A stretch of 64,000 nucleotides of DNA. Origin: Pseudogemmobacter hezensis. GTDB taxonomy: Bacteria > Pseudomonadota > Alphaproteobacteria > Rhodobacterales > Rhodobacteraceae. Every line of letters starts with the position of its first letter. Positions within the stretch are counted from its first letter, which is position 1. The notes under the pieces were generated by a model. That model searched no databases. It worked only from the letters and a program-made list of their open reading frames with translations, and had not been told where the DNA came from. Shown in pieces: positions 1 to 64,000 of this stretch. The stretch lies in contig NZ_JABJXT010000003.1 in NCBI RefSeq assembly GCF_013155295.1, positions 248,001-312,000 on the forward strand, written 5' to 3'. The translations under genes and the position numbers were made by a program.

Positions 1-149
1 GGCGCTGTCTAAGGGGCCGTGCCGCGTGAGCACTGACAGGCCCGGACACCCAGGTTCCCACCATCACGCAGGGGCGCCGACGGCGCGCACGGCTTCCGGT
101 ATTCTCCGGGGGCGAGGGTGTGCTGTCATCCTTGACGTATGGAATGACC

Positions 150-1505
150 ATGACAAGTTTTGCAGACCTCGGCCTTTCGCCGAAAATTCTGGCCGCGCTG
201 GAAAAGACCCCGCTGAAGGCCCCGACGCCGATTCAGGCGCAATCCATCCCGCATATCATGGCCGGGAAAGACCTGATGGGGCTGGCCCAGACCGGCACCG
301 GCAAGACGGCGGCCTTTGGCCTGCCGCTTTTGCATCGTATCCTGGACCTCGGCCATCCGCCGGGGCCGAAAAACATCCGCGCCCTGATCCTGGTGCCAAC
401 GCGCGAGCTGGCGACCCAGATCAAGGACAACCTGACCATGTTCACGCAGGGAACGGCGGTGAAGGTGGTGATGGTGGTGGGCGGCGCCTCGATCAACAAG
501 CAGGCCCAGGCGCTGGTGCGCGGTGCTGATGTGCTGGTCGCAACCCCTGGTCGCCTGATCGACCTGATCGGGCGCGGCGATGTCAGCCTGGAGAAATGCG
601 GCTATCTGGTGCTGGATGAGGCCGACCATATGCTGGATATGGGCTTCATTCACTCGCTGCGGCAGATCGCGAAATATATCCCGGTGCGCCGCCAGACGAT
701 GATGTTCTCGGCGACGATGCCCAAGGATATCACGGAAATCGCCGATACCTATCTGCGCGATCCGGTCAAGGTGCAGGTGGCGCCGCCCGGCAAGCCCGCC
801 GAAAAAGTCACCCAGGGCGTGCATTACATCCCCAATGGCGACAAGGCACGGCTGGTTGAGGAATATCTGAAAAAGCACCCCGGTGAGCAGGCGCTGGTCT
901 TCTCGCGCACCAAACATGGCGCGGATAAGCTGGCCAAGGTGCTGGGCGGCTGGGGCTTTAAGGTGGGCGCGATCCACGGCAACCGCAGCCAGAACCAGCG
1001 CGACCGCATCCTGGCCGAGTTCAAATCCGGCGAGGTTGATGTTCTGGTCGCCACCGATGTCGCCGCACGCGGGATCGACATTCCGACCGTGCGCCATGTC
1101 TATAATTTCGACCTGCCGAATGTGCCTGATAACTATGTCCACCGCATCGGGCGGACGGCGCGGGCCGGGGCCTCTGGCTCTTCGATCAGCTTCTGCTCGC
1201 CTGCCGAGATGGACGAATTGGCCGCGATTGAAAAGCTGTTGAAAAAGCCGCTTCCGGTGCTGGGTGGTGCGCCCTGGGCGGCTGATGTGATCGCGGCCAC
1301 GCCAAAGCCGGGGCAAAATCGCGGGCAACACCAGGCGCGCGGGCAGAACCGGGGCGGGCAGAAGGCCGGGTCGAAACCGCCTGCACCCAAGGCCTCGCGC
1401 CCGGGTGGCGGCAAGCCGCAGGGCGGGCGCCCCGGTCAGGCTGCAGCCAGACCGCAAGGCGGTGGTGGCCAGGGGCCGGCACGTCGCCCGAAGGCCCGCG
1501 GCTGA
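150..1505 (+). CDS. DEAD-box ATP-dependent RNA helicase (RhlE-like)
   Basis: A 451-residue RNA helicase that uses ATP to unwind or remodel RNA in the cytoplasm. The N-terminal RecA-like domain has the Q motif (PTPIQ), Walker A AQTGTGKT at residues 46-53, the PTRELA motif, the DEAD box and SAT. The second domain ends with HRIGRTARAG near residue 335. After about residue 370 comes a disordered tail rich in Gly, Arg, Lys, Pro and Gln, typical of RhlE-type enzymes and probably RNA-binding. The ATG at 150 is chosen because MTSFADLGL matches family N-termini; an ATG at 144 and a GTG at 120 are in frame. A rho-independent terminator follows 36 bp after the stop. The subfamily is inferred from the domain core and tail. 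Confidence 0.93.
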   Translation: MTSFADLGLSPKILAALEKTPLKAPTPIQAQSIPHIMAGKDLMGLAQTGTGKTAAFGLPLLHRILDLGHPPGPKNIRALILVPTRELATQIKDNLTMFTQGTAVKVVMVVGGASINKQAQALVRGADVLVATPGRLIDLIGRGDVSLEKCGYLVLDEADHMLDMGFIHSLRQIAKYIPVRRQTMMFSATMPKDITEIADTYLRDPVKVQVAPPGKPAEKVTQGVHYIPNGDKARLVEEYLKKHPGEQALVFSRTKHGADKLAKVLGGWGFKVGAIHGNRSQNQRDRILAEFKSGEVDVLVATDVAARGIDIPTVRHVYNFDLPNVPDNYVHRIGRTARAGASGSSISFCSPAEMDELAAIEKLLKKPLPVLGGAPWAADVIAATPKPGQNRGQHQARGQNRGGQKAGSKPPAPKASRPGGGKPQGGRPGQAAARPQGGGGQGPARRPKARG

Positions 1506-1540
1506 GGAAATCAAGGCCAGGACAACCCTGGCCAAAGAAA

Positions 1541-1566
1541 AGGGGCGCTTTCGGGCGCCCCTTTTT
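1541..1566. terminator. Bidirectional rho-independent terminator
   Basis: An 8-bp GC-rich stem (AGGGGCGC paired with GCGCCCCT, loop TTTCGG) is followed by five T on the plus strand and preceded by an A-rich stretch. It lies between two convergent genes, so it can end the helicase transcript and the opposing small gene. Confidence 0.85.
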
Positions 1567-1597
1567 CGTGCTGATCGGTGTCGGATCTGCCGGCCCG

Positions 1598-2050
1598 TCA
1601 GGTCGCCTCATCTTCCAGGTTCAGCTTCATTTGCAAGAGAACATGCTGGATGGCGATTGTCTCGCGCAGCAGCCGCTTTGATTCATTGACGCTGATTTTC
1701 CCGTCGGCAATCGCCAGGTTGTATTCGCTCATCAGCATGGCAAAGCGCTGCGCCAGCGCCACCACATCCTGGTTGATGCCAGAGGTCTCGGGCTCTTTGC
1801 GGTCATTGTCATAGGCCAGCGTGATGCCGCGCAGATCGGCCAGCGCCGATGTGACATGGGGAAAACGGGCGGCGGCCTCCAGCTGGGCGACCACGTCAAT
1901 CGGCATGAAACGGTCCTCATGCTCATTGCTGTCCGAGTAGTAACGCCCCAGCGTCGCCTTTGACTTGCCGGTCAGGGCGCAGGCGGCCTCGATTCCGACA
2001 TCCTTCACCAGGGTCTCGGTGTGTTTTTTCAGATAGCTTTCGACGCTCAT
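1598..2050 (-). CDS. Conserved hypothetical protein, putative helix-turn-helix
   Basis: A 150-residue soluble protein with no signal peptide or membrane segment. Residues about 10-45 (an LVKDVGIEAACALTGKSKATLGRYY-like stretch, here only partly quoted) read like a helix-turn-helix: a short helix, a GK turn, then a recognition helix ending in GRYY. The C-terminal half is helical, with Asp/Glu and Leu-rich segments. I recall similar proteins as unnamed in Rhodobacteraceae, some compared with phage CII-like regulators; that is recollection, not a search result. The ATG at 2050 is chosen because GAGGTGG sits just upstream; an ATG four codons earlier would place the ribosome site inside the gene. 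It converges on the helicase gene across a shared terminator. Confidence 0.7.
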   Translation of the reverse strand: MSVESYLKKHTETLVKDVGIEAACALTGKSKATLGRYYSDSNEHEDRFMPIDVVAQLEAAARFPHVTSALADLRGITLAYDNDRKEPETSGINQDVVALAQRFAMLMSEYNLAIADGKISVNESKRLLRETIAIQHVLLQMKLNLEDEAT

Positions 2051-2062
2051 GCGCCACCTCAT

Positions 2063-2427
2063 CCATGGCGGGGGATGGCAATTATGCCCCGGATCTGCAG
2101 TAGGGGGCGCAGCCGCCCGATATCATTCAATCTTTTCCCATTAAGCTGACTGTAAGGCTTTGTCACCGATAAAGGTCATGCCGGGCGACCGGGGTGATAG
2201 TGAGTGATTGATGCGCCGCGAATCCCGGTGTGTCTCGGGTTGGGGTGGGGTCCGGTCAGGCTGAAAGGTGCTGATCGGCTGCGGTGGCCTCCGCAGGTCT
2301 GGTCGGTGTTGGTGGTGTGGCGGGCCTTGCCTGCAGGTAAATGGTGTGCGGCCATGCCCCCATTCTTCCGGCGGCTTTGCATATTGGGGCTATCTGCGTC
2401 AGGCGTCATTCGGCCCGGCCGAAGGTG
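2063..2427. other. Intergenic region, nothing recognised
   Basis: About 365 bases between two minus-strand genes. Short open frames exist but lack ribosome sites and normal codon bias. It should hold the promoter of the 1598-2050 gene. No RNA gene or repeat was recognised. Confidence 0.5.
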
Positions 2428-2450
2428 AAAAAGTCAGGCCCGTTTCGGGC
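2428..2450 (-). terminator. Short terminator-like hairpin after the EamA gene
   Basis: On the minus strand, GCCCG-AAA-CGGGC forms a 5-bp hairpin followed by CTGACTTTTT. It starts just past the stop codon of the EamA gene. The stem is short, so efficiency is uncertain. Confidence 0.5.
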
Positions 2451-2452
2451 GG

Positions 2453-3415
2453 CTATTGGCTGCGCAGACCCTGGTCGCCTGCCATGTCCGGGCTTTGTGC
2501 GGCCCGCAATGCGATGACGGCCCCCGCCAGGATGATCAGGATGATCCCGGCCCAGGTGGCAAGGCCCAGCTGCTCTTGCCAGATGATCCAGCCCCAAAAG
2601 GCTGAGGTCGGCAGCACCATATATTCAACCACGCTGATCCGGCTGGCATCGGCCATCAGATAGGCCCTGGTGCACAGCCCGACGCCGATGGCCGAGAAAC
2701 TGGCATGCATCAGCATCCACAAAAGATAATCAGCCCCTGGCCAGACGGCGCCTCGGGTCACAAATCCGTCAGTTCCCTCGGCCACGGGCAGCGGCCAGAG
2801 CGCCAGCGCCGCCAGGCCCATCGCCCCCAGCAGCCCAAGGCTGATGAAGAACGCTGCCAGCAGGCATTCGGCGCTTTCATCAGCGCACCAGCGCCGCGTG
2901 GCGATATTGGCCAGCGCATAAAGCGCCCCGGCCATCACCGGCAGCAAGGCCGCCGGGCCTGCGTGGCTCAGGGCTTGCGGGCCCAGCACCAGCACCACCC
3001 CGGCAAAGCCCAGGAGTACCGCGATGATGCGGGCGGGGCCGATATGCTCGCCGTAGACAAGGCGAGAGATCAGCAGAACAAAGATCGGCGCGGTGAACAG
3101 CCCTGCTGCAGCCACCGCCACGGGCATGAAGGCAATTGCGCCGAAATAAATAATGATTGCAATGCCTTGAAGGCTTGCGCGGGCCGCAACCGCCAGTGGG
3201 TTCCGAGGCCGCAACCGCAGCCCCAGCGGGATCGCCACCAGCGCCATCAGCATCAGCGCCATCAGGCTGCGGGTCAGGTGAAACTGCCACAGCCCGGTGT
3301 CATCGGCGATCTCGCGCACGTAATTGTCGCTGAAACCGATCATCGCCGCATAGATCAGCGTCAGCCCCACAGCCGGAATGATGCGCTCTGGCGCAAGGAT
3401 CTGGACGTATGACAT
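2453..3415 (-). CDS. DMT-superfamily (EamA) transporter
   Basis: A 320-residue integral membrane protein with about ten hydrophobic segments in two homologous halves, the usual EamA (drug/metabolite transporter) layout and length. The stretch with Arg-Pro-Arg-Asn before AARASLQGIAI resembles the loop between the second and third helices in this family, and the second half has ANIATRRWC followed by repeated helices. Such proteins usually export amino acids or small metabolites; nothing here identifies a substrate. The start has GGGAG nine bases upstream. The gene is divergent from the 3607 gene. Confidence 0.88.
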   Translation of the reverse strand: MSYVQILAPERIIPAVGLTLIYAAMIGFSDNYVREIADDTGLWQFHLTRSLMALMLMALVAIPLGLRLRPRNPLAVAARASLQGIAIIIYFGAIAFMPVAVAAAGLFTAPIFVLLISRLVYGEHIGPARIIAVLLGFAGVVLVLGPQALSHAGPAALLPVMAGALYALANIATRRWCADESAECLLAAFFISLGLLGAMGLAALALWPLPVAEGTDGFVTRGAVWPGADYLLWMLMHASFSAIGVGLCTRAYLMADASRISVVEYMVLPTSAFWGWIIWQEQLGLATWAGIILIILAGAVIALRAAQSPDMAGDQGLRSQ

Positions 3416-3606
3416 CGGCGCTTACTCCCTTATTCCCCCCTTCATGCCTGCCCTGCCCATCGCTGCGCGTCTGATTGCGACATGCGCCATGCCGCAGGCC
3501 GCATCCGCCTGAGCTGGTGGCAGGCTACGGGCTGCGGGCAGCGGCTGCCGGCGCAAGCCCTGACAGGACCGTTGTGGCCCGGGCGCGGGGCGGCTAAGGT
3601 CGTGTT

Positions 3607-4671
3607 ATGAAAAGACGAACGGGTGGTCCCTCAGTGACAGGTTCCAAAACCGCGCTGAGCAAATATCAGCGGCTGGAATCGATTGGCCTTTGGCGTGACA
3701 CGCCCGAGGGTCAGCGCCGTGAGGTGGTCGTTCTGATGGGCGAGGCGACGCTGGTGATCAGCGACTTTCGCTCTGGCCGGGCGCTTAGCCACTGGTCGCT
3801 GCCTGCGGTGCAGCGGATCAATCCCGGCCAGAAACCGGCGATTTTCGCGCCCGGCGAGGACAGCCCGGAATCGGTTGAAATCGACGACGAGCATATGCTG
3901 GCGGCGCTGAAAATGGTGCAATCGGCGGTGCGGGCGGCAAGGCCGCATCCGGGGCGGCTGCGCGGGCTGCTGATCGGGGCCTCGCTGCTGGCGCTGGCGG
4001 GGCTGGTGACTTTCGTTCTGCCCAGGGTGCTGGTCTCGCATACGGTTTCGGTGGTGCCGCCGACCAAACGGGCAGAGCTGGGCATGCGGGCGCTGGATGA
4101 GGTGACCCGCCTGACCGGAACGCCCTGCACGGGCGAGCTTGGGCTTCCGGCGCTGGCCGAACTGTCTGAACGGGTGTTTGGCGCCGAGAATACGCCAATC
4201 CTTTTCGTGCTGCCCGAGGGGCTGACACGGCCTGCCCATCTGCCCGGCGGTGTGATCCTGCTGCCGCGCAGTCTGATCGAAGAGGATGCGCCCGATGCCC
4301 TGGCAGGCGCAGCGCTGATCGAGGGGCTGCGGGCAAAGCAAAGCGATCCGATGCATGGGCTGCTTTATCACGCGGGCCTCAGGGCGACGTTTGAGCTGCT
4401 GACCTCGGGCGATCTGCCCGCCAGCGCCCTTGATGGCTTTGGCGAAGAGTTTTTGCGCAATGAGGCCGCGCTGCCATCGGTTCCGGTGCTGGCCGGGGCC
4501 TTCAATACGGCCGGGCTGCGGATCGGCCCCTATGCCGACTGGCTGGCCGCGCATGGTGGCGGCGAAGAGGCGGCGGCGCTGGCAGCCGCAGATGTGCCTG
4601 ACGGCACCCTCAGCCCGCTGCTGCCCGATGACAGCTGGATGGCGCTGCAATCGGTTTGCAGCGAAGGCTGA
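3607..4671 (+). CDS. Single-pass membrane protein, degenerate M48-like domain
   Basis: A 354-residue protein. An N-terminal cytoplasmic part of about 115 residues (beta-rich, possibly PH-like) is followed by one membrane helix at about 119-142 and a C-terminal domain. The C-terminal domain carries HLPGG at 211-215, then a LLPRSLI strand and PDALAGA. In M48 zinc peptidases the same order (LPGG, then a strand, then an AG.. helix) leads to HExxH. Here the five equivalent positions are I238-E239-G240-L241-R242, so both zinc histidines are absent while the Glu remains. I infer a non-catalytic member. It is followed by a terminator. Function is unknown; the M48 resemblance is by eye only. Confidence 0.7.
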   Translation: MKRRTGGPSVTGSKTALSKYQRLESIGLWRDTPEGQRREVVVLMGEATLVISDFRSGRALSHWSLPAVQRINPGQKPAIFAPGEDSPESVEIDDEHMLAALKMVQSAVRAARPHPGRLRGLLIGASLLALAGLVTFVLPRVLVSHTVSVVPPTKRAELGMRALDEVTRLTGTPCTGELGLPALAELSERVFGAENTPILFVLPEGLTRPAHLPGGVILLPRSLIEEDAPDALAGAALIEGLRAKQSDPMHGLLYHAGLRATFELLTSGDLPASALDGFGEEFLRNEAALPSVPVLAGAFNTAGLRIGPYADWLAAHGGGEEAAALAAADVPDGTLSPLLPDDSWMALQSVCSEG

Positions 4672-4732
4672 GACGTCCTTTCGCGCTTGCCAGACTTTCA
4701 CGCATGCCAGACTTTCACTGATGTAAGACGCA

Positions 4733-4761
4733 AAAGGCCCCCGGACTGACCGGGGGGCTTT
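4733..4761. terminator. Rho-independent terminator between convergent genes
   Basis: A near-perfect GC-rich inverted repeat (AAAGGCCCCCGG paired with CCGGGGGGCTTT, one mismatch, 5-base loop) with A and T flanks. It lies between the 3607-4671 gene and the opposing SPOR gene and may serve both. Confidence 0.75.
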
Positions 4762-4805
4762 GCTGTCATGGGTTTATACCACTGTCTTTTCAGTGGCTTA
4801 TCTGA

Positions 4806-6254
4806 TTACCGGATAAGGATCGCATCGCCAAAGCCCGCACCACGCACCTGCGAAAGCGCGGCGCTCGCCTCACCTGCCGAGGCGAAGGGCCCGGCATAGA
4901 CCACCTGCAAAGCACCGCCGCGCAGCGTCGAGCGGGCGACCGGCAGGCCCATGCCGCGCAACCGCCCGGCGGTGCCCTCAGCATTCGAGGCCACGCCAAA
5001 AGTGCCCACCTGGACGAACATCTGGCCGCTGGCCGCAGGGGCCGTGGCCTGGACGGGCGGGCGGGCATAGCTGGGGCCGGCTGCGCTGATCACCCGCTGG
5101 GCGGGGGCTGCGGCGCTGCGGCTTTGACCGGCGGGGGGCACATTGATCAGCTCGGCTGAGGATTTCGACGACTTCGACAGCTGGCCATCGCCCAGCAGAC
5201 GCACGGTGCGGGTGCCATCCGCCGCCGTGGCGATCACGATGCCGGGGCGCTCGACCAGGTTGCCGTCAATGTCGCGCAGCCTCAGCATGACCCTGCGGTT
5301 GCCATTGCCGATATGGGGCACGGCGGGGCTGGTGCGGCTCCAGATCTTCTCCTGGTCGGCGATGCCCTTGGTGGTTTGCTTGCCGCGATTTGGGTTCAGA
5401 CGGTCATCATCCCAGGCCAGCTTATAGCCGGGCGGTGGTGTCGGGATCATGTCCTGGCGCGCCGTGGCATAGCGCGGCTGAACGGTGATCCTCTGGCCCG
5501 TCGTGGTCGAGGTTGCGACCCCGCTCCAGCTGTCGGGGCCGATATCGCGGCCCGCAAGGCGGCCCTCTACCAGGCGCGGGAAGGTGGCCCCTGCCAAAGT
5601 GCCATCGCCACGGGTGCAAAGCGTGCGGGTGCCGCCGTCCTCGACACGAAATCTTTGTGGCACCGGGGCCGAGGCCGGGCAGGCGATGCGATAGCCATTG
5701 CTGCTGGCGGCGGCAGCGGCTGCAGCGCGGGTCGGGCCGGGTGCAGGTGCTGCGACGCGGGGCGCAGCGGCGGCGATAGCCGGGGCCGGCATCTGGCCAC
5801 GGGTGACGATCGTGCCACTTCCGGCAGGCCGTCCGCCCGCGCGATCATAAGCACTTTGCATCGGGCCTGGCAGCGGCAAAGGGGCGCCGGGCCTTGATTT
5901 TGCCGCAGAATTTCCCTGCGCCTGCCCGAAGCTGGTCGGGCCCGCCTGGGTCCGGGCGGGCGTGGTTGCGGCAACGGGCGGCACAACCACAGCGGGTGCG
6001 GATTCCGCCGTTTCAACAGCCCGGCCCGAGGGCGCAAAGCCGCAAAGCTGCTTGCGATCACGTGAGACGCGCGGCACCCATGTCTGCCGCCCGCCGTGCC
6101 CGGCACGCAGGAAAACACAGCCACGGCTGTCTACATATTGTTGACCATTATAGCCCGACGGTGGCAGTTCCGCCGGGCCTCTCAGGTCGGCATTCGCCGT
6201 TGCAGCGAGGCTGACCACCACCAAAAAAGCGGCGGAAAAGACCTTTCCAGACAT
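4806..6254 (-). CDS. SPOR-domain envelope protein
   Basis: A 482-residue exported protein. A signal peptide (Lys then a hydrophobic run, cleavage near ANA-DL) is followed by a Cys-containing segment, a long Ala/Pro-rich linker with low complexity, and a second globular region. The C-terminal 70 or so residues form a SPOR domain: FVQVGTFGV, a helix, then LQVVYAGPFAS and a final helix-strand. SPOR domains bind denuded peptidoglycan strands at division sites, so a septal or cell-wall role is likely. The ATG at 6254 has GGGAG nine bases upstream; a TTG precedes it by one codon. It is transcribed toward a shared terminator. Confidence 0.85.
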   Translation of the reverse strand: MSGKVFSAAFLVVVSLAATANADLRGPAELPPSGYNGQQYVDSRGCVFLRAGHGGRQTWVPRVSRDRKQLCGFAPSGRAVETAESAPAVVVPPVAATTPARTQAGPTSFGQAQGNSAAKSRPGAPLPLPGPMQSAYDRAGGRPAGSGTIVTRGQMPAPAIAAAAPRVAAPAPGPTRAAAAAAASSNGYRIACPASAPVPQRFRVEDGGTRTLCTRGDGTLAGATFPRLVEGRLAGRDIGPDSWSGVATSTTTGQRITVQPRYATARQDMIPTPPPGYKLAWDDDRLNPNRGKQTTKGIADQEKIWSRTSPAVPHIGNGNRRVMLRLRDIDGNLVERPGIVIATAADGTRTVRLLGDGQLSKSSKSSAELINVPPAGQSRSAAAPAQRVISAAGPSYARPPVQATAPAASGQMFVQVGTFGVASNAEGTAGRLRGMGLPVARSTLRGGALQVVYAGPFASAGEASAALSQVRGAGFGDAILIR

Positions 6255-6356
6255 CAAATTTACTCCCAGGGCAGCTTAATGGAATTTTAAGGCATTCCGC
6301 TGTTGAGTAAAGGGCGCTGGACCTCCCCCGAGGGTGACTCGGGGGATAAGAGTGAT

Positions 6357-7004
6357 TCATTTTGTTCCGAACATCCGGTCGCCGGCATCGCCCAGACCCG
6401 GAACGATATAGCCGTGGCTGTCCAGGTGGCTGTCGACGGATGCGGTGACGATCGGCACGTCGGGATGCTCGGCCTTCATTTTGGCGATTCCCTCGGGTGT
6501 CGCCAGCAGGCAGAGGAAGCGGATATTCGTCGCCCCCGATTGTTTCAGAAGCGTAATCGCTGCCGCCGATGAATTGCCGGTGGCCAGCATCGGATCGACA
6601 ACAATCGAAAGCCGCTCTTCCAGATGCTCGGGCAATTTGCAGTAATATTGCACCGGCAGCAGGGTCTCGGGATCGCGGTACATGCCGATGAAACCGACAC
6701 GGGCGGCGGGAATCAACTCAAGGATGCCGTCCATCAGCCCGTTTCCGGCCCGCAGGATCGAGATCAGCGCCAGCTTTTTGCCTTCAATGGCGGGGGCGTC
6801 CATCGGCTCGATCGGGGTCTCGATGCGGCGCGTGGTCATCGGCAGTTCGCGGGTCACCTCATAGGCCAGCAACAGGCTGATCTCGCGCAGCAATTTGCGA
6901 AAGCTCGCGGTCGAGGTTTCTTTGGCCCGCATGATCGTCAGCTTGTGCTGAACCAGCGGATGGGTGACCACGGTAAGATAGTTTGAGGTCAGATTGTCCG
7001 ACAT
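6357..7004 (-). CDS. upp: Uracil phosphoribosyltransferase
   Basis: A 215-residue cytoplasmic enzyme converting uracil and PRPP to UMP and pyrophosphate. The family PRPP-binding loop is clear ([11 protein letters not shown]), along with the early HPLVQHKL motif and the C-terminal [13 protein letters not shown] uracil-binding region. Length is normal. A GGAGG ribosome site lies eight bases before the ATG. It is the last gene of a five-gene minus-strand salvage operon, starting two bases after the add stop codon, which suggests translational coupling. Identification is near certain. Confidence 0.97.
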
Positions 7005-7006
7005 GT

Positions 7007-7993
7007 TCAGGCCTCCAGCTTTTTGGCTATACGCGCTTTCGTATCCGCGTCACAGAAAGCCGCGTCAAGCGCCTGGGCGGTGATCTTGTGAAACTGACCC
7101 TCATCCCAGTCGAAAGCGCGGTGCATTTCCGCATATTCGCGGGCCATGCTGGTGTGGAAAAACGGCGGGTCATCACTTGAGATGGTGACTTTCACGCCGC
7201 GCCGGTCCAGCTCACTGATCGGATGGCGGCGCATATCCGGATAAAGCCCAAGCGCGATATTTGAGACCGGGCAGACCTCAAGCACGATGCCCTGCTCGGC
7301 CAGCTCATCCACCAGGGCCAGATCCTCGATGGCCCGCACCCCATGCCCCAGCCGCTCGGGGCGCAGGGCGCGCAGCGTGTCGCGGATCCCATCGGGGCCG
7401 CGCCATTCGCCCGCATGGGCGGTCAGCCGCAGCCCGGCCTCGCGGGCGCAGTCAAAGGCCCAGGCGAAATCGGCGGGCTCAAGGCGGGTCTCATCGCCAC
7501 CAATGCCAAACCCGGTCAGGAAATCGCCCGCCTTTTCGGCCGCGCAAAGCGCCGCCGCCCGCGCCTTTTCCGGCCCGAAATGGCGGATCGGTGTCGCAAT
7601 CACCCGAAATGTCACGTCAAATCCGCGCTCGGCCTCGGCGGCGGCCTCTTTCAGCGCCGCCATATAATCGCCAAAGGCCTCGGTGTCCCCGCCGCCGCAC
7701 AGATCGGGCGAGACGAAAATCTCGCTATAAACCACGCCCGAGGCCGCACTTTCTTCCGCCACCGCAAGCAGCAGCCGCTGATAATCGCGGGGGCTGCGCA
7801 GAACCGAAGAGGCCGCCTCGTAAACCTTCAGAAAATGAAAGAAATCCGTCCAGGCATAGCCGCCATCGGCGCCAAAGATGCCAGAGATGTCCTCATGCTT
7901 TTCCGCCGCCAGCCCGCGAATGAAAGAGGGCGGCGCCGCCCCTTCCAGATGCAGGTGCAATTCGACCTTTGGCAGCGCCCTGAACTCATCCAT
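7007..7993 (-). CDS. add: Adenosine deaminase
   Basis: A 328-residue enzyme that deaminates adenosine or deoxyadenosine to inosine or deoxyinosine. Zinc-binding HLH sits at residues 13-15, HAGE follows mid-protein, and LGHG and SDDP appear near the C-terminus, matching the adenosine deaminase metal and catalytic set. AGGA precedes the ATG. It sits between deoB and upp in the salvage operon. The gap to deoB holds a dispersed intergenic repeat, so some independent expression is possible. Adenine deaminase (a close paralogue) is the main alternative, but the salvage context favours adenosine. Confidence 0.9.
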
Positions 7994-8040
7994 TCATCTG
8001 TCCTTAAATATCCCGGGGGTATGGGGGCAGAGCCCCCATG
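7994..8040. repeat. Dispersed intergenic repeat, copy A
   Basis: Contains CATCTGTCCTTAAATATCC followed by CGGGGGT and a GGGGGC...GCCCCC hairpin. The same core recurs near 22536, 27541, 30555 and 46727, always between genes. Here it lies between deoB and add within an operon. Confidence 0.7.
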
Positions 8041-8047
8041 CGACATT

Positions 8048-9265
8048 TCACAAAAACGACCGGCCGGGCCCTGGCAATGCGACCCCCAGATGCGCGGCGA
8101 CACTGGTGCCGACATCGGCAAAGGCGCGCACCCCGATGCTGCCCGCAGGGGCCGCACCCGGGGCAAAACCCAGCACGGGAACCCGCTCGCGGGTGTGTTC
8201 GGTGCCTTTCCAGGTCGGGTCATTGCCGTGATCAGCGGTGAAAACCGCCAGATCGCCCGGGCGCAGCCGGGTCAGGAACCGGGGCAGGGCGGCGTCGAAC
8301 CATTCCAGCGCCCGCGCATAGCCTGCCACATCGCGGGGATGGCCATAAAGCGTGTCAAATTCGACGAAATTGGCGAAGACCAGCGCCCCCTCTTCGGCCT
8401 GATCCCCCAGCGTGACCAGATGTTCAAAGAGATCGGTGTCGGACTGGCCTTTCCACAGTTTGCCAATGCCACGCATCGAGAAAATATCGCCAATTTTACC
8501 AATCCCATGGGTGGCCCCGCCAGCGGCGGCGATATGTTCGGGCAGGGTCGGCGCGGGGGGCGCATGGGCAAAGTCGCGGCGATTGGCGGTGCGGCGGAAA
8601 TTGTCGCAATCGCCGGTAAAGGGCCGCGCGATCACCCGCCCAACACGACGCTGGTGCAAAAAGGGCGCAAGATCGGCGCAGAGCTTCAGCAGCCGCTCCA
8701 GCCCGAACCACTCTTCATGGGCGGCGATCTGAAAGACGCTGTCGGCCGAGGTATAGCAGATCGGCCAGCCGGTCCGTTGATGCTCGGCGCAAAAGCGGGT
8801 GATGACCGGAATGCCCGAGGCATGGCAGTTGCCAAGGATCCCGTCCACGCCCGCCAGGCGGCAGACCTCGGCCACCAGATCCTCGGGGAAGGCGGGCTGG
8901 CGGTCCGGAAAAAGCGTCCAGTCCCAGGGAACGGGGACGCCTGCCAGCTCCCAATGGCCCGAGGGCGTGTCCTTGCCGTTGGAAACCTCCTGGGCTGCCC
9001 CCCAGAAGCTGCCCTGCGCCGCAGGCCCGGTGGCGCTTAGGCCGGGTGCGGCCTGACCGCCTGAAAGGGCGATGGCCGCGCCAAGGCCCAGTCGGTCGAG
9101 ATTTGGCAGATGCAGCGCGCCTTTGCGGCCCTGATCGGCGGTGCCATTTGCGCAGGCCTCGGCGATATGCAGCAGGGTATTTGCGCCTGCGTCGCCAAAG
9201 ACGGCGGCATCAGGCGCGCCGCCACAGCCGACGGAATCAAGCACGATCAGAAAGGCACGCGCCAT
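8048..9265 (-). CDS. deoB: Phosphopentomutase
   Basis: A 405-residue enzyme interconverting (deoxy)ribose 1-phosphate and 5-phosphate. The N-terminus has the metal-site start FLIVLDSVGCGGAPDA with the following GDAGANT, and the C-terminal half has FVEFDTLYGHPRD and FTADHGNDPTW, both hallmark alkaline-phosphatase-superfamily metal motifs of DeoB. Its ATG directly follows the deoA stop codon (TGAATG), so the two are translationally coupled. It feeds deoA and purine phosphorolysis products into the pentose phosphate pathway. Length is normal. Confidence 0.97.
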   Translation of the reverse strand: MARAFLIVLDSVGCGGAPDAAVFGDAGANTLLHIAEACANGTADQGRKGALHLPNLDRLGLGAAIALSGGQAAPGLSATGPAAQGSFWGAAQEVSNGKDTPSGHWELAGVPVPWDWTLFPDRQPAFPEDLVAEVCRLAGVDGILGNCHASGIPVITRFCAEHQRTGWPICYTSADSVFQIAAHEEWFGLERLLKLCADLAPFLHQRRVGRVIARPFTGDCDNFRRTANRRDFAHAPPAPTLPEHIAAAGGATHGIGKIGDIFSMRGIGKLWKGQSDTDLFEHLVTLGDQAEEGALVFANFVEFDTLYGHPRDVAGYARALEWFDAALPRFLTRLRPGDLAVFTADHGNDPTWKGTEHTRERVPVLGFAPGAAPAGSIGVRAFADVGTSVAAHLGVALPGPGRSFL

Positions 9266-10597
9266 TCAGCCGATCCTTTTCAGCACAAGCGGCCCGTCGC
9301 CAGGCGTGGTCTCTGCTGTGATATCGGTCCCGATGCGATAGGCCTGTTGCACAGCAGCAACCGCCCGCTCGGCGCTGGCGGTATCGGCGGCATGAACCAG
9401 CGCCAGGGCCGCGCCATTGGCCACCTCATCGCCGAGGCCCGCCAGATCGGACAGACCGACGCCCGGGTTGATCCGGTCGCCCTCATGGCGACGCCCGCCG
9501 CCAAGGGCGACGACCGCATGGCCAAGCGCCTCGCCGTCAATCGCGGTGATGATACCGCCAGCCGCACCTTCGGGCGCGGTCACCTCGATCACCACCGGGG
9601 CGGCCGGCAGACGGTCGGGCCAGCGCTCGACGAAATCCGCAGGCCCGCCCTGGGCTGCGACCATGCGGCCAAAGACCTCGGCGGCGCGGCCAGTGTCCAG
9701 CGCGGCCAGGATCATCTGCATGCCCTCGCTGGTGTCGCCCGCCAGCCCGGCCAGCGCCAGCGCCTCGCCGCCCAGCTCGCCCGTCAAAAGCCGCAGATCG
9801 GCATTGACCGCAGACCCGGTCAGCGTCTCCATCACTTCGATCACCTCAAGCGCATTGCCCGCCGCCGTCGCCAGGGGCTGGCTCATATCGGTGATCAGCG
9901 CCCGCGCCGCGCAACCCGCGCCCTGGGCCACCGAGACCAGCGCCTGGGCCAGCGCCTCGGCCTGCTCGGGCTGTTTCATAAACGCGCCCGAGCCGCATTT
10001 CACATCCAGAACCAGCGCCTCAGGCCCGGCCGCCAGCTTTTTCGACAGGATCGAGGCGGTGATCAGATCGAGGCTTTCCACCGTGCCCGTCACATCGCGG
10101 ATCGCGTAAAGGCGGCGATCAGCCGGGGCCAGGGCCTCGGTCGCGGCCACAATCGCGCAGCCGCATTGCTGCAGTTGCAGGCGAAATTCAGCCTCGGGCA
10201 GGGCGGTGCGATAGCCGGGGATCGCTTCCAGCTTGTCGAGCGTGCCGCCGGTGAAACCAAGGCCGCGCCCCGAAATCATCGGCACATAGGCCCCACAGGC
10301 CGCCAGCGCGGGCGCCAGCAAAAGCGAGATGCAATCGCCGATCCCGCCCGTTGAATGCTTGTCAACCACCGGGCCGGGCAGCGTCCAGGTCAGCCGTCGC
10401 CCGCTGTCGCGCATGCCCAGCGTCAGCGCGACGCGCCCCTCATCCGAGAGGCCGCGCAGCAGCACGGCCATCGCAAATGCCCCCGCCTGGGCGTCTGAAA
10501 CCTCGCCCGAGGCAAGGCCCATGGCGAACCAGCGCAGCGCCTCGGGCGGGGGCGTTGCGCCGTCGCGGATGGTGGCGATGATGCGGGCGGCCTGCAT
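9266..10597 (-). CDS. deoA: Thymidine phosphorylase
   Basis: A 443-residue enzyme cleaving thymidine or deoxyuridine with phosphate to base and deoxyribose 1-phosphate. The signature region with DKHSTGGIGD, the SGRGLGFTGGTLDKLE motif and the KCGSGAFM motif are all present. The ATG at 10597 is chosen: it follows the cdd stop codon by one base and has AGGG upstream. An upstream in-frame ATG at 10624 lies inside cdd. It is the second gene of the salvage operon; deoB starts directly after its stop. Confidence 0.96.
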   Translation of the reverse strand: MQAARIIATIRDGATPPPEALRWFAMGLASGEVSDAQAGAFAMAVLLRGLSDEGRVALTLGMRDSGRRLTWTLPGPVVDKHSTGGIGDCISLLLAPALAACGAYVPMISGRGLGFTGGTLDKLEAIPGYRTALPEAEFRLQLQQCGCAIVAATEALAPADRRLYAIRDVTGTVESLDLITASILSKKLAAGPEALVLDVKCGSGAFMKQPEQAEALAQALVSVAQGAGCAARALITDMSQPLATAAGNALEVIEVMETLTGSAVNADLRLLTGELGGEALALAGLAGDTSEGMQMILAALDTGRAAEVFGRMVAAQGGPADFVERWPDRLPAAPVVIEVTAPEGAAGGIITAIDGEALGHAVVALGGGRRHEGDRINPGVGLSDLAGLGDEVANGAALALVHAADTASAERAVAAVQQAYRIGTDITAETTPGDGPLVLKRIG

Positions 10598-10598
10598 T

Positions 10599-11015
10599 TC
10601 AGCCCTGCGCCGCAGCCGTGGCACGGGCCATATGGTCAGGCCCGAAGGCCCCCGGCAGCAGCTGTGCCACGCTCATCACCAGGGTTTTGCCGTCGGTGGT
10701 GGCCAGCGTCACCGCCACATCGGGGCCTGCAAATTCGGCGATCTTCTGGCGGCAGCCGCCACAGCAGGGCACCGGCTCGGGGCTGTCAGCGATCACGAAA
10801 ACTTCGGCGATGCGGCGCTCGCCCGCGGCGCACATGGCGGCGATGGCGCCGGCCTCGGCGCAGGTGCCTTCGGGGTAGGCGACGTTCTCGACATTCACCC
10901 CGGTAAAGATCCGGCCGCTTTCGCTGCGCAGGGCCACGCCGACCTGAAAGCCGGAATAGGGCGCATAGGCATTGGCGCGGATGCGGGTGGCGGCGTCGCG
11001 CAGATCGTCTGACAT
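10599..11015 (-). CDS. cdd: Cytidine deaminase
   Basis: A 138-residue zinc enzyme that deaminates (deoxy)cytidine to (deoxy)uridine. The zinc and catalytic motifs are visible: CAEAGAI (ligand Cys and catalytic Glu) and PCCGGCRQ (two Cys ligands). The length fits the small tetrameric class. The ATG at 11015 is supported by GGAG eight bases upstream, although the frame stays open much further upstream. It is the first gene of the salvage operon and diverges from prmA, so the operon promoter should lie in 11016-11193. Confidence 0.96.
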   Translation of the reverse strand: MSDDLRDAATRIRANAYAPYSGFQVGVALRSESGRIFTGVNVENVAYPEGTCAEAGAIAAMCAAGERRIAEVFVIADSPEPVPCCGGCRQKIAEFAGPDVAVTLATTDGKTLVMSVAQLLPGAFGPDHMARATAAAQG

Positions 11016-11193
11016 GGGGTGGGCTCCGGCTGTTGTTGGCCCAAGTCTGACGCGAAGCCGGATGCGCCGCAAGCATGCGGATCGCCGCCGCCTTTGGCCC
11101 AGCATAAGACGGCCTGTCAACTTGACCGGGGGCGGCGTCAGGACTACGACCGGAACCAGATTTCGGAACCAGATTTTCAGCCGGAGAGCAAAG

Positions 11194-12066
11194 ATGCCCA
11201 CTTGGTCCGCCCTGACGACACTCACCGGCGAGGAAGCGGCCCGCGCCCTTGGCGAGGCGATCGAGGATATGGAGCCAGAGCCCTACGGCGTTGGCGTCTT
11301 CGAGGTCGAGGATGGTTCGGGCCTGTGGGAAGTGGGCGCTTACTTCCTGGAGACCCCCGATGATATCGTGCTGGATATCCTGGCGGCCGCCCATGGCGCG
11401 AAAAGCTTCCTGATTTCCGAGCTGCCAGAGGTCGACTGGGTCGCCAAAGTGCAGCGCGAGCTGCACCCCGTCGATGCCGGGCGCTTCTTTGTCTATGGCA
11501 GCCATGATGCCGATAAGGTGCCCGAGGGCCGCGTTGCCCTGCAGATCGAGGCGACCATGGCCTTTGGCACCGGCCATCACGGCACGACGCTGGGCTGCCT
11601 GCTGGCTTTCGACAAGCTTTATGAAGAGGGCTTCCGCCCTGCCAAAGTCGCCGATATCGGCGCGGGCACCGCTGTTCTGGCGATGGCTGCGGCAAAAATG
11701 CTGCCTGAAGCGCTGGTGATCGCCTCGGATATCGACCCGGTGGCGGTGGATGTCGCAAAGGCCAATGTGGCGATCAATGACCTTGAGGGCCGCATCGAAT
11801 GCCTTGAGGCGGCAGGCTTTGATCATCGCCGCCTGAAGGCCGAGGCCCCCTGGGATCTGGTCTTTGCCAATATCCTGAAAGGCCCGCTGGTCGAGCTGGC
11901 CCCGGCCATGGCGCGGATGACGGCCCCCGGCGCGCGGGTGATTCTGTCCGGTTTGCTGGTGGTGCAGGCCGAGACGATCATTGAAAGCTACAATGTGGCA
12001 GGCTTTCGTTTGCAAGACAGAAACGATCTGGGCGAATGGTCTGCATTGATCATGGAGCGTGTGTAA
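11194..12066 (+). CDS. prmA: Ribosomal protein L11 methyltransferase
   Basis: A 290-residue SAM-dependent methyltransferase that trimethylates ribosomal protein L11. It has an N-terminal substrate-recognition domain, then MAFGTGHHGTT, the SAM-binding motif DIGAGTAVLAMAAAK, an acidic strand end ASDID, and the catalytic-loop motif FANIL, all standard for PrmA. The ATG at 11194 has GGAGAG just upstream; longer in-frame starts run into the region opposite cdd. Single gene, divergent from cdd. Length is normal for the family. Confidence 0.95.
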   Translation: MPTWSALTTLTGEEAARALGEAIEDMEPEPYGVGVFEVEDGSGLWEVGAYFLETPDDIVLDILAAAHGAKSFLISELPEVDWVAKVQRELHPVDAGRFFVYGSHDADKVPEGRVALQIEATMAFGTGHHGTTLGCLLAFDKLYEEGFRPAKVADIGAGTAVLAMAAAKMLPEALVIASDIDPVAVDVAKANVAINDLEGRIECLEAAGFDHRRLKAEAPWDLVFANILKGPLVELAPAMARMTAPGARVILSGLLVVQAETIIESYNVAGFRLQDRNDLGEWSALIMERV

Positions 12067-12186
12067 ATTGATGAAAACACACGTGAAATTTTCGGCATCC
12101 GCCCGGCCGGAAGTGGCCATGCCCCACTTTTGCCACAATTAAACCTTAGGAATTCCTTATGGCGGGGGCCATGGGAGTAGTTGGTT

Positions 12187-12558
12187 ATGTCGTTGGCTGA
12201 CCCTGGTTTTAAAAATTTCGCCGGACGGGTTCGCCGGATCGAGAAGGCTCACCGTAAGGGTTACGGCTTTGAGGCCAGGGGAACGCTTGGCCGCTCGGCA
12301 ACCTGGCGTCGCCAGCGTTCGTTCGGCAAGCTGGTGCGCTCTTTCCTTTTCATGGTTCTGCTCGGCTGGGTCATGAAAGGCGCGATCTTTTTCTATGTCG
12401 GCGAGAGCGTTTATGAAGAGCGGGTTGCAGGCATGGCCATGGGCAATAACTTCGACCCGATCGCGGCAGGCATCATGACCTCTGACCCGGTGACCCGGCT
12501 GATCGCCGCTTTCCTGGGTGAGGTTTTCCCGCAGGTGCATGGCCAATCCGGCCTCTGA
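12187..12558 (+). CDS. Small single-pass membrane protein, unknown function
   Basis: A 123-residue protein. The first 50 residues are strongly basic (runs of Arg and Lys), followed by one membrane helix at about residues 55-75 (FLFMVLLGWVMKGAIFFYV) and a C-terminal domain of about 45 residues. The positive-inside rule puts the basic N-terminus in the cytoplasm. I recall related unnamed proteins in Rhodobacteraceae. GGGAG lies upstream and a strong terminator follows. No function is assigned. Confidence 0.78.
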   Translation: MSLADPGFKNFAGRVRRIEKAHRKGYGFEARGTLGRSATWRRQRSFGKLVRSFLFMVLLGWVMKGAIFFYVGESVYEERVAGMAMGNNFDPIAAGIMTSDPVTRLIAAFLGEVFPQVHGQSGL

Positions 12559-12615
12559 CGAAGGCACCGCAATCGGGCGCGTTCCTGCGGTGATGAACCA
12601 GAACAAATCTGAATG

Positions 12616-12651
12616 AAACCCGCCATGGCCCGTGCCGCTGGCGGGTTTTCT
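12616..12651 (+). terminator. Rho-independent terminator
   Basis: A 10-bp stem (AAACCCGCCA paired with TGGCGGGTTT) with a 13-base loop, continuing into TTTTCTGTTTCTT. It lies 58 bp after the small membrane protein gene. Confidence 0.9.
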
Positions 12652-12890
12652 GTTTCTTACGGGCTGAAAAAAAGCGCCTGGTGCGAAAGCAGGCTGGTCT
12701 GAAAAGCAGGCTGGGCTGAGGAACGGGCTGGGCTGAGGAATGGGCAGGCCAAAATCCTGAATGGCGACCGAATACAGCTGCCAAAAGGTGCGGGTTGAAA
12801 AACTGGGGCCAAACCGGGGAGCGAAAGCCGGGGGCCAGGAGCCAGATAGCCAGGAAAACGGGGGGGCAGGAAAACGAGGGCCCAGAAAAG
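12652..12890. repeat. Low-complexity purine-rich intergenic stretch
   Basis: Holds degenerate tandem units such as GCAGGCTGG...TCTGA, then GAACGGGCTGGGCTGAG and GAATGGGCAGG, followed by several GGGGG-CCAGGA and CAGGAAAACG units. No credible ORF was found. Confidence 0.5.
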
Positions 12891-12895
12891 CAGAA

Positions 12896-12935
12896 GGACC
12901 GCCTATGGCATTCTGCCAAGGTGCGGTCCCTTACT
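12896..12935 (-). terminator. Compound hairpin downstream of the DUF1127 gene
   Basis: An outer stem GGACCGC/GCGGTCC encloses an inner stem TGGCA-TTC-TGCCA. Read on the minus strand, it is followed by TTCTGCTTTTC, so it is a plausible terminator for the DUF1127 gene 41 bp upstream. Confidence 0.6.
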
Positions 12936-12975
12936 TGTCCTGTGACCCGTTCGGTCAGGGGAACTGAGTGTTACC

Positions 12976-13179
12976 TCAGCGACCCAGCATCTCGATGTCA
13001 CCGCGGCACAGGCCGATATCGTCAAGCTCACGGTCGGTGAGTTTCGACAGGGCCTTGCGGGTGACGCGCGCGTCGTTCCAGGCTTTGAGGGTAGCAAGAA
13101 TGCCACCCACGCCGTTCACAGCGCGGTATGTCGTGATGGCGCCGAACGGCGCAGGGCGGCTCGTTTCGATGGCGGCCAT
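12976..13179 (-). CDS. DUF1127 family small protein
   Basis: A 67-residue protein ending in the DUF1127 core: a helix with ARVTRKALSKLTDRELDDIGL and CRGDIE. Small DUF1127 proteins in alphaproteobacteria have been linked to phosphate and stress responses and to RNA-associated regulation, but the biochemical role of this one is unknown. The ATG at 13179 has AAAGGAAA nine bases upstream; the open frame extends to 13305 but that part does not look like the family. A TATATT -10-like hexamer sits near 13210-13215, preceded by a GGCG/CGCC inverted repeat. It is divergent from ruvC. Confidence 0.88.
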   Translation of the reverse strand: MAAIETSRPAPFGAITTYRAVNGVGGILATLKAWNDARVTRKALSKLTDRELDDIGLCRGDIEMLGR

Positions 13180-13344
13180 GGGACTGTTTCCTTTGTTTTC
13201 AAACTGCGTAATATACGGGCGTCTTTCGCCTCGTGCAGTCAGATAACTGGGCGGAATGTGCAAAACAAGCCACGCGCCAGCAAGCCCGCAATGCAGCCAT
13301 TGCATGCCTCAGGACACAATTTTGACATGATTTGCAAAGGGTCG

Positions 13345-13362
13345 ATGCTGCAGCTGCAGCAT
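13345..13362. promoter_or_regulatory. 18-bp perfect palindrome upstream of ruvC
   Basis: ATGCTGCAGCTGCAGCAT is its own reverse complement. It lies between the divergent DUF1127 and ruvC genes, about 140 bp before the ruvC start. It may be an operator for a dimeric regulator. A TTGACA hexamer lies at 13322-13327 but I see no good -10 partner. Confidence 0.45.
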
Positions 13363-13502
13363 TGCGTCGGCGACATCGGAGAGAGTGTCGCTTTCAGGTC
13401 CGAATCTGCACCCATGGCGAATCCTGTGCAAGCGGAAACTTCACGATTGGCGGATGTTCTCTTTTCGTGCTAATGCTGTTCAAAAGCAAAAAGAGGGCAG
13501 GC

Positions 13503-14015
13503 ATGCGTGTTATCGGCATTGATCCGGGGTTGCGGAACCTGGGCTGGGGGGTGATTGACGTGGCCGGGGCCCGCATCACCCATGTCGCAAACGGCATCTG
13601 CCATTCCGATGCGGAAACCGGCGATCTGTCGCGCCGCCTGGCCTCTTTGCATTTTCAGCTGACCGAGGTGTTTCGCGCCTGGACCCCGGAAACGGCGGCG
13701 GTCGAGCATACTTTCGTCAACAAAGACGCGGTGGCGACGCTGAAACTGGGCCAGGCGCGGGGGATTGCGCTGCTGGTTCCGGCGCAATTCGGGCTGGACG
13801 TCGGGGAATATGCGCCAAATGCCGTGAAAAAAACGGTGGTCGGCGTCGGCCATGCCGCTAAGCAACAGATTGACCATATGATACGGCTGCAGCTGCCGGG
13901 CGCAAAAATCGCCGGGGCGGATGCGGCGGATGCGCTGGCGATTGCGATCTGTCACGCGCATCACATGCAAAGCGCGGGCCGGTTGCAGGCCGCGCTGCGC
14001 AAGGCGGCCGTTTAA
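13503..14015 (+). CDS. ruvC: Holliday junction resolvase RuvC
   Basis: A 170-residue endonuclease that cuts Holliday junctions with RuvAB. Catalytic acidic residues are seen as D7 (GIDPGL), Glu in AAVEHTF, and the Asp pair in ADAADALA near the C-terminus. The start at 13503 has AGAGGGCAG upstream; the longer open frame is not family-like. It is followed after 13 bp by ruvA, so the two are probably one operon. Length is normal. Confidence 0.97.
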
Positions 14016-14028
14016 GAGGGATTGGCGG

Positions 14029-14712
14029 ATGATTGGCAAGATTACGGGGCGGCTGGACTGGAAGGGGCTCGATACGGTGCTGATCGACTGCCGGGGCGTG
14101 GGCTATATCCTGCATGTCTCGGACCGCACCCTGGCGGGCATGCCGCCCGAGGGCGAGATGGTCGCGCTTTATACCGATCTTCTGGTGCGTGAGGATCTTT
14201 TGCAGCTGTTCGGCTTTCCGACCATGCTGGAAAAAGAGTGGCACAAGCTGTTGATGACCGTGCAGGGCGTGGGTGCCAAGGCGGCGATGGCGATCCTCGG
14301 CGCGCTTGGGGCCGAGGGCGTGGCGCGGGCGATCACGCTGGGCGATGCGCGGGCGGTGCAGGCGGCGCCTGGCGTCGGGCCGAAACTGGCGCAGCGGGTG
14401 ATCCTTGAGCTGAAATCGAAAGCGCCCTCTTTGATGGCGCGGGGCGCGGGGCTGGCCCATGGCGACGCGCCGGTGCTGGAAGAGCCAGAGGCGGCCCCCG
14501 TGCCAAAGGCCGCCCCGAAAGCCACCCCGAAACCCCCATCCGAGGCGTCAAAGCGGGCGGCTTTTGCCGCCGATGCGCTCTCGGCGCTGGCCAATCTGGG
14601 CTATGGTCCGGGTGATGCCGCCGAGGCGGTGGCGACTGTTTCGGGCGAGACACCCGATGCCGATACCGCGACGCTGATCCGGCTGGCGCTGAAACGCCTC
14701 GCGCCGCGCTGA
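14029..14712 (+). CDS. ruvA: Holliday junction branch migration protein RuvA
   Basis: A 227-residue protein that binds Holliday junctions as a tetramer and loads the RuvB motor. The N-terminal OB fold (MIGKITGRL), the two helix-hairpin-helix segments ([13 protein letters not shown] and [16 protein letters not shown]) and the C-terminal RuvB-binding three-helix domain (after an Ala/Pro/Lys linker) are all present. The ATG has AAGAGGGAT before it. The linker (about residues 145-185) is long and low in complexity, as is common in this order. Confidence 0.97.
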
Positions 14713-14805
14713 TTTCGGACGGTTGATTCCGGGCGGTTGATTTTGGGCAGCTGAGTCCTGGCAGAGGATCGGCAGTTGATCGGGGGCTGATCCTGGCCGG
14801 GGATC
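14713..14805 (+). repeat. Degenerate short tandem repeats after ruvA
   Basis: Several imperfect units resembling CGGACGGTTGATT occur in a row (CGGACGGTTGATTC, CGGGCGGTTGATTT, then TTGGGCAGCTGAGTC, ATCGGCAGTTGATCG and GGGGCTGATCC). They fill the gap between ruvA and htpX. Confidence 0.5.
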
Positions 14806-14878
14806 TTGTCTCGGGCGTCAGGCTCTCCATATGTCAAAGACGGGCGTTTCGCGCCGCAATCAGGGAGACGGGCTGACG

Positions 14879-15859
14879 ATGGGAAATATGCGCACATTTG
14901 TTCTGATGGCGGTGCTGACGGCGCTGTTCATGGGGATTGGCGCTCTGATCGGCGGCAGCGGCGGGGCGATTATCGCGCTGCTGGTGGCGGGGGGGATGAA
15001 CCTCTGGACCTTCTGGAACTCGGATAAGGCGGTGCTGAGGATGACGGGGGCGCGGGCGGTGGATGAGCGCTCGGCCCCGGATCTGGTCAATATGGTCAAT
15101 CAGCTGGCCGATCGCGCCGGGATGCCGCGCCCGAAGGTCTATATAATGGAGACCGATCAGCCCAATGCCTTTGCCACCGGGCGCAACCCCGAAAACGCCG
15201 CCGTGGCCGCGACGACGGGCCTGATGGCGGCGCTGTCACGCGAAGAGATCGCGGCGGTGATGGCGCATGAACTGGCCCATATCAAAAACCGCGACACGCT
15301 GACGATGACGGTCACCGCGACCTTTGCCGGCGCGATTGCGATGCTGGCGAATTTTGCGATGTTCTTTGGCAGCTCGGACCGCGAGCGTCCGGGCGGCATG
15401 CTGGGCACCCTTGCGCTGATGATCCTTGCACCAATGGCGGCGGGGATCGTGCAGATGGCGATTTCGCGCAGTCGTGAATATGAGGCCGATAAGCTGGGGG
15501 CAGAGATCTGCGGCCGTCCGGAATGGCTGGCCTCGGCCCTGCGCCGGATCGAGGGGCTGGCACGCGGGCGGATGAATGAACCTGCCGAGAAAGACCCGGC
15601 GCTGGCGCATATGTTCATCATCAATCCGCTGAACGGGCGCGGCGCGGATAACCTGTTTTCAACCCACCCCTCGACCGAAAACCGGATTGCCGCCCTGATG
15701 AAACTGCGCCCCGGCGCGGCTTTCACCGAATCACGCGCCCCTCGGGATGCTGCCCCGCGCGGGCAAGAGGGCGGCCTCAGCCCCAGCAGCCTGCCGAAAA
15801 CCGGGCGCAGGAATGGCGCATCGGGCCGGCCCGGCGTTAACCAGGATCCCTGGGGCTGA
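14879..15859 (+). CDS. htpX: Membrane-bound zinc metalloprotease HtpX
   Basis: A 326-residue inner-membrane M48 protease that degrades damaged membrane proteins. With the start at 14879, two N-terminal membrane helices span about residues 6-45, HELAH is at 130-134, and the third zinc ligand is a Glu near residue 200 in SRSREYEAD. Two further hydrophobic segments lie between them. The C-terminal 45 residues are Pro/Gly/Arg-rich and dispensable-looking. GGAGACGG lies upstream; an ATG 9 bases downstream is an alternative start. It lies between ruvA and ruvB, a family-atypical neighbour. Confidence 0.93.
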
Positions 15860-15966
15860 TCCTTGTGATCTTTCCTGGCGATGCCAATCGGCATCGCCCT
15901 GAGATGGTGGATCTGCGCGGGTAACGCGGCTTGCAAATGGCGCGCTGTTCGGGGATTGTTCCGGCC

Positions 15967-16998
<1,032 letters not shown>

Positions 16999-17094
16999 GG
17001 CTGCCTTGATCATCGCCCCCACTTGTGAGCGGCGCAGGCCTGGGTAATATGGGGCCAAGCCAGCCTGCCACCCGCCTGCCAAAGGAATATCGCA

Positions 17095-17280
17095 ATGTCG
17101 TTGCCTCCTCCGGACACCAAAATCGTCACCACCTGGAAAGTGGCCTGCGACGGCGGCGAGGGTGCGCTTGGTCATCCGCGCGTCTGGCTTGCGATCCCGC
17201 ATGACACGGGTTTCGTCGAATGCGGCTATTGCGACCGCCGCTTTGAGATCGACCGCGCCCATGCGCATGACGATCACTGA
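17095..17280 (+). CDS. zf-CHCC zinc-finger protein, NDUFS6-like
   Basis: A 61-residue protein with the Cys-His-Cys-Cys zinc motif: C18 in VACDGG, H27 in GHPRVW, and CGYC at about 43-46. This matches the zf-CHCC domain of the mitochondrial complex I subunit NDUFS6. A homologue is a known accessory subunit of Paracoccus denitrificans complex I. AAGGAA lies nine bases before the ATG. It stands alone here, away from any nuo genes. Family assignment is firm; incorporation into complex I is inferred. Confidence 0.87.
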
Positions 17281-17405
17281 CAGCCGCAATCGCAGTCACA
17301 TCTGACCCTGGGCTGATGATTTCCTGACTGGTCACCCGGTCAGGGGCTGTGCCATTGTTGCGCCGTCGCCCGGTCGGGCGGACGTAAGCGCGAAATGGAC
17401 CCCCG

Positions 17406-17837
17406 ATGCCCCGTCTTATCAAAAGCCGCCTGAACGCAATCCTGCCCCTGATCCTTGCCAGCGTCGCAAGCCCGGCTTTGGCCGATGAAAAGCTGTGCCT
17501 GACCGGCGATTTTGACGCCTTTCTGGCCCGGTTCAGCCATGAGATCATCTTCCAGGAGGGCGCAACCGCCGATCCGCTGGTCGTCGATGTGATCGACCCG
17601 ACCGCCGAGGCCGAGCCCTATTACACCCGCAGCACAGAGCCGCTTTCCGAGGTGCTCTGGCCGGTGATGCCTAACACCTCGCGGCTGGAAGGCCAGGGCC
17701 TGGAGATGCAGATCTCTGATCATGAGGGCGGCAAGGCCGTGGTTCTGCGCGGCACCGACAATGGCGAGCGCACCACCTGGTATTTCAAAGAGACGCCCTG
17801 CTGGACGCTGGTCGGGATCTTCGACGAATCGATGTAA
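17406..17837 (+). CDS. Secreted hypothetical protein
   Basis: A 143-residue protein with a clear signal peptide (Arg/Lys n-region, hydrophobic core, cleavage after SPALA). The mature part of about 117 residues has two cysteines, early (KLCLTG) and late (TPCWTL), which could form a disulfide in the periplasm, and a mix of beta strands. No known domain is recognised. It converges on polA with 32 bases between stop codons and no obvious terminator. Confidence 0.75.
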   Translation: MPRLIKSRLNAILPLILASVASPALADEKLCLTGDFDAFLARFSHEIIFQEGATADPLVVDVIDPTAEAEPYYTRSTEPLSEVLWPVMPNTSRLEGQGLEMQISDHEGGKAVVLRGTDNGERTTWYFKETPCWTLVGIFDESM

Positions 17838-17869
17838 GGCGCGGAACGAAGGCGCAACAGGGCCCGGGC

Positions 17870-20683
17870 TTAATGCGCCTCGGCCCAGTTGCGGCCCCGG
17901 CCTGCCTCGACCTCAAGACGTACATCGAGGCGCACCGCCGGATCAGAGGCGGTCTCCATCACCTCTTTGGCGATGGCGGTCAGGCGGTCGGCCTGATCCT
18001 CGGCCACCTCGAACAGCAGTTCGTCATGCACCTGCAACAGCATCCGTGCGTCGATGCCCTGGATGGCGGCGGGCATACGGATCATCGCGCGGCGGATCAC
18101 ATCGGCGGCTGTGCCCTGGATCGGCGCGTTGATCGCGGCGCGTTTGGCAAAGCCTGCGCCGGGGCCTTTGGCATTGATCTGCGGCGTGTTGATCTTGCGG
18201 CCAAACAGCGTCTGCACAAATTCATGCTTTTTCGCAAATTCGATCGTCTGATCCATATAGGCGCGGATGCCGGGGAAACGCTCGAAATAGCGGTCGATAA
18301 AGCCCTGGGCCTCGGCGCGGGGGATGCGCAGATTGCGCGCCAGGCCAAAGCCGGAAATGCCGTAGATCACCCCGAAGTTGATCGCCTTGGCCTGGCGGCG
18401 GATCATCGGATCCATCCCCTCCAGCGGCACGCCGAACATCTCCGAGGCGGTCATCGCATGGATGTCATGGCCGTCGCGGAAGGCCTGCTTCAGCGCCGGG
18501 ATATCGGCGATATGGGCAAGGATGCGCAGCTCGATCTGACTATAGTCCAGCGAGACCAGCACCCGGCCTTCAGGGGCGACAAAGGCCTCGCGGATGCGGC
18601 GGCCCTCTTCGGTGCGCACGGGGATGTTTTGCAGATTCGGATCGGTCGAGGCCAGGCGGCCGGTATTCGCCCCCGCGATGGAATATGAGGTGTGAACGCG
18701 CCCCGTTTCGGGGTTGATCGCCTGCTGCAGCGCATCGGTATAGGTCGATTTCAGCTTTGCAATCTGACGCCAGTCAAGGATCTTTGCCGCCAGCTTCGCG
18801 CCTTGCGGATGGCTGTCCTCCATCGTGGTGATGTCTTCGAGGATATCGGCGCCGGTGCCATAGGCCCCGGTCTTGCCCTTTTCACCGCCCGGCACCTGCA
18901 TGCGGTCAAAGAGCACCTCGCCCAGCTGTTTGGGCGAGCCGGGGTTGAATTTTTCCCCGGCGATTTCAACGATCTCATCCTCATATTGCGCCAGCTTCTG
19001 CGCAAAAGCGTTCGACATCCGCGAAAGCGTGTCACGGTCGACCTTAACGCCTGCCATCTCCATTTCGGCCAGCACGCTGACCAGCGGCCGCTCAAGCGTT
19101 TCATAGACGGTGGTGACTTTTTCGCGGTGCAGGCGCGGTTTGAACGCATGCCAGAGGCGCAGCGTCACATCGGCATCTTCCGCCGCATAGGCCGAGGCCG
19201 CCGCGATATCGACCTTGTCAAAGGTCACCTGCGATTTGCCCGCCCCGATCAGATCCTTGATCGGCTTGGTGTGGTGGCCGAGGTATTTCTCAGACAGCTC
19301 ATCCATGCCGTGATTGTTCAGCCCCGCGAACATCGCATAGCTCATCAGCATGGTGTCGTCGAAAGGGCTGATGCGAATGCCGGCGCGTGCGAAGATCTTC
19401 CAGTCATATTTGATATTCTGGCCGATTTTCAGGATCGCAGGGTTTTCCAGCACGGGTTTCAGCTTTGCCAGAACCTGAGCCATGTCCAGCTGGCCCTGGA
19501 CCCGCGTGGCCGCGCCGAAGAGGTCATCGCCCCCCGTCACATGGCCCAGCGGAATATAGGCGGCCTTGCCCAGATCGACCGAAAGCGAGATGCCCACCAG
19601 ATCGGCCTGCATCTCATCCAGCGAGGTGGTCTCGGTATCGACCGCGACATGGCCGATCTCTTCGATCCGCGCGATCCAGGCATCCAGCACCGCATGATCG
19701 GTGATGGTGACATATTGCGAGGCGTCAATCGCGGGATGCTCAACCTCAGCCACCTGCGCGGCGGCGGCGGGCTTTGCGGCCTCGATCACCGGCACCTCGA
19801 CCTTCAGCTTTTCGGCCACCCGGCGCGAAAGGCCGCGGAACTCCATCTGCGTCAGGAAGGAAAGCAGCTTTTCGGGGTCGGGCTTTGTGACCTCCAGCTG
19901 GTCCAGGCTGACCTCCATCGGCACCTGATCATCCAGCGAGACCAGCTGCCGCGAGGTCAGGATCTGGGCGCGGTTCTCGATCAGCGTCTCGCGGCGCTTG
20001 GGCTGTTTGATCTCGCCCGCGCGGTCCAGCAGTTCCTCAAGCGAGCCATATTCGTTGATCAGCAAAGCCGCCGTTTTCAGCCCGATCCCCGGCGCGCCCG
20101 GCACGTTGTCGACCGAATCCCCGGCCAGCGCCTGAACATCAACCACCCGGTCCGGGCCGACGCCGAATTTCTCAAACACCTCATCGGGGCCGATCTGACG
20201 GTTCTTCATCGGTTCCAGAATATCGACGCCAGGGCGCACCAGCTGCATCAGATCCTTGTCGGATGAGATGATCGTCGCCGATCCGCCCGCCTCAACCGCC
20301 TGACGGGCCAGCGTTGCGATAATGTCATCGGCCTCATAGCCCGGCACCTCGATACAGGCGACGCTGAAGGCCCGCGTCGCCTCGCGCGTCAGGGGGAACT
20401 GCGGGCGCAGATCCTCGGGCGGTGGCGGGCGGTTTGCCTTGTATTCCGGGTAGATATCATTGCGGAAGGTCTTGGCTGAATGGTCAAAAATCACCGCAAT
20501 ATGGGTGGCCGCGCCAGAGCTGCGCTCTTTGGTGATCTCGCCCCAGAGGATATTGGAAAAGCCCTGAACCGCGCCGACGGGGGTGCCGTCGGATTTCGTC
20601 AGCGGCGGCAAAGCATGATAGGCGCGGAAGATATAGGCCGAACCGTCGATCAGATGCAGGTGATGGCCTTTGCCGAAACTCAT
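17870..20683 (-). CDS. polA: DNA polymerase I
   Basis: A 937-residue repair and Okazaki-processing polymerase. The N-terminal 5'-3' exonuclease domain includes LIDGSAYIFRAYHALPPL and the PGYEADDIIATLA and SGDSVDNVPGAPGIG-type motifs. A 3'-5' exonuclease domain follows, with its acidic motif intact (VAVDTETTSLDEM). The polymerase domain has SLDYSQIELRI, RRQAKAINFGVIYG and LLQVHDELLFEV. The start at 20683 has AGGAG seven bases upstream and gives MSFGKGHHLHLIDG; the open frame has an earlier ATG at 20710. It has all three activities, unlike Taq-type enzymes. Confidence 0.97.
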   Translation of the reverse strand: MSFGKGHHLHLIDGSAYIFRAYHALPPLTKSDGTPVGAVQGFSNILWGEITKERSSGAATHIAVIFDHSAKTFRNDIYPEYKANRPPPPEDLRPQFPLTREATRAFSVACIEVPGYEADDIIATLARQAVEAGGSATIISSDKDLMQLVRPGVDILEPMKNRQIGPDEVFEKFGVGPDRVVDVQALAGDSVDNVPGAPGIGLKTAALLINEYGSLEELLDRAGEIKQPKRRETLIENRAQILTSRQLVSLDDQVPMEVSLDQLEVTKPDPEKLLSFLTQMEFRGLSRRVAEKLKVEVPVIEAAKPAAAAQVAEVEHPAIDASQYVTITDHAVLDAWIARIEEIGHVAVDTETTSLDEMQADLVGISLSVDLGKAAYIPLGHVTGGDDLFGAATRVQGQLDMAQVLAKLKPVLENPAILKIGQNIKYDWKIFARAGIRISPFDDTMLMSYAMFAGLNNHGMDELSEKYLGHHTKPIKDLIGAGKSQVTFDKVDIAAASAYAAEDADVTLRLWHAFKPRLHREKVTTVYETLERPLVSVLAEMEMAGVKVDRDTLSRMSNAFAQKLAQYEDEIVEIAGEKFNPGSPKQLGEVLFDRMQVPGGEKGKTGAYGTGADILEDITTMEDSHPQGAKLAAKILDWRQIAKLKSTYTDALQQAINPETGRVHTSYSIAGANTGRLASTDPNLQNIPVRTEEGRRIREAFVAPEGRVLVSLDYSQIELRILAHIADIPALKQAFRDGHDIHAMTASEMFGVPLEGMDPMIRRQAKAINFGVIYGISGFGLARNLRIPRAEAQGFIDRYFERFPGIRAYMDQTIEFAKKHEFVQTLFGRKINTPQINAKGPGAGFAKRAAINAPIQGTAADVIRRAMIRMPAAIQGIDARMLLQVHDELLFEVAEDQADRLTAIAKEVMETASDPAVRLDVRLEVEAGRGRNWAEAH

Positions 20684-20746
20684 ATCATGCTCCTGTCTGA
20701 CCGGGGTCATTTGCTGGCGGCCAGTAATGGCAGAGTGCGACGCCCT

Positions 20747-20870
20747 GGTCCAGACGGGGGTCCAGACGGGGGGCAGACGCGGGGTCCAGACGCGGGGGCC
20801 AGCAGTCGGGGATCCAGCAGTCGGGGGGCAGCAGTCGGGCCCAGCAGCCGTGGCCCAGCTGCGGCCAGCG
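20747..20870. repeat. GC-rich degenerate tandem repeats
   Basis: About eight units of 13-15 bases in a row, first of the form GGTCCAGACGGGG and then drifting to CCAGCAGTCGGGG. They fill the space between the divergent polA and 20929 genes. Confidence 0.7.
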
Positions 20871-20928
20871 CTTGCACCTCGGGGGCAGGGGCCTTCCCCG
20901 AGCCCCCCGGCGCGGCTATGCTGCCCCT

Positions 20929-21339
20929 ATGACAAATCCCACGCCCGACAGTATCGCCCCCTCGCTTGAGCTGATCGAAAGCCTCGCCCGCGAGGCCATC
21001 GCCACCCTGCCTGAACCCTGGCGCACCCCCGCGACCCATGTCGTGCTGCGGGTCGAGGACTTCCCGCCCGACGAAATGCTTGAGGCGATGGATCTTCACG
21101 ACCCGTTCGAGCTGACCGGCCTTTATGAGGGCATCCCGCTCACCGAAAAATCAACCGCCGATCAGGTGATGCACCCCGATCTGGTCTGGCTGTTCCGCCG
21201 CCCGATCCTTGATGAATGGGCCGAGCGCGGCAATGTCTCGATTGAGGAACTGGTCAGCCATGTGGTCATTCACGAGCTGGCGCATCACTTCGGCTGGACG
21301 GATGAGGAAATCGCAGGCGTCGATCGCTGGTGGGAATAG
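20929..21339 (+). CDS. Zincin-like metallopeptidase (DUF1025-type)
   Basis: A 136-residue compact protein with HExxH (HELAHHFG) near the C-terminus and the following WTDEEI motif, typical of the small zincin_1/DUF1025 family of predicted metallopeptidases. The region before it has DLVWLFRRPILDEW and the helix ELVSHVVI leading to HELAH. No signal peptide, so probably cytoplasmic. Substrates of this family are unknown to me. The ATG at 20929 lacks a good ribosome site, perhaps because repeats occupy the upstream region. Confidence 0.86.
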   Translation: MTNPTPDSIAPSLELIESLAREAIATLPEPWRTPATHVVLRVEDFPPDEMLEAMDLHDPFELTGLYEGIPLTEKSTADQVMHPDLVWLFRRPILDEWAERGNVSIEELVSHVVIHELAHHFGWTDEEIAGVDRWWE

Positions 21340-21576
21340 CGCCGCCGCCTGTTCCCTGCGCGATCAGCCACCCTCCAGGAGATTTACCGCCAGGTATTAT
21401 TTTCCTGACAGCACTGTGATGTGCGGCTGTAACATCAGCTGGTTAAGAGTGGTCACATAATCGGCGACACCAGCGCAGGCCCCCATCCCGGGGCAGCCCT
21501 CGCTGCAGCATAAGGCCCGCCCGCCAGGCCCTGCCAAAGCCGCCGCAAGAAACGACATGCCCAGAGGATTCGCGCA

Positions 21577-22515
21577 ATGACCGGACTGACCCGCCGCCAC
21601 GCTCTTTTCGCCGCCGCAACCGCCCCCCTTGCTCTGACAGGTCTTGGCCTCACACAGCCCGCCGCCGCCCAATCCGCGCTGCAGGGCCCGGGTGGCGGGC
21701 TCTTCCGCCGCTTCCGTCACGGCGCGTTTGAGATCACCACTTTGCTGGCAGGCACCGGCGAGAACGCCAATCCCAAAGGCACATTCGGCCTCAATGTCAG
21801 TGATGAGGATTTCGCGGCCTCTTCCCATGCGGCCTTTATCCCGGCAGATCGCGCGGTGAATTTCTTCACCCCCACCCTGGTCAATACCGGCAAGGAACTG
21901 GTCCTTTTCGACACCGGCCTCGCAGCCGAGGGCATTCTGGCCGCCCTGGGCCAGGCGGGGATCTCGCCGCAGCAGATCGATGTCGTGGTGCTTACCCATA
22001 TGCATGCCGATCATATCGGCGGGCTGACCACCTCGGATGGCGCCACCCCGGTTTTCCCCCGCGCCCGCTATGTCACCTCACAGATCGAATATGATTACTG
22101 GGCAGGCCAGGAAAATGAGGGCTTTGACAAGAAAGTCCGCCCCCTGCGCGAGCTGACCAAATTCGTAACCGATGGCGGCGAGGCAGCCCCCGGCATCACC
22201 GCGCTGGCCGCCTATGGCCATACCCCCGGCCATCTTGCCTGGATGGTTGAAAGCGAAGGCAAGCTCCTTGTGCTGACCGCCGACACCGCCAATCACTATG
22301 TCTGGTCGCTGGAAAACCCCGACTGGGAGGTCCGCTTCGACCTCGACAAAGCCGAGGCCGCCGCCACCCGCAAGCGCATCTTCGGCATGATCGCCGCTGA
22401 TCGCCTGCCCTTCATCGGCTATCACATGCCCTTCCCGGCCCTCGGCTATGCCGAGCCGAAAGGCGCAGGCTTTCGCTTCATCCCCCACAGCTACCAACTC
22501 GCCTTCGAGCAATGA
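21577..22515 (+). CDS. Tat-exported metallo-beta-lactamase-fold hydrolase
   Basis: A 312-residue protein. A twin-arginine-type signal (TRRHALFAAA) with cleavage near AAA-QS targets it to the periplasm. The MBL fold shows the HMHADH metal motif (LTHMHADHIGG), a later His in YGHTPGHLAWM, an Asp in LTADTANH and a C-terminal His in GYHMPFPA. This is the AttM/N-acyl homoserine lactonase-like group by motif layout, but periplasmic members act on varied substrates and none can be assigned. GAGGA lies upstream. It is followed by an intergenic repeat and gltX. Confidence 0.88.
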   Translation: MTGLTRRHALFAAATAPLALTGLGLTQPAAAQSALQGPGGGLFRRFRHGAFEITTLLAGTGENANPKGTFGLNVSDEDFAASSHAAFIPADRAVNFFTPTLVNTGKELVLFDTGLAAEGILAALGQAGISPQQIDVVVLTHMHADHIGGLTTSDGATPVFPRARYVTSQIEYDYWAGQENEGFDKKVRPLRELTKFVTDGGEAAPGITALAAYGHTPGHLAWMVESEGKLLVLTADTANHYVWSLENPDWEVRFDLDKAEAAATRKRIFGMIAADRLPFIGYHMPFPALGYAEPKGAGFRFIPHSYQLAFEQ

Positions 22516-22535
22516 TGAAAACCGCCCCGGCCCCT

Positions 22536-22598
22536 TTCATCTGTCGCTAAATATCCCGGGGGTAAGCCCGGCACGGGCGAGGGGGCTGGCCCCCTCCC
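22536..22598. repeat. Dispersed intergenic repeat, copy B
   Basis: TTTCATCTGTCGCTAAATA followed by TCCCGGGGGT, then a GAGGGGGC...GCCCCCTC hairpin. It lies 20 bp after the MBL gene and upstream of gltX and matches copy A in order. Confidence 0.7.
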
Positions 22599-22689
22599 TT
22601 CTTTCCCTGCGTAAAACTGGACAAAACCGGGCACCTGTGACAGAGGAAGGGCTTCGCAGGCCCCTCCCGTCCTGTCCCAAGGATCCGAT

Positions 22690-24021
22690 ATGTCGACACC
22701 TGTCATCACCCGCTTCGCCCCGTCGCCCACCGGCTATATCCATGTCGGCAATCTGCGCACCGCGCTGATGAATTACCTGATCGCCCGCAAGGCAGGCGGC
22801 ACCTTCATCCTGCGCCTTGACGATACCGACCAGGAGCGCTCGAAACAGGAATATATCGACGGGCTGAAACAGGATCTCGACTGGCTCGGCCTGCATTGGG
22901 ACCGGATCGAACGTCAGTCCGCCCGCTATGACCGCTATCACGAGGCGGCTGAAAAGCTGCGCGGCAATGGCCGTTTCTATGAATGTTTCGAGACCCCGAC
23001 AGAGCTGGATCTGAAACGCAAGAAACAGCTGAACATGGGCCGCCCCCCGGTCTATGACCGCGCTTCTCTCTCCCTGACCGAGGAAGAGAAGGCCGCCGCC
23101 CGCGCCGAGGGCAAGGCCGGCTACTGGCGCTTCCTGCTGAATCAGAACCGCATCGAATGGCATGACGGCATCATCGGTGACATTTCCATCGACGCGGCCT
23201 CTGTGTCGGATCCGGTGCTGATCCGCGCCGATGGTCAGGTGCTTTATACCTTTGCCTCCTCGGTGGATGACGTGGAAATGGGCGTGACCCATATCGTGCG
23301 CGGCGCCGACCATGTCACCAATACCGCGACGCAGATCCAGATCATGGAAGCGCTTGGCGGCACGCCGCCCTCGTTTGCGCACCACTCGCTGCTTTCCGGC
23401 CCCAAAGGCGAGGAACTCTCGAAACGTCTCGGCGCGCTCAGCCTGCGCGACCTCAGGGCGCAGGGCGTCGAGCCGATGGCGCTTTTGTCGCTGATGGCGC
23501 GGCTTGGCTCGTCAAAACCGGTCGAGCTGGCCTCTTCCATCGACGAGTTGGCCGAGGGTTTCGACATCGAAAGTTTTGGCGCGGCACCCACCAAATTCGA
23601 CCCCGAGGATCTCTTCCCGCTGACCCGCGCCCATGTTCAGGCCCTGCCGCTGGCGAAAGTCCAGCCGCAGATCGACGCGCTCGGCGTCCCTGCCGCCGAA
23701 GCCGAGGCTTTCTGGGCGGTGGCCAAGCAAAACATCACCGTGCTTGCCGATCTTGCGGGCTGGTGGAAGCTGTTCTCCGAAGGCGCCGAGCCGGTGATCG
23801 ACGAGGCCGACCGCGATTTCGTGCGTGAGGCTTTCGCGCTTTTGCCTGCCCAGCCCTGGACGAAAGAGACCTGGGGCCAATGGACCGCTGCCGTCAAGGC
23901 CGCCACCGGGCGCAAGGGCAAAGACCTCTTCATGCCGCTGCGCAAGGCGCTGACGGGCCAGGCGCATGGGCCTGACATGTCGGATGTGCTGCCGCTTCTG
24001 AAGCGCGTGCCCCAGCTCTGA
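22690..24021 (+). CDS. gltX: Glutamyl-tRNA synthetase
   Basis: A 443-residue class I aminoacyl-tRNA synthetase charging tRNA-Glu with glutamate. The HIGH equivalent is YIHVGN in RFAPSPTGYIHVGN, and the KMSKS equivalent is ELSKRLG. The C-terminal helical anticodon-binding domain is present. Alphaproteobacteria commonly carry two GltX paralogues, one of which may act on tRNA-Gln; which one this is cannot be told here. A strong terminator follows 25 bp after the stop. Confidence 0.95.
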   Translation: MSTPVITRFAPSPTGYIHVGNLRTALMNYLIARKAGGTFILRLDDTDQERSKQEYIDGLKQDLDWLGLHWDRIERQSARYDRYHEAAEKLRGNGRFYECFETPTELDLKRKKQLNMGRPPVYDRASLSLTEEEKAAARAEGKAGYWRFLLNQNRIEWHDGIIGDISIDAASVSDPVLIRADGQVLYTFASSVDDVEMGVTHIVRGADHVTNTATQIQIMEALGGTPPSFAHHSLLSGPKGEELSKRLGALSLRDLRAQGVEPMALLSLMARLGSSKPVELASSIDELAEGFDIESFGAAPTKFDPEDLFPLTRAHVQALPLAKVQPQIDALGVPAAEAEAFWAVAKQNITVLADLAGWWKLFSEGAEPVIDEADRDFVREAFALLPAQPWTKETWGQWTAAVKAATGRKGKDLFMPLRKALTGQAHGPDMSDVLPLLKRVPQL

Positions 24022-24046
24022 GACCCTTTGATCTCTGTGCATCCTG

Positions 24047-24077
24047 ATCCGCGCCCCCATAAAGGGCGCGGATTTTT
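24047..24077 (+). terminator. Rho-independent terminator after gltX
   Basis: A perfect 10-bp stem (ATCCGCGCCC paired with GGGCGCGGAT), 7-base loop, then TTTTT. Confidence 0.93.
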
Positions 24078-24215
24078 CCATTTCGGCCCCGATGTGGCGT
24101 TAACCGGAATTTAGTCCGGCGAATCTTATCCTGATCACCAGAACGGGCCAGACATGCGGCCTGAATGGCGCTAAAAGGGGGGCGGTTTTACGTGAATATG
24201 CGTTTGGGGTAAGGG

Positions 24216-25613
24216 ATGGCCACGGCCAAATTCGTTCAGGGTAATCTCTTTCGCCATATCATGGTGATGTCGCTGACATCCTCGGTCGGGTTGATGGCGG
24301 TTTTCGTCGTCGATCTGATCAATATGGCCTATATCTCCTGGCTGGGCCGGTCAGAGCTGGCGGCGGCCATCGGCTATGCGGGCTCGGTCCTGTTTTTCAC
24401 CACCTCGCTGGGGATCGGGCTTTCGATTGCGGTCTCGGCGCTGGTCAGCCGGGCGATTGGCCAGGGAAACCGGGCGCTGGCGCGGGAAAAAGCGACGACA
24501 GGCATGATGCTGGGCCTGATCTTCGGCATTCCTTTTGCGGGCCTTGTGTGGCTGTTCCTGGCGCCGATGGTGCGGCTTTTGGGCGCCGAGGGCGAGACTT
24601 TGGCGCTGGCGGTGCACTTCCTGCAGATCGTGACCATCGGCCAGCCCTTGTTGATGCTGGGCATGATCGGCACGGCGATCCTGCGCGCCCATGGCGATGC
24701 CAGGGCTGCGATGATGGCCACGGTCTGGGGCGCGGTGGTGACGGCGCTGCTGGATCCGGTGCTGATCTTCGCGCTTGGCCTTGATCTGACGGGGGCTGCG
24801 CTGACCGGAATCGTCAGCCGGGCGGTGATCCTTTTCATGGCGATCCGGCCGATCATCACCCGCCACGGCGGCTTTGACCGCCCGACGCTGGCGGGCGTTT
24901 TGCGCGACATGGGGCCGGTCTGGGCGCTTGGCATCCCGGCGATCCTGACCCAGGTGGCAACCCCGGTGGGCCAGGCCTTTGTAACCCGCACCGCCTCGGC
25001 CTATGGCGAGGCGGCGGTGGCGGGCATGGCGATTGCCGGGCGTCTGACCCCGGTTGCCTTTGGGGTGATCTTTGCGCTGGCAGGGGCCATCGGGCCGATC
25101 ATCGGGCAAAACCTTGGGGCGGGGCGGATGGACCGGGTGGCGCGGGCCTTTCGGGACGCTCTGATCTTTACCGCCCTGGTGATCGCGCTGGTCTCTGGCC
25201 TGCTTTACCTGCTGCGCGCACCGATCGCCGATCTCTTCAATGCGACCGGGCTGACCCGCGAGATTGTCTATCTCTTCTGTGGGCCGCTGGCTTTGTTGTG
25301 GTTTTTCAACGGGGTGATTTTCGCGGGCAATGCGGTTTGCAACAACCTGGGCCGGCCCTTTTGGTCAACGGTGGTGAATTGGGGGCGGCAGACGCTGGGC
25401 ACCATTCCCTTTGCGATCTGGTTCGGCCAGCAATGGGGGGCCCAGGGCGTGCTGGTCGGCCAGGCGGTCGGCGGCATCGGATTCGCGCTGCTGGCGGTGA
25501 TCTTTGCCCGTATGGCGATCCGCAATCCGAATGTGGTGCCAGGCCGCCACGATCCCGTGCCCGTCAGCCAGCCCGAGATTGAGCCCGCCGCCCCCGGCGA
25601 ACGCCGCGCCTGA
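24216..25613 (+). CDS. MATE family efflux transporter
   Basis: A 465-residue membrane protein with about 12 hydrophobic segments in two six-helix halves, the MATE (NorM/DinF) layout. The halves show the recurring patterns SVGLMAVFVVDLINM and GPVWALGIPAILTQ. These proteins export cationic drugs or metabolites using proton or sodium gradients. The C-terminal 25 residues are a cytoplasmic Pro/Glu-rich tail. No regulator is adjacent, so the substrate cannot be assigned. Monocistronic; a terminator precedes it. Confidence 0.92.
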   Translation: MATAKFVQGNLFRHIMVMSLTSSVGLMAVFVVDLINMAYISWLGRSELAAAIGYAGSVLFFTTSLGIGLSIAVSALVSRAIGQGNRALAREKATTGMMLGLIFGIPFAGLVWLFLAPMVRLLGAEGETLALAVHFLQIVTIGQPLLMLGMIGTAILRAHGDARAAMMATVWGAVVTALLDPVLIFALGLDLTGAALTGIVSRAVILFMAIRPIITRHGGFDRPTLAGVLRDMGPVWALGIPAILTQVATPVGQAFVTRTASAYGEAAVAGMAIAGRLTPVAFGVIFALAGAIGPIIGQNLGAGRMDRVARAFRDALIFTALVIALVSGLLYLLRAPIADLFNATGLTREIVYLFCGPLALLWFFNGVIFAGNAVCNNLGRPFWSTVVNWGRQTLGTIPFAIWFGQQWGAQGVLVGQAVGGIGFALLAVIFARMAIRNPNVVPGRHDPVPVSQPEIEPAAPGERRA

Positions 25614-25725
25614 AGGGCAAGCGCTGCCATATTGCGCGCCATCAAGTCGTTTCACCGCGCATTACCGTCGCATACGGAATTTCTCTTGCGCTTGGCCGGG
25701 CGGCTTTGCTAGTCAGAAAGGGCAG

Positions 25726-25924
25726 GATCGGGAGAATCCGGGCAGCCCTTTGCGGGGTGGGTCCGGTGCCGAAGGAGCAACCGCCCCGGTAAACTCTCAG
25801 GCGCAAGGGACCGTTTCTGCACAGGAAGACTCTGGAGAGTGGCGCATGAGGCGCCCGCCGAAGGGATAACGATCTCAGGCGCCCATAAGCCTTTTGACAA
25901 GGTGACGGGCAAGGACAGAGGGGG
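25726..25924 (+). ncRNA. Tandem glycine riboswitch
   Basis: Both aptamers are recognisable. The first runs from ATCGGGAGA through GCCGAAGGAGCAA and AACTCTCAGGCGCAAGGGACC to ACTCTGGAGAG. The second has CGCCGAAGGGATAAC, ATCTCAGGCG and a closing GGACAGAGGGG. The order and spacing match the cooperative two-aptamer glycine riboswitch. It lies directly upstream of gcvT-gcvH-gcvP, so glycine should turn on its own cleavage system. A GC-rich hairpin (25922-25958) immediately after it is the likely expression platform. Confidence 0.96.
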
Positions 25925-25960
25925 CACCGGGCGGCAGGGGAACTGCCGTGGGCGGTGCCG
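25922..25960 (+). promoter_or_regulatory. Candidate riboswitch expression-platform hairpin
   Basis: Outer stem GGCACCG/CGGTGCC and inner stem CGGCA/TGCCG, followed by GGATATTTTC. It starts at the end of the second aptamer and ends 37 bases before the gcvT start. It could act as a weak terminator or affect exposure of GAGGAGAG at 25983-25990. Confidence 0.55.
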
Positions 25961-25996
25961 GATATTTTCGGCCGGAAAATTGTGAGGAGAGGCGGT

Positions 25997-27118
25997 TTGA
26001 CCGACCTTTTTCGCTTGCCATTGCATGAGCTGCATCTGCAGCTTGGCGGCAAAATGGTGCCTTTCGCAGGCTATGAAATGCCGGTGCAATATCCTGCCGG
26101 GGTGATGGCGGAACATCTGCATGTGCGCAGTCAGGCCGGGCTGTTCGATGTCAGCCATATGGGCCAGGTGGTGCTGCGCCCGAAGGGCACGATGGAAAGC
26201 CTTGGCCTCGCGCTTGAGGCGCTGATGCCGGTCGATGTGCTGGGCCTGAAAGAGGGCCGTCAGCGCTATGGGCTGTTCACCAGCGAGACGGGTGGCATCC
26301 TTGATGATCTGATGTTTGCCAATCGCGGCACCGATTACCTGCTGGTGGTGAATGCGGCCCGCAAGGCGCATGATTTCGCCCATCTTGCCGCGCATCTTGC
26401 CGATGTGGCCGAGCTGGACATTCAGGAGAGCCGGGCGCTTCTGGCGCTGCAGGGCCCTCAGGCCGAGGCTGCGCTGGCGGTGCTGGTGCCGGATGTGACG
26501 GCGATGCGCTTTATGGATGTGGCGCAGGTCGACACGGTGTTTGGCGAGCTGTGGCTGTCGCGCTCGGGTTATACGGGCGAGGATGGCTTCGAGATTTCGG
26601 TCCCGGTTGAGGGGGCGCTGGATTTCGCGCGGGCCTTGCTGGCGCTGGAGGGTGTCGCGCCCATCGGCCTTGGGGCGCGTGACAGCCTGCGGCTGGAGGC
26701 GGGTCTTTGCCTTTACGGCCATGACATCGACGAGACGACCAGCCCGGTCGAGGCCGATCTGACCTGGGCCATCCAGAAAGTGCGCCGTGAGGGTGGAGCG
26801 CGGGCCGGGGGCTTCCCGGGGGCTGCGCGGATCCTTTCCGAGCTGACCAATGGGCCTGAGCGTCGCCGCGTCGGCCTGCGCCCTGAGGGGCGTGCGCCCA
26901 TGCGCGAGGGTGTTGCGCTTTTTGCCACCGATGGCACCGGGCTTGGGGCGATCACCTCGGGCGGCTTTGGCCCCTCGGTCGGCGCGCCGATTGCCATGGG
27001 CTATGTGGCAACGGGTTTTGCGGCTGAGGGCCAGGCGCTTGAGGCCGAGTTGCGGGGCAAAAAGCTGCCGCTGGTGGTGGCGGCAACGCCCTTCCATCCA
27101 ACCAATTACAAACGTTAA
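25997..27118 (+). CDS. gcvT: Glycine cleavage system T protein (aminomethyltransferase)
   Basis: A 373-residue enzyme that takes the aminomethyl group from lipoylated GcvH and transfers it to tetrahydrofolate, releasing ammonia. Folate-binding-domain motifs are present ([36 protein letters not shown]). The TTG at 25997 is chosen: GAGGAGAG lies six bases upstream and [13 protein letters not shown] is a normal N-terminus. A GTG 14 codons earlier overlaps the upstream hairpin. It is the first gene of gcvTHP under the glycine riboswitch. Length is typical. Confidence 0.95.
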
Positions 27119-27137
27119 GTCCCAGGGGATCAAAGAG

Positions 27138-27497
27138 ATGAAATTCACCAAGGAACATGAATGGCTGCGCGTCGAGGGTGACCTGATCGTGGTCGGAATC
27201 ACCGAACATGCCGCAGAAGCGCTTGGCGATGTGGTATTTGTCGAACTGCCCGAGGCTGGCACGCAGGTCGCGGCCGGCGATGAGGTCTCGGTGATCGAGA
27301 GCGTTAAGGCGGCCTCGGATATTCTGGCCCCGGTTGAGGGTGAGATTGTCGAGGTTAATGGGGCGTTGTCGGACAATCCGGGGCTGGTGAACGAGGATCC
27401 GCTGGGCGGGGCCTGGTTTTTCAAGCTGAAGGTCGATGACCTGGGCGTGATCGATCAGTTCATGGACGAAGATGAGTATAAGGATTTCATCGGCTGA
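27138..27497 (+). CDS. gcvH: Glycine cleavage system H protein
   Basis: A 119-residue lipoyl carrier protein shuttling the aminomethyl group between GcvP, GcvT and the lipoamide dehydrogenase. The lipoylation motif [10 protein letters not shown] places the modified lysine at K57. The N-terminal KFTKEHEWL is characteristic. It follows gcvT by 19 bases with AGAG before the ATG. No lipoyl synthase or L-protein gene is in the window. Confidence 0.97.
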
Positions 27498-27540
27498 GGC
27501 CGATGGGCCGTGACTGAGTGCTGGGATTGTGCCCGGCACC

Positions 27541-27630
27541 TGGCCTGACGCCGGGGGGGAAGCCCCCGGACCTGACCTAACGCCGGGGGACCAGTCCCCC
27601 GGACCCCCTGGGATATTTATGGGCAGAAAA
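27541..27630. repeat. Dispersed intergenic repeat, copy C
   Basis: Two GGGGGA..TCCCCC-type hairpins followed by CCCTGGGATATTTATGGGCA, the inverted orientation of copies A and B. It lies between gcvH and gcvP inside the operon. Confidence 0.7.
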
Positions 27631-27673
27631 TGGGAAGGGCGTGGTGCGTTTCCCTAATGCCTGGAGGTGCGCC

Positions 27674-30514
27674 ATGAGTTTCACTCCGACCGACTATAAC
27701 CCCTATGATTTCGCCAATCGTCGCCACATCGGGCCTTCTCCGGCTGAGATGGCGGATATGTTGAAAGTGGTGGGCGCGGCCTCGCTGGAGGCTTTGATCG
27801 ATGAGACGGTGCCGGCGAGTATCCGCCAGGAAAAGCCGCTGTCCTGGGCACCTTTGGCCGAGCATGAGCTGCTGGCGAAGATGAAAGAGGTGGCGGGGAA
27901 GAACCGCGTGATGACCTCGCTGATCGGGCAGGGCTATTATGGCACGGTGACGCCGCCGGCGATCCAGCGCAATATTCTGGAAAATCCGGCCTGGTATACC
28001 GCCTATACGCCCTATCAGCCCGAGATCGCGCAGGGGCGGCTTGAGGCTTTGTTGAATTACCAGACTATGGTCTGTGATCTGACCGGGCTGGATATTGCCA
28101 ATGCGTCTTTGCTGGACGAGGCGACGGCGGCGGCTGAGGCCATGGCCATGGCCGAGCGTTCTGCGAAGTCTAAGGCGAAGGCATTCTTTGTGGATCGCTT
28201 CTGCCATCCGCAGACCATCGCCGTGATCCGCACCCGGGCCGAGCCTTTGGGCATTGAGATCATCGAGGGCGATGTCGGCACGCTGGAGCCGGAGAAGGTT
28301 TTTGGTGCGATCTTCCAGTATCCGGGGTCGTATGGCCATGTGACGGATTTTACCGCGAAAATCGCGCATCTGCATGAGGCGAAGGCGCTGGCGATTGTGG
28401 CGACCGATCTGCTGGCGCTTTGCATGCTGAAAGAGCCGGGCGCGATGGGGGCGGATATCGCCATTGGCTCGTCGCAGCGCTTTGGCGTGCCGATGGGCTA
28501 TGGTGGGCCGCATGCGGCGTTTATGGCGTGCCGCGATGATCTGAAGCGCAATATGCCGGGGCGGATTGTGGGGGTCTCGATCGACAGCCACGGCACGCGG
28601 GCTTACCGCCTGAGCCTGCAGACGCGTGAGCAGCATATTCGTCGCGAAAAGGCGACCTCGAACGTTTGCACGGCGCAGGCGCTGCTGGCGGTGATGGCCA
28701 GCATGTATGCGGTGTTCCATGGGCCGAAAGGTCTGCGTGCGATTGCCGAGCGGGTGCATTTCCTGACCCAGCGGCTGGCGCGGGCGCTGATGGCGGCGGG
28801 GGCGAAAGTGGCGCCGAAGGCGTTTTTCGACACGATCACCGTTGAGGTCGGCGTGGGCCAGGCGGGGATCCTGGCGGCGGCGCGGGCCGAGGGGCTGAAC
28901 TTCCGCAAGATCGGCAATGACCGGGTTGGAATCAGCCTGGATGAGACCACCTCGGAAGAGGTGCTTTCCCGGGTGCTGCGCGCCTTTGGGATTGAGGGTG
29001 TGCCGCCCCATCGCGGTGATCTGGGCTTCCCCGAGGCGATGCTGCGGACCAGCGAGTATCTGACGCATCCGGTTTTCCACATGAACCGGGCCGAGTCTGA
29101 GATGATGCGCTATATGCGTCGTCTGTCGGATCGGGATCTGGCGCTGGATCGGGCGATGATCCCGCTGGGATCCTGCACGATGAAGCTGAATGCGGCCGCC
29201 GAGATGATGCCGATCACCTGGCCGGAGTTTGGTAGTCTGCACCCCTTTGTGCCGCGCGACCAGGCGGCGGGTTACAGCGAGGCGATTGCCGATCTGACCG
29301 CGAAGCTTTGCGAGATCACCGGCTATGCGGCCTTTTCCATGCAGCCCAATTCCGGGGCGCAGGGGGAATATGCGGGCCTCTTGACCATCCTGGCCTATCA
29401 CAAGGCGCGCGGCGATCAGCAGCGCAAGATCTGTCTGATCCCGATCTCGGCGCATGGAACCAACCCGGCCTCGGCCCAGATGGCGGGGATGGATGTTGTC
29501 GTGGTGAAATCCTCGCCGAATGGCGACGTGGATCTGGATGACTTCCGCGACAAGGCGGCAAAGGCCGGGGATCGGCTGGCGGCCTGTATGATCACCTATC
29601 CCTCGACGCATGGTGTGTTCGAAGAGACGGTGCGTGAGGTCTGCAAGATCACCCATGATCATGGCGGCCAGGTCTATATCGACGGCGCCAATATGAATGC
29701 GATGGTGGGCCTTGTGAAACCGGGTGAGATCGGCGGCGATGTCAGCCACCTGAACCTGCACAAGACCTTCGCCATTCCGCATGGTGGCGGCGGTCCAGGC
29801 ATGGGGCCGATTGGCGTCGGGGCCCATCTGGCGCCCTATCTGCCCGGGCACCCCGAGGCAGGCGGCGAAGAGGGGCCGGTCTCGGCTGCCCCCTATGGAT
29901 CGGCCTCGATCCTGCTGATCTCATGGGCCTATTGCCTGATGATGGGCGGGCAGGGGCTGACGCAGGCGACGCGGGTGGCGATTTTGAACGCCAATTACAT
30001 CGCGGCGCGGCTGAAGGGGGCCTATGAGGTTCTTTACATGGGGAACCGGGGCCGGGTGGCGCATGAATGTATCCTGGATACGCGCCCCTTTGCCGAGCAT
30101 GGCGTGACGGTGGATGATATCGCCAAGCGTCTGATCGACAATGGTTTCCATGCGCCGACCATGTCCTGGCCGGTCTCTGGCACGTTGATGGTTGAGCCGA
30201 CGGAATCCGAGACCAAGGCCGAGATCGACCGTTTCATCACTGCATTGCTGGCGATCCGCGAGGAGATCCGCAGCGTTGAGGCGGGCGATATTTCGGCCGA
30301 GGACAGCCCGCTGCGCTATGCGCCGCATACGGTGCAGGATCTGGTGGCGGAATGGGACCGGAAATACACCCGCGAGCAGGGTTGCTTCCCGCCTGCGGCC
30401 TTCCGGGTCGATAAATACTGGCCGCCTGTCGGGCGGATCGACAATGTTTATGGCGACCGCAATCTGATCTGCACCTGCCCGCCGCTGGAAAGCTATCTCG
30501 ACGCGGCAGAGTGA
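27674..30514 (+). CDS. gcvP: Glycine dehydrogenase (decarboxylating), P protein
   Basis: A 946-residue PLP enzyme that decarboxylates glycine and passes the aminomethyl group to GcvH. It is the fused, single-chain form (many bacteria have two subunits). The PLP lysine is in [20 protein letters not shown]. Other family landmarks are RRHIGPS near the start and GSCTMKLNA in the middle. The ATG at 27674 has GGAGG seven bases upstream; an earlier in-frame GTG at 27641 lies within the intergenic repeat flank. Last gene of the gcv operon. Confidence 0.97.
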
Positions 30515-30554
30515 TCGGCGAGGATGGCCGGACGGGTTCCTCGCCCCGGATTTG

Positions 30555-30684
30555 GCCTGAACCGGGGGGGGCTTTGCGTCCCGCCGTGATCTAAACCGGG
30601 GGGCTTCGCGCCCCGCCGTTACCTAAGCCGGGGGGGCTTCGCGCCCCCCGGGCCCCCCGCGGGATATTTTCAGACAGATGAAAA
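30555..30684. repeat. Dispersed intergenic repeat, copy D
   Basis: Three successive ACCGGGGGG...CTTCGCG...CCCGCC units end in CGCGGGATATTTTCAGACAG and ATGAAAAGG, the inverted form of the A/B core. It lies between gcvP and azlC. The first hairpin may terminate the gcv transcript. Confidence 0.65.
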
Positions 30685-30734
30685 GGCTTGCGGGGTTTTG
30701 ACATTGGGGTGGCCGCGGGGTAGCGCTGCTTATC

Positions 30735-31439
30735 ATGAATGACAAACCTGCCTCGTTTCGCGGCGGTCTTCTGGCCGCTTTGCCCATTGTGATGGGTTAT
30801 TTTCCGATTGCCTTTTCCTTTGGCGTCGCTGCGACCAGAGGGGGGCTGAGCCAGCCCGAGGCGGTGATGCTTTCGCTGGTGATCTATGCCGGGGCGTCGC
30901 AGTTTCTGGCGCTGACGCTTTTTGCCAGCGGGGCGCCGATTCTGGTGGCGGCCTTCACGCTGATTGCGATGAATGTGCGTCATGTGCTTTACGGCCCGGC
31001 GCTGATGAAAGAGGCCGGGCGTGACGGGGCGCGACGCTATGCCTGGGCCTGGGCCTGGGGGCTGACCGATGAGGTGTTCGGCCAGGCCCTGGGGGCGGTT
31101 GCGCGGGGGCAGCGGTTTTCCGAGAGCTATATGTTCGGGCTGGGGCTGGCGGCCTATGCCGCCTGGGTTTTGGGCACGGCCGTGGGGGCCTATGCGGGCG
31201 GCGGTGCGCTGGATGGCTGGCCTGCGGTCAGCGCGGGGCTGGATTTCATGCTTTCGGCCTTGTTCCTGGCGCTTTTGCTGTCGATTTTCTCGCGCCTTGC
31301 CCTGCCTGCGATCCTGGCTGCAGTGGTGGCGACGGTGATCGGCACCCTGTTCTGGTCGGGGACGGCGGGCATTCTGGCCGGGATGATCTGCGGCGCTGTT
31401 GCGGGCATGGCGGCCGGGCTTTTGAGGGGGCGCGGATGA
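30735..31439 (+). CDS. azlC: AzlC family permease (large subunit)
   Basis: A 234-residue membrane protein with about seven helices and the AzlC hallmark region ASQFLALTLFASGAP followed by NVRHVLYGPAL. With AzlD it forms a branched-chain or related amino acid exporter (azaleucine resistance in Bacillus). GlyAla-rich helices at the C-terminus complete the fold. Its stop codon overlaps the azlD start (ATGA). Substrate is known only for a few homologues. Confidence 0.92.
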   Translation: MNDKPASFRGGLLAALPIVMGYFPIAFSFGVAATRGGLSQPEAVMLSLVIYAGASQFLALTLFASGAPILVAAFTLIAMNVRHVLYGPALMKEAGRDGARRYAWAWAWGLTDEVFGQALGAVARGQRFSESYMFGLGLAAYAAWVLGTAVGAYAGGGALDGWPAVSAGLDFMLSALFLALLLSIFSRLALPAILAAVVATVIGTLFWSGTAGILAGMICGAVAGMAAGLLRGRG

Positions 31440-31759
31440 ACCCGGATCTGATTTTGATGGCGGTACTGGCCGGGCTGGCGAATTGGGGCTTTCGGGCGCT
31501 GCCCATTCTTTTGATGCGGGGTGAGGCAAAGCCTGGCGGGCTGATGGCGGGGTTTCTGGCCTCGACCGGGCCTGCGGCGATTGCGACTTTGTTTGTGGCC
31601 TCGGTTCTGCCCGGGCTTTGGCCCGAGGGGCGCAATCTGGTGCCGCTGACGGTGGGCGTGCTGATCACCGTGCTGGCGTTTTTGCCGCGCCGCTCGGTGG
31701 TGGTGGCGACGCTGGCGGGATCATGCGGCTATGGGATTGCCTTTGCCCTGACCACGTGA
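31436..31759 (+). CDS. azlD: AzlD family permease (small subunit)
   Basis: A 107-residue protein with three or four membrane helices, partner of AzlC. The family motifs GFRALPILL and FLASTGPAAIATLFV are visible. The ATG overlaps the last codon of azlC (ATGA), showing translational coupling. It is followed by a GGGGGG/CCCCCC hairpin at about 31761-31778 and converges on xylB. Confidence 0.93.
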   Translation: MNPDLILMAVLAGLANWGFRALPILLMRGEAKPGGLMAGFLASTGPAAIATLFVASVLPGLWPEGRNLVPLTVGVLITVLAFLPRRSVVVATLAGSCGYGIAFALTT

Positions 31760-31803
31760 GGGGGGGCGACGCCCCCCTGCACGAAGCTGTGGGGGGGGCA
31801 GGT

Positions 31804-33249
31804 TCAGCCTGCCAGCGCCGGATAGAGCGCGCGGAATCGCGCATAGGCTGCGGCGAATTCCGGGATCAGCGCGGTATCGGGCGTGATGGTGCGGGCTATG
31901 GCGGGGGCGGTGCAGATGCTGGCCGGATCGGCCCCGGTGACCGCCATCAGACCCAGCCGTGCCGCGCCAAAAGCTGCGCCGAAATCGCCGCCGACCGGCA
32001 GATCGACCGGCAGATCCAGCGTGGTGGCGATCACCTTCAGCCAATAGCTGGAATTCGAGCCGCCGCCGACCGCGACCAGCCGATTGATCCCGGCCCCCGC
32101 GTCGCGCAGCGCGGTCAGGTTGTCGGCCAGCGCAAAGGCCACGCCCTCCATCACGGCGCGGGTCAGGGCCTTGCGGTCGGCCTCATGACCCAGCCCGGTG
32201 AAGGCCCCACGGATTTTCGCGTCGTTATGGGGTGTGCGCTCGCCCGAGAGATAGGGCAGGAAGGTCGCGGCCCCGGGGGCGACGAGTGTTTCGCCCAGCT
32301 CACGCGAGAGGTCGGCGGCGCTGGCCCCGGTGATCCCGGCATACCAGTTCAGCGCATCGGTCGCCGAAAGGATCACCCCCATCTGGTGCCAGCGGCCCGG
32401 CAGGGCGTGGCAGAAGGCATGCACGGCGCTGGCAGGCAGCGGGCGGAAGGCGTCATTGGCGGCAAAGACCACGCCCGATGTGCCAAGGGAAACAAAGGCC
32501 TGGCCCTCCTGGACCATGCCCATGCCGATGGCTGCGGCGGCATTGTCGCCCGCACCGCCTGCGACGATGACCGGACCGCTGAGGCCCCAGTCTGACAAGA
32601 GGCCCGCGCGCAGCTGCCCGCCGGGGTCTGATCCCTCGACGAGGCGGGGCATGTGATCGCGTGAAAGCCCGGTGGCGGCCAGCAGATCATCGGACCAGTC
32701 GCGTTTGGCGCAATCAAGCCAGCTGGTGCCCGAGGCGTCTGACATTTCAGAGATATGCTCGCCCGTCAGCCAAAGGCGCAGCGCGTCCTTGGGCAAGAGC
32801 ACTTTGGCGCAGCGGGCGAAGATCTCTGGCTCATGTGTGGCAAGCCAGGCCAGTTTCGGCGCGGTAAAGCCGGGGAAGACGATATTGCCGGTGATGGCAC
32901 GGAAACGCGGATCGGCGTCCAGCCGGGCGGCCTCATGGCTGGCGCGGGTGTCGTTCCACAGGATCGAGGGGCGCAGCGCCTGGTCGGCGGCGTCATAAAG
33001 CGTGGCGCCATGCATCTGCCCGGACAGGCCGATGCCGCGCAGGGCGGCAAACTCGCGCGGATGGGCGGCGCGGACGGCGGCGACGGCCGTCTGGCAGGCC
33101 TTGATCCAGAGCGCGGGGTCTTGCTCGGACCAGCCGGGATGCGGGCGCGAGACCGGCGTGTCGGCGGTGGCCGAGCCGATAATCCGTTGAGCGTCATCCA
33201 TCAGCAGGGCGCGGATGCCCGAAGTGCCAAGATCCAGTCCGAGATACAT
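31804..33249 (-). CDS. xylB: Xylulokinase
   Basis: A 481-residue FGGY-family sugar kinase phosphorylating D-xylulose to xylulose 5-phosphate. N-terminal phosphate motif LGLDLGTSGIR, the GQMHG substrate motif, VAGGAGDNAAAAIG, and the late LSGERTPH plus VAVGGGSNSSYW motifs match XylB. The ATG at 33249 has GAGGCGACAG before it; an ATG four codons earlier has none. It is the last gene of the minus-strand pentose operon, separated from the binding-protein gene by a stable hairpin. Confidence 0.93.
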   Translation of the reverse strand: MYLGLDLGTSGIRALLMDDAQRIIGSATADTPVSRPHPGWSEQDPALWIKACQTAVAAVRAAHPREFAALRGIGLSGQMHGATLYDAADQALRPSILWNDTRASHEAARLDADPRFRAITGNIVFPGFTAPKLAWLATHEPEIFARCAKVLLPKDALRLWLTGEHISEMSDASGTSWLDCAKRDWSDDLLAATGLSRDHMPRLVEGSDPGGQLRAGLLSDWGLSGPVIVAGGAGDNAAAAIGMGMVQEGQAFVSLGTSGVVFAANDAFRPLPASAVHAFCHALPGRWHQMGVILSATDALNWYAGITGASAADLSRELGETLVAPGAATFLPYLSGERTPHNDAKIRGAFTGLGHEADRKALTRAVMEGVAFALADNLTALRDAGAGINRLVAVGGGSNSSYWLKVIATTLDLPVDLPVGGDFGAAFGAARLGLMAVTGADPASICTAPAIARTITPDTALIPEFAAAYARFRALYPALAG

Positions 33250-33268
33250 CTGTCGCCTCATGGTAAAT

Positions 33269-33293
33269 GCCCCGGCCTGAATAAGGCCGGGGC
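33269..33293 (-). terminator. Intercistronic stem-loop between binding protein and xylB
   Basis: A perfect 10-bp GC stem (GCCCCGGCCT paired with AGGCCGGGGC, 5-base loop) without a T run. Such hairpins after binding-protein genes often stabilise the upstream message or attenuate downstream expression. Confidence 0.6.
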
Positions 33294-33309
33294 GGGTGTT
33301 ACAGCAAGA

Positions 33310-34251
33310 TCAGAACGGGCTGTCGGGGTAGTAATAGGTGGCGGCGTTGTCCGGCGTCACCAGCACCGAGCCGATGATGAAATCGCCCGAAACCGGGGCC
33401 TGAGACACCAGGCCGACGGCGGTGATCTCAATCGCGGTTGCGATCATCGCGGGCGGATAGGTGACATTTGCCGGGATCATCGCATCGCCATCCATGGTGC
33501 GTTTGACCATCTCTTTCATGCCCGCGCCGCCGAGGACGAATTTGACATCCTTGCGGCCAGCGGCCTCGATTGCGGCCAGCGCGCCCAGTGCCATATCGTC
33601 ATCTGACGCCCAGACCGCGTCGATTTCCGGGTATTTCGACAGGAAATCCTGCATCACGGTGAAAGAGTTGTCGCGGTTCCAGTTGCCATGTTCGGCGGCC
33701 AGAACCTCGATGCCAGAGCCCTCAATCGCGCCCTGGAAGCCCTCCAGCCGTTCGTTGTCGATGGTGGTCGGGATGCCGCGCAGCACCACGATCTTGCCGC
33801 CATCGGGCATGTGCGATTTCATGAACTCGCCCGCGACGCGGCCGAAACCGGGGTTGTCGCCCGCGACATAGAGGTCCTGGATGCCCTCAACCGCGAGGCC
33901 ACGGTCAACCACGGTCACCCAGGCGCCCGAGGCTTTGACATTTTGCACCGGGCCGGTCAGCGGCTCTGATTCAAAGGGCAGAACGACCAGGGCGCTGATC
34001 TTGCGGGTGGCCAGCATGTCCTCAATGTCATTGACCTGTTTGGCCGGGTCGGATGCGGTGGCGAGAACGAAATCCAGTTCCGGATAGGTCGCCTCCAGCC
34101 GTTCAACGGTGGTTTTGGCGAAATAGTTCATGCCGCCCGCCCAGCCATGGGTTGCCGCCGGGATCGACACGCCGATCACTTTGGTGTCCTGGGCCATGGC
34201 CGGGCCGCCAAGTGCGACCGCCAGTGCAAGTGCTGATACGAAATGTTTCAT
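33310..34251 (-). CDS. Periplasmic sugar-binding protein (CUT2 type)
   Basis: A 313-residue protein with signal peptide (cleaved after AMA-QD) and the type I periplasmic binding fold of the RbsB/XylF group (VIGVSIPAATHGWAGG, repeated alpha/beta elements, SDDDMALGA). It captures a sugar for the downstream ABC permease and ATPase. GGGAGGAG lies before the ATG. Context with xylA and xylB points to xylose or another pentose or polyol. It differs from classic XylF in the substrate-binding segments, so the ligand is inferred. Confidence 0.9.
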   Translation of the reverse strand: MKHFVSALALAVALGGPAMAQDTKVIGVSIPAATHGWAGGMNYFAKTTVERLEATYPELDFVLATASDPAKQVNDIEDMLATRKISALVVLPFESEPLTGPVQNVKASGAWVTVVDRGLAVEGIQDLYVAGDNPGFGRVAGEFMKSHMPDGGKIVVLRGIPTTIDNERLEGFQGAIEGSGIEVLAAEHGNWNRDNSFTVMQDFLSKYPEIDAVWASDDDMALGALAAIEAAGRKDVKFVLGGAGMKEMVKRTMDGDAMIPANVTYPPAMIATAIEITAVGLVSQAPVSGDFIIGSVLVTPDNAATYYYPDSPF

Positions 34252-34297
34252 GGCTTCTCCTCCCTAGAGATAACGCTTTGAAAATTATGGGCCAGGA

Positions 34298-35284
34298 TCA
34301 CTGGCCCGCTTTGCTTCCGCGCTGCAAAACGACAGCGAGGATGATGATCGCGCCCTGGATTGCGCCGTTCAGATAGGGCGAGACGTAATCGGTCAGGTTC
34401 AGCAGATTGCCGATCAGCACCAGGATCAGCACGCCGACAACCGTGCCCCAGACGCGGCCAAAGCCGCCCTTCAGCGCGGTGCCGCCGATGATGACGGCGG
34501 CAATCGCCTCCAGCTCCCACAAAAGGCCGGTGGCCGATGAGGCAGAGCCGAGGCGCGGCACATACATGATGACCGCGATGCCCACCAGGCCGCCCAGCAT
34601 CACATAGGTCAGCAGCCGCACGCGGGCGACGCGGACCGAGGCATATCTTGCCACCTGGTCGTTCGAGCCGATGGCGGCGCAATGGCGGCCAAAGGCGGTT
34701 TTGCGCATCAGCACCTCGCCCAGGATCACCACCAGGGCAAAGACGATGATCGGCCAGGTGATACCGAAAATGCCGCCGTAATAGACCGGCTGGTAAAAGC
34801 TGCGCAGGCCGAAATCCAGGCTGAGCGTGCCGCCATCGGCAAGCCAGGTGACGAGGCTGCGATAGATGCCCATTGAACCCAGGGTGACGATGAAAGCCTC
34901 GATCCCCAGCCGGGTGATCAGAAGGCCGTTGATCAGCCCGGCGATGATCCCGGCCCCCAATGCCACCGCCATGCCGACCAGAACGATGGGCACGCCCACC
35001 CCCATTTTCGGCAAAAGCGTGTTCATCACCAGGATCATCAGCCCGGCCACGAAAGCCGCCATCGATCCGACCGAAAGATCAAGCCCGCCCGAGGTGATCA
35101 CGAAGGTCATCCCCACCGCGATGATGCCGATAAAGGCCGATCGCGCCAGCACATTGGTGATATTGTCGAGGCCGAGGAAATTCGGGTTCATCAGCGCACC
35201 CGCGATCACCAGGATCACCAGCGCAAGGATCGGGCCGATCACGCTCATCTGCAGTTTGCGGGCGGGGGAGGCCGCTACACTCAT
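34298..35284 (-). CDS. Sugar ABC transporter permease (CUT2 type)
   Basis: A 328-residue inner-membrane protein with about ten helices and the RbsC/XylH-family signature SGGLDLSVGSMAAF near residue 65. It forms the channel of the pentose importer with the ATPase encoded upstream. It overlaps the ATPase gene by four bases (ATGA). The binding-protein gene follows after 46 bases, which hold that gene's ribosome site. Confidence 0.93.
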   Translation of the reverse strand: MSVAASPARKLQMSVIGPILALVILVIAGALMNPNFLGLDNITNVLARSAFIGIIAVGMTFVITSGGLDLSVGSMAAFVAGLMILVMNTLLPKMGVGVPIVLVGMAVALGAGIIAGLINGLLITRLGIEAFIVTLGSMGIYRSLVTWLADGGTLSLDFGLRSFYQPVYYGGIFGITWPIIVFALVVILGEVLMRKTAFGRHCAAIGSNDQVARYASVRVARVRLLTYVMLGGLVGIAVIMYVPRLGSASSATGLLWELEAIAAVIIGGTALKGGFGRVWGTVVGVLILVLIGNLLNLTDYVSPYLNGAIQGAIIILAVVLQRGSKAGQ

Positions 35285-36801
35285 TCCGTCAACTCCTTTT
35301 CGGGGGCCAGTTCAGGGGCTGCCTGGCCGATCCCCATGGCGAGGCGCACGATGGCCTCTTCGGTGGTATTCGCGCCTGTCAGCTCGCCTGCGATCCGGCC
35401 CTGGCGCATGACGAGGACCCGGTCGGAAAGGCCGATCACCTCTTGCATCTCGGATGAGATCACCACGATGGCGCGGCCCCTGCGGGCGAGGTGGCGGATG
35501 AATTCATACATCTGCTGTTTGGTGCCGATATCGATGCCGCGGGTTGGCTCGTCGATCACGATGATCTCAGGTTCTGAAAGCATGGTCCTGGCGAAAAGCA
35601 GCTTTTGCTGGTTGCCGCCGGAAAGATGCCCGACCGTCACCTCACGCGAGCCGCGAATGTCGAAATCGCGGATCGCCTGGTCAAGCGCGGCCTCTTCGGC
35701 GCCCGTATCCAGCAGGCCATGGCTGAATTTGTGCAGGGCCTGCAGGGTCAGGTTCTCGCGCATGCCTTTTTGCAGCAAAAGCCCACGCGATTTGCGGTCT
35801 TCGGTCAGATAGCAAAGCCCGCGCTCCAGCGCCTGCCAGGGGTGGCGGATGGTGACGGGCTGGCCCTTGATCCGCACCTGGCCCGTGGCCGGGCGCAGAC
35901 CCGCAAGCCCCTCAAATGTCTCAGTTCGGCCAGAGCCGATCAGCCCGGCGATGCCGAGGATCTCGCCCGCCCGCAGCGTCAGGCTGATGTCATGCGCGAA
36001 GCCCGGCACGTCCAGCCCGCTGATCTCCAGCACCACTTCGCCCGGTTGGCTGTCTTTGGGCGGGTAGAGGGTGCTCATCTCGCGCCCGACCATCGCCTCG
36101 GCCATGCCATGCTCGTCCATCGCCGCGGCAGGGCCCGACCAGATGACCTGGCCATCACGCATGATCGTCAGGTCATCTGCGATCTCTTTCACCTCATCCA
36201 GCTTATGCGAGGTGAACAGAACCGCCGTGCCCGCCGCCCGTAGCGCGCGGACCTGTTCGATCAGGATCGCAGTCTCGGCGCGGGTCAGCACGGCGGTCGG
36301 CTCGTCCATGATCAGAACGCGGGTCTCACGCGAGAGGGCGCGGGCGATCTCGACCATCTGCTTGTCGGAATTCGACAGGCTGGAGATGGGGCGATCCGTG
36401 TCCACCCGGCATTGCAACCGGTCCAAAAGCGCCCGGGCTTTGGCCCGCATCGCGGCTTTGTCGAGGAAGGGGCCGCGCTTCAGCTCGCGCCCGAGGAAGA
36501 TATTTTCCTCGACCGACAGATGATCGGCCAGGTTAAATTCCTGATGGATCATCGAAATCCCCGCCGCCTCGGCCGCGCCGACCGAGGCGAAGGTGACGGG
36601 CTTTCCATCCAGCAAAACCGCCCCTGATGAGGGCGGCTGATAGCCTGCAAGGATCTTCATCGTCGTCGATTTGCCCGCGCCATTCTCGCCGATCAGCGCA
36701 TGAACGCGCCCCGGTGCCAGCGCGATGGAGATCGCGTGCAAAACCTCAATCGGGCCAAAGCTGCGGCTGACGCCCTGGAGGGAAAGCGTGGCTTCGGTCA
36801 C
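35281..36801 (-). CDS. Sugar ABC transporter ATP-binding protein (RbsA/XylG type)
   Basis: A 506-residue ATPase with two fused nucleotide-binding domains, typical of the CUT2 family. The first Walker A is GENGAGKSTT; the first signature is LSNSDKQMVEIA and Walker B is VLIMDEPT. The second half has the family-typical degenerate Walker A (GLIGSGRTE), LSGGNQQKLLFA and IDEPTRGID. It overlaps the permease by four bases and the Gfo/Idh gene by four bases. Confidence 0.94.
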   Translation of the reverse strand: MTEATLSLQGVSRSFGPIEVLHAISIALAPGRVHALIGENGAGKSTTMKILAGYQPPSSGAVLLDGKPVTFASVGAAEAAGISMIHQEFNLADHLSVEENIFLGRELKRGPFLDKAAMRAKARALLDRLQCRVDTDRPISSLSNSDKQMVEIARALSRETRVLIMDEPTAVLTRAETAILIEQVRALRAAGTAVLFTSHKLDEVKEIADDLTIMRDGQVIWSGPAAAMDEHGMAEAMVGREMSTLYPPKDSQPGEVVLEISGLDVPGFAHDISLTLRAGEILGIAGLIGSGRTETFEGLAGLRPATGQVRIKGQPVTIRHPWQALERGLCYLTEDRKSRGLLLQKGMRENLTLQALHKFSHGLLDTGAEEAALDQAIRDFDIRGSREVTVGHLSGGNQQKLLFARTMLSEPEIIVIDEPTRGIDIGTKQQMYEFIRHLARRGRAIVVISSEMQEVIGLSDRVLVMRQGRIAGELTGANTTEEAIVRLAMGIGQAAPELAPEKELTE

Positions 36802-37931
36802 AGCGCCACCCAGGCGGCATTGCCCCGTGACGAGCGGATCGCGGCGTCTATAAAGCGCATGCCCGCCATGCCCGCCGCGATCCCCGGCAAAAGCCCGGTG
36901 TCGGGGGTCTGGCCGCTGTCAGCGGCGCGGATGGCGCGTGCGGCCTCGGTGTAGATATTGGCGAAACCCTCAAGATAGCCCTCCGGGTGGCCGCCCGGCG
37001 TGCGGCTGACGGCATTCGCCGCCGCCGATGCCCCGGCGCCGCGCCGGGTCAGCAGGCGTTTCGCGCCGCCAAAGGGGCTGTGCCAGAGGTAATTCGGATC
37101 CTCCTGGCCCCATTCAAGCCCACCTTTTTCGCCGAAAATCCGCAGCCGCAGGCCGTTTTCGCAGCCGGGTGCCACCTGGCTGCACCACAGGATGCCGCGT
37201 GCGCCGCCCTGCATGCGCAACAGGATATTGGCGTTGTCATCGACCTGGCGGCCGGGCACGAAACTTTGCAGATCGGCGGCCAGGCTTTCGACCGCAAGGC
37301 CAGAGACGAAACAGGCCAGGTTATGCGCATGGGTGCCGATGTCACCAATCGCGCCGCCTGCGCCCGAACGCGCCGGATCGGTGCGCCAGCCCGCCTGTTT
37401 GTTGTCTGCGCCTGCGTCCTCGGTCAGCCAGTCCTGGGCGTATTCGACCTGGATCAGGCGGATCTTGCCCAGCTCTCCGCTGGCCACCATCTCGCGGGCC
37501 TGGCGGATCATCGGATAGGCGGTGTAATTATGGGTCAGGATGAAGAGCGCCTTTGATGCCTTCACCGCCGTCTCAAGCCTGGCCGCATCCTCCATCGTTG
37601 CGGTCAGCGGCTTGTCGCAGATCACATGGATGCCGTGCTGCAGGAAGGCCATCGCAGGCCCGGCGTGCATATGGTTCGGCGTCACGATTGAGACCGCGCG
37701 GATGCCGTCGGGGCGGGCGGCTTCTTGCGCGGCCATTTCCTCATAGCTGCCATAGGTGCGATCGGGGGCCAGGCCAAGCGCCAGCCCGCTTTCCCGCGCC
37801 CGTTCCGGCGTTGACGAAAGCGCCCCTGCCACCAGGTCATATTCGCCATCAATGCGGGCGGCGATGCGGTGGACGGCCCCGATAAAGGCATCCTTGCCGC
37901 CGCCAACCATTCCGAGTCTGATCTTTGTCAT
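36798..37931 (-). CDS. Gfo/Idh/MocA family sugar dehydrogenase
   Basis: A 377-residue NAD(P)-dependent oxidoreductase. The N-terminal Rossmann motif MVGGGKDAFIGAVH, the EKP-type motif ICDKPLTA, and the later GAIGDIGTHAHNL catalytic-domain motif identify the family. These enzymes oxidise sugars or polyols such as inositol or 1,5-anhydro sugars. It is translationally coupled to the ATPase gene. A role in converting a non-xylose substrate to an intermediate of the xylose route is inferred from context. Confidence 0.9.
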   Translation of the reverse strand: MTKIRLGMVGGGKDAFIGAVHRIAARIDGEYDLVAGALSSTPERARESGLALGLAPDRTYGSYEEMAAQEAARPDGIRAVSIVTPNHMHAGPAMAFLQHGIHVICDKPLTATMEDAARLETAVKASKALFILTHNYTAYPMIRQAREMVASGELGKIRLIQVEYAQDWLTEDAGADNKQAGWRTDPARSGAGGAIGDIGTHAHNLACFVSGLAVESLAADLQSFVPGRQVDDNANILLRMQGGARGILWCSQVAPGCENGLRLRIFGEKGGLEWGQEDPNYLWHSPFGGAKRLLTRRGAGASAAANAVSRTPGGHPEGYLEGFANIYTEAARAIRAADSGQTPDTGLLPGIAAGMAGMRFIDAAIRSSRGNAAWVAL

Positions 37932-37947
37932 CCTGTCTCAGCCCCCC

Positions 37948-39000
37948 TTACAGCCCCAGCATGCGGCGATTGGCGGCCTGATCGGTGCCGCCGTCGGCGA
38001 AATCGTCAAAGGCCTTGTCGGTGACGCGGATGATGTGCTGTTTGACGAATTCGGCCCCCTCACGCGCGCCATCCTCGGGGTGTTTCAGCGCACATTCCCA
38101 TTCGACCACGGCCCAGCCGTCGAAGTCATTGGCGGCCATTTTTGAGAATACCGCGCCGAAATCGACCTGGCCGTCGCCTAAGGACCGGAAGCGTCCGGCC
38201 CGGTTCACCCATGACTGAAAGCCGCCATAGACGCCCTGCCGCCCGGTCGGGTTGAACTCGGCATCCTTGACGTGGAACATGCGGATGCGGTCGCGGTAAA
38301 TGTCTATATTGTCGAGGTAATCCAGGCATTGCAGCACGTAATGCGAGGGATCGTAAAGCATGCAGGCGCGGGGATGATTGCCGGTGCGTTCCCAGAACAT
38401 CTCATAGGTGATGCCGTCGTGCAGGTCTTCGCCGGGGTGGATCTCATAGCAGATATCGACGCCGCAGTCCTCGGCGTGATCGAGGATCGGCTTCCAGCGG
38501 CGGGCCAGCTCGTCAAAGGCGGTTTCGACCAGACCCGCCGGGCGCTGCGGCCAGGGGTAGACAAAGGGCCAGGCCAGCGCGCCAGAGAAGGAGGCCTGCG
38601 CCGTCAGCCCCATGTTCCTGCTGGCGCTCAGCGCGTTTTTCACCTGGGTCACCGCCCATTCCTGCCGCGCCTTGGGGTTGCCGCGCACCTGGGGCGCGGC
38701 AAAGCCATCAAAGGCCTCATCATAGGCGGGATGGGTGGCGACCAGCTGGCCCTGAAGATGGGTCGAAAGCTCGGTCACCACGACGCCATTCGCTGCCGCT
38801 ATGCCTTTGAATTCGTCGCAGTACTCCTTGCTGGTGGCGGCAAGATCCAGATCGATCAGCCGCCCGTCCCAGCTGGGCACCTGCACGCCCTTATAGCCGA
38901 TGTCAGCGGCCCATTTCGTGATGCTGTCCCAGGAATTGAACGGCGCGGCATCGCTTGCGAATTGCGCCAGGAACAGGCCTGGCCCTTTGATCGTTTTCAT
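37948..39000 (-). CDS. Sugar phosphate isomerase/epimerase (TIM barrel)
   Basis: A 350-residue protein of the xylose-isomerase-like TIM-barrel superfamily (IolE/IolH/AP-endonuclease-2 type). Metal-ligand residues are visible as Glu in YEIHPGEDLH, Asp/His in YDPSHYVLQ, His in FHVKDAEF, and Glu in VVEWECALK. Substrate is unknown. Pairing with a Gfo/Idh dehydrogenase recurs in inositol and polyol pathways. GGGGAGGAG lies before the ATG. Confidence 0.88.
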   Translation of the reverse strand: MKTIKGPGLFLAQFASDAAPFNSWDSITKWAADIGYKGVQVPSWDGRLIDLDLAATSKEYCDEFKGIAAANGVVVTELSTHLQGQLVATHPAYDEAFDGFAAPQVRGNPKARQEWAVTQVKNALSASRNMGLTAQASFSGALAWPFVYPWPQRPAGLVETAFDELARRWKPILDHAEDCGVDICYEIHPGEDLHDGITYEMFWERTGNHPRACMLYDPSHYVLQCLDYLDNIDIYRDRIRMFHVKDAEFNPTGRQGVYGGFQSWVNRAGRFRSLGDGQVDFGAVFSKMAANDFDGWAVVEWECALKHPEDGAREGAEFVKQHIIRVTDKAFDDFADGGTDQAANRRMLGL

Positions 39001-39038
39001 GGTCTCTCCTCCCCAGGTTTGACCGTTTCAGCGGTTGG

Positions 39039-40343
39039 TCAGACGTAGCGGTTGACCAGGTTTTCCAGAATTTCCTGCCGGCCCGAGACGGGCTGCGGAT
39101 CAAGCCCGGCTGCCTCGGCCTGGTCAGCGATCCCGGCAAGCGTTGCGCCTTTGGCCAGCATTGCCTGGGCATCAGCACGTTGCCATCCGGCATAGCGGGC
39201 CTTGCGGGCCTCTTCCAGGCGGCCCTCTTCCAGCATCTTTGCTGCCGCTTTCAGGCCCCGCGCGCAGACATCCATCGCGCCGACATGGGCGGCGACCAGA
39301 TCCACCGGATCCAGCGACTGGCGGCGCAGTTTTGCGTCGAAATTGGTGCCGCCGGTGGTGAAGCCGCCCGCTTTCAGCACCTCATAATAGGCCAGCGCGG
39401 TCTCAGAGACATTGTTGGGGAACTGATCGGTGTCCCAGCCGGACTGGTAATCGTTCCGGTTCATGTCGATCGAGCCAAAGATGCCAAGCGTCCGCGCGAG
39501 TGCCAGCTCATGCTCGAAGGAATGGCCGGCAAGGATCGCATGGCCCTGCTCGATGTTCAGCTTTACCTCATTTTCAAGGCCATAGCGTTTGAGGAAACCG
39601 TAGCAGGTGGCGACATCGAAATCATATTGATGCTTGGTCGGCTCCTGGGGTTTCGGCTCCAGCAGGATTGCGCCTTTGAAGCCGATCTTGTGCTTATGCT
39701 CGACCACCAGGTTCAGGAAGCGGCCCATATGGTCCAGCTCCTGGCCCAGATCGGTGTTCAGCAGTGTCTCATAGCCCTCACGCCCGCCCCAAAGCACATA
39801 ATTTTCACCGCCCAGGCGATGGGTCACCTCCATCACGCCGCGCACGACAGAGGCCGAATAGGCGAAAACATCCGGGTCGGGGTTTGAGGCCGCGCCCGCC
39901 ATGTAGCGGCGGTTCGTGAACAGGTTCGCGGTGCCCCAAAGCAGCCCTGGCCCGCCTGCCTCCATCTTCGCCTGAAGGTAATCGGCGATCTCTTCCAGCC
40001 GGGCGCGGCTTTCGCGCAGATTGCTGCCCTCGGGGCGGATGTCATGGTCGTGGAAGCAGTAGAAGGGCACGCCCAGAATGCGGAAAAGGTCAAAGGCCGC
40101 ATCGGCACGGGTCTTTGCCAGTGCCATCGTGTCGGCGGGGAACCAGGGGCGCTCAAAGGTGCGGCCGCCAAAGGGATCGCCGCCCTCCCAGGCGAAAGAG
40201 TGCCACCAGGCGACGGCAAAGCGCAGGTGATCCTCCATCCGTTTGCCCAGCACGATTTCGTCGGGGTTGTAGTGACGATAGGCGAGGCCTTCTGCCTCGG
40301 GGGCATATCTGACCGGGGCGATGGCGCTGAAATAGCCGCTCAT
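39039..40343 (-). CDS. xylA: Xylose isomerase
   Basis: A 434-residue class II xylose isomerase converting D-xylose to D-xylulose. Catalytic and metal motifs are present: [47 protein letters not shown] and [10 protein letters not shown]. Length matches the E. coli enzyme (440). It is the second gene of the operon, overlapping the LacI gene by four bases. Confidence 0.97.
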
Positions 40344-41419
40344 GGGGTCTCTCCTGCAGCCAAAGGGGCGGGGGCCGTCAGGGGCAGGGCCGCCGGAAGG
40401 TTGTCTTTGACGTAAATCGTGGGCGTAATATCGCGGGCCGGATCAGGCAGTTCGCGCCCATCGGCCAGCGCCTTCATCACATCGACCGCCAGCGCGATTT
40501 CCTGGGCGGGTTTCTGGTCGATCACCGCATCGACCAGGCCGGATTCCAGCCCTGCCCGGGTCGTGGGCGTCAGGTCATGCATGATGACAAAGGGGCGCGG
40601 CCCGCTGATCCGGGCGAGGATGTCGATCAGCCCGCGATTGCCGGCGCCGATGGAATAGATGCCGCTGATGGCAGGGGTTTTCGCCAGCGCCGCCGTGACG
40701 CGCTGACGCATCAGATCGTGACGGTCATCGACGACCACCGCCTCCAGCAGCTGTTGGCCGCTGCCATCCAGCACGGCTTTTGCGCCCATAAGCCGGTCGC
40801 GGTGGTCGCGGGCGCTCATGGCGCCGATGATGGGCAGGATCAGGCCAGGGTCGGTTGCGGGCCGCGCCATATGGGCAATCCGCATCAGCCGCCCGGCGGT
40901 GCGACCCGCGATGATATTGTCGATGCCGACATAGGCGGCGCGGATGTCAGCGGCGGCATCGCCGACCAGCGTCACCACCGGGATATGGGCCGCGCTGAGG
41001 GCAGCAATCGCGGCAGAGATGCGGGGCGTCTCGGTCGCAACCACCGCAACGGCGTCACAGTCGCGGGGCAGTTCTTCCAGTGCGCGTGCCAGGGCGTCGC
41101 TGTCCAGAGTTGGCACCTCAGTCAGCGAAAAGCGGATACGGTCAATGCGGCGCAGGCTGGCCTCGGCCTCGACCGCCTGACGCAGGGCGCGGAAAAAGCT
41201 GTGATCGCCGCCGGGCAGCAGAAAACGGAAATGATAAATGCGCCCGCGCGACAGGTTCGCGGCATGCAGATCACGCTCATACCCGAGCGTCTCGATGGCC
41301 TGCAGGACGCGGCGCGTGGATTTCTCGGCGACATTGCCGCGTGCGTTCAGAACACGGTCGGCCGTCGCATAGCTCACGCCCGCAGCCCGCGCCACATCCT
41401 GCAGCGTCGGCTTGCGCAT
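40340..41419 (-). CDS. LacI family transcriptional regulator of the pentose operon
   Basis: A 359-residue regulator. The N-terminal helix-turn-helix and hinge ([22 protein letters not shown]) are classic LacI type; the rest is a type I sugar-binding fold. The ATG at 41419 has GGGAGGAG eight bases upstream; the frame stays open much longer but that part is not family-like. It is the first gene of the operon it probably controls. Two palindromic elements lie within 75 bp upstream (41455-41474 and 41478-41493). Confidence 0.93.
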
Positions 41420-41454
41420 TCGATTCTCCTCCCGCCGATCAGAAGAGATGAGGG

Positions 41455-41474
41455 AATGATATACGTCAATCATT
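41455..41474. promoter_or_regulatory. Inverted repeat, candidate LacI operator
   Basis: AATGAT and ATCATT flank ATACGTCA. It lies 36-55 bp upstream of the lacI-type gene start and overlaps a TTGACG hexamer on the minus strand. Confidence 0.5.
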
Positions 41475-41477
41475 TTC

Positions 41478-41493
41478 TGACAGACGTCTGTCA
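41478..41493. promoter_or_regulatory. 16-bp perfect palindrome, candidate LacI operator
   Basis: TGACAGACGTCTGTCA is its own reverse complement, with the central pair expected for a LacI-family operator. It lies between the divergent pentose and sarcosine-oxidase operons. Confidence 0.6.
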
Positions 41494-41543
41494 TCCTGCC
41501 ATTGCCTGGCGTGCGGTGGGGGGCGGAAGGGAATTTCGCCCGA

Positions 41544-41581
41544 TGTCCGAAATGGAAGGGTCGTTGTCTGAAACAAGAGGG
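41544..41581 (+). promoter_or_regulatory. Direct repeat upstream of soxB, candidate AraC-type site
   Basis: TGTCCGAAATGGAAGGG and TGTCTGAAACAAGAGGG match at 12 of 17 positions and start 21 bp apart, two helical turns. This fits tandem binding by an AraC-family regulator such as the one at 46864-47871. It ends 52 bp before the soxB start. Confidence 0.5.
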
Positions 41582-41633
41582 TTCAGGCCCGCGAAAATCC
41601 TGAAACTGGGGGAAGTTTCGGCGCGGGGATGTG

Positions 41634-42887
41634 ATGCGATACTCTGGCTTTAAGGTGATCAAAGAGGCCCTGACCGGCCATAAGGGCTGGACGCCCGCCT
41701 GGCGCGACCCGGAGCCGAAAAAACACTATGATATCATCATCATAGGTGGCGGCGGGCATGGGCTGGCGACGGCCTATTATCTGGCGAAGATCTTCGGCCG
41801 CGCCAATGTTGCGGTGCTGGAAAAGGGCTGGATCGGCGGCGGCAATGTGGGGCGGAACACGACGATCATCCGCTCGAACTATCTGCTGGACGGGAATGAG
41901 CCGTTCTACGAGTTTTCCATGAAACTCTGGGAAAATCTCGAACAGGATTTCAACTATAACGCCATGGTCAGCCAGCGCGGCGTGCTGAACCTTTGCCACA
42001 CGGATGCGCAGCGTGACGCGATGCGCAGGCGCGGCAATGCGATGCGGCTGAACGGGGTCGATGCAGAGCTGCTGGACCGCGAACAGGTTCGCCAGATGGC
42101 GCCTTTCCTGAACTTCGACAATGCGCGCTTTCCGATCAAAGGCGGTCTTTTGCAGCCGAGGGGCGGCACCGTGCGCCATGATGCGGTGGCCTGGGGCTAT
42201 GCCCGTGGCGCCGATCAGCGCGGCGTCGACATCATCCAGAATTGCGAGGTCACCGGGTTCAAAATCGAAAACGGCAAGGTGCTGGGCGTGGAAACCACCC
42301 GTGGTTTTATCGGCGCGAATAAGATCGGCTGTGCAGTGGCGGGATCCTCGGGCAAGGTCATGGCCCAGGCGGGCATCCACCGCCTGCCGATTGAAAGCCA
42401 TGTGCTGCAGGCCTTCGTGTCGGAAGGCCTCAAGCCGCTGCTGCCGGGCGTCATCACCTATGGCGCGGGCCATTTCTATGTCAGCCAATCCGACAAGGGC
42501 GGCCTGGTGTTTGGCGGCGATATCGACGGCTACAACACCTATGCACAGCGCGGCAATCTGCCGGTGGTCGAGGACGTCTGCGAGGGCGGCATGTCCCTGA
42601 TGCCGATGATCGGCCGCGCGCGGCTGCTGCGCATCTGGGGCGGTATCATGGATATGTCGATGGATGGATCGCCCATCATCGACAGGACCGATATCGACGG
42701 CCTCTATTTCAACGGCGGCTGGTGCTATGGCGGGTTCAAGGCGACGCCCGCCAGCGGCTGGTGCTTTGCGCATCTGCTGGCCAATGATCAGCCGCATTCC
42801 GTGGCGACGGCCTATCGGTTCGACCGGTTCCGCAAAGGGCTGATGATCGACGAAAAGGGCATGGGCGCCCAACCCAATCTGCATTGA
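41634..42887 (+). CDS. soxB: Sarcosine oxidase-like beta subunit
   Basis: A 417-residue flavoprotein subunit of heterotetrameric sarcosine oxidase, which oxidatively demethylates sarcosine to glycine. FAD-binding IIIIGGGGHGLATAYYL is near residue 35, and the conserved His of TVRHDAVAW (H182) corresponds to the residue that covalently holds FMN in characterised enzymes. GRNTTIIRSNY is also family-typical. The ATG at 41634 follows a GGGGAT ribosome site; an in-frame GTG is one codon earlier. First gene of soxBDAG. Confidence 0.93.
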   Translation: MRYSGFKVIKEALTGHKGWTPAWRDPEPKKHYDIIIIGGGGHGLATAYYLAKIFGRANVAVLEKGWIGGGNVGRNTTIIRSNYLLDGNEPFYEFSMKLWENLEQDFNYNAMVSQRGVLNLCHTDAQRDAMRRRGNAMRLNGVDAELLDREQVRQMAPFLNFDNARFPIKGGLLQPRGGTVRHDAVAWGYARGADQRGVDIIQNCEVTGFKIENGKVLGVETTRGFIGANKIGCAVAGSSGKVMAQAGIHRLPIESHVLQAFVSEGLKPLLPGVITYGAGHFYVSQSDKGGLVFGGDIDGYNTYAQRGNLPVVEDVCEGGMSLMPMIGRARLLRIWGGIMDMSMDGSPIIDRTDIDGLYFNGGWCYGGFKATPASGWCFAHLLANDQPHSVATAYRFDRFRKGLMIDEKGMGAQPNLH

Positions 42888-42897
42888 GGACCGTGAG

Positions 42898-43185
42898 ATG
42901 ATTATCAATCACCCGCTGCTGGGGCCGCGCGACTCGCAGGAATTTGTTTACCTGGGCGATGCCTCGCTGATCGACCGCCCGGACTGGCAGGCCGAAGGCG
43001 CGGTCGATGCCTTCTATGAATATCTCTATCAGCGCGAAAACCCCGCTGGCCTGCACCAGGAGCTGTGGTTCCACGAGCAGGGCGACCGCTCCTGGCTGGT
43101 CGTGACCCGCAACACGCTGACCCATGAGATCACCAAAGTCGAACTGGCCCGCGATGTGGCCCGCAGCCGGGGGCGCTCAAAATGA
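42898..43185 (+). CDS. soxD: Sarcosine oxidase-like delta subunit, zinc site altered
   Basis: A 95-residue subunit recognised by position between soxB and soxA and by residual motifs (LGPRDSQEF, YLYQRENPAG, a C-terminal helix). Characterised delta subunits bind zinc through C6, C9, H59 and C63. Here the equivalent positions are H5, L8, H59 and D63, and the protein has no cysteine at all. A normal zinc site therefore cannot form. GAGGA lies upstream. It overlaps soxA by four bases. The complex may have a different substrate or a structural variant. Confidence 0.85.
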   Translation: MIINHPLLGPRDSQEFVYLGDASLIDRPDWQAEGAVDAFYEYLYQRENPAGLHQELWFHEQGDRSWLVVTRNTLTHEITKVELARDVARSRGRSK

Positions 43186-46133
43186 GCCAGAAGAACCGTC
43201 TTTCCGGTGGGTTGCTGAACCGGGCAAAGCCGCTGAACTTCACCTTCGATGGTGCCAGCTATCAGGGCTATGAGGGCGACACGCTGGCCTCGGCGCTGCT
43301 GGCCAATGGCGTGCGGCTGATGGGGCGCTCGTTCAAATATCACCGCCCGCGCGGGCCGATATCTTCGGGTTCGGAAGAGCCGAACGCGATTGTCGAATTG
43401 CGCACGGGGGCCCGGCAAGAGCCGAATACCCGCGCCACCATTGCGGAATTGTTTGAGGGGCTGTCGGCGAAAAGCCAGAACCATGTCGGCTCGCTGAAAT
43501 TTGATTTTCTGGCGATCAATGATCGGCTGTCGTCCTTCTTCGCGGCGGGGTTCTACTACAAGACCTTCATGTGGCCGAAGGCGTTTTGGGAAAAGCTGTA
43601 TGAGCCGATGATCCGCCGCGCGGCAGGGCTTGGCAGCCTGTCGATGCAGGACGACCCGGATCATTATGACAAGGGTTTCCTGCATTGCGATCTGCTGGTG
43701 ATCGGCGCGGGTCCGGCGGGTCTGGCGGCGGCGCTGACGGCGGGGCGCTCGGGCGCAAGGGTGATCCTGGCGGATGAGGATTTCACGCCGGGCGGGCGGC
43801 TGAATGCCGAGACATTTACCCTGGGCGATGCCTCGGGGGCTGACTGGGCCAGGGCGGCGATTGCCGAGCTTACCAGCCTGCCGAATGTGCGCATCCTGAC
43901 CCGGACGGTGGTGATCGGCGCCTTTGATCACGGCATCTATGGTGCGCTGGAGCGGGTCTCGGATCACATCGCAACGCCTGCAAGCGGCAAGCCGCGCCAG
44001 ATCCTGTGGCGGATCTACAGCCAACGCGCCGTGCTGGCCGCAGGCGCGACCGAACGCCCGATTGCGTTCAAAAACAACGACCGCCCCGGCGTGATGCTGG
44101 CCGGTGCGATGCGTGCCTATGCCAATCGCTGGGCCGCGACGCCGGGCCAGACGGTCGCCGTTTTCACCAATAACGACGATGGCTTGCGCACGGCATCGGA
44201 TCTGCTGGCGAAGGGCGTGAAGGTCGCCGCCGTGATCGACAGTCGGGCCGATGGTCCCGCTTTCACGGGTGCCGAGCACCTGCGCGGCGCGGTGGTCACG
44301 GATGCAAAGGGCCGCCTTGGCCTGTCCTCGATCAAGGTGAAACTGGCCTCGGGCGAGACCCGCCAGATCGCCACCGAGGCGCTTGGTGTCTCGGGCGGCT
44401 GGAACCCGAATGTGCATCTGACCTGCCATCAGCGGGGTCTGCCGGTCTGGAACGCAGAGCTTGCGGCTTTCGTCCCCGGCACGCTGCCCGTCGGAATGGT
44501 GGTTGCGGGGGCGGCCAATGGCCAGCTTTCAACCGCAGGTGCTCTGGCCTCTGGCGCAGCCGCCGCAGGCCAGGCGCTGGAAGGACTTGGTCTGACGGTG
44601 AAATCCGCCGACCTGCCCCAGGCCGAGGACGCACCGATCCGCGTCACGCCCCTCTGGTATGTGCCCCACAAGGGCCGCGCCTGGCTGGATCAGCAGAACG
44701 ATGTCACCGTCAAGGATGTCAAACTGGCGCATCAGGAGGGCTTCCGCTCGGTCGAGCACCTGAAGCGCTATACCACGATGGGTATGGCGACCGATCAGGG
44801 CAAGACCTCGAATATCTCGGGCCTGGCGGTCATGGCAGAGATGACCGGCAAGTCGATCCCCGAGACCGGCACCACGATCTACCGCCCGCCTTATACGCCG
44901 GTGCCGATTGCGGCCTTCGCGGGTCGCTCGGCTGGTGCCGATTTCCGCCCTAAACGCCTGACGCCCAGCCATAAATGGGCAGCCGAACAGGGCGCGGTCT
45001 TTGTCGAGGTCGGCATGTGGATGCGGGCGCAATGGCTGCCGAAAGCGGGGGAAACCCATTGGCGCCAATCGGTCGACCGCGAGGTGCTGGCAACCCGCGG
45101 CTCGGTCGGCATCTGCGATGTGACAACCTTGGGAAAGATCGACGTCCAGGGCCCGGATGCGGCAGAGTTCCTGAACCGCATCTATTGCAATCCCTTTGGC
45201 AAGCTGCCGGTCGGCAAGGTCCGCTACGGCCTCATGCTGCGCGAAGACGGCATGGCGATGGATGACGGCACCACGGCGCGCCTCGCCGAGGATCATTTCG
45301 TCACCACCACCACCACCGCGAATGCGGTCGGCGTCTACCGGCATATGGAGTTTTGCCGCCAATGCCTCTGGCCCGATCTGGACGTGCAGATCATCTCGAC
45401 CACCGAGGCCTGGGCGCAATTCTCGGTCGCCGGCCCCAATGCGCGGAACCTGCTGCAAAAGATCGTCGACCCCGAACATGACATCTCGAACGAGGCCTTT
45501 CCCTATATGGGCTGCGGCGAAATCACCGTCTGCGGCGGGTTTCGCGCGCGCCTCTTCCGGATCTCCTTCTCGGGCGAGCTGGCCTATGAGATCGCGGTCC
45601 CGACCCGCTACGGCGACGGGCTTGTGCGCGCCATGATGGAGGCGGGCCGCGAGTTCAACGCGGTCGTCTATGGCACCGAGGCGCTTGGCGTCATGCGGAT
45701 CGAAAAGGGCCATGCGGCGGGGAATGAACTGAACGGCACCACCTCGGCGCTGAACCTCGGCATGGGCGGCATGGTCAACAAGAAGAAAGACTCGATCGGC
45801 TCGACGCTCTCGGAGCGTGAGGGGATGAACCAGGCGGAGGCGCTGAATCTGGTGGGCTTCCAGCCGGTTGATCCGTCGAAGTCGCTGCTGGGCGGGATGC
45901 ATTTCATCAACCAGGGCGCAGAGGCCAATGCGAGAAACGATCAGGGCTATATGACCTCGGTCGCGTTCTCGCCCAGCCTCGGCCATTCCATCGGCCTCGG
46001 CTATCTGAAAAACGGGGCGGCCCGCAAAGGCGAGACCCTGCGTGCCGTGAACCCGCTGGCGGGCGAAGAGGTGATGGTAAAGGTCGTCTCGGCCCATTTT
46101 GTTGACCCGGAAGGAGAACGGCTCCGTGGCTGA
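43182..46133 (+). CDS. soxA: Sarcosine oxidase-like alpha subunit
   Basis: A 983-residue large subunit. The N-terminal part has MGRSFKYHRPRG, followed by a FAD/NAD-binding region (VIGAGPAGLAAALTAGRSGA) and a middle domain. The C-terminal 400 residues are a GcvT-like folate-binding aminomethyltransferase domain, which captures the methyl carbon as methylene-tetrahydrofolate. The ATG overlaps the soxD end. The last 8 bases overlap soxG. Confidence 0.94.
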   Translation: MSQKNRLSGGLLNRAKPLNFTFDGASYQGYEGDTLASALLANGVRLMGRSFKYHRPRGPISSGSEEPNAIVELRTGARQEPNTRATIAELFEGLSAKSQNHVGSLKFDFLAINDRLSSFFAAGFYYKTFMWPKAFWEKLYEPMIRRAAGLGSLSMQDDPDHYDKGFLHCDLLVIGAGPAGLAAALTAGRSGARVILADEDFTPGGRLNAETFTLGDASGADWARAAIAELTSLPNVRILTRTVVIGAFDHGIYGALERVSDHIATPASGKPRQILWRIYSQRAVLAAGATERPIAFKNNDRPGVMLAGAMRAYANRWAATPGQTVAVFTNNDDGLRTASDLLAKGVKVAAVIDSRADGPAFTGAEHLRGAVVTDAKGRLGLSSIKVKLASGETRQIATEALGVSGGWNPNVHLTCHQRGLPVWNAELAAFVPGTLPVGMVVAGAANGQLSTAGALASGAAAAGQALEGLGLTVKSADLPQAEDAPIRVTPLWYVPHKGRAWLDQQNDVTVKDVKLAHQEGFRSVEHLKRYTTMGMATDQGKTSNISGLAVMAEMTGKSIPETGTTIYRPPYTPVPIAAFAGRSAGADFRPKRLTPSHKWAAEQGAVFVEVGMWMRAQWLPKAGETHWRQSVDREVLATRGSVGICDVTTLGKIDVQGPDAAEFLNRIYCNPFGKLPVGKVRYGLMLREDGMAMDDGTTARLAEDHFVTTTTTANAVGVYRHMEFCRQCLWPDLDVQIISTTEAWAQFSVAGPNARNLLQKIVDPEHDISNEAFPYMGCGEITVCGGFRARLFRISFSGELAYEIAVPTRYGDGLVRAMMEAGREFNAVVYGTEALGVMRIEKGHAAGNELNGTTSALNLGMGGMVNKKKDSIGSTLSEREGMNQAEALNLVGFQPVDPSKSLLGGMHFINQGAEANARNDQGYMTSVAFSPSLGHSIGLGYLKNGAARKGETLRAVNPLAGEEVMVKVVSAHFVDPEGERLRG

Positions 46134-46698
46134 TCATCGTTTGAAACCGATCACCCAGCTGGGGGGCGATACGCCCCGCAAAGACAGCTTTCCCGGCCTG
46201 ACCATCTCTGAGCGCACCGATACCGCGCTGGCCTCGCTGTCAGCGCGACAGGGGAAACCGGCACAATTCCAGGCGACAGCGAAGGCCTTCTTCGGCTTTG
46301 ATCTGCCGGGGGCGGGGCGGGTGGCCACGGGTGGCGTTTATACAGCCATCTGGACTGGCCAGGATCAGTGGTTCATTGAGGCCCCATTCGCCAGCCATGA
46401 GGATATTGCCCCGATCCTGAAGAAAGGCTTTGGCGATACCGCATCCATCACCGAACAGACCGATGGCTGGGGCGGTTTTGATCTGCAGGGCCAGGGCTGC
46501 ATCACTACGCTTGAGATCCTGTGCAACCTGGACCTGGGTAAAATGGCTGCTGACAGTGCCAGCCGCACCGTGATCGAACATCTGGGCTGTATCCTGATTT
46601 GCCGCGAGACAGGTCAGCACTATACTGTCTATGGCGGCCGCTCCTCGGCGGCGTCGCTGCATCATGCGTTGGTGACGGCTGCGAGATCGGCGCTCTGA
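46126..46698 (+). CDS. soxG: Sarcosine oxidase-like gamma subunit
   Basis: A 190-residue subunit related to the folate-domain scaffold of the complex; the Gly/Trp motif DGWGGFDLQG and the C-terminal VYGGRSSAASL resemble family members. The GTG at 46126 is chosen because AGGAG lies nine bases upstream and it gives MADHRLKPITQLGG; a longer in-frame start exists at 46099. It overlaps the soxA stop. A repeat pair follows. Confidence 0.85.
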   Translation: MADHRLKPITQLGGDTPRKDSFPGLTISERTDTALASLSARQGKPAQFQATAKAFFGFDLPGAGRVATGGVYTAIWTGQDQWFIEAPFASHEDIAPILKKGFGDTASITEQTDGWGGFDLQGQGCITTLEILCNLDLGKMAADSASRTVIEHLGCILICRETGQHYTVYGGRSSAASLHHALVTAARSAL

Positions 46699-46726
46699 CG
46701 TCGAAGGCAGTGAGGTTGAAATGTCG

Positions 46727-46836
46727 CAGAGGGGGCGCTGCCCCCTCGCGGCTTTGCCGCTCTCCCCCGGGATATTTAGAGACAGATGAAAAGGAAAAGA
46801 TGATTTCATCTGTCTCTTAAATATCCCCGCCGGAGG
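46727..46836. repeat. Dispersed intergenic repeat, copy E (head-to-head pair)
   Basis: GGGGGCGCTGCCCCCTC hairpin, then CCCGGGATATTTAGAGACAG and ATGAAA in one orientation, and a few bases later TTTCATCTGTCTCTTAAATA and TCCCCG in the other. The two half-elements make a palindrome of about 50 bp between the convergent soxG and regulator genes, so it may also terminate both. Confidence 0.8.
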
Positions 46837-46863
46837 CTTCCTCAGCCAGCCAGAAGCCTGCGG

Positions 46864-47871
46864 TCAGATCGCGGGAAGCGGCGCGTTTTCTGTTACCCGG
46901 AACTTGTTGGCCTTTTTGCGGTCTTCCTGCGGGGTCACGCCGAAGGCTTGCTGGTAATGACGCACCAGTGGCGTCGTGCTGGTATAGCCCACCGCCAGCG
47001 CGATCTCTGTGATGGTGTCGTTTGAATAGAGCGCCATCTGTCGTGCCTTTTTCAGTCGCAGGAGGCGGTAATATTTTAGCGGGCTTTGCCCGGTTGAGCG
47101 CTTGAAAGAACGGTCGAACTGGCGTGAGGACAGGTCCACCGCCTCGGCCACTTCGGCGATCTGGATCGGATCCTCGATATGTTCCGCGAAAAGCCGGATG
47201 GCGCGGGCGACGGGGGCGGGCAGCATATCCTCTGTCCGGTCCGAGCGCAGGGCCGGGGTCTTTTGCCCCACATCCTCGCCGCGCACGAAAGGGTGCTGGA
47301 ACCAGCAGGCGACCTCGGTCATGGCCTCAGGGCCCAGTTGCTGGTCAATCAGGCGCAGCATCAGGTCGAACACGGCTGTCGCGCCTGCTGCGGTCAGACG
47401 ACCGCGGTCAATGGTGATCACCTTTTCCGAGGCGATCACATCGGCGAATTCGGCCCGGAATGCAGCCTCATAGCACCAATGGACTGAGGCCTTATGTCCT
47501 TCCAGCAGCCCGGATCGCGCCAGCGGAAAGATCCCGCCCGAAAATGCGCCTATCTCAGTGCCATGCCGTGCCAGCCGCCGCAGCGCCGCATTCGAGCCCC
47601 GCGCATTCACAAACCGTCCCGAGGGGCCGGACAGGATGTAAAGCTGGTCGAACCCCTCGCAATCGGCCAGCGCGAGATCCGGGTCAAAGCCGACCTCTGC
47701 CGAGGAAACCACCCGCTGCCCGCTTTCGCCGACCACGCTCCAGCGAAAAGCCCGCTTGCCGGTGATCTCATTGGCGGCCCGCAGCGGCTCGATGGCCGAT
47801 GTCAGGCAGGCCATCGGAAAGCCAGGAAAAATCAGAAATCCCAGATGCAGACAGTTTTCATCCTGGTTCAT
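46864..47871 (-). CDS. GlxA-type (DJ-1/PfpI + AraC) transcriptional regulator
   Basis: A 335-residue regulator with an N-terminal DJ-1/PfpI-like domain (LGFLIFPGF, IGAFSGGIFPLA) and a C-terminal AraC helix-turn-helix pair (VAEAVDLSSRQFDRSFK and ITEIALAVGY). This architecture matches GbdR and SouR, which respond to glycine betaine or sarcosine in Pseudomonas (established knowledge of the family). Next to soxBDAG it is the probable regulator, and a direct repeat upstream of soxB fits its binding mode. The ATG at 47871 has GAGAG upstream; an earlier ATG does not. Confidence 0.9.
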   Translation of the reverse strand: MNQDENCLHLGFLIFPGFPMACLTSAIEPLRAANEITGKRAFRWSVVGESGQRVVSSAEVGFDPDLALADCEGFDQLYILSGPSGRFVNARGSNAALRRLARHGTEIGAFSGGIFPLARSGLLEGHKASVHWCYEAAFRAEFADVIASEKVITIDRGRLTAAGATAVFDLMLRLIDQQLGPEAMTEVACWFQHPFVRGEDVGQKTPALRSDRTEDMLPAPVARAIRLFAEHIEDPIQIAEVAEAVDLSSRQFDRSFKRSTGQSPLKYYRLLRLKKARQMALYSNDTITEIALAVGYTSTTPLVRHYQQAFGVTPQEDRKKANKFRVTENAPLPAI

Positions 47872-48031
47872 GTTTCTTATTCTCTCAGGAAACATATGCC
47901 GTTAGGATAGTCACAGTTTGCCCGGCCGCTGCAAGAGCTGCCGCAAGGGCTGGCGCAAAGAGTTGTCGGTATTATTGGCCGCCTGGCCGATTTAAGGGGT
48001 TATCGTGGCAGAACACGACGAAAGGAATCTG

Positions 48032-48685
48032 ATGAGCACCCGATCCGGAAAAGCCGAGCCCGCCCGCGCCCTGTCGCAAGACCCGCATCGGGTGTCAGAG
48101 CCGCGCGAGAAGGTGCTTGAGGTGGCAATCGGCCGCGCGGTTCGCAATTTCCGCCACCAGAAGGGGATGACGGTTGCCGATCTGTCAAAACAGACCGGGC
48201 TGTCGATCGGCATGGTCTCAAAGATCGAGAATGGCATCACCTCGCCCTCGCTGACCACGCTGCAGGTTCTGGCGCATGCGCTGTCGGTGCCGCTGACCTC
48301 ATTTTTCCGCCGTTATGAGGAGAACCGCCAGGTCATGCATGTGAAGTCGGGCGAGGCGGTGGTGACCGAACGCGCCGGAACCCGGGCCGGGCATCAATAC
48401 AGCCTTTTGGGCCATATCGGAGAAAACGCCTCGGGTGTGATTGTTGAGCCCTATCTGATCACCCTGACAGAAGAATCGGATATTTTCCCGACGTTTCAGC
48501 ATGATGGGATCGAGCTGCTCTATATGCTTGAGGGCGAGGTGGTGTACCGCCATGGCGATCAGACCTTTCTGATGCAGCCCGGGGACAGTCTGTTCTTTGA
48601 CGCCGATGCGCCGCATGGGCCCGAGGCTCTGAACAAATTGCCGGCCCGCTATCTGTCGGTGATCTCTTATCCGCAGGCCAGCTGA
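48032..48685 (+). CDS. XRE family regulator with cupin domain
   Basis: A 217-residue regulator. An N-terminal XRE helix-turn-helix (MTVADLSKQTGLSIGMVSKIENG, near residues 45-70, here quoted in part) precedes a C-terminal cupin sensor (GIELLYMLEGEVVYRHG, LQPGDSLFFDADAPHG-like). Such regulators often control amine and amino acid use. Divergent from the GlxA-type regulator. The ATG at 48032 has AAAGGAA before it; an in-frame GTG lies at 48005. Target genes unknown. Confidence 0.87.
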   Translation: MSTRSGKAEPARALSQDPHRVSEPREKVLEVAIGRAVRNFRHQKGMTVADLSKQTGLSIGMVSKIENGITSPSLTTLQVLAHALSVPLTSFFRRYEENRQVMHVKSGEAVVTERAGTRAGHQYSLLGHIGENASGVIVEPYLITLTEESDIFPTFQHDGIELLYMLEGEVVYRHGDQTFLMQPGDSLFFDADAPHGPEALNKLPARYLSVISYPQAS

Positions 48686-48707
48686 GCACTCAGACCAGGA
48701 GCAGGGG

Positions 48708-49685
48708 ATGGATGTCGATGGAATGGCCGCAGCGATTCTGGCCGGTGACCGGCGGGCGCTGGCGCGGGGGATCACGCTGATCGAAAGTGCGCGGCCGGAC
48801 CACCGCGAACAGGCGGTGACGCTGATCTCAGCCCTGCGCGGCGCCGGGCGGCAGGCCCTGCGGCTGGGGCTGTCGGGCACGCCGGGGGTTGGCAAATCGA
48901 CCTTTATCGAGGCCTTTGGCATGAAGCTGGCCGATCAGGGCAAGCGGATCGCGGTGCTGGCGGTTGACCCGTCCTCGGCGCGCTCGGGCGGCTCGATCCT
49001 GGGCGACAAAACCCGGATGGAGCAGCTTTCGCGCCACCCCAACGCCTATATCCGCCCCTCGCCCAGCCAGGCCCATATGGGCGGCGTCGCGCGGCGCAGC
49101 CGTGAGGCGGTGGCGCTTTGCGAGGCGGCGGGCTTTGACCTGGTGTTGATTGAAACCGTGGGCGTCGGCCAGTCTGAGACGATGGTCGCCGAAATCTGCG
49201 ATATTTTCATCCTGCTGATGGCCCCGGCTGGCGGGGATGAGCTGCAGGGCGTCAAGCGCGGCATCATGGAAATGGCCGATATGATCCTTGTGAACAAGGC
49301 CGATGGCGAGCTTTTGACCACCGCCACCCGCACGGTTGCCGATTATGCCGGGGCGCTGCGGCTGTTGCGCAAACGGGCGCAGGATCCCCAGGGGTTTCCA
49401 AAGGCGATGCCGGTTTCGGCCTATAGCGGCGCGGGGCTTGACCGTGCCTGGGATGAGATTTCGGGCCTTGCAGACTGGCGGCGCGAGCATGGGCATTGGG
49501 CGCTGCGGCGTGCAGACCAGGCGGCGCATTGGTTTCGTGAAGAGGTGCGACACGGCCTGCTATCCGTGCTGGAGCGCGAGCCCGCGCGCGGCATTTTCCA
49601 GCGCCTGGCGGTGAATGTGGCCGCAGGCGAGGCCAGCCCGGAGGCCGCCGCCCGGCAGATGCTGGCCTCTTTGGGGCGGGGTTAA
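48708..49685 (+). CDS. meaB: Methylmalonyl-CoA mutase-associated GTPase
   Basis: A 325-residue G3E-type P-loop GTPase that protects and reactivates adenosylcobalamin-dependent mutases. Walker A is GTPGVGKST, followed by AVDPSSARSGGSILGDKTRM, ETVGVGQSE and NKAD (base recognition). Length and motifs match MeaB/ArgK. No mutase gene is in the window. It lies 22 bp after the XRE-cupin gene, possibly co-transcribed. Confidence 0.94.
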   Translation: MDVDGMAAAILAGDRRALARGITLIESARPDHREQAVTLISALRGAGRQALRLGLSGTPGVGKSTFIEAFGMKLADQGKRIAVLAVDPSSARSGGSILGDKTRMEQLSRHPNAYIRPSPSQAHMGGVARRSREAVALCEAAGFDLVLIETVGVGQSETMVAEICDIFILLMAPAGGDELQGVKRGIMEMADMILVNKADGELLTTATRTVADYAGALRLLRKRAQDPQGFPKAMPVSAYSGAGLDRAWDEISGLADWRREHGHWALRRADQAAHWFREEVRHGLLSVLEREPARGIFQRLAVNVAAGEASPEAAARQMLASLGRG

Positions 49686-49759
49686 GGCCCGTCACCGATG
49701 GAGGTGCGGAATTTCTGCGAATTCCGCCCATCAGAGGGGGGCTGATGCAGGTGAATCGC

Positions 49760-49788
49760 TTGACGCGGCCCCGGAATCCCCGTATTTG
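49760..49788 (+). promoter_or_regulatory. Candidate sigma-70-type promoter of rpmB
   Basis: TTGACG at 49760-49765 and TATTTG at 49783-49788 are separated by 17 bp. The start would lie near 49795, about 100 bases before rpmB. A GCGGAATT/AATTCCGC inverted repeat lies upstream, near 49707-49728. Confidence 0.5.
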
Positions 49789-49897
49789 CCCCAGGATCGA
49801 ATTCGGACGGCAGGGATTCTCCCTGTGCTTTGTCCTTTGAACAGCAGCGCAAGCTGACCATAAACAGCGAAAGCTGAACAGACTGAAGGATACCGCA

Positions 49898-50185
49898 ATG
49901 TCGCGCGTCTGCGAACTGACTGGCAAAGGCCCGATGACCGGCAACACGGTCAGCCACGCCAACAACAAAAACCGTCGTCGTTTCCTGCCGAACCTGAATG
50001 AGGTTTCGCTGGCATCCGACACGCTGGGCAAAACCTTCACCCTGCGCATCTCGGCAGCTGCTCTGCGCAGCGTCGATCACCGCGGTGGCCTGGATGCCTT
50101 CCTTGCCCGTGCAAAAGATGCCGAGCTGTCGAATGACGCGCTGAAAATAAAGCGTGAAATCGCAAAAGCGAACGCTGCAGCCTGA
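49898..50185 (+). CDS. rpmB: 50S ribosomal protein L28
   Basis: A 95-residue ribosomal protein beginning [16 protein letters not shown], the L28 hallmark, with [14 protein letters not shown]. The C-terminal extension beyond the 78 residues of E. coli L28 is usual in alphaproteobacteria. AAGGA lies eight bases before the ATG and a terminator follows. Confidence 0.97.
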
Positions 50186-50229
50186 TTGATCGCCACTTCG
50201 GTGGCGCTCTCGGCCGGATCTCAGATCCT

Positions 50230-50266
50230 CACCCCGATCGGTTCAACCGGTCGGGGTGTTTCCTTT
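50230..50266 (+). terminator. Rho-independent terminator after rpmB
   Basis: CACCCCGA pairs with TCGGGGTG around an inner CGGT-TCA-ACCG stem, followed by TTTCCTTTT. Confidence 0.88.
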
Positions 50267-50336
50267 TGCGCAGGCCATTGCGGCCCCGGCTTTGCCCCGG
50301 CGGGCGTTGGCGGGGGCTGGGTGGCGGGGGCTGAAC

Positions 50337-50367
50337 GCAAAACGCCGCCCGGCTGGCGGGCGGCGTT
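50337..50367 (-). terminator. Rho-independent terminator of the pseudoazurin gene
   Basis: An 11-bp stem (AACGCCGCCCG paired with CGGGCGGCGTT) whose minus-strand copy runs into TTTTGCGTT. It lies 19 bp past the pseudoazurin stop. Confidence 0.82.
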
Positions 50368-50385
50368 CGGGCCTGGTGGCTGTGG

Positions 50386-50832
50386 TTACTGCACCTGGTC
50401 CAGCGCGGCATCCATCCTCTCTCGGGCTTTCTTCGGCATTTTGGTGGCTTTCAGGGGCTCAATTTGCGCTGCCAGATCTGTGGGGGCCTCGCCCACCTGG
50501 ATCACCATCACCATGCCCATCGCGAAATGCGGCGTGCATTTGACGCCGTAGATGCCGGGCTCGGTGACGGTCACATCCAGCTCCTGGTTGATCTTGCCTT
50601 TGAACACTGCCGCGCCTGGCGGAATCATCTCTTTGATCGCCTCGACGTTGTGGCTTTTGTCGGTGGGGATGAATTTGATCACGTCACCCGGTTCGGCGCG
50701 GATATAGTCGGGCTCGAACACCATGGTGCCTGCGGCGCCTTTGTTCAGCATTTTCACCTCATGCTCGGCCGCAAGGGCGGGCGAGATTGCTCCGGCGGCC
50801 AGCATGGCCAGGGCGAGGAGGACGGTTTTCAT
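50386..50832 (-). CDS. Pseudoazurin (blue copper electron carrier)
   Basis: A 148-residue precursor of a small periplasmic type 1 copper protein that donates electrons to nitrite or nitrous oxide reductases. The signal peptide ends after A21. The copper ligands H61, C99, H102 and M107 become H40, C78, H81 and M86 in the mature protein, exactly the known pseudoazurin numbers. A perfect FNR-type box lies 80 bp upstream, so expression under oxygen limitation or denitrification is likely. A terminator follows. Confidence 0.95.
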
Positions 50833-50912
50833 GGATAACTCCCATAGATCCGGGGTGCGTGCGGCATCTGCCGACCCCGCCGCAGGGCTAACGCGGCGCA
50901 GGCGCCCCGACC

Positions 50913-50926
50913 TTGAGCCAGGTCAA
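50913..50926. promoter_or_regulatory. FNR/NNR-type binding box
   Basis: TTGAGCCAGGTCAA is a perfect TTGA-N6-TCAA box. Its centre lies 87 bp before the pseudoazurin start codon. A weak TTAGCC -10-like hexamer on the minus strand is at the spacing expected for a class II FNR promoter. Confidence 0.75.
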
Positions 50927-51051
50927 ATCCACCCCGCCAGAGGCTGCGGCGGGGCGTCGCAGGCTGCGGCCATCATGCGTGGGAGCATTGGTTGCGAAAG
51001 GGGGAAACCTGTCATAATGTCAGAAAAATTCCCAGGAGAAGCCAGGCCCCG

Positions 51052-52248
51052 ATGCAGACCGAATTTGAGCTTCTTCTGGCCCAGGCAGGCTGGACCGTGC
51101 CCGAGGCCGCCCGGCGTCTGGGCTATTCCGAGGGTCATATCTACCGCTGGAAACGGGGCGAGGAACCCCCGCGCGAGGCCGTGCTGACCGTTTTACGGGC
51201 GGCAGCCCAGCCTGCACCCGAAGCAGATGGCTCATTCACATTCATCGACCTTTTCGCGGGCATCGGCGGCCTTCGTCGCGCGATGGAGGCGGCGGGCGGG
51301 CGCTGCGTCTTCACCTCGGAATGGGACCGTTTCGCGCAAAAGACCTATCACGCGAATTATCCCGACAACCGCCCCATCGCAGGCGATATCCGCGAGGTTG
51401 ATGCCGCTGATGTGCCCGCCCATGACGTGCTGGTCGCGGGCTTTCCCTGCCAGCCGTTTTCCATCGCGGGCGTGTCGAAAAAGAACGCGCTTGGCCGGGC
51501 GCATGGCTTTGCCGATGAAACCCAGGGCACGTTGTTTTTTGACGTGGCGCGGCTGATAAAACACCATCGTCCGGCGGCGTTTTTGTTGGAAAATGTCAAA
51601 AACCTGCAAAGCCATGACAAGGGCAATACCTTCGCCGTGATCCGCCGGGTGCTGAGCGAAGAGCTGGGCTATCAGCTGTTCACAAAGGTGATTGATGCGG
51701 GCCATTTCGTGCCCCAGCACCGCGAGCGGATCGTGATGGTCGGCTTTCGCCAGCCCGTCGATTTTGCCTGGGAGCAGCTGGATCTGCCTGCCTATGGCAG
51801 CCGCCGCCTGGGCGCGATCCTGCATCCCGGCAACGGGACTGAGGCGCCCGAGGGCCATTTCACCACCGGCCCCGATGCTGTTGTCAGTGAGAAATACACG
51901 CTGACAGACAAGCTGTGGCGCTATCTGCAGGATTACGCGGCCAAGCACCGGGCCAAGGGCAACGGCTTCGGCTTTGGCCTGGTGGGCGAGGGCGATATCG
52001 CCCGCACCCTCTCGGCCAGGTATTACAAGGACGGGTCAGAGATCCTGATCCGCCAGCAGCCGGGCAAAAACCCGCGCCGCCTGACGCCCCGCGAATGCGC
52101 GCGGCTGATGGGCTATGATGACAGTTTCCGCATTCCGGTCTCTGACACCCAGGCCTATCGCCAGTTCGGAAACTCGGTCGCGGTGCCGGTCTTTGCCGAG
52201 GTGGCGCGGCAGATGCGCCGCCACATCCTTGCGCTGAAAGATGGCTGA
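51052..52248 (+). CDS. Dcm-type DNA (cytosine-5) methyltransferase
   Basis: A 398-residue C5 methylase. An N-terminal helix-turn-helix ([20 protein letters not shown]) as in E. coli Dcm precedes motif [11 protein letters not shown], motif [13 protein letters not shown] (catalytic Cys), ENVKNL, QHRERI and FGNSVAVPV. It is coupled to a vsr gene by an 8-base overlap, as in the dcm-vsr pair. The recognition site is not known from sequence; CCWGG is a reasonable guess. No restriction gene is adjacent. Confidence 0.92.
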
Positions 52249-52777
52249 CATCCACAGCCCTGCGGCGCGGCGGCGCAATATGCAGGCGATCAGGGCGGCG
52301 GATACAAAGCCCGAGATGACCCTGCGCAAGGGGCTGTTCGCGCTTGGGTTTCGCTATCGCCTGCAGGTCAGGGCACTGCCGGGGCGGCCCGATCTGGTCT
52401 TGCCGAAATACCGGGTGGCGATCTTCGCCAATGGCTGTTTCTGGCATCTGCATGGCTGCGATCTGTTCCGCTGGCCCGCCACCAGACAAGAGTTCTGGCG
52501 CGAGAAACTCGGCGGCAATCAGGCCCGGGATCTGCGCAATCAGGCCGCGCTGCGCGATCAGGGCTGGCGGGTGGCGGTGGTCTGGGAATGTGCGCTGAAG
52601 GGGCGCGGTCGCCTGGCCGAGGGCGAGGTGATCCGCCAGCTGGCCGCCTGGATCCTCGGCGGCGGCCAGCATTTTGAGATCGGGTCTCAGGCCAGTTTTC
52701 GGGCCAGTTTTCAGGCCAGTGCGGTTTCGGGGGATTTGACCGCATCGGCCAGCCCGTCCAGCAGTTCGACCGTCTGA
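52241..52777 (+). CDS. vsr: Very short patch repair endonuclease
   Basis: A 178-residue nicking enzyme that cuts next to T:G mismatches left by deamination of 5-methylcytosine. Family motifs are present: [46 protein letters not shown] and [11 protein letters not shown]. It overlaps the methylase by 8 bases. The last 25 or so residues (Ser/Ala-rich) have no family counterpart and the gene end overlaps the convergent aroG by 67 bases. Confidence 0.9.
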
Positions 52778-53775
52778 TCCCAGGAGATGCAGCCGTCGGT
52801 GATCGACTGGCCATAGACCAGGGGCTGACCCGGGATCACCTTTTGCGCCCCGGCGACCAGGTTGCTTTCGACCATCAGCGCCCGGATGCGGCGCTCGCCT
52901 GCGCGGATGCGGGCGGCGATATCGGCGACGACGCCGGGCTGGCGGGCGGGATCCTTGCCGCTGTTGGCATGGCTGGCGTCGATCATCAGGCCCGGATCAA
53001 TCCCGGCTTTTGCCGCCGCCGCCATGACGGCCTCGACATCTTCGGCGCTGTAATTCGGCCCTTTCGAGCCGCCCCGCAGCACGACATGGCAATCCTGGTT
53101 GCCGCTGGTGCGGGCGATTGCGGCGCGGCCATCGGCGGTGATCGCCGGGAAGCTGTGCTGGCCCCGCGCCGAAAGGATCGCATCCAGCGCCATCTGCACA
53201 GAGCCGTCGGTGCCGTTCTTGAACCCCACCGGGCAGGACAGGCCCGAGGCCAGCTGGCGATGGATCTGGCTTTCTGTGGTCCGCGCCCCGATTGCGCCCC
53301 AGGCGATCAGATCGGCGAAATACTGCGGCATGATCGGGTCGAGGAACTCGGTCGAGGCGGGCAGGCCGAGGCTGTTGATGTCCAGAAGCAGGCGGCGCGC
53401 CAGCGGCAGCCCGTCCTCGATCCGGTCCGATCCGTCAAGATGCGGGTCGTTGATCAGCCCCTTCCAGCCAACCGTGGTGCGCGGCTTTTCAAAATAGACG
53501 CGCATCACGATTTCCAGCTTGTCGGCATGGCGTTTGCGCTGTTCGGCCAGGCGGTGGGCGTAATCCATCGCCGCCTTTGGATCGTGGATCGAGCAGGGGC
53601 CGATCACCACCAGAAGCCGCTGGTCACGGCCCGCAAGGATCTCTCGGATTGCGGCGCGGCTTTGGGCGACGGTGGCAGAGACCGCCTCATCACGGGGGAT
53701 GGCGGTGGCCAGCTCGGCGGGCGAGGGCAGGGGGCGCAGTTCTTCGATGCGCAGATTGTTGGTCTCGGTGGGCAT
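52711..53775 (-). CDS. aroG: 3-deoxy-7-phosphoheptulonate synthase (DAHP synthase), E. coli class
   Basis: A 354-residue type I-alpha DAHP synthase catalysing the first step of aromatic amino acid biosynthesis from PEP and erythrose 4-phosphate. LLVVIGPCSIHDP, MRVYFEKPRTTVGWKG, GARTTESQIHR and CHVVLRGGSKGPNY are all family motifs. The ATG at 53775 has AAGGA before it and gives MPTETNNLRI, the normal N-terminus. Its 5' leader carries a complete attenuator (53819-53971). It converges on vsr. Confidence 0.95.
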   Translation of the reverse strand: MPTETNNLRIEELRPLPSPAELATAIPRDEAVSATVAQSRAAIREILAGRDQRLLVVIGPCSIHDPKAAMDYAHRLAEQRKRHADKLEIVMRVYFEKPRTTVGWKGLINDPHLDGSDRIEDGLPLARRLLLDINSLGLPASTEFLDPIMPQYFADLIAWGAIGARTTESQIHRQLASGLSCPVGFKNGTDGSVQMALDAILSARGQHSFPAITADGRAAIARTSGNQDCHVVLRGGSKGPNYSAEDVEAVMAAAAKAGIDPGLMIDASHANSGKDPARQPGVVADIAARIRAGERRIRALMVESNLVAGAQKVIPGQPLVYGQSITDGCISWDQTVELLDGLADAVKSPETALA

Positions 53776-53818
53776 TTTGGTCCTTCGGTCTTTCCTTTTG
53801 GGTCTGACCGAGGCCCCG

Positions 53819-53852
53819 AAAAACGGAAAGCCGCCGGTCGGACCAGCGGCTT
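53819..53852 (-). terminator. Attenuator terminator in the aroG leader
   Basis: On the minus strand, AAGCCG pairs with CGGCTT around an inner imperfect stem, followed by TCCGTTTTTC. It lies 44 bp before the aroG start. The 5' arm contains CCGCTGG, which is complementary to CCAGCGG inside the leader ORF (53906-53912), so an alternative antiterminator helix can form. Confidence 0.8.
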
Positions 53853-53887
53853 GTCGGGGTGTTTTGGTGAGTATCGCCTGTCTCGCG

Positions 53888-53971
53888 TTACACAGCCGCC
53901 CGCATCCGCTGGCATGAGCGGAAGTAATAAAACCAAACGGCGGCATAGGTGGTGGCGTGAACGTGCGACAT
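53888..53971 (-). CDS. aroG leader peptide with aromatic codon run
   Basis: A 27-codon ORF (MSHVHATTYAAVWFYYF followed by RSCQRMRAAV). Residues 13-17 are Trp-Phe-Tyr-Tyr-Phe, encoded at 53921-53935, with another Tyr at residue 9. It is followed by a terminator and then the DAHP synthase gene, the standard layout of translation-coupled attenuation. It has no Shine-Dalgarno sequence. GTGACA and TAGCTT, spaced 17 bp, put the transcript start at or next to the ATG, so the message may be leaderless, as reported for trp leader ORFs in some alphaproteobacteria. Confidence 0.82.
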   Translation of the reverse strand: MSHVHATTYAAVWFYYFRSCQRMRAAV

Positions 53972-53978
53972 GCCGAGA

Positions 53979-54007
53979 AAGCTAGAGGCGAAAAACAGCT
54001 TTGTCAC
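53979..54007 (-). promoter_or_regulatory. Candidate promoter for the aroG leader
   Basis: On the minus strand, GTGACA (54002-54007) and TAGCTT (53979-53984) are 17 bp apart. The predicted start is seven bases on, at the leader ATG (53971). Only three of six -10 positions match consensus. Confidence 0.5.
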
Positions 54008-54056
54008 GGGGAAAATGCAGCCGGATCGCAAAGTGGTGTTTGCAGCCGGCCCTGTC

Positions 54057-54716
54057 TCAGGCCTTCATATTGGTCTCATGAACGTGGATCGCCTCTTCGA
54101 GATCCTCGAAATAGCGCAGGCGGCCCTTTTCCAGCACCGCCCCGGTCTGGCAGAACTCGCGCACCTGGGCGGTGGAATGGCTGACGAAAATCGCGCCCGC
54201 GCTTTGCATACGCGACAGGAAATAGGCTTTGCTTTTCTCACGGAAGGCGGTGTCGCCGACGCTGGTCACCTCATCGACCAGATAGGTGTCGAAGGGCACC
54301 CCCATCGAGACGCCAAAGGCCAGACGCGAGCGCATCCCCGCCGAATAGGTGCGCACCGGGGCATAGAAGTGATCGCCCAGCTCGGCGAAATCCTGGACGT
54401 ATTTCAGAAGCTCTTCCGAATCGACGCCATAGGTGCGGGCGATGAAACGGGTGTTCTGCGAGCCGGACAGATCGGCGTGGAACGAGCCCGCAAACCCCAC
54501 CGGCCAGGAGACGGTGCCCGTGGTCACCACCCTTCCATGGGTCGGGCGGATGCTGCCGGAAATCAGATCCATCAGCGTCGATTTCCCCGCCCCGTTGCGC
54601 CCCATCAGCGCCACCGACACCCCGGTCGGAAAGACCGCGTTGATATGGTCGGCCACGATCTTGCGGCCGCCACTGGGAGTGCGGAAAACCTTGGTCAGAT
54701 TTTCAAGCCGTATCAT
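54057..54716 (-). CDS. Capsular polysaccharide ABC exporter ATPase (KpsT-like)
   Basis: A 219-residue ATPase powering export of a capsular or similar polysaccharide. Walker A is GRNGAGKST, the signature is TYSAGMRSRLAFG and Walker B is YLVDEVTS, the short KpsT/BexA form without a C-terminal substrate domain. It is the third gene of a minus-strand trio with the permease (56274) and the KpsE-like protein (54778). Confidence 0.93.
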   Translation of the reverse strand: MIRLENLTKVFRTPSGGRKIVADHINAVFPTGVSVALMGRNGAGKSTLMDLISGSIRPTHGRVVTTGTVSWPVGFAGSFHADLSGSQNTRFIARTYGVDSEELLKYVQDFAELGDHFYAPVRTYSAGMRSRLAFGVSMGVPFDTYLVDEVTSVGDTAFREKSKAYFLSRMQSAGAIFVSHSTAQVREFCQTGAVLEKGRLRYFEDLEEAIHVHETNMKA

Positions 54717-54737
54717 GGCCCTTTGCCTCAGCTACCC

Positions 54738-54785
54738 TGCGCTTTAGTTTGCGCTGTGCTTTAGTTTTCACTGTGCCTTAGTTGC
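54738..54785. repeat. Three short direct repeats at the KpsE-like gene end
   Basis: GCGCTTTAGTTT, GTGCTTTAGTTTTCACTGT and GTGCCTTAGTTGCGG follow each other about 18 bases apart and include the stop codon of the KpsE-like gene. They suggest slippage or duplication around the gene end. Confidence 0.6.
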
Positions 54786-56073
54786 GGTCGCGCACTGCGT
54801 AATAGATCAGGCCCATCACCGACCAGATCAGGAACGAGAACAGCAGAACTGACGCCAGAATAAAGCCATTGCGCGGATATTCCGAGGATTGCGCCAGCGT
54901 CGGCTGGATATGTGTCGCCAGATAGCGGGTCTGGCGCTTGGCCTCGGTCAGGGCCATTTCGTGCTGGCTCATGGCGGCAACATAAAGCGCCTCGGCAAAT
55001 TCACGCTCGACGGTCAGGCGCTCATATTCGCTGGCGATGGTGGCATAGCTGCCCTCACCATCGGAATAGCCGACTTTCTGACGCTCATCGGCGATGCGGT
55101 CGCGGATCGCCTGGATCCGCAGCTCGACCTGGGGCAGGCGCGGATCGGTCGCGGTGGTCGAGCCGCGCAGCAGGTCATATTCAACCAGCGCGGTGGCCAG
55201 CTGCTGCTGCAGCCCGTTGATGATGCCATATTGGCCCTGCACATCGGCGGCCACATCAACGATCTGATGTTTCATGCGAAATTCGGTGATCGCCTCGCGG
55301 GCCGATTTCACCTGATCCAGCGCGCGATCCAGGTCTGCAGCGGCATAGCGCAGCGAATCCTCGCGGGCGGTGGCCGACAGATTGTTGATCATCGCGGTGC
55401 TTTCCTCATGCACCACTTTTGCGATTTCCTGCGCGGCCTCGGGCGAGAAGGCGGTGATCTCAAGCTCGATAATGCCGGATTTGCTGTCATGGCTGATATG
55501 GACCATGCGCTTCCAATAGGCGGTCATCGCCTCGATCGTGCCATTGCCGGGGTGATAGCTGAACACCGGATCCCAGGTCTCATTGACCGAGAACAGGGTC
55601 GGCAGATCCATCCGGGCCGAAACTTTGGCGACCATCTCCTGGCTGAGGATGTAGTTTTGCAGGATTTCGCCGTCATTGCCTGAGGGGCTGCCACCCAGGA
55701 GGGCGCCAAAGCCGCCCATCAGCTCGGCCGAGGCGGCGGCGTGGCCCTCAGAGCGGACCGTAAAGGCCATATATGAGGCATATTGCGCGGTGGCGAAGAT
55801 GGTCAGATAAAGCGCCGTCGCGACAACGGGCGCGACCACCATGCCCAGAAATGACAGCACCAGCCGCTTATGACGCAGCTTGAACCGGGCAGGGCGGGCC
55901 GAGGGAGGCACACGGGGCGCAGCACCTGGCCGCATCGGCGTGACAGGCGCGAGGGGGGCCACACGTGGCGGTGGAGCGGATGCAGGCACAGCGCTGATGA
56001 TCGGTCTGACCACGCCTTCCTGACGGCTGGCGGTGGCCGGGCCAAGGGGCTTTGCAGTTCTCGCAATTGTCAC
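54778..56073 (-). CDS. Capsule export inner-membrane/periplasmic adaptor (KpsE/BexC-like)
   Basis: A 431-residue polysaccharide co-polymerase-type protein. It has an N-terminal membrane helix (about residues 50-75, VLSFLGMVVAPVVATALYL), a large periplasmic region with coiled-coil segments, and a C-terminal membrane helix (FILASVLLFSFLIWSVMGLIYYA). The first 45 residues are Pro/Ala-rich and cytoplasmic. It bridges the ABC pump to the outer membrane. The GTG start at 56073 has GGAGTGAG before it. Confidence 0.9.
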   Translation of the reverse strand: MTIARTAKPLGPATASRQEGVVRPIISAVPASAPPPRVAPLAPVTPMRPGAAPRVPPSARPARFKLRHKRLVLSFLGMVVAPVVATALYLTIFATAQYASYMAFTVRSEGHAAASAELMGGFGALLGGSPSGNDGEILQNYILSQEMVAKVSARMDLPTLFSVNETWDPVFSYHPGNGTIEAMTAYWKRMVHISHDSKSGIIELEITAFSPEAAQEIAKVVHEESTAMINNLSATAREDSLRYAAADLDRALDQVKSAREAITEFRMKHQIVDVAADVQGQYGIINGLQQQLATALVEYDLLRGSTTATDPRLPQVELRIQAIRDRIADERQKVGYSDGEGSYATIASEYERLTVEREFAEALYVAAMSQHEMALTEAKRQTRYLATHIQPTLAQSSEYPRNGFILASVLLFSFLIWSVMGLIYYAVRDRN

Positions 56074-56141
56074 GTCTTGCTCACTCCATCAGCCGGGTTT
56101 TCCGCGCGCATTTTGCGCTTCCCGGTGCTGCTTCCCCCGAA

Positions 56142-56163
56142 GGCGACTGCCAGGAGAGTCGCC
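56142..56163. other. Inverted repeat between the permease and KpsE-like genes
   Basis: GGCGACT and AGTCGCC separated by 8 bases, in the 200-bp gap upstream of the KpsE-like gene. No T run follows on either strand; possible regulatory hairpin. Confidence 0.4.
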
Positions 56164-56273
56164 GTCAGAGGTTGCTTTTATCACATAATAGCGAAAAGCG
56201 GGTAACGGTTCCAGTCTGCAACCCGGGCCACCTGCGCAATCGGCGGCCGGGTGTTGCTTTCGCCCGCCAGTCC

Positions 56274-57098
56274 CTAACGCTCCAGCGCGATTTTATGCCA
56301 TTTGCGCATCACCAAAAGCCCGACGGCCAGCACGATCATTCCCAGGGCATAGCAATAGGTCAGTGAGACGAAATCGGCATGATAGCTGGAGTAAAAGCCC
56401 GATCTCACCAGCGCCACCGCCTGCAGGATCGGGTTCCACCACATGATGGCCTGCGCCTCAACGGGCATCGAATCATAAAGAAACACCACCCCCGAGGCCA
56501 GAAAGATCGGTCGGTTCAGAATGCCCCAAAGCGTTGGCCACAAAGGAAAAACCGCCGCAATAAGGCCGTTTATCATGCCCAGCCCCGCCGCCCCTATCAC
56601 CAGGATCGAAAGCCCCTGCATGATCGGGACATAGTCGATCAGGAATTGTTCTTTGACCACCATCAGGATGCTGGTGATCACGATTGTCATCACCGTCATC
56701 TCGGTCAGGATGGCCAGCCCCAGCCGCGCCAGAATCGCGTCAATCCACACGACCTTTGGATAGGTCAGCAGGGGTTTGGTATAGCGCAGCGCCAGCTGCA
56801 CTTTGGTGGTGACGGATGTATAAAGCGTAAAAGGCAGAAAGCCGGTCGCAAAGAAAAGCACGAAGTTTGAGCCCAGCGGCGGCGCCCGCATGAACAGCGC
56901 AAAGCCGATCGACAGCATGATGATAGAGCCGATCGGCTCGACAATCGCCCAGACATAGCCGCCCGGATTGCGGCCATAGGTTGCGCTCATCTCGCGCAGC
57001 ACCAGCGCCCCGATCGAGCGGAAGGCCGGAAACCTGGCGGGCTTCAGCGAGGGCGCAGCGATCCGGCCCAGCGGAACAGGGGGATTGGTTTCACTCAT
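56274..57098 (-). CDS. Capsular polysaccharide ABC exporter permease (KpsM-like)
   Basis: A 274-residue membrane protein with six hydrophobic helices of the ABC-2 family, the transmembrane half of KpsMT-type pumps. The PNPGGYVWAIVEP-like stretch (here NPGGYVWAIVEPIG) after the cytoplasmic N-terminus is typical of KpsM/BexB. It is the first gene of the trio on the minus strand. The outer-membrane partner and synthesis genes are not in the window. Confidence 0.92.
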   Translation of the reverse strand: MSETNPPVPLGRIAAPSLKPARFPAFRSIGALVLREMSATYGRNPGGYVWAIVEPIGSIIMLSIGFALFMRAPPLGSNFVLFFATGFLPFTLYTSVTTKVQLALRYTKPLLTYPKVVWIDAILARLGLAILTEMTVMTIVITSILMVVKEQFLIDYVPIMQGLSILVIGAAGLGMINGLIAAVFPLWPTLWGILNRPIFLASGVVFLYDSMPVEAQAIMWWNPILQAVALVRSGFYSSYHADFVSLTYCYALGMIVLAVGLLVMRKWHKIALER

Positions 57099-57329
57099 AT
57101 CGGTGCCAGATCAGAGCAGGTCGCGTATGACAAGGGTCTATACTATGGTGCAAACAGGTTCGCATATCAATTTTTTGCAGGTAAAACGCAGCCGCTGATG
57201 GATCTTTGTCCCCATTCACGCCAGGTGAGATCCCTGAGAGACGGGCAAAGATGCGCCCCCATTCCGCTTTCCGATGGGGGGCGGCCTGGGTCTGGCAGCG
57301 GGGCGCACAGGGGGTGGGCGAAAGAAGTC

Positions 57330-58580
57330 ATGCAGCGATTTGCGGGCATCAGCCGCAAGATCCTTCGGGTCTGGCGCAATGAGGGGGCGATGGGCTTGCT
57401 GGCGCGGATTTTGCATCGCAAATCCGCGCGTCATGCCTTTGGTGGCACGCCTGAATTTGCCGGGCCGATGCGGTTGCGGGGGGCGCTTTCGCCAGGGCTG
57501 GCCGATATGCTGGCCGTGCCGCCGCTTTGCGATTTCTTTTTGAGCGATGCAGATCAGGCCGGGCCGCTTTTCTGGGTGGATCCTGCCGCAGAGGCCGTCG
57601 CTGCTGCCGGTTGCGACTGTGCCGCGCTATGCTTCACCGCCCTCGGGCGGCTGCGCGATTTCCTGGCGGCGGGCCGGGATGTTACAGGCGCGGCTTTGGC
57701 CAGCGCGGTGCTGCTGGTCGCAACCGAAGCCTGCGTGGCCGCCGCCGCTGAGGCCGGATTCCCGCCTGGCCGGGTGTTCCATCTGCCATCACAAGAGGGG
57801 CCGGACGCCTTTCGCGCCGGGCTGATCCGCTGGCTGATCGCGGCCGGGGCCATCGCGCCAGAGCTGACCCCGCCCGGCATCCGGGCAGAGTGGTTCCCCG
57901 GCCTCGGTGGCCTGCAGCCCGATGCGCGGCTTTGCCTCAGCCTGCCCGAAGCGGTTGAGCGCCGCCGCAGGTTCCGCTCTCTGGGGCTGACAGATTTCAC
58001 CCTGTTTCCTGGCCTGCGTTACAGCCCCGCCTGGCAGGGTGCCGCGATGAGCTATGCGCTGATGGCCCGGGCCGCGATGGCGCAGGGGGCGGTGCCGCTG
58101 ACCATCTGCGAGGACGATCTGATCCCCGGCGCGGATTTTCGCACCCGGCTGGCCAGTGTGCACAGTTATCTGCAGGAAAACCCCGGCTGGGACGTGTTCT
58201 CGGGCCTGCTGACCAATCTGGCCGAGGGGACGCGGGTGACGCGGGTGGTGCGCCAGGAAGGGCAGATGCTGATCCATCTGGATTTCACCACCGGCATGGT
58301 TTTCAACATCTACAACGCGCGGGCGCTGGAGCATCTTTCGCGCTGGCAGCGCAGCGGCGGGGACGTTGCGGTGAACACCATTGATGACTGGCTGGGGCAG
58401 TTGCCCGGCCTGCAGGTGGTGACCAGTCTGCCCTTTCTGGTCGGGCATGATTCTGGCCAGCGCTCGACGATTTTCGGCTTTTCCAATCAGCGCTATGACC
58501 GGGTGATCGAGGCCAGCGCCCGTCGCCTGGCCCGCCTGGTGGAAGAGTTTGAGGCGAAAGAGGCTGCCGCCCGCTTCTGA
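57330..58580 (+). CDS. GT25-like glycosyltransferase-domain protein
   Basis: A 416-residue protein. The C-terminal half has a GT25-like pattern: LSLPEAVERRRRF near the start of the domain, a helix with SYALMARAAM, and ICEDDLIPGADF as the acidic catalytic-loop equivalent, as in LPS glycosyltransferases. The N-terminal 190 or so residues have no match I recognise. Next to capsule export genes, it could modify the exported polysaccharide. The ATG at 57330 is tentative; the frame is open to 57198 but that part lies opposite a GC-rich stretch and looks non-coding. Confidence 0.75.
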   Translation: MQRFAGISRKILRVWRNEGAMGLLARILHRKSARHAFGGTPEFAGPMRLRGALSPGLADMLAVPPLCDFFLSDADQAGPLFWVDPAAEAVAAAGCDCAALCFTALGRLRDFLAAGRDVTGAALASAVLLVATEACVAAAAEAGFPPGRVFHLPSQEGPDAFRAGLIRWLIAAGAIAPELTPPGIRAEWFPGLGGLQPDARLCLSLPEAVERRRRFRSLGLTDFTLFPGLRYSPAWQGAAMSYALMARAAMAQGAVPLTICEDDLIPGADFRTRLASVHSYLQENPGWDVFSGLLTNLAEGTRVTRVVRQEGQMLIHLDFTTGMVFNIYNARALEHLSRWQRSGGDVAVNTIDDWLGQLPGLQVVTSLPFLVGHDSGQRSTIFGFSNQRYDRVIEASARRLARLVEEFEAKEAAARF

Positions 58581-58587
58581 CAGTTTC

Positions 58588-58607
58588 CCGCCGCGCAGGC
58601 GCGGCGG
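58588..58607. terminator. GC-rich hairpin between the GT25-like gene and nadD
   Basis: CCGCCGCGC pairs with GCGCGGCGG with almost no loop. It lies between convergent genes without a good T run, so termination strength is doubtful. Confidence 0.45.
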
Positions 58608-58608
58608 C

Positions 58609-59223
58609 CTATTCCCCGGCGGCTTTTGGGCTGCGCCAGTCCCCGCGCGCCCTGATCTCACTGGAGGAGGTGTCGTTCATCGGCAGCGTTACGAAAACCC
58701 AGGCGGGCGGCTTTGCGCGGGCAAGGTTTTCGCCGCGCCTGACCCGGTTGCCGCTGTAGATCTGCGCCGCCGGCGACAGCCGCGCCCGCAGCCCGGCCCC
58801 TGGCCGCGCCAGCACCCCCACCGGCACCTGCGCCATGATCTCGCGCCAGCGGTCCCATCTGTGGAACCCCGCCAGGTTGTCCGCCCCCATCAGCCAGACA
58901 AAGGTCACGCCGGGATAGATCGCCTGCAGCCGCCGGATCGTGTCGGCGGTAAAGCGGGTGCCCAGCCGCGTTTCAAGATCGGTGACCTCGACCTTTGGAT
59001 GGCGCATGATCCGCCGCGCCTCTTGCAGCCGCGCCGCCATTGGCGCGGGCTGGCGGGCCTTCAGCGGGTTGCCGGGAGTGACCAGCCACCAGACCCGGTC
59101 AAGGCCCATGCGCCGCATCGCTTCGCGGGTGATATGGACATGCCCCTCATGCGCCGGATCGAATGACCCGCCGAGCAGCCCGACAACCATGCCGCGTGTT
59201 GCGAAGGGAAAGCCCTGTCTCAT
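58609..59223 (-). CDS. nadD: Nicotinate-nucleotide adenylyltransferase
   Basis: A 204-residue enzyme converting nicotinate mononucleotide and ATP to NaAD in NAD synthesis. The nucleotidyltransferase motif [14 protein letters not shown] near the N-terminus, the middle [14 protein letters not shown] and the C-terminal SSSEIRARG (the SxxxR motif) are all present. The start at 59223 is the first ATG; a second at residue 12 would give [12 protein letters not shown]. It is divergent from the KAP NTPase with only 38 bases between starts. Confidence 0.95.
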
Positions 59224-59261
59224 AGAGTGATGCTTATTTCATTTTCGAAGGGCTTTGGAAG

Positions 59262-60587
59262 ATGGTTGCAGGTTCCCCGGTCGAAATCATTGTCGGCACA
59301 CATGATTTCGACAGCCAGGTGGATGGTGTCAGGCTGGATCAGCTGAACCGCCGCCCGCAGGGTGAAAGGCTCAGCGATCTGGTTGACCGGGTTCCTGGCC
59401 CTTTCGTCGTTGCGCTGGATGGGGCCTGGGGGACAGGGAAGAGCCATTTCCTGAAGCTCTGGGCCGGCTCGCATGAGCGCCTGTTCGGGCGAAAGGGCAA
59501 GGTCATCTATTTTGATGCCTTCGCACATGACTGGCAGGACGAGCCGCTTCTGGGTCTGACGCGGGCGATTGCGCGGGAAATCTCTTACGATGACCCGACC
59601 GTGACTGAGTTGGGCAAGAACGCGCTTCGCTGGGGCCTGCGCCTCACCAGTGCCTTCGCGCTTGGCGCGGTGAAAGCCCTTCCCGGCGGCTCAGCACTTG
59701 GGGCAGGGGCCGCGGCCGCGGTCGAGACTGTGGGAGAGATCACCGATGAAGCGCTGCAGGGCCTCTGGCGCAATGAGATGCAGCGTGAAGAGGCGATTGA
59801 GGATTTTCGCGCTGACCTGAAAAAGCTGGCTGAAACCTATGGCAAGCTGATCATCGTCATTGACGAGCTGGACCGCTGCCGCCCCGATTTCGCGCTGGCG
59901 CTGCTGGAGGTCGCCAAACACGCCTTCGCGGTGCCGGGTGTGGTTTTTGTGCTGGGTGTGAATATGGAGGCGCTGGGGCATTCGGTGACAAAACGATATG
60001 GCGCGGGGGTAGACGCAGATCTGTATCTGCAGAAATTTGTCGGCTTAGCCTACCGCCTGCCCAATATAACTTCGTCGAAAGAAGATGTGTGGGAGCTCCA
60101 TCTTAACCAAAGATGTGCGGCCGCTGGCATCGATCAGTCACTTGCTTTCGAAGTTGCAGAGTTGCTTGAGCTGATCGGACCCGAACGAAGGCTGTCTCTG
60201 CGTGATGTGGATCAGGTCGTTAACCGGCTGGCTATGATGCCGCCGTCTCTAAGCAGTTTTGGCAAAGGAGCGCGGACGATAGCGCTTAGCGGCGCAATCG
60301 CATCAGCTTTGTTTCCTGTATTGTTTAACAGGTGCCGGGAGCAGCCACGTCATCTGGACAGCTTAATGAGTCAGTTTGCACGGGTAAGCAAACCCGATGA
60401 TAGCGATCGTGCAGCTTTTCTGAGGACGGCCTGGGAGGTTGTATTTACGCAGGATTACTCGCAGCAGGGTTTGAACGATTTCAGCAGAAGCTATTTTGGT
60501 ATATCCGTGGCAAGCAAGGTCGACCTTGACGATATACTGGGTATGACCCTTGATGTGTTCAATCCGCCTGAGCCGCAACACTCCTGA
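59262..60587 (+). CDS. KAP family P-loop NTPase
   Basis: A 441-residue KAP-type NTPase. Walker A is GAWGTGKSHF near residue 55 and Walker B is IIVIDELDRCRP near 205, both family hallmarks. The insert between them has a hydrophobic Ala/Gly-rich stretch (FALGAVKALPGGSALG) that may lie against the membrane. KAP NTPases are often found in mobile or defence-related loci. From about 60030 the base composition becomes visibly more AT-rich than the first half and the neighbours, suggesting transfer or a fused segment. Start ATG at 59262 has GGAAG before it. Confidence 0.85.
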   Translation: MVAGSPVEIIVGTHDFDSQVDGVRLDQLNRRPQGERLSDLVDRVPGPFVVALDGAWGTGKSHFLKLWAGSHERLFGRKGKVIYFDAFAHDWQDEPLLGLTRAIAREISYDDPTVTELGKNALRWGLRLTSAFALGAVKALPGGSALGAGAAAAVETVGEITDEALQGLWRNEMQREEAIEDFRADLKKLAETYGKLIIVIDELDRCRPDFALALLEVAKHAFAVPGVVFVLGVNMEALGHSVTKRYGAGVDADLYLQKFVGLAYRLPNITSSKEDVWELHLNQRCAAAGIDQSLAFEVAELLELIGPERRLSLRDVDQVVNRLAMMPPSLSSFGKGARTIALSGAIASALFPVLFNRCREQPRHLDSLMSQFARVSKPDDSDRAAFLRTAWEVVFTQDYSQQGLNDFSRSYFGISVASKVDLDDILGMTLDVFNPPEPQHS

Positions 60588-60668
60588 TAAGCGGCTGCCT
60601 TGCCCCCGCGCCCCCGGATCGCTACATGGGGGCTAATCCTGCAAGGAACTTTTATTCGGAGCGCCCTC

Positions 60669-62327
60669 ATGGCCAGCTATCAATATGTCTATCACATGGA
60701 AGGCGTCTCGAAGACCTATCCCGGCGGGAAGAAGGTGTTCGAGAACATCCACCTGAACTTCCTCCCCGGCGTCAAGATCGGTGTCGTGGGTGTCAACGGC
60801 GCCGGTAAGTCGACGCTTTTGAAGGTCATGGCCGGGCTGGATAAGGATTTCCAGGGCGAGGCCTGGGCCGCCAAGGGCGCCAAAGTCGGCTATCTGCCGC
60901 AAGAGCCGCAGCTTGATGACAGCCTCAATGTCCGCGAAAACGTCAAGCTGGGCGTGGCGGAAAAACAGGCCAAGCTGGATCGCTACAACGAAGTGGCGAT
61001 GAACTATTCCGACGAGACCGCCGAGGAAATGGCGCGGCTTCAGGATGAGATCGACGCCGAGAACCTCTGGGATCTCGACAGCAAGATCGACATCGCCATG
61101 GAGGCCCTGCGCTGCCCGCCGGATGACGCCAATGTCGCAACCCTCTCGGGCGGCGAGCGTCGCCGTGTGGCGCTTTGCAAGCTGCTGCTCGAAGAGCCGG
61201 ACATGCTGCTGCTTGACGAACCGACCAACCACCTTGACGCCGAGACCATCGCCTGGCTGCAAAAGCACCTGATCGAGTATAAGGGCACCATCCTGACGGT
61301 CACCCACGACCGTTACTTCCTGGATGACATCACCACCTGGATCCTTGAGCTGGAACGTGGCCGTGGCATTCCGCATGAGGGCAATTATTCCTCCTGGCTG
61401 GAGGCGAAGGCCAAGCGCGTGGCCCAGGAGGCCCGCGAGGACAAGGCCAAGCAAAAGGTCATGGAGAAGGAACTCGAATGGATCCGCGCCGGTGCGAAAG
61501 CCCGCCAGACCAAGTCGAAAGCCCGTATCCAGGCCTATGACAAGCTGGTCGATGAGGCCTCGCTTAAAGACCGCGTGGGCAAGGCCCAGATCGTCATCCC
61601 GAACGGCCCGCGCCTTGGCGGCAAGGTGATCGAGGTTGAGGGTCTGAAAAAGGCGATGGGCGACAAGCTGCTGATCGAAGATCTGAGCTTCATGCTGCCG
61701 CCCGGTGGCATCATCGGCGTGATCGGCCCGAACGGGGCAGGTAAATCGACGCTCTTCAAGATGCTGGTCGGCCTGGAGCAGCCCGATGAGGGCACGGTGA
61801 AACTGGGTGAGACGGTGAAACTGTCTTACGTCGACCAGTCGCGTGACGCGCTCGACCCCGAGAAAAACGTCTGGGAGGAAATCTCGGGCGGGGCCGAGAT
61901 CATCCATCTGGGTGACGCGCAGATTTCTTCGCGCAACTATGTCGGGGCCTTCAACTTCAAGGGCACCGATCAGCAGAAGAAAGTGGGCCTGCTGTCGGGC
62001 GGGGAGCGTAACCGCGTTCACCTGGCGAAGCTGTTGAAATCCGGCGGCAACCTTCTGCTGCTTGATGAGCCGACCAACGATCTGGACGTGGAAACCCTGC
62101 AGGCGCTGGAAGCGGCGATCGAGGATTTCGCGGGCTGCGCGGTGATCATCAGCCACGACCGCTTCTTCCTTGACCGTCTTTGCACTCATATCCTGGCGTT
62201 CGAGGGCGATGCCCATGTCGAATTCTTCGAAGGCAACTTCGACGATTACGAGAAGGACAAGATCCGCCGCCTCGGCGTCGATGCGGCAGCGCCCAAGCGT
62301 GTGAAATACAAGAAATTCACCCGCTGA
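60669..62327 (+). CDS. ettA: Energy-dependent translational throttle protein EttA
   Basis: A 552-residue ABC-F protein that binds the ribosomal E site and gates the first peptide bond according to ATP/ADP ratio. Two nucleotide-binding domains show GVNGAGKST and GPNGAGKST (Walker A), LSGGERRRVAL and LSGGERNRVHL (signatures), and LLLLDEPTNHLD and LLLLDEPTNDLD (Walker B). The arm and linker typical of EttA are between them. The start at 60669 has GGAG nine bases upstream. A terminator follows. Confidence 0.96.
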   Translation: MASYQYVYHMEGVSKTYPGGKKVFENIHLNFLPGVKIGVVGVNGAGKSTLLKVMAGLDKDFQGEAWAAKGAKVGYLPQEPQLDDSLNVRENVKLGVAEKQAKLDRYNEVAMNYSDETAEEMARLQDEIDAENLWDLDSKIDIAMEALRCPPDDANVATLSGGERRRVALCKLLLEEPDMLLLDEPTNHLDAETIAWLQKHLIEYKGTILTVTHDRYFLDDITTWILELERGRGIPHEGNYSSWLEAKAKRVAQEAREDKAKQKVMEKELEWIRAGAKARQTKSKARIQAYDKLVDEASLKDRVGKAQIVIPNGPRLGGKVIEVEGLKKAMGDKLLIEDLSFMLPPGGIIGVIGPNGAGKSTLFKMLVGLEQPDEGTVKLGETVKLSYVDQSRDALDPEKNVWEEISGGAEIIHLGDAQISSRNYVGAFNFKGTDQQKKVGLLSGGERNRVHLAKLLKSGGNLLLLDEPTNDLDVETLQALEAAIEDFAGCAVIISHDRFFLDRLCTHILAFEGDAHVEFFEGNFDDYEKDKIRRLGVDAAAPKRVKYKKFTR

Positions 62328-62333
62328 AAACAG

Positions 62334-62368
62334 GCCCACAGCAGTCATGATCGGCTGCTGTGGGCTTT
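62334..62368 (+). terminator. Rho-independent terminator after ettA
   Basis: A perfect 11-bp stem (GCCCACAGCAG paired with CTGCTGTGGGC, 10-base loop) followed by TTT. Confidence 0.85.
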
Positions 62369-62747
62369 GGCCCGCTTTGCCGGTTTTCCCCGACCTAACC
62401 GGGGGCCGACGACCAGACGGCAGCCGTCAAACTGCATCTGCACAGCGCATTGCGGGCGCAACCGCCCGCGCGGGACGCCCAGACGCATGCCCACAGCCTC
62501 GGGGCGTTTCAGCCCCCCTCAAATCCCTGGCGATGTTCCCGACTACAACTCCTGGCGCGATGAGTTTGACGCCCAGGGACTGTTGCGCTGATGGGGCTTA
62601 TATCAGATGCCATTGCCGTGAGCGCCGCGCCGCCGCACTTGCCGCCTTCGCTTCGGGGCGCAATCATTTGTCCATAAATTGCGTGTAAACCTTAGTGCAG
62701 GCGCTGTTACAGGGACGCGTTTATAGGGGCTCGTTTACAGGCGCGCG
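62369..62747. other. Intergenic region with a possible coding remnant
   Basis: About 380 bases with no clear gene. One short frame ends at 62591 in a gene-like stretch (PDYNSWRDEFDAQGLLR) without a ribosome site or plausible N-terminus. Confidence 0.4.
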
Positions 62748-62765
62748 GTGATATTGGGGGGATGG

Positions 62766-63764
62766 GTGCGGCAGGGCTGGCAGTTTCTTATCGGGTTGAT
62801 GGTGTTTGTGCTGGTTGCCTGCGGCCCGGTCCGCCAACCCTCTGAGGACGGGCCCGCATATCGTCGCGCGGCATCGGCGGCCACGCCAATCGCTGCGCCA
62901 GTCGCCGCCCCAGTCGCCGCCCCAATTGCCGCTGTGCCCCCTTTGATCCATGAGGTGGCGCGGGGCAGAGGCGAGCCGCAGCGGATCACCTATCTGATCC
63001 CCGGCGCGCTTTCGACCGCCCGCATATTCGGCCCGTTGCGCAAACCTTCGGGGCCAGGGCATCTGGTGATGGAATACCGTTTCCCCGGCCTGGAAAAGCA
63101 GCCGTCTGATCCGCCGATGCGGGTTGCCGATGTGGCTGCGGCGATTGCGGCCCATGCCCGGCGCTATCCCGGGGCGCGGCTTGAGATCCTCGGATATTCG
63201 ACAGGCGGCGCAATCGCGCTGGAGGCTGCGGGACGGATCGGGCCTGCGCGCCAGCTGCGGGTGGTGGTGCTGTCTGGCGTGACGCCGGTTCCCGGGGCCT
63301 ACGAATCGGCGGCGCGGGGGGCGCTGGCGGTGGGCGTCTCGGCGCTGACTGTCGGCTCGCTGCAGCCACGTGCGATCTGGGGCGAGTATTATAAGGTGCT
63401 GCTTTATGGCTATGGCTGGCGTCGGGACCCGGCCATTCGCCGTCAGGCCGAGCGTCAGGCGGCCCGCGACCGCGATCACCTGATCTTGCCGGTAAAGGGG
63501 CTGGGGCGGGCCCATACCAAAGATCTTTTGCGCTGGACCCTGTCAGATGCGGCGCGGCATTCGGGTGCGGAAATCCTGTTCCTGCACGGCAGTGAAGACC
63601 CTGTTTTCGCAGTTGGCGGCATCTCGGGGCTGGCGCGCCGGGTGGGTGGCACGCTTTGCGTGGTGCCCGGCGGCGGCCATGTGATGCTGGTCACCCATCC
63701 GCGCATCCTGGGTCGGATTGAGGCCTTTCTGACCGACGAATGGCAGGCCGCAGAATGTCGCTGA
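62766..63764 (+). CDS. Lipoprotein alpha/beta hydrolase
   Basis: A 332-residue protein with a lipobox (VFVLVAC) after the signal, a repeated AAPVAAPVAAPIAA linker, then an alpha/beta-hydrolase fold. The nucleophile elbow is GYSTGG, and the acid and His motifs are FLHGSEDPVF and GGGHVMLV. It is probably anchored in the envelope. The GTG at 62766 gives a compact signal (MRQGWQFLIGLMVFVLVAC); an earlier GTG at 62748 is possible. Substrate unknown. Confidence 0.85.
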   Translation: MRQGWQFLIGLMVFVLVACGPVRQPSEDGPAYRRAASAATPIAAPVAAPVAAPIAAVPPLIHEVARGRGEPQRITYLIPGALSTARIFGPLRKPSGPGHLVMEYRFPGLEKQPSDPPMRVADVAAAIAAHARRYPGARLEILGYSTGGAIALEAAGRIGPARQLRVVVLSGVTPVPGAYESAARGALAVGVSALTVGSLQPRAIWGEYYKVLLYGYGWRRDPAIRRQAERQAARDRDHLILPVKGLGRAHTKDLLRWTLSDAARHSGAEILFLHGSEDPVFAVGGISGLARRVGGTLCVVPGGGHVMLVTHPRILGRIEAFLTDEWQAAECR

Positions 63765-63892
63765 GGCCGCGCCCGCCTGGCCGCGTCCCTCTGCTCGGCC
63801 CCGTCTGCTCGCCCCGTCTGGCCATCCAGGGAACGGATTGCCTTTTCGCGCGTTTACCAGTCACCAGAAACGAGAAAAGGAAGGAGACTGGC

Positions 63893-63970
63893 ATGAAAGG
63901 CATTGGCGCCTGGCTGCTTGGCATCCCGATCCCGGTGATCATTCTGCTCTATCTGTTTGACGTTTTCTGA
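63893..63970 (+). CDS. 25-residue single-helix membrane peptide
   Basis: ATG GCATTGGCGCCT-type start with MKGIGAWLLG followed by IPIPVIILLYLFDVF, an almost wholly hydrophobic peptide predicted to be one membrane helix. AAGGAAGGAGA lies just before the ATG, a strong ribosome site that argues for real translation. Function is unknown; small hydrophobic peptides like this are easily missed. Confidence 0.68.
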   Translation: MKGIGAWLLGIPIPVIILLYLFDVF

Positions 63971-64000
63971 TTGGCGATCAGCTTTGGTGACGGGGCGGGG

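Follow-up and report, generated by a model that had tools for sequence, protein, structure and literature searches.

A predicted ribosome-mediated transcription attenuator at type I DAHP synthase genes of Alphaproteobacteria

How is the type I DAHP synthase gene on the minus strand of this 64,000-nucleotide stretch of DNA (the window) controlled? The gene, aroG (53775-52711, ATG at 53775, 354 aa; Pfam PF00793, DAHP synthase I, E 2.7e-88), belongs to the pathway of the same aromatic amino acids whose codons are clustered in a short open reading frame just upstream. We conclude that the intervening DNA is very likely a ribosome-mediated transcription attenuator, predicted from its sequence to sense the charging of aromatic tRNAs and to control aroG. 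The sequence shows the parts of the element, their conservation in relatives and the feasibility of its competing folds.

On the minus strand, a -35 box, GTGACA (54007-54002), is followed by a 17-nt spacer and a -10 box, TAGCTT (53984-53979), with 7 nt between the end of that box and the ATG of a leader ORF of 27 codons plus a stop (53971-53888). The encoded peptide, MSHVHATTYAAVWFYYFRSCQRMRAAV, is probably translated from a leaderless RNA; there is no Shine-Dalgarno-like sequence 5' of the leader ATG in the window. Its candidate sensor codons are W13, F14, Y15, Y16 and F17 (53935-53921); nowhere else in the window, in any of six frames, do five aromatic codons follow one another. When the 300 nt upstream of aroG were shuffled with dinucleotide composition preserved, a five-aromatic run in a short ORF arose in 4 of 20,000 shuffles. 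Still within the ORF, CCAGCGG (53912-53906) in region 2, CCAGCGGA (53912-53905), is complementary to CCGCTGG (53849-53843) in region 3 (53852-53843). Region 3 is at once the 5' arm of the terminator and the 3' arm of the antiterminator. It pairs with region 4 (53837-53828) to give the terminator hairpin, AAGCCGCTGG-TCCGA-CCGGCGGCTT (53852-53828), after which the DNA is T-rich up to 53819. The U tract of this intrinsic terminator, UUUCCGUUUUU (53829-53819), is interrupted, a weak point of the proposed attenuator. The gene itself has a Shine-Dalgarno-type site, AAGGA (53785-53781), 5 nt 5' of its ATG. The original prediction had located the promoter, ORF, aromatic run, terminator and aroG start correctly to the base. 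Its placing of the transcript start at a leader ATG that lacks a Shine-Dalgarno site agrees with the boxes and spacing given above, and the complementarity it proposed between the ORF and the terminator 5' arm is exact in position on direct reading.

The same prediction had named conservation in relatives as a check, which we carried out: the aromatic run, the terminator and the complementarity of regions 2 and 3 are all kept. The set began with 64 loci and was enlarged by genome searches of the family, class and phylum. Within Rhodobacteraceae, a type I aroG is found at E 1e-60 or better in 17 of 394 genomes (at E 0.001, 10 of 149 genomes have a match, one of them weak at 30%), and every one of the 17 type I aroG loci of the family combines an aromatic leader with a terminator. 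Among the Alphaproteobacteria, 14 of 385 genomes encode aroG, the window's own included; 11 of the other 13 have at least four aromatic codons within seven. One locus, L087 (leader at 1059-1194), retains two aromatic codons only, adjacent to one another (Phe-Tyr), along with its terminator, a pattern in which sensing has possibly decayed; L085, from the same genus, has a spread-out aromatic run. Locus L094 offers too little upstream sequence, and a covariance model (below) finds a leader on another contig of the same genome (L131). This leader lies at the contig end (50-187, minus strand) and aroG starts near the end of the other contig, consistent with an assembly break between the two. At the level of the phylum, 171 of 299 genomes gave a match, and the best 30 loci were taken.

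Both the protein and its upstream sequence could be read at 115 AroG loci; 75 of these carry the leader and 40 do not. The leader-bearing loci, which include Devosia and some Burkholderiales, occupy one side of a single branch of the AroG tree (SH-aLRT 91), such that the leader label requires one change among the 115 proteins. The AroG proteins labeled as having no aromatic leader are at most 59.7% identical to that of the window, as are 9 of the 75 with one (L069, L071-L073, L082-L084, L095 and L097). Three labels were set by judgment against the 4-of-7 rule of our script: L087 was counted as a leader, and L030, which passes without a terminator, and L037, which passes from a TTG start, were counted as having none. 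Short upstream sequence excluded L056, L058, L060, L062 and L094, and L064 and L074 were unmatched at the script's threshold. On the tree, the family copies fall into two groups; since a single clade is not rejected (p 0.21), we do not claim two horizontal transfers into the family. The 75 leaders encode 21-28 residues, and their peptides vary between clades outside the aromatic run. Because Phe and Tyr codons occur in all 75 and Trp codons in 64, the element is best called a Phe/Tyr sensor to which Trp is usually added.

The promoter is kept in position relative to the leader. In 52 of 64 alphaproteobacterial leader loci, a -10-like hexamer beginning with TA starts at -13 or -12 from the A of the ATG, and 59 of 64 have a -35-like box, matching TTGACA at 5 or 6 of its 6 positions, at -36 or -35. 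Of 46 non-redundant loci, 44 have a C just before the leader ATG; a Shine-Dalgarno core at -17 to -4 appears once among the 64. At five of these loci (L072, L104, L105, L001 and L002), the upstream of two ATGs was chosen with the spacing known, and these five are not independent evidence. Given the near-fixed distance from -10 box to ATG and the near absence of Shine-Dalgarno cores, the window leader, too, is probably leaderless, as had been proposed. Leaders of the Burkholderiales, inspected by eye, lack this spacing, and we therefore claim leaderlessness for the alphaproteobacterial loci only.

Folding calculations bear on whether the leader could switch. The terminator hairpin (-18.7 kcal/mol, z -5.1) is matched in stability by none of 200 shuffles; the stability of the whole leader is only moderately above that of its shuffles (z -2.0; 8 of 200 equally stable). 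The minimum free energy fold of the 153-nt leader holds the terminator together with a hairpin overlooked in the original prediction, in which region 1, UCCGCU (53922-53917), starting inside the last Phe codon of the aromatic run, pairs with AGCGGA (53910-53905) of region 2. With this 1:2 hairpin added to the 2:3 and 3:4 pairings, the leader has the four regions of a classical attenuator, 1:2 and 3:4 opposing 2:3. RNA that ends at the terminator 5' arm and begins at 53926 or 53914 adopts the antiterminator fold. For window RNA ended at region 3, the pairing probability between region 3 and the ORF is 0.01 with the whole leader and 0.78 when the RNA begins 9 nt beyond the first base of the final aromatic codon, a masked-state value that one ORF-part shuffle in 40 attains. 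Averaged over 74 leaders, this probability is 0.25 for the whole leader, 0.70 for the masked state and 0.49 for masked shuffles. Masking raises it in 72 of the 74 (L071 and L085 drop), and in only 17 of 74 is the masked-state value matched by at most 2 of 40 ORF-part shuffles. Full RNAs of all 74 form the terminator with a probability of at least 0.5 and likewise pair region 2 upstream at 0.5 or more. (L016 is absent from these counts; its terminator hairpin, evident on inspection and contained in the covariance-model match, escaped the rule by which the script recognizes terminators.) In these models both states are available and the terminator prevails by default.

What equilibrium folding does not do in the window is single out the aromatic codons, as the values with a ribosome at codon 1 (antiterminator probability 0.74-0.76) and at W13 (0.78, as at the other aromatic codons) are alike. 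Removal of the first 9-12 nt of the RNA already yields 0.74-0.78. The value is high at codon 1 because the 0.01 of the free leader depends on pairing of the extreme 5' end. In the whole-leader fold, 53970-53965 pairs with 53877-53872 (minus strand), past the leader stop, and keeps region 2 off region 3; a free 5' end may in this way contribute to the off state that the leader adopts by default. Elsewhere, equilibrium values rise from 0.06 at codon 1 to 0.71 at F11-Y13 (L021) and from 0.43 to 0.71 at the aromatic run (L006), and the mean over 74 leaders goes from 0.51 with the ribosome at codon 1 to 0.66 at Trp, 0.65 at Phe and 0.67 at Tyr codons. The leader stop lies a median of 19 nt past region 2, so a ribosome there would be only marginally placed to block that region. 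That stalling at aromatic codons decides between the folds is thus a prediction drawn from conservation of the codons and from the established mechanism. The original suggestion that stalling could favor antitermination stands insofar as the alternative fold is possible and conserved; its dependence on the aromatic codons is not required by equilibrium folding of the window. A geometry-based expectation that limitation for Tyr or Phe would outweigh that for Trp in the window copy was dropped, because a ribosome at W13 gives an equal antiterminator probability.

Sequence changes among relatives were followed in two alignments, one of the eight nearest loci (A1) and one of 35 diverse leaders (A4). 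In A1, L066 differs by T to C in regions 1 and 3 and by A to G in region 2, and both the 1:2 and 2:3 helices are preserved; L003 has those changes of regions 1 and 2 and keeps 2:3 through a G-U pair. Across A4, 87.3% of the cells of the 2:3 helix are paired, whereas shuffles give 82.6% and slid versions no more than 60.2%; cells changed on both sides number 12, compared with 4.5 in shuffles. The corresponding values for the 3:4 helix (35 sequences) are 90.0% versus 82.9% and at most 58.2%, with 30 cells changed on both sides versus 9.7. For both helices, the paired cells, both-side changes and covariation score are reached by none of 500 shuffles and exceed those of all slid versions. The number of pairs with both-side changes does not go beyond shuffles (182 of 500 as high for 2:3, 233 of 500 for 3:4), nor does the number of pair types (420 and 341 of 500, respectively), and the outer two 2:3 pairs are missing in 13 of 34 and 17 of 35 sequences. 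The 1:2 helix, followed in the eight relatives of A1 only, is paired in 48 of 48 cells (13 of 500 shuffles as high), with one pair changed on both sides. As the shuffles ignore relatedness, all of these covariation figures are supports rather than probabilities.

A covariance model built from A4 (R1) was then used as a measure of specificity. Among 289 alphaproteobacterial genomes it gives eight matches of 69-99 bits, seven immediately 5' of aroG and one at the end of a contig in a genome that has aroG, and the next best match scores 33 bits. The other six aroG genomes of the class survey, apparently outside those 289, score 73-103 bits beside aroG. Most matched loci are part of the model's own alignment, and the telling point is the absence of matches elsewhere; with nothing between 33 and 69 bits in the 289 genomes, we rejected the idea that other genes there are under the same element. 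Five weak R1 loci (L134, L135, L136, L139 and L145) are, by eye, terminators without an aromatic leader. Outside its building set, R1 finds nine of nine loci at 43-62 bits, comprising seven of seven from the Burkholderiales group (three placed there by the tree) and two of two Paracoccus plasmid leaders; none of six negatives (L024, L028, L120, L121, L125 and L148) is matched. In the laboratory strain Paracoccus denitrificans PD1222, the leader, read by eye, is MSHRMPCTISFYWFRCPQRSRV and precedes PDEN_RS23850; the PLSDB table, itself incomplete, gives no feature at that place. Caballeronia sp. SL2Y3 (61% identity) has no such leader. Rfam 15, which includes amino acid leaders and the T-box, has no match at gathering score over the leader, in the window or in 10 relatives, the best weak match being 17.4 bits against a cutoff of 90, and we accordingly rule out a riboswitch, T-box or other Rfam element. 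Five leader peptides searched against Pfam and against NCBIfam returned no families in either, peptides this short being hard to detect.

The attenuators of the Escherichia coli trp and phe genes are four-region switches with stall codons, an antiterminator and a terminator; each responds to one amino acid, precedes other genes and is translated from a Shine-Dalgarno site. By the mechanism we propose here, the first transcribed base would be the A of the leader ATG, with a ribosome loading on the leaderless 5' end, as the conserved spacing suggests. With Phe, Tyr and Trp plentiful, the ribosome would reach the stop codon or leave, and region 2 would be covered or paired with region 1; with region 2 occupied, the 3:4 terminator would form and an RNA of about 150 nt would be released. 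With aromatic tRNAs uncharged, the ribosome would stall in WFYYF and cover region 1, the 2:3 pairing would form ahead of the synthesis of region 4, and transcription would continue into aroG. If this model is right, Phe and Tyr would be sensed in all copies and Trp in most. Promoter use, translation of the leader, stalling, the order of folding and the response are what we infer. Judged by its sequence, the window element is very probably an attenuator of the classical type whose leader is leaderless.

Several other readings of the locus deserve weight. Upstream of the leader on the same strand lies an ABC transporter gene (PF00005, 54716-54057) that looks like one for capsule export, and the hairpin downstream of it, with its imperfect U tract, might do no more than terminate transcription or mark where the upstream transcript ends, the leader ORF being a chance or unrelated coding stretch. 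This reading is extremely improbable and we reject it, given the rarity of such a run in shuffles and its conservation in 75 loci, with different upstream genes in the nearest relatives, and a conserved promoter sits between the upstream gene and the leader. In those relatives, L001 and L002, vsr and dcm likewise lie downstream, and the capsule genes are missing within 1.5 kb upstream; their promoter, leader and terminator are kept despite the different upstream neighbors, from which we take the element to belong to aroG. The reading frame is, moreover, open back to a TTG at 54031, from which a 47-codon ORF on an upstream transcript could be translated, in which case the leader would not be leaderless. 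Such an extension would cross the conserved promoter, whose -10-to-ATG spacing is kept in 52 of 64 loci, and the frame has no in-frame start upstream of the leader ATG in nine other loci (L002 and the Devosia-group L007-L010, L012, L014, L015 and L018); the TTG start is thus very improbable, and we reject it as well. A leader acting through translation, by coupling, reinitiation or an occluded aroG start, rather than through transcription termination, finds some backing in the hypothesis of reinitiation at leader ORFs as a general effect, as put forward in PMC4833913. We consider it improbable: aroG has its own AAGGA more than 100 nt from the leader stop, and in relatives a conserved 3:4 hairpin followed by a T run leaves the aroG start uncovered.

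The terminated leader RNA of about 150 nt, or its peptide, might act in trans besides or instead of cis attenuation. The architecture is shared with rnTrpL/peTrpL of Sinorhizobium meliloti, a leaderless, terminated leader mRNA of an alphaproteobacterium, and the S. meliloti trp leader is reported to act in trans. Against this, the peptides differ between clades outside the aromatic run, and strong R1 matches in the 289 genomes lie at aroG only; we regard action in trans as unlikely, and by analogy with S. meliloti it is speculation. A broader proposal would join aroG and a leaderless multi-aromatic attenuator into one self-regulating unit, an uncatalogued RNA family of single origin, passed on whole into genomes in which a type II enzyme was already present and with a leader acting in trans. 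The unit and its single origin fit the one-change tree, the co-occurrence with type II enzymes and the confinement of model matches to aroG; taken as a whole, the proposal is unlikely.

The preferred reading, cis attenuation of aroG, has relatives among described systems. That DAHP synthase genes may be attenuated has been proposed before, and the type of mechanism is well understood. A reported precedent is aroR-aroF of Corynebacterium glutamicum (PMC11802643, describing Neshat et al. 2014), and the original prediction, which called attenuation at a type I DAHP synthase an inference, was slightly too modest in view of that case. As in the window, a leader peptide with Phe-Tyr-Phe precedes a DAHP synthase gene in C. 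glutamicum and stalling raises transcription; that system differs in belonging to an actinobacterium and is said to respond to limitation for Phe, not Tyr, and no Trp codon is named in the description used here (PMC11802643), which also names the E. coli trp and phe attenuators. Our comparison of the two leaders is by that description. In S. meliloti trpL/rnTrpL (PMC7298713, PMC10117765), another alphaproteobacterial attenuator, the transcript likewise starts at the leader ATG; it differs in serving trpE(G) with a 14-aa Trp leader, compared with a DAHP synthase, about 25 aa and two to three aromatic residues here. Two predicted leaders are described in PMC8632094. One, uORFC-13-1 before aroF in Acholeplasma, is a proposed Phe-codon leader with terminator at a DAHP synthase gene, although with a ribosome binding site, in another bacterial group, with another structure and as a prediction only; the other, uORFC-8-2 before cysS in Rhodobacterales, is a predicted ribosome-mediated attenuator in the same order, although with Cys codons and at a cysteinyl-tRNA synthetase gene. 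Attenuation that senses charged tRNA has also been proposed at the DAHP synthase gene aroF of E. coli and Shewanella (PMC2659441, citing Camakaris 1980), in that case for Tyr only, in gammaproteobacteria and as a proposal. Our literature search, beyond whose reach most subscription papers lay, returned no account of an aroG attenuator in Alphaproteobacteria, and the word aroG does not occur in the main text of PMC2965389, PMC1273637 or PMC1262725.

The leaders appear to form a conserved family, uncatalogued so far, that precedes the genes of a single group of type I DAHP synthases. A type II DAHP synthase is present in 18 of 18 family genomes checked, nine with and nine without type I aroG. 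The attenuated type I enzyme is an additional isozyme, and its separate control is predicted from the sequence. We considered the same element at the type II gene of the window genome and rejected it, as the upstream DNA there has no aromatic leader and no model match. The attenuator would explain how many Alphaproteobacteria and some Burkholderiales control a second DAHP synthase that occurs sporadically. As a conserved RNA element unmatched in Rfam 15 it merits an Rfam entry, and annotators gain a family of short leader genes. With codons for two or three aromatic amino acids and a leaderless start, it lends itself to studying how several amino acids are weighed by a single attenuator and how attenuation operates on leaderless leaders.

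The surroundings of the locus add some minor observations. The ABC ATPase gene and its neighbors (57098-54057, minus strand) resemble, by eye, capsule polysaccharide export genes. On the other side, 50992-52777 (plus strand) encodes a C5 cytosine methylase (PF00145) overlapped by a Vsr mismatch endonuclease (PF03852); vsr converges on the end of aroG with a 67-base overlap, and the methylase/vsr pair is kept beside aroG in L001 and L002. Farther off in the window, 25719-25823 (plus strand) matches the glycine riboswitch RF00504 at 57.2 bits, and the ORFs after it read as a glycine-cleavage T protein and then an H-protein-like product, an ordinary arrangement. The 4 kb locus L100, from a genome outside the class, also contains a tandem glycine riboswitch (408-601) in addition to its attenuated aroG.
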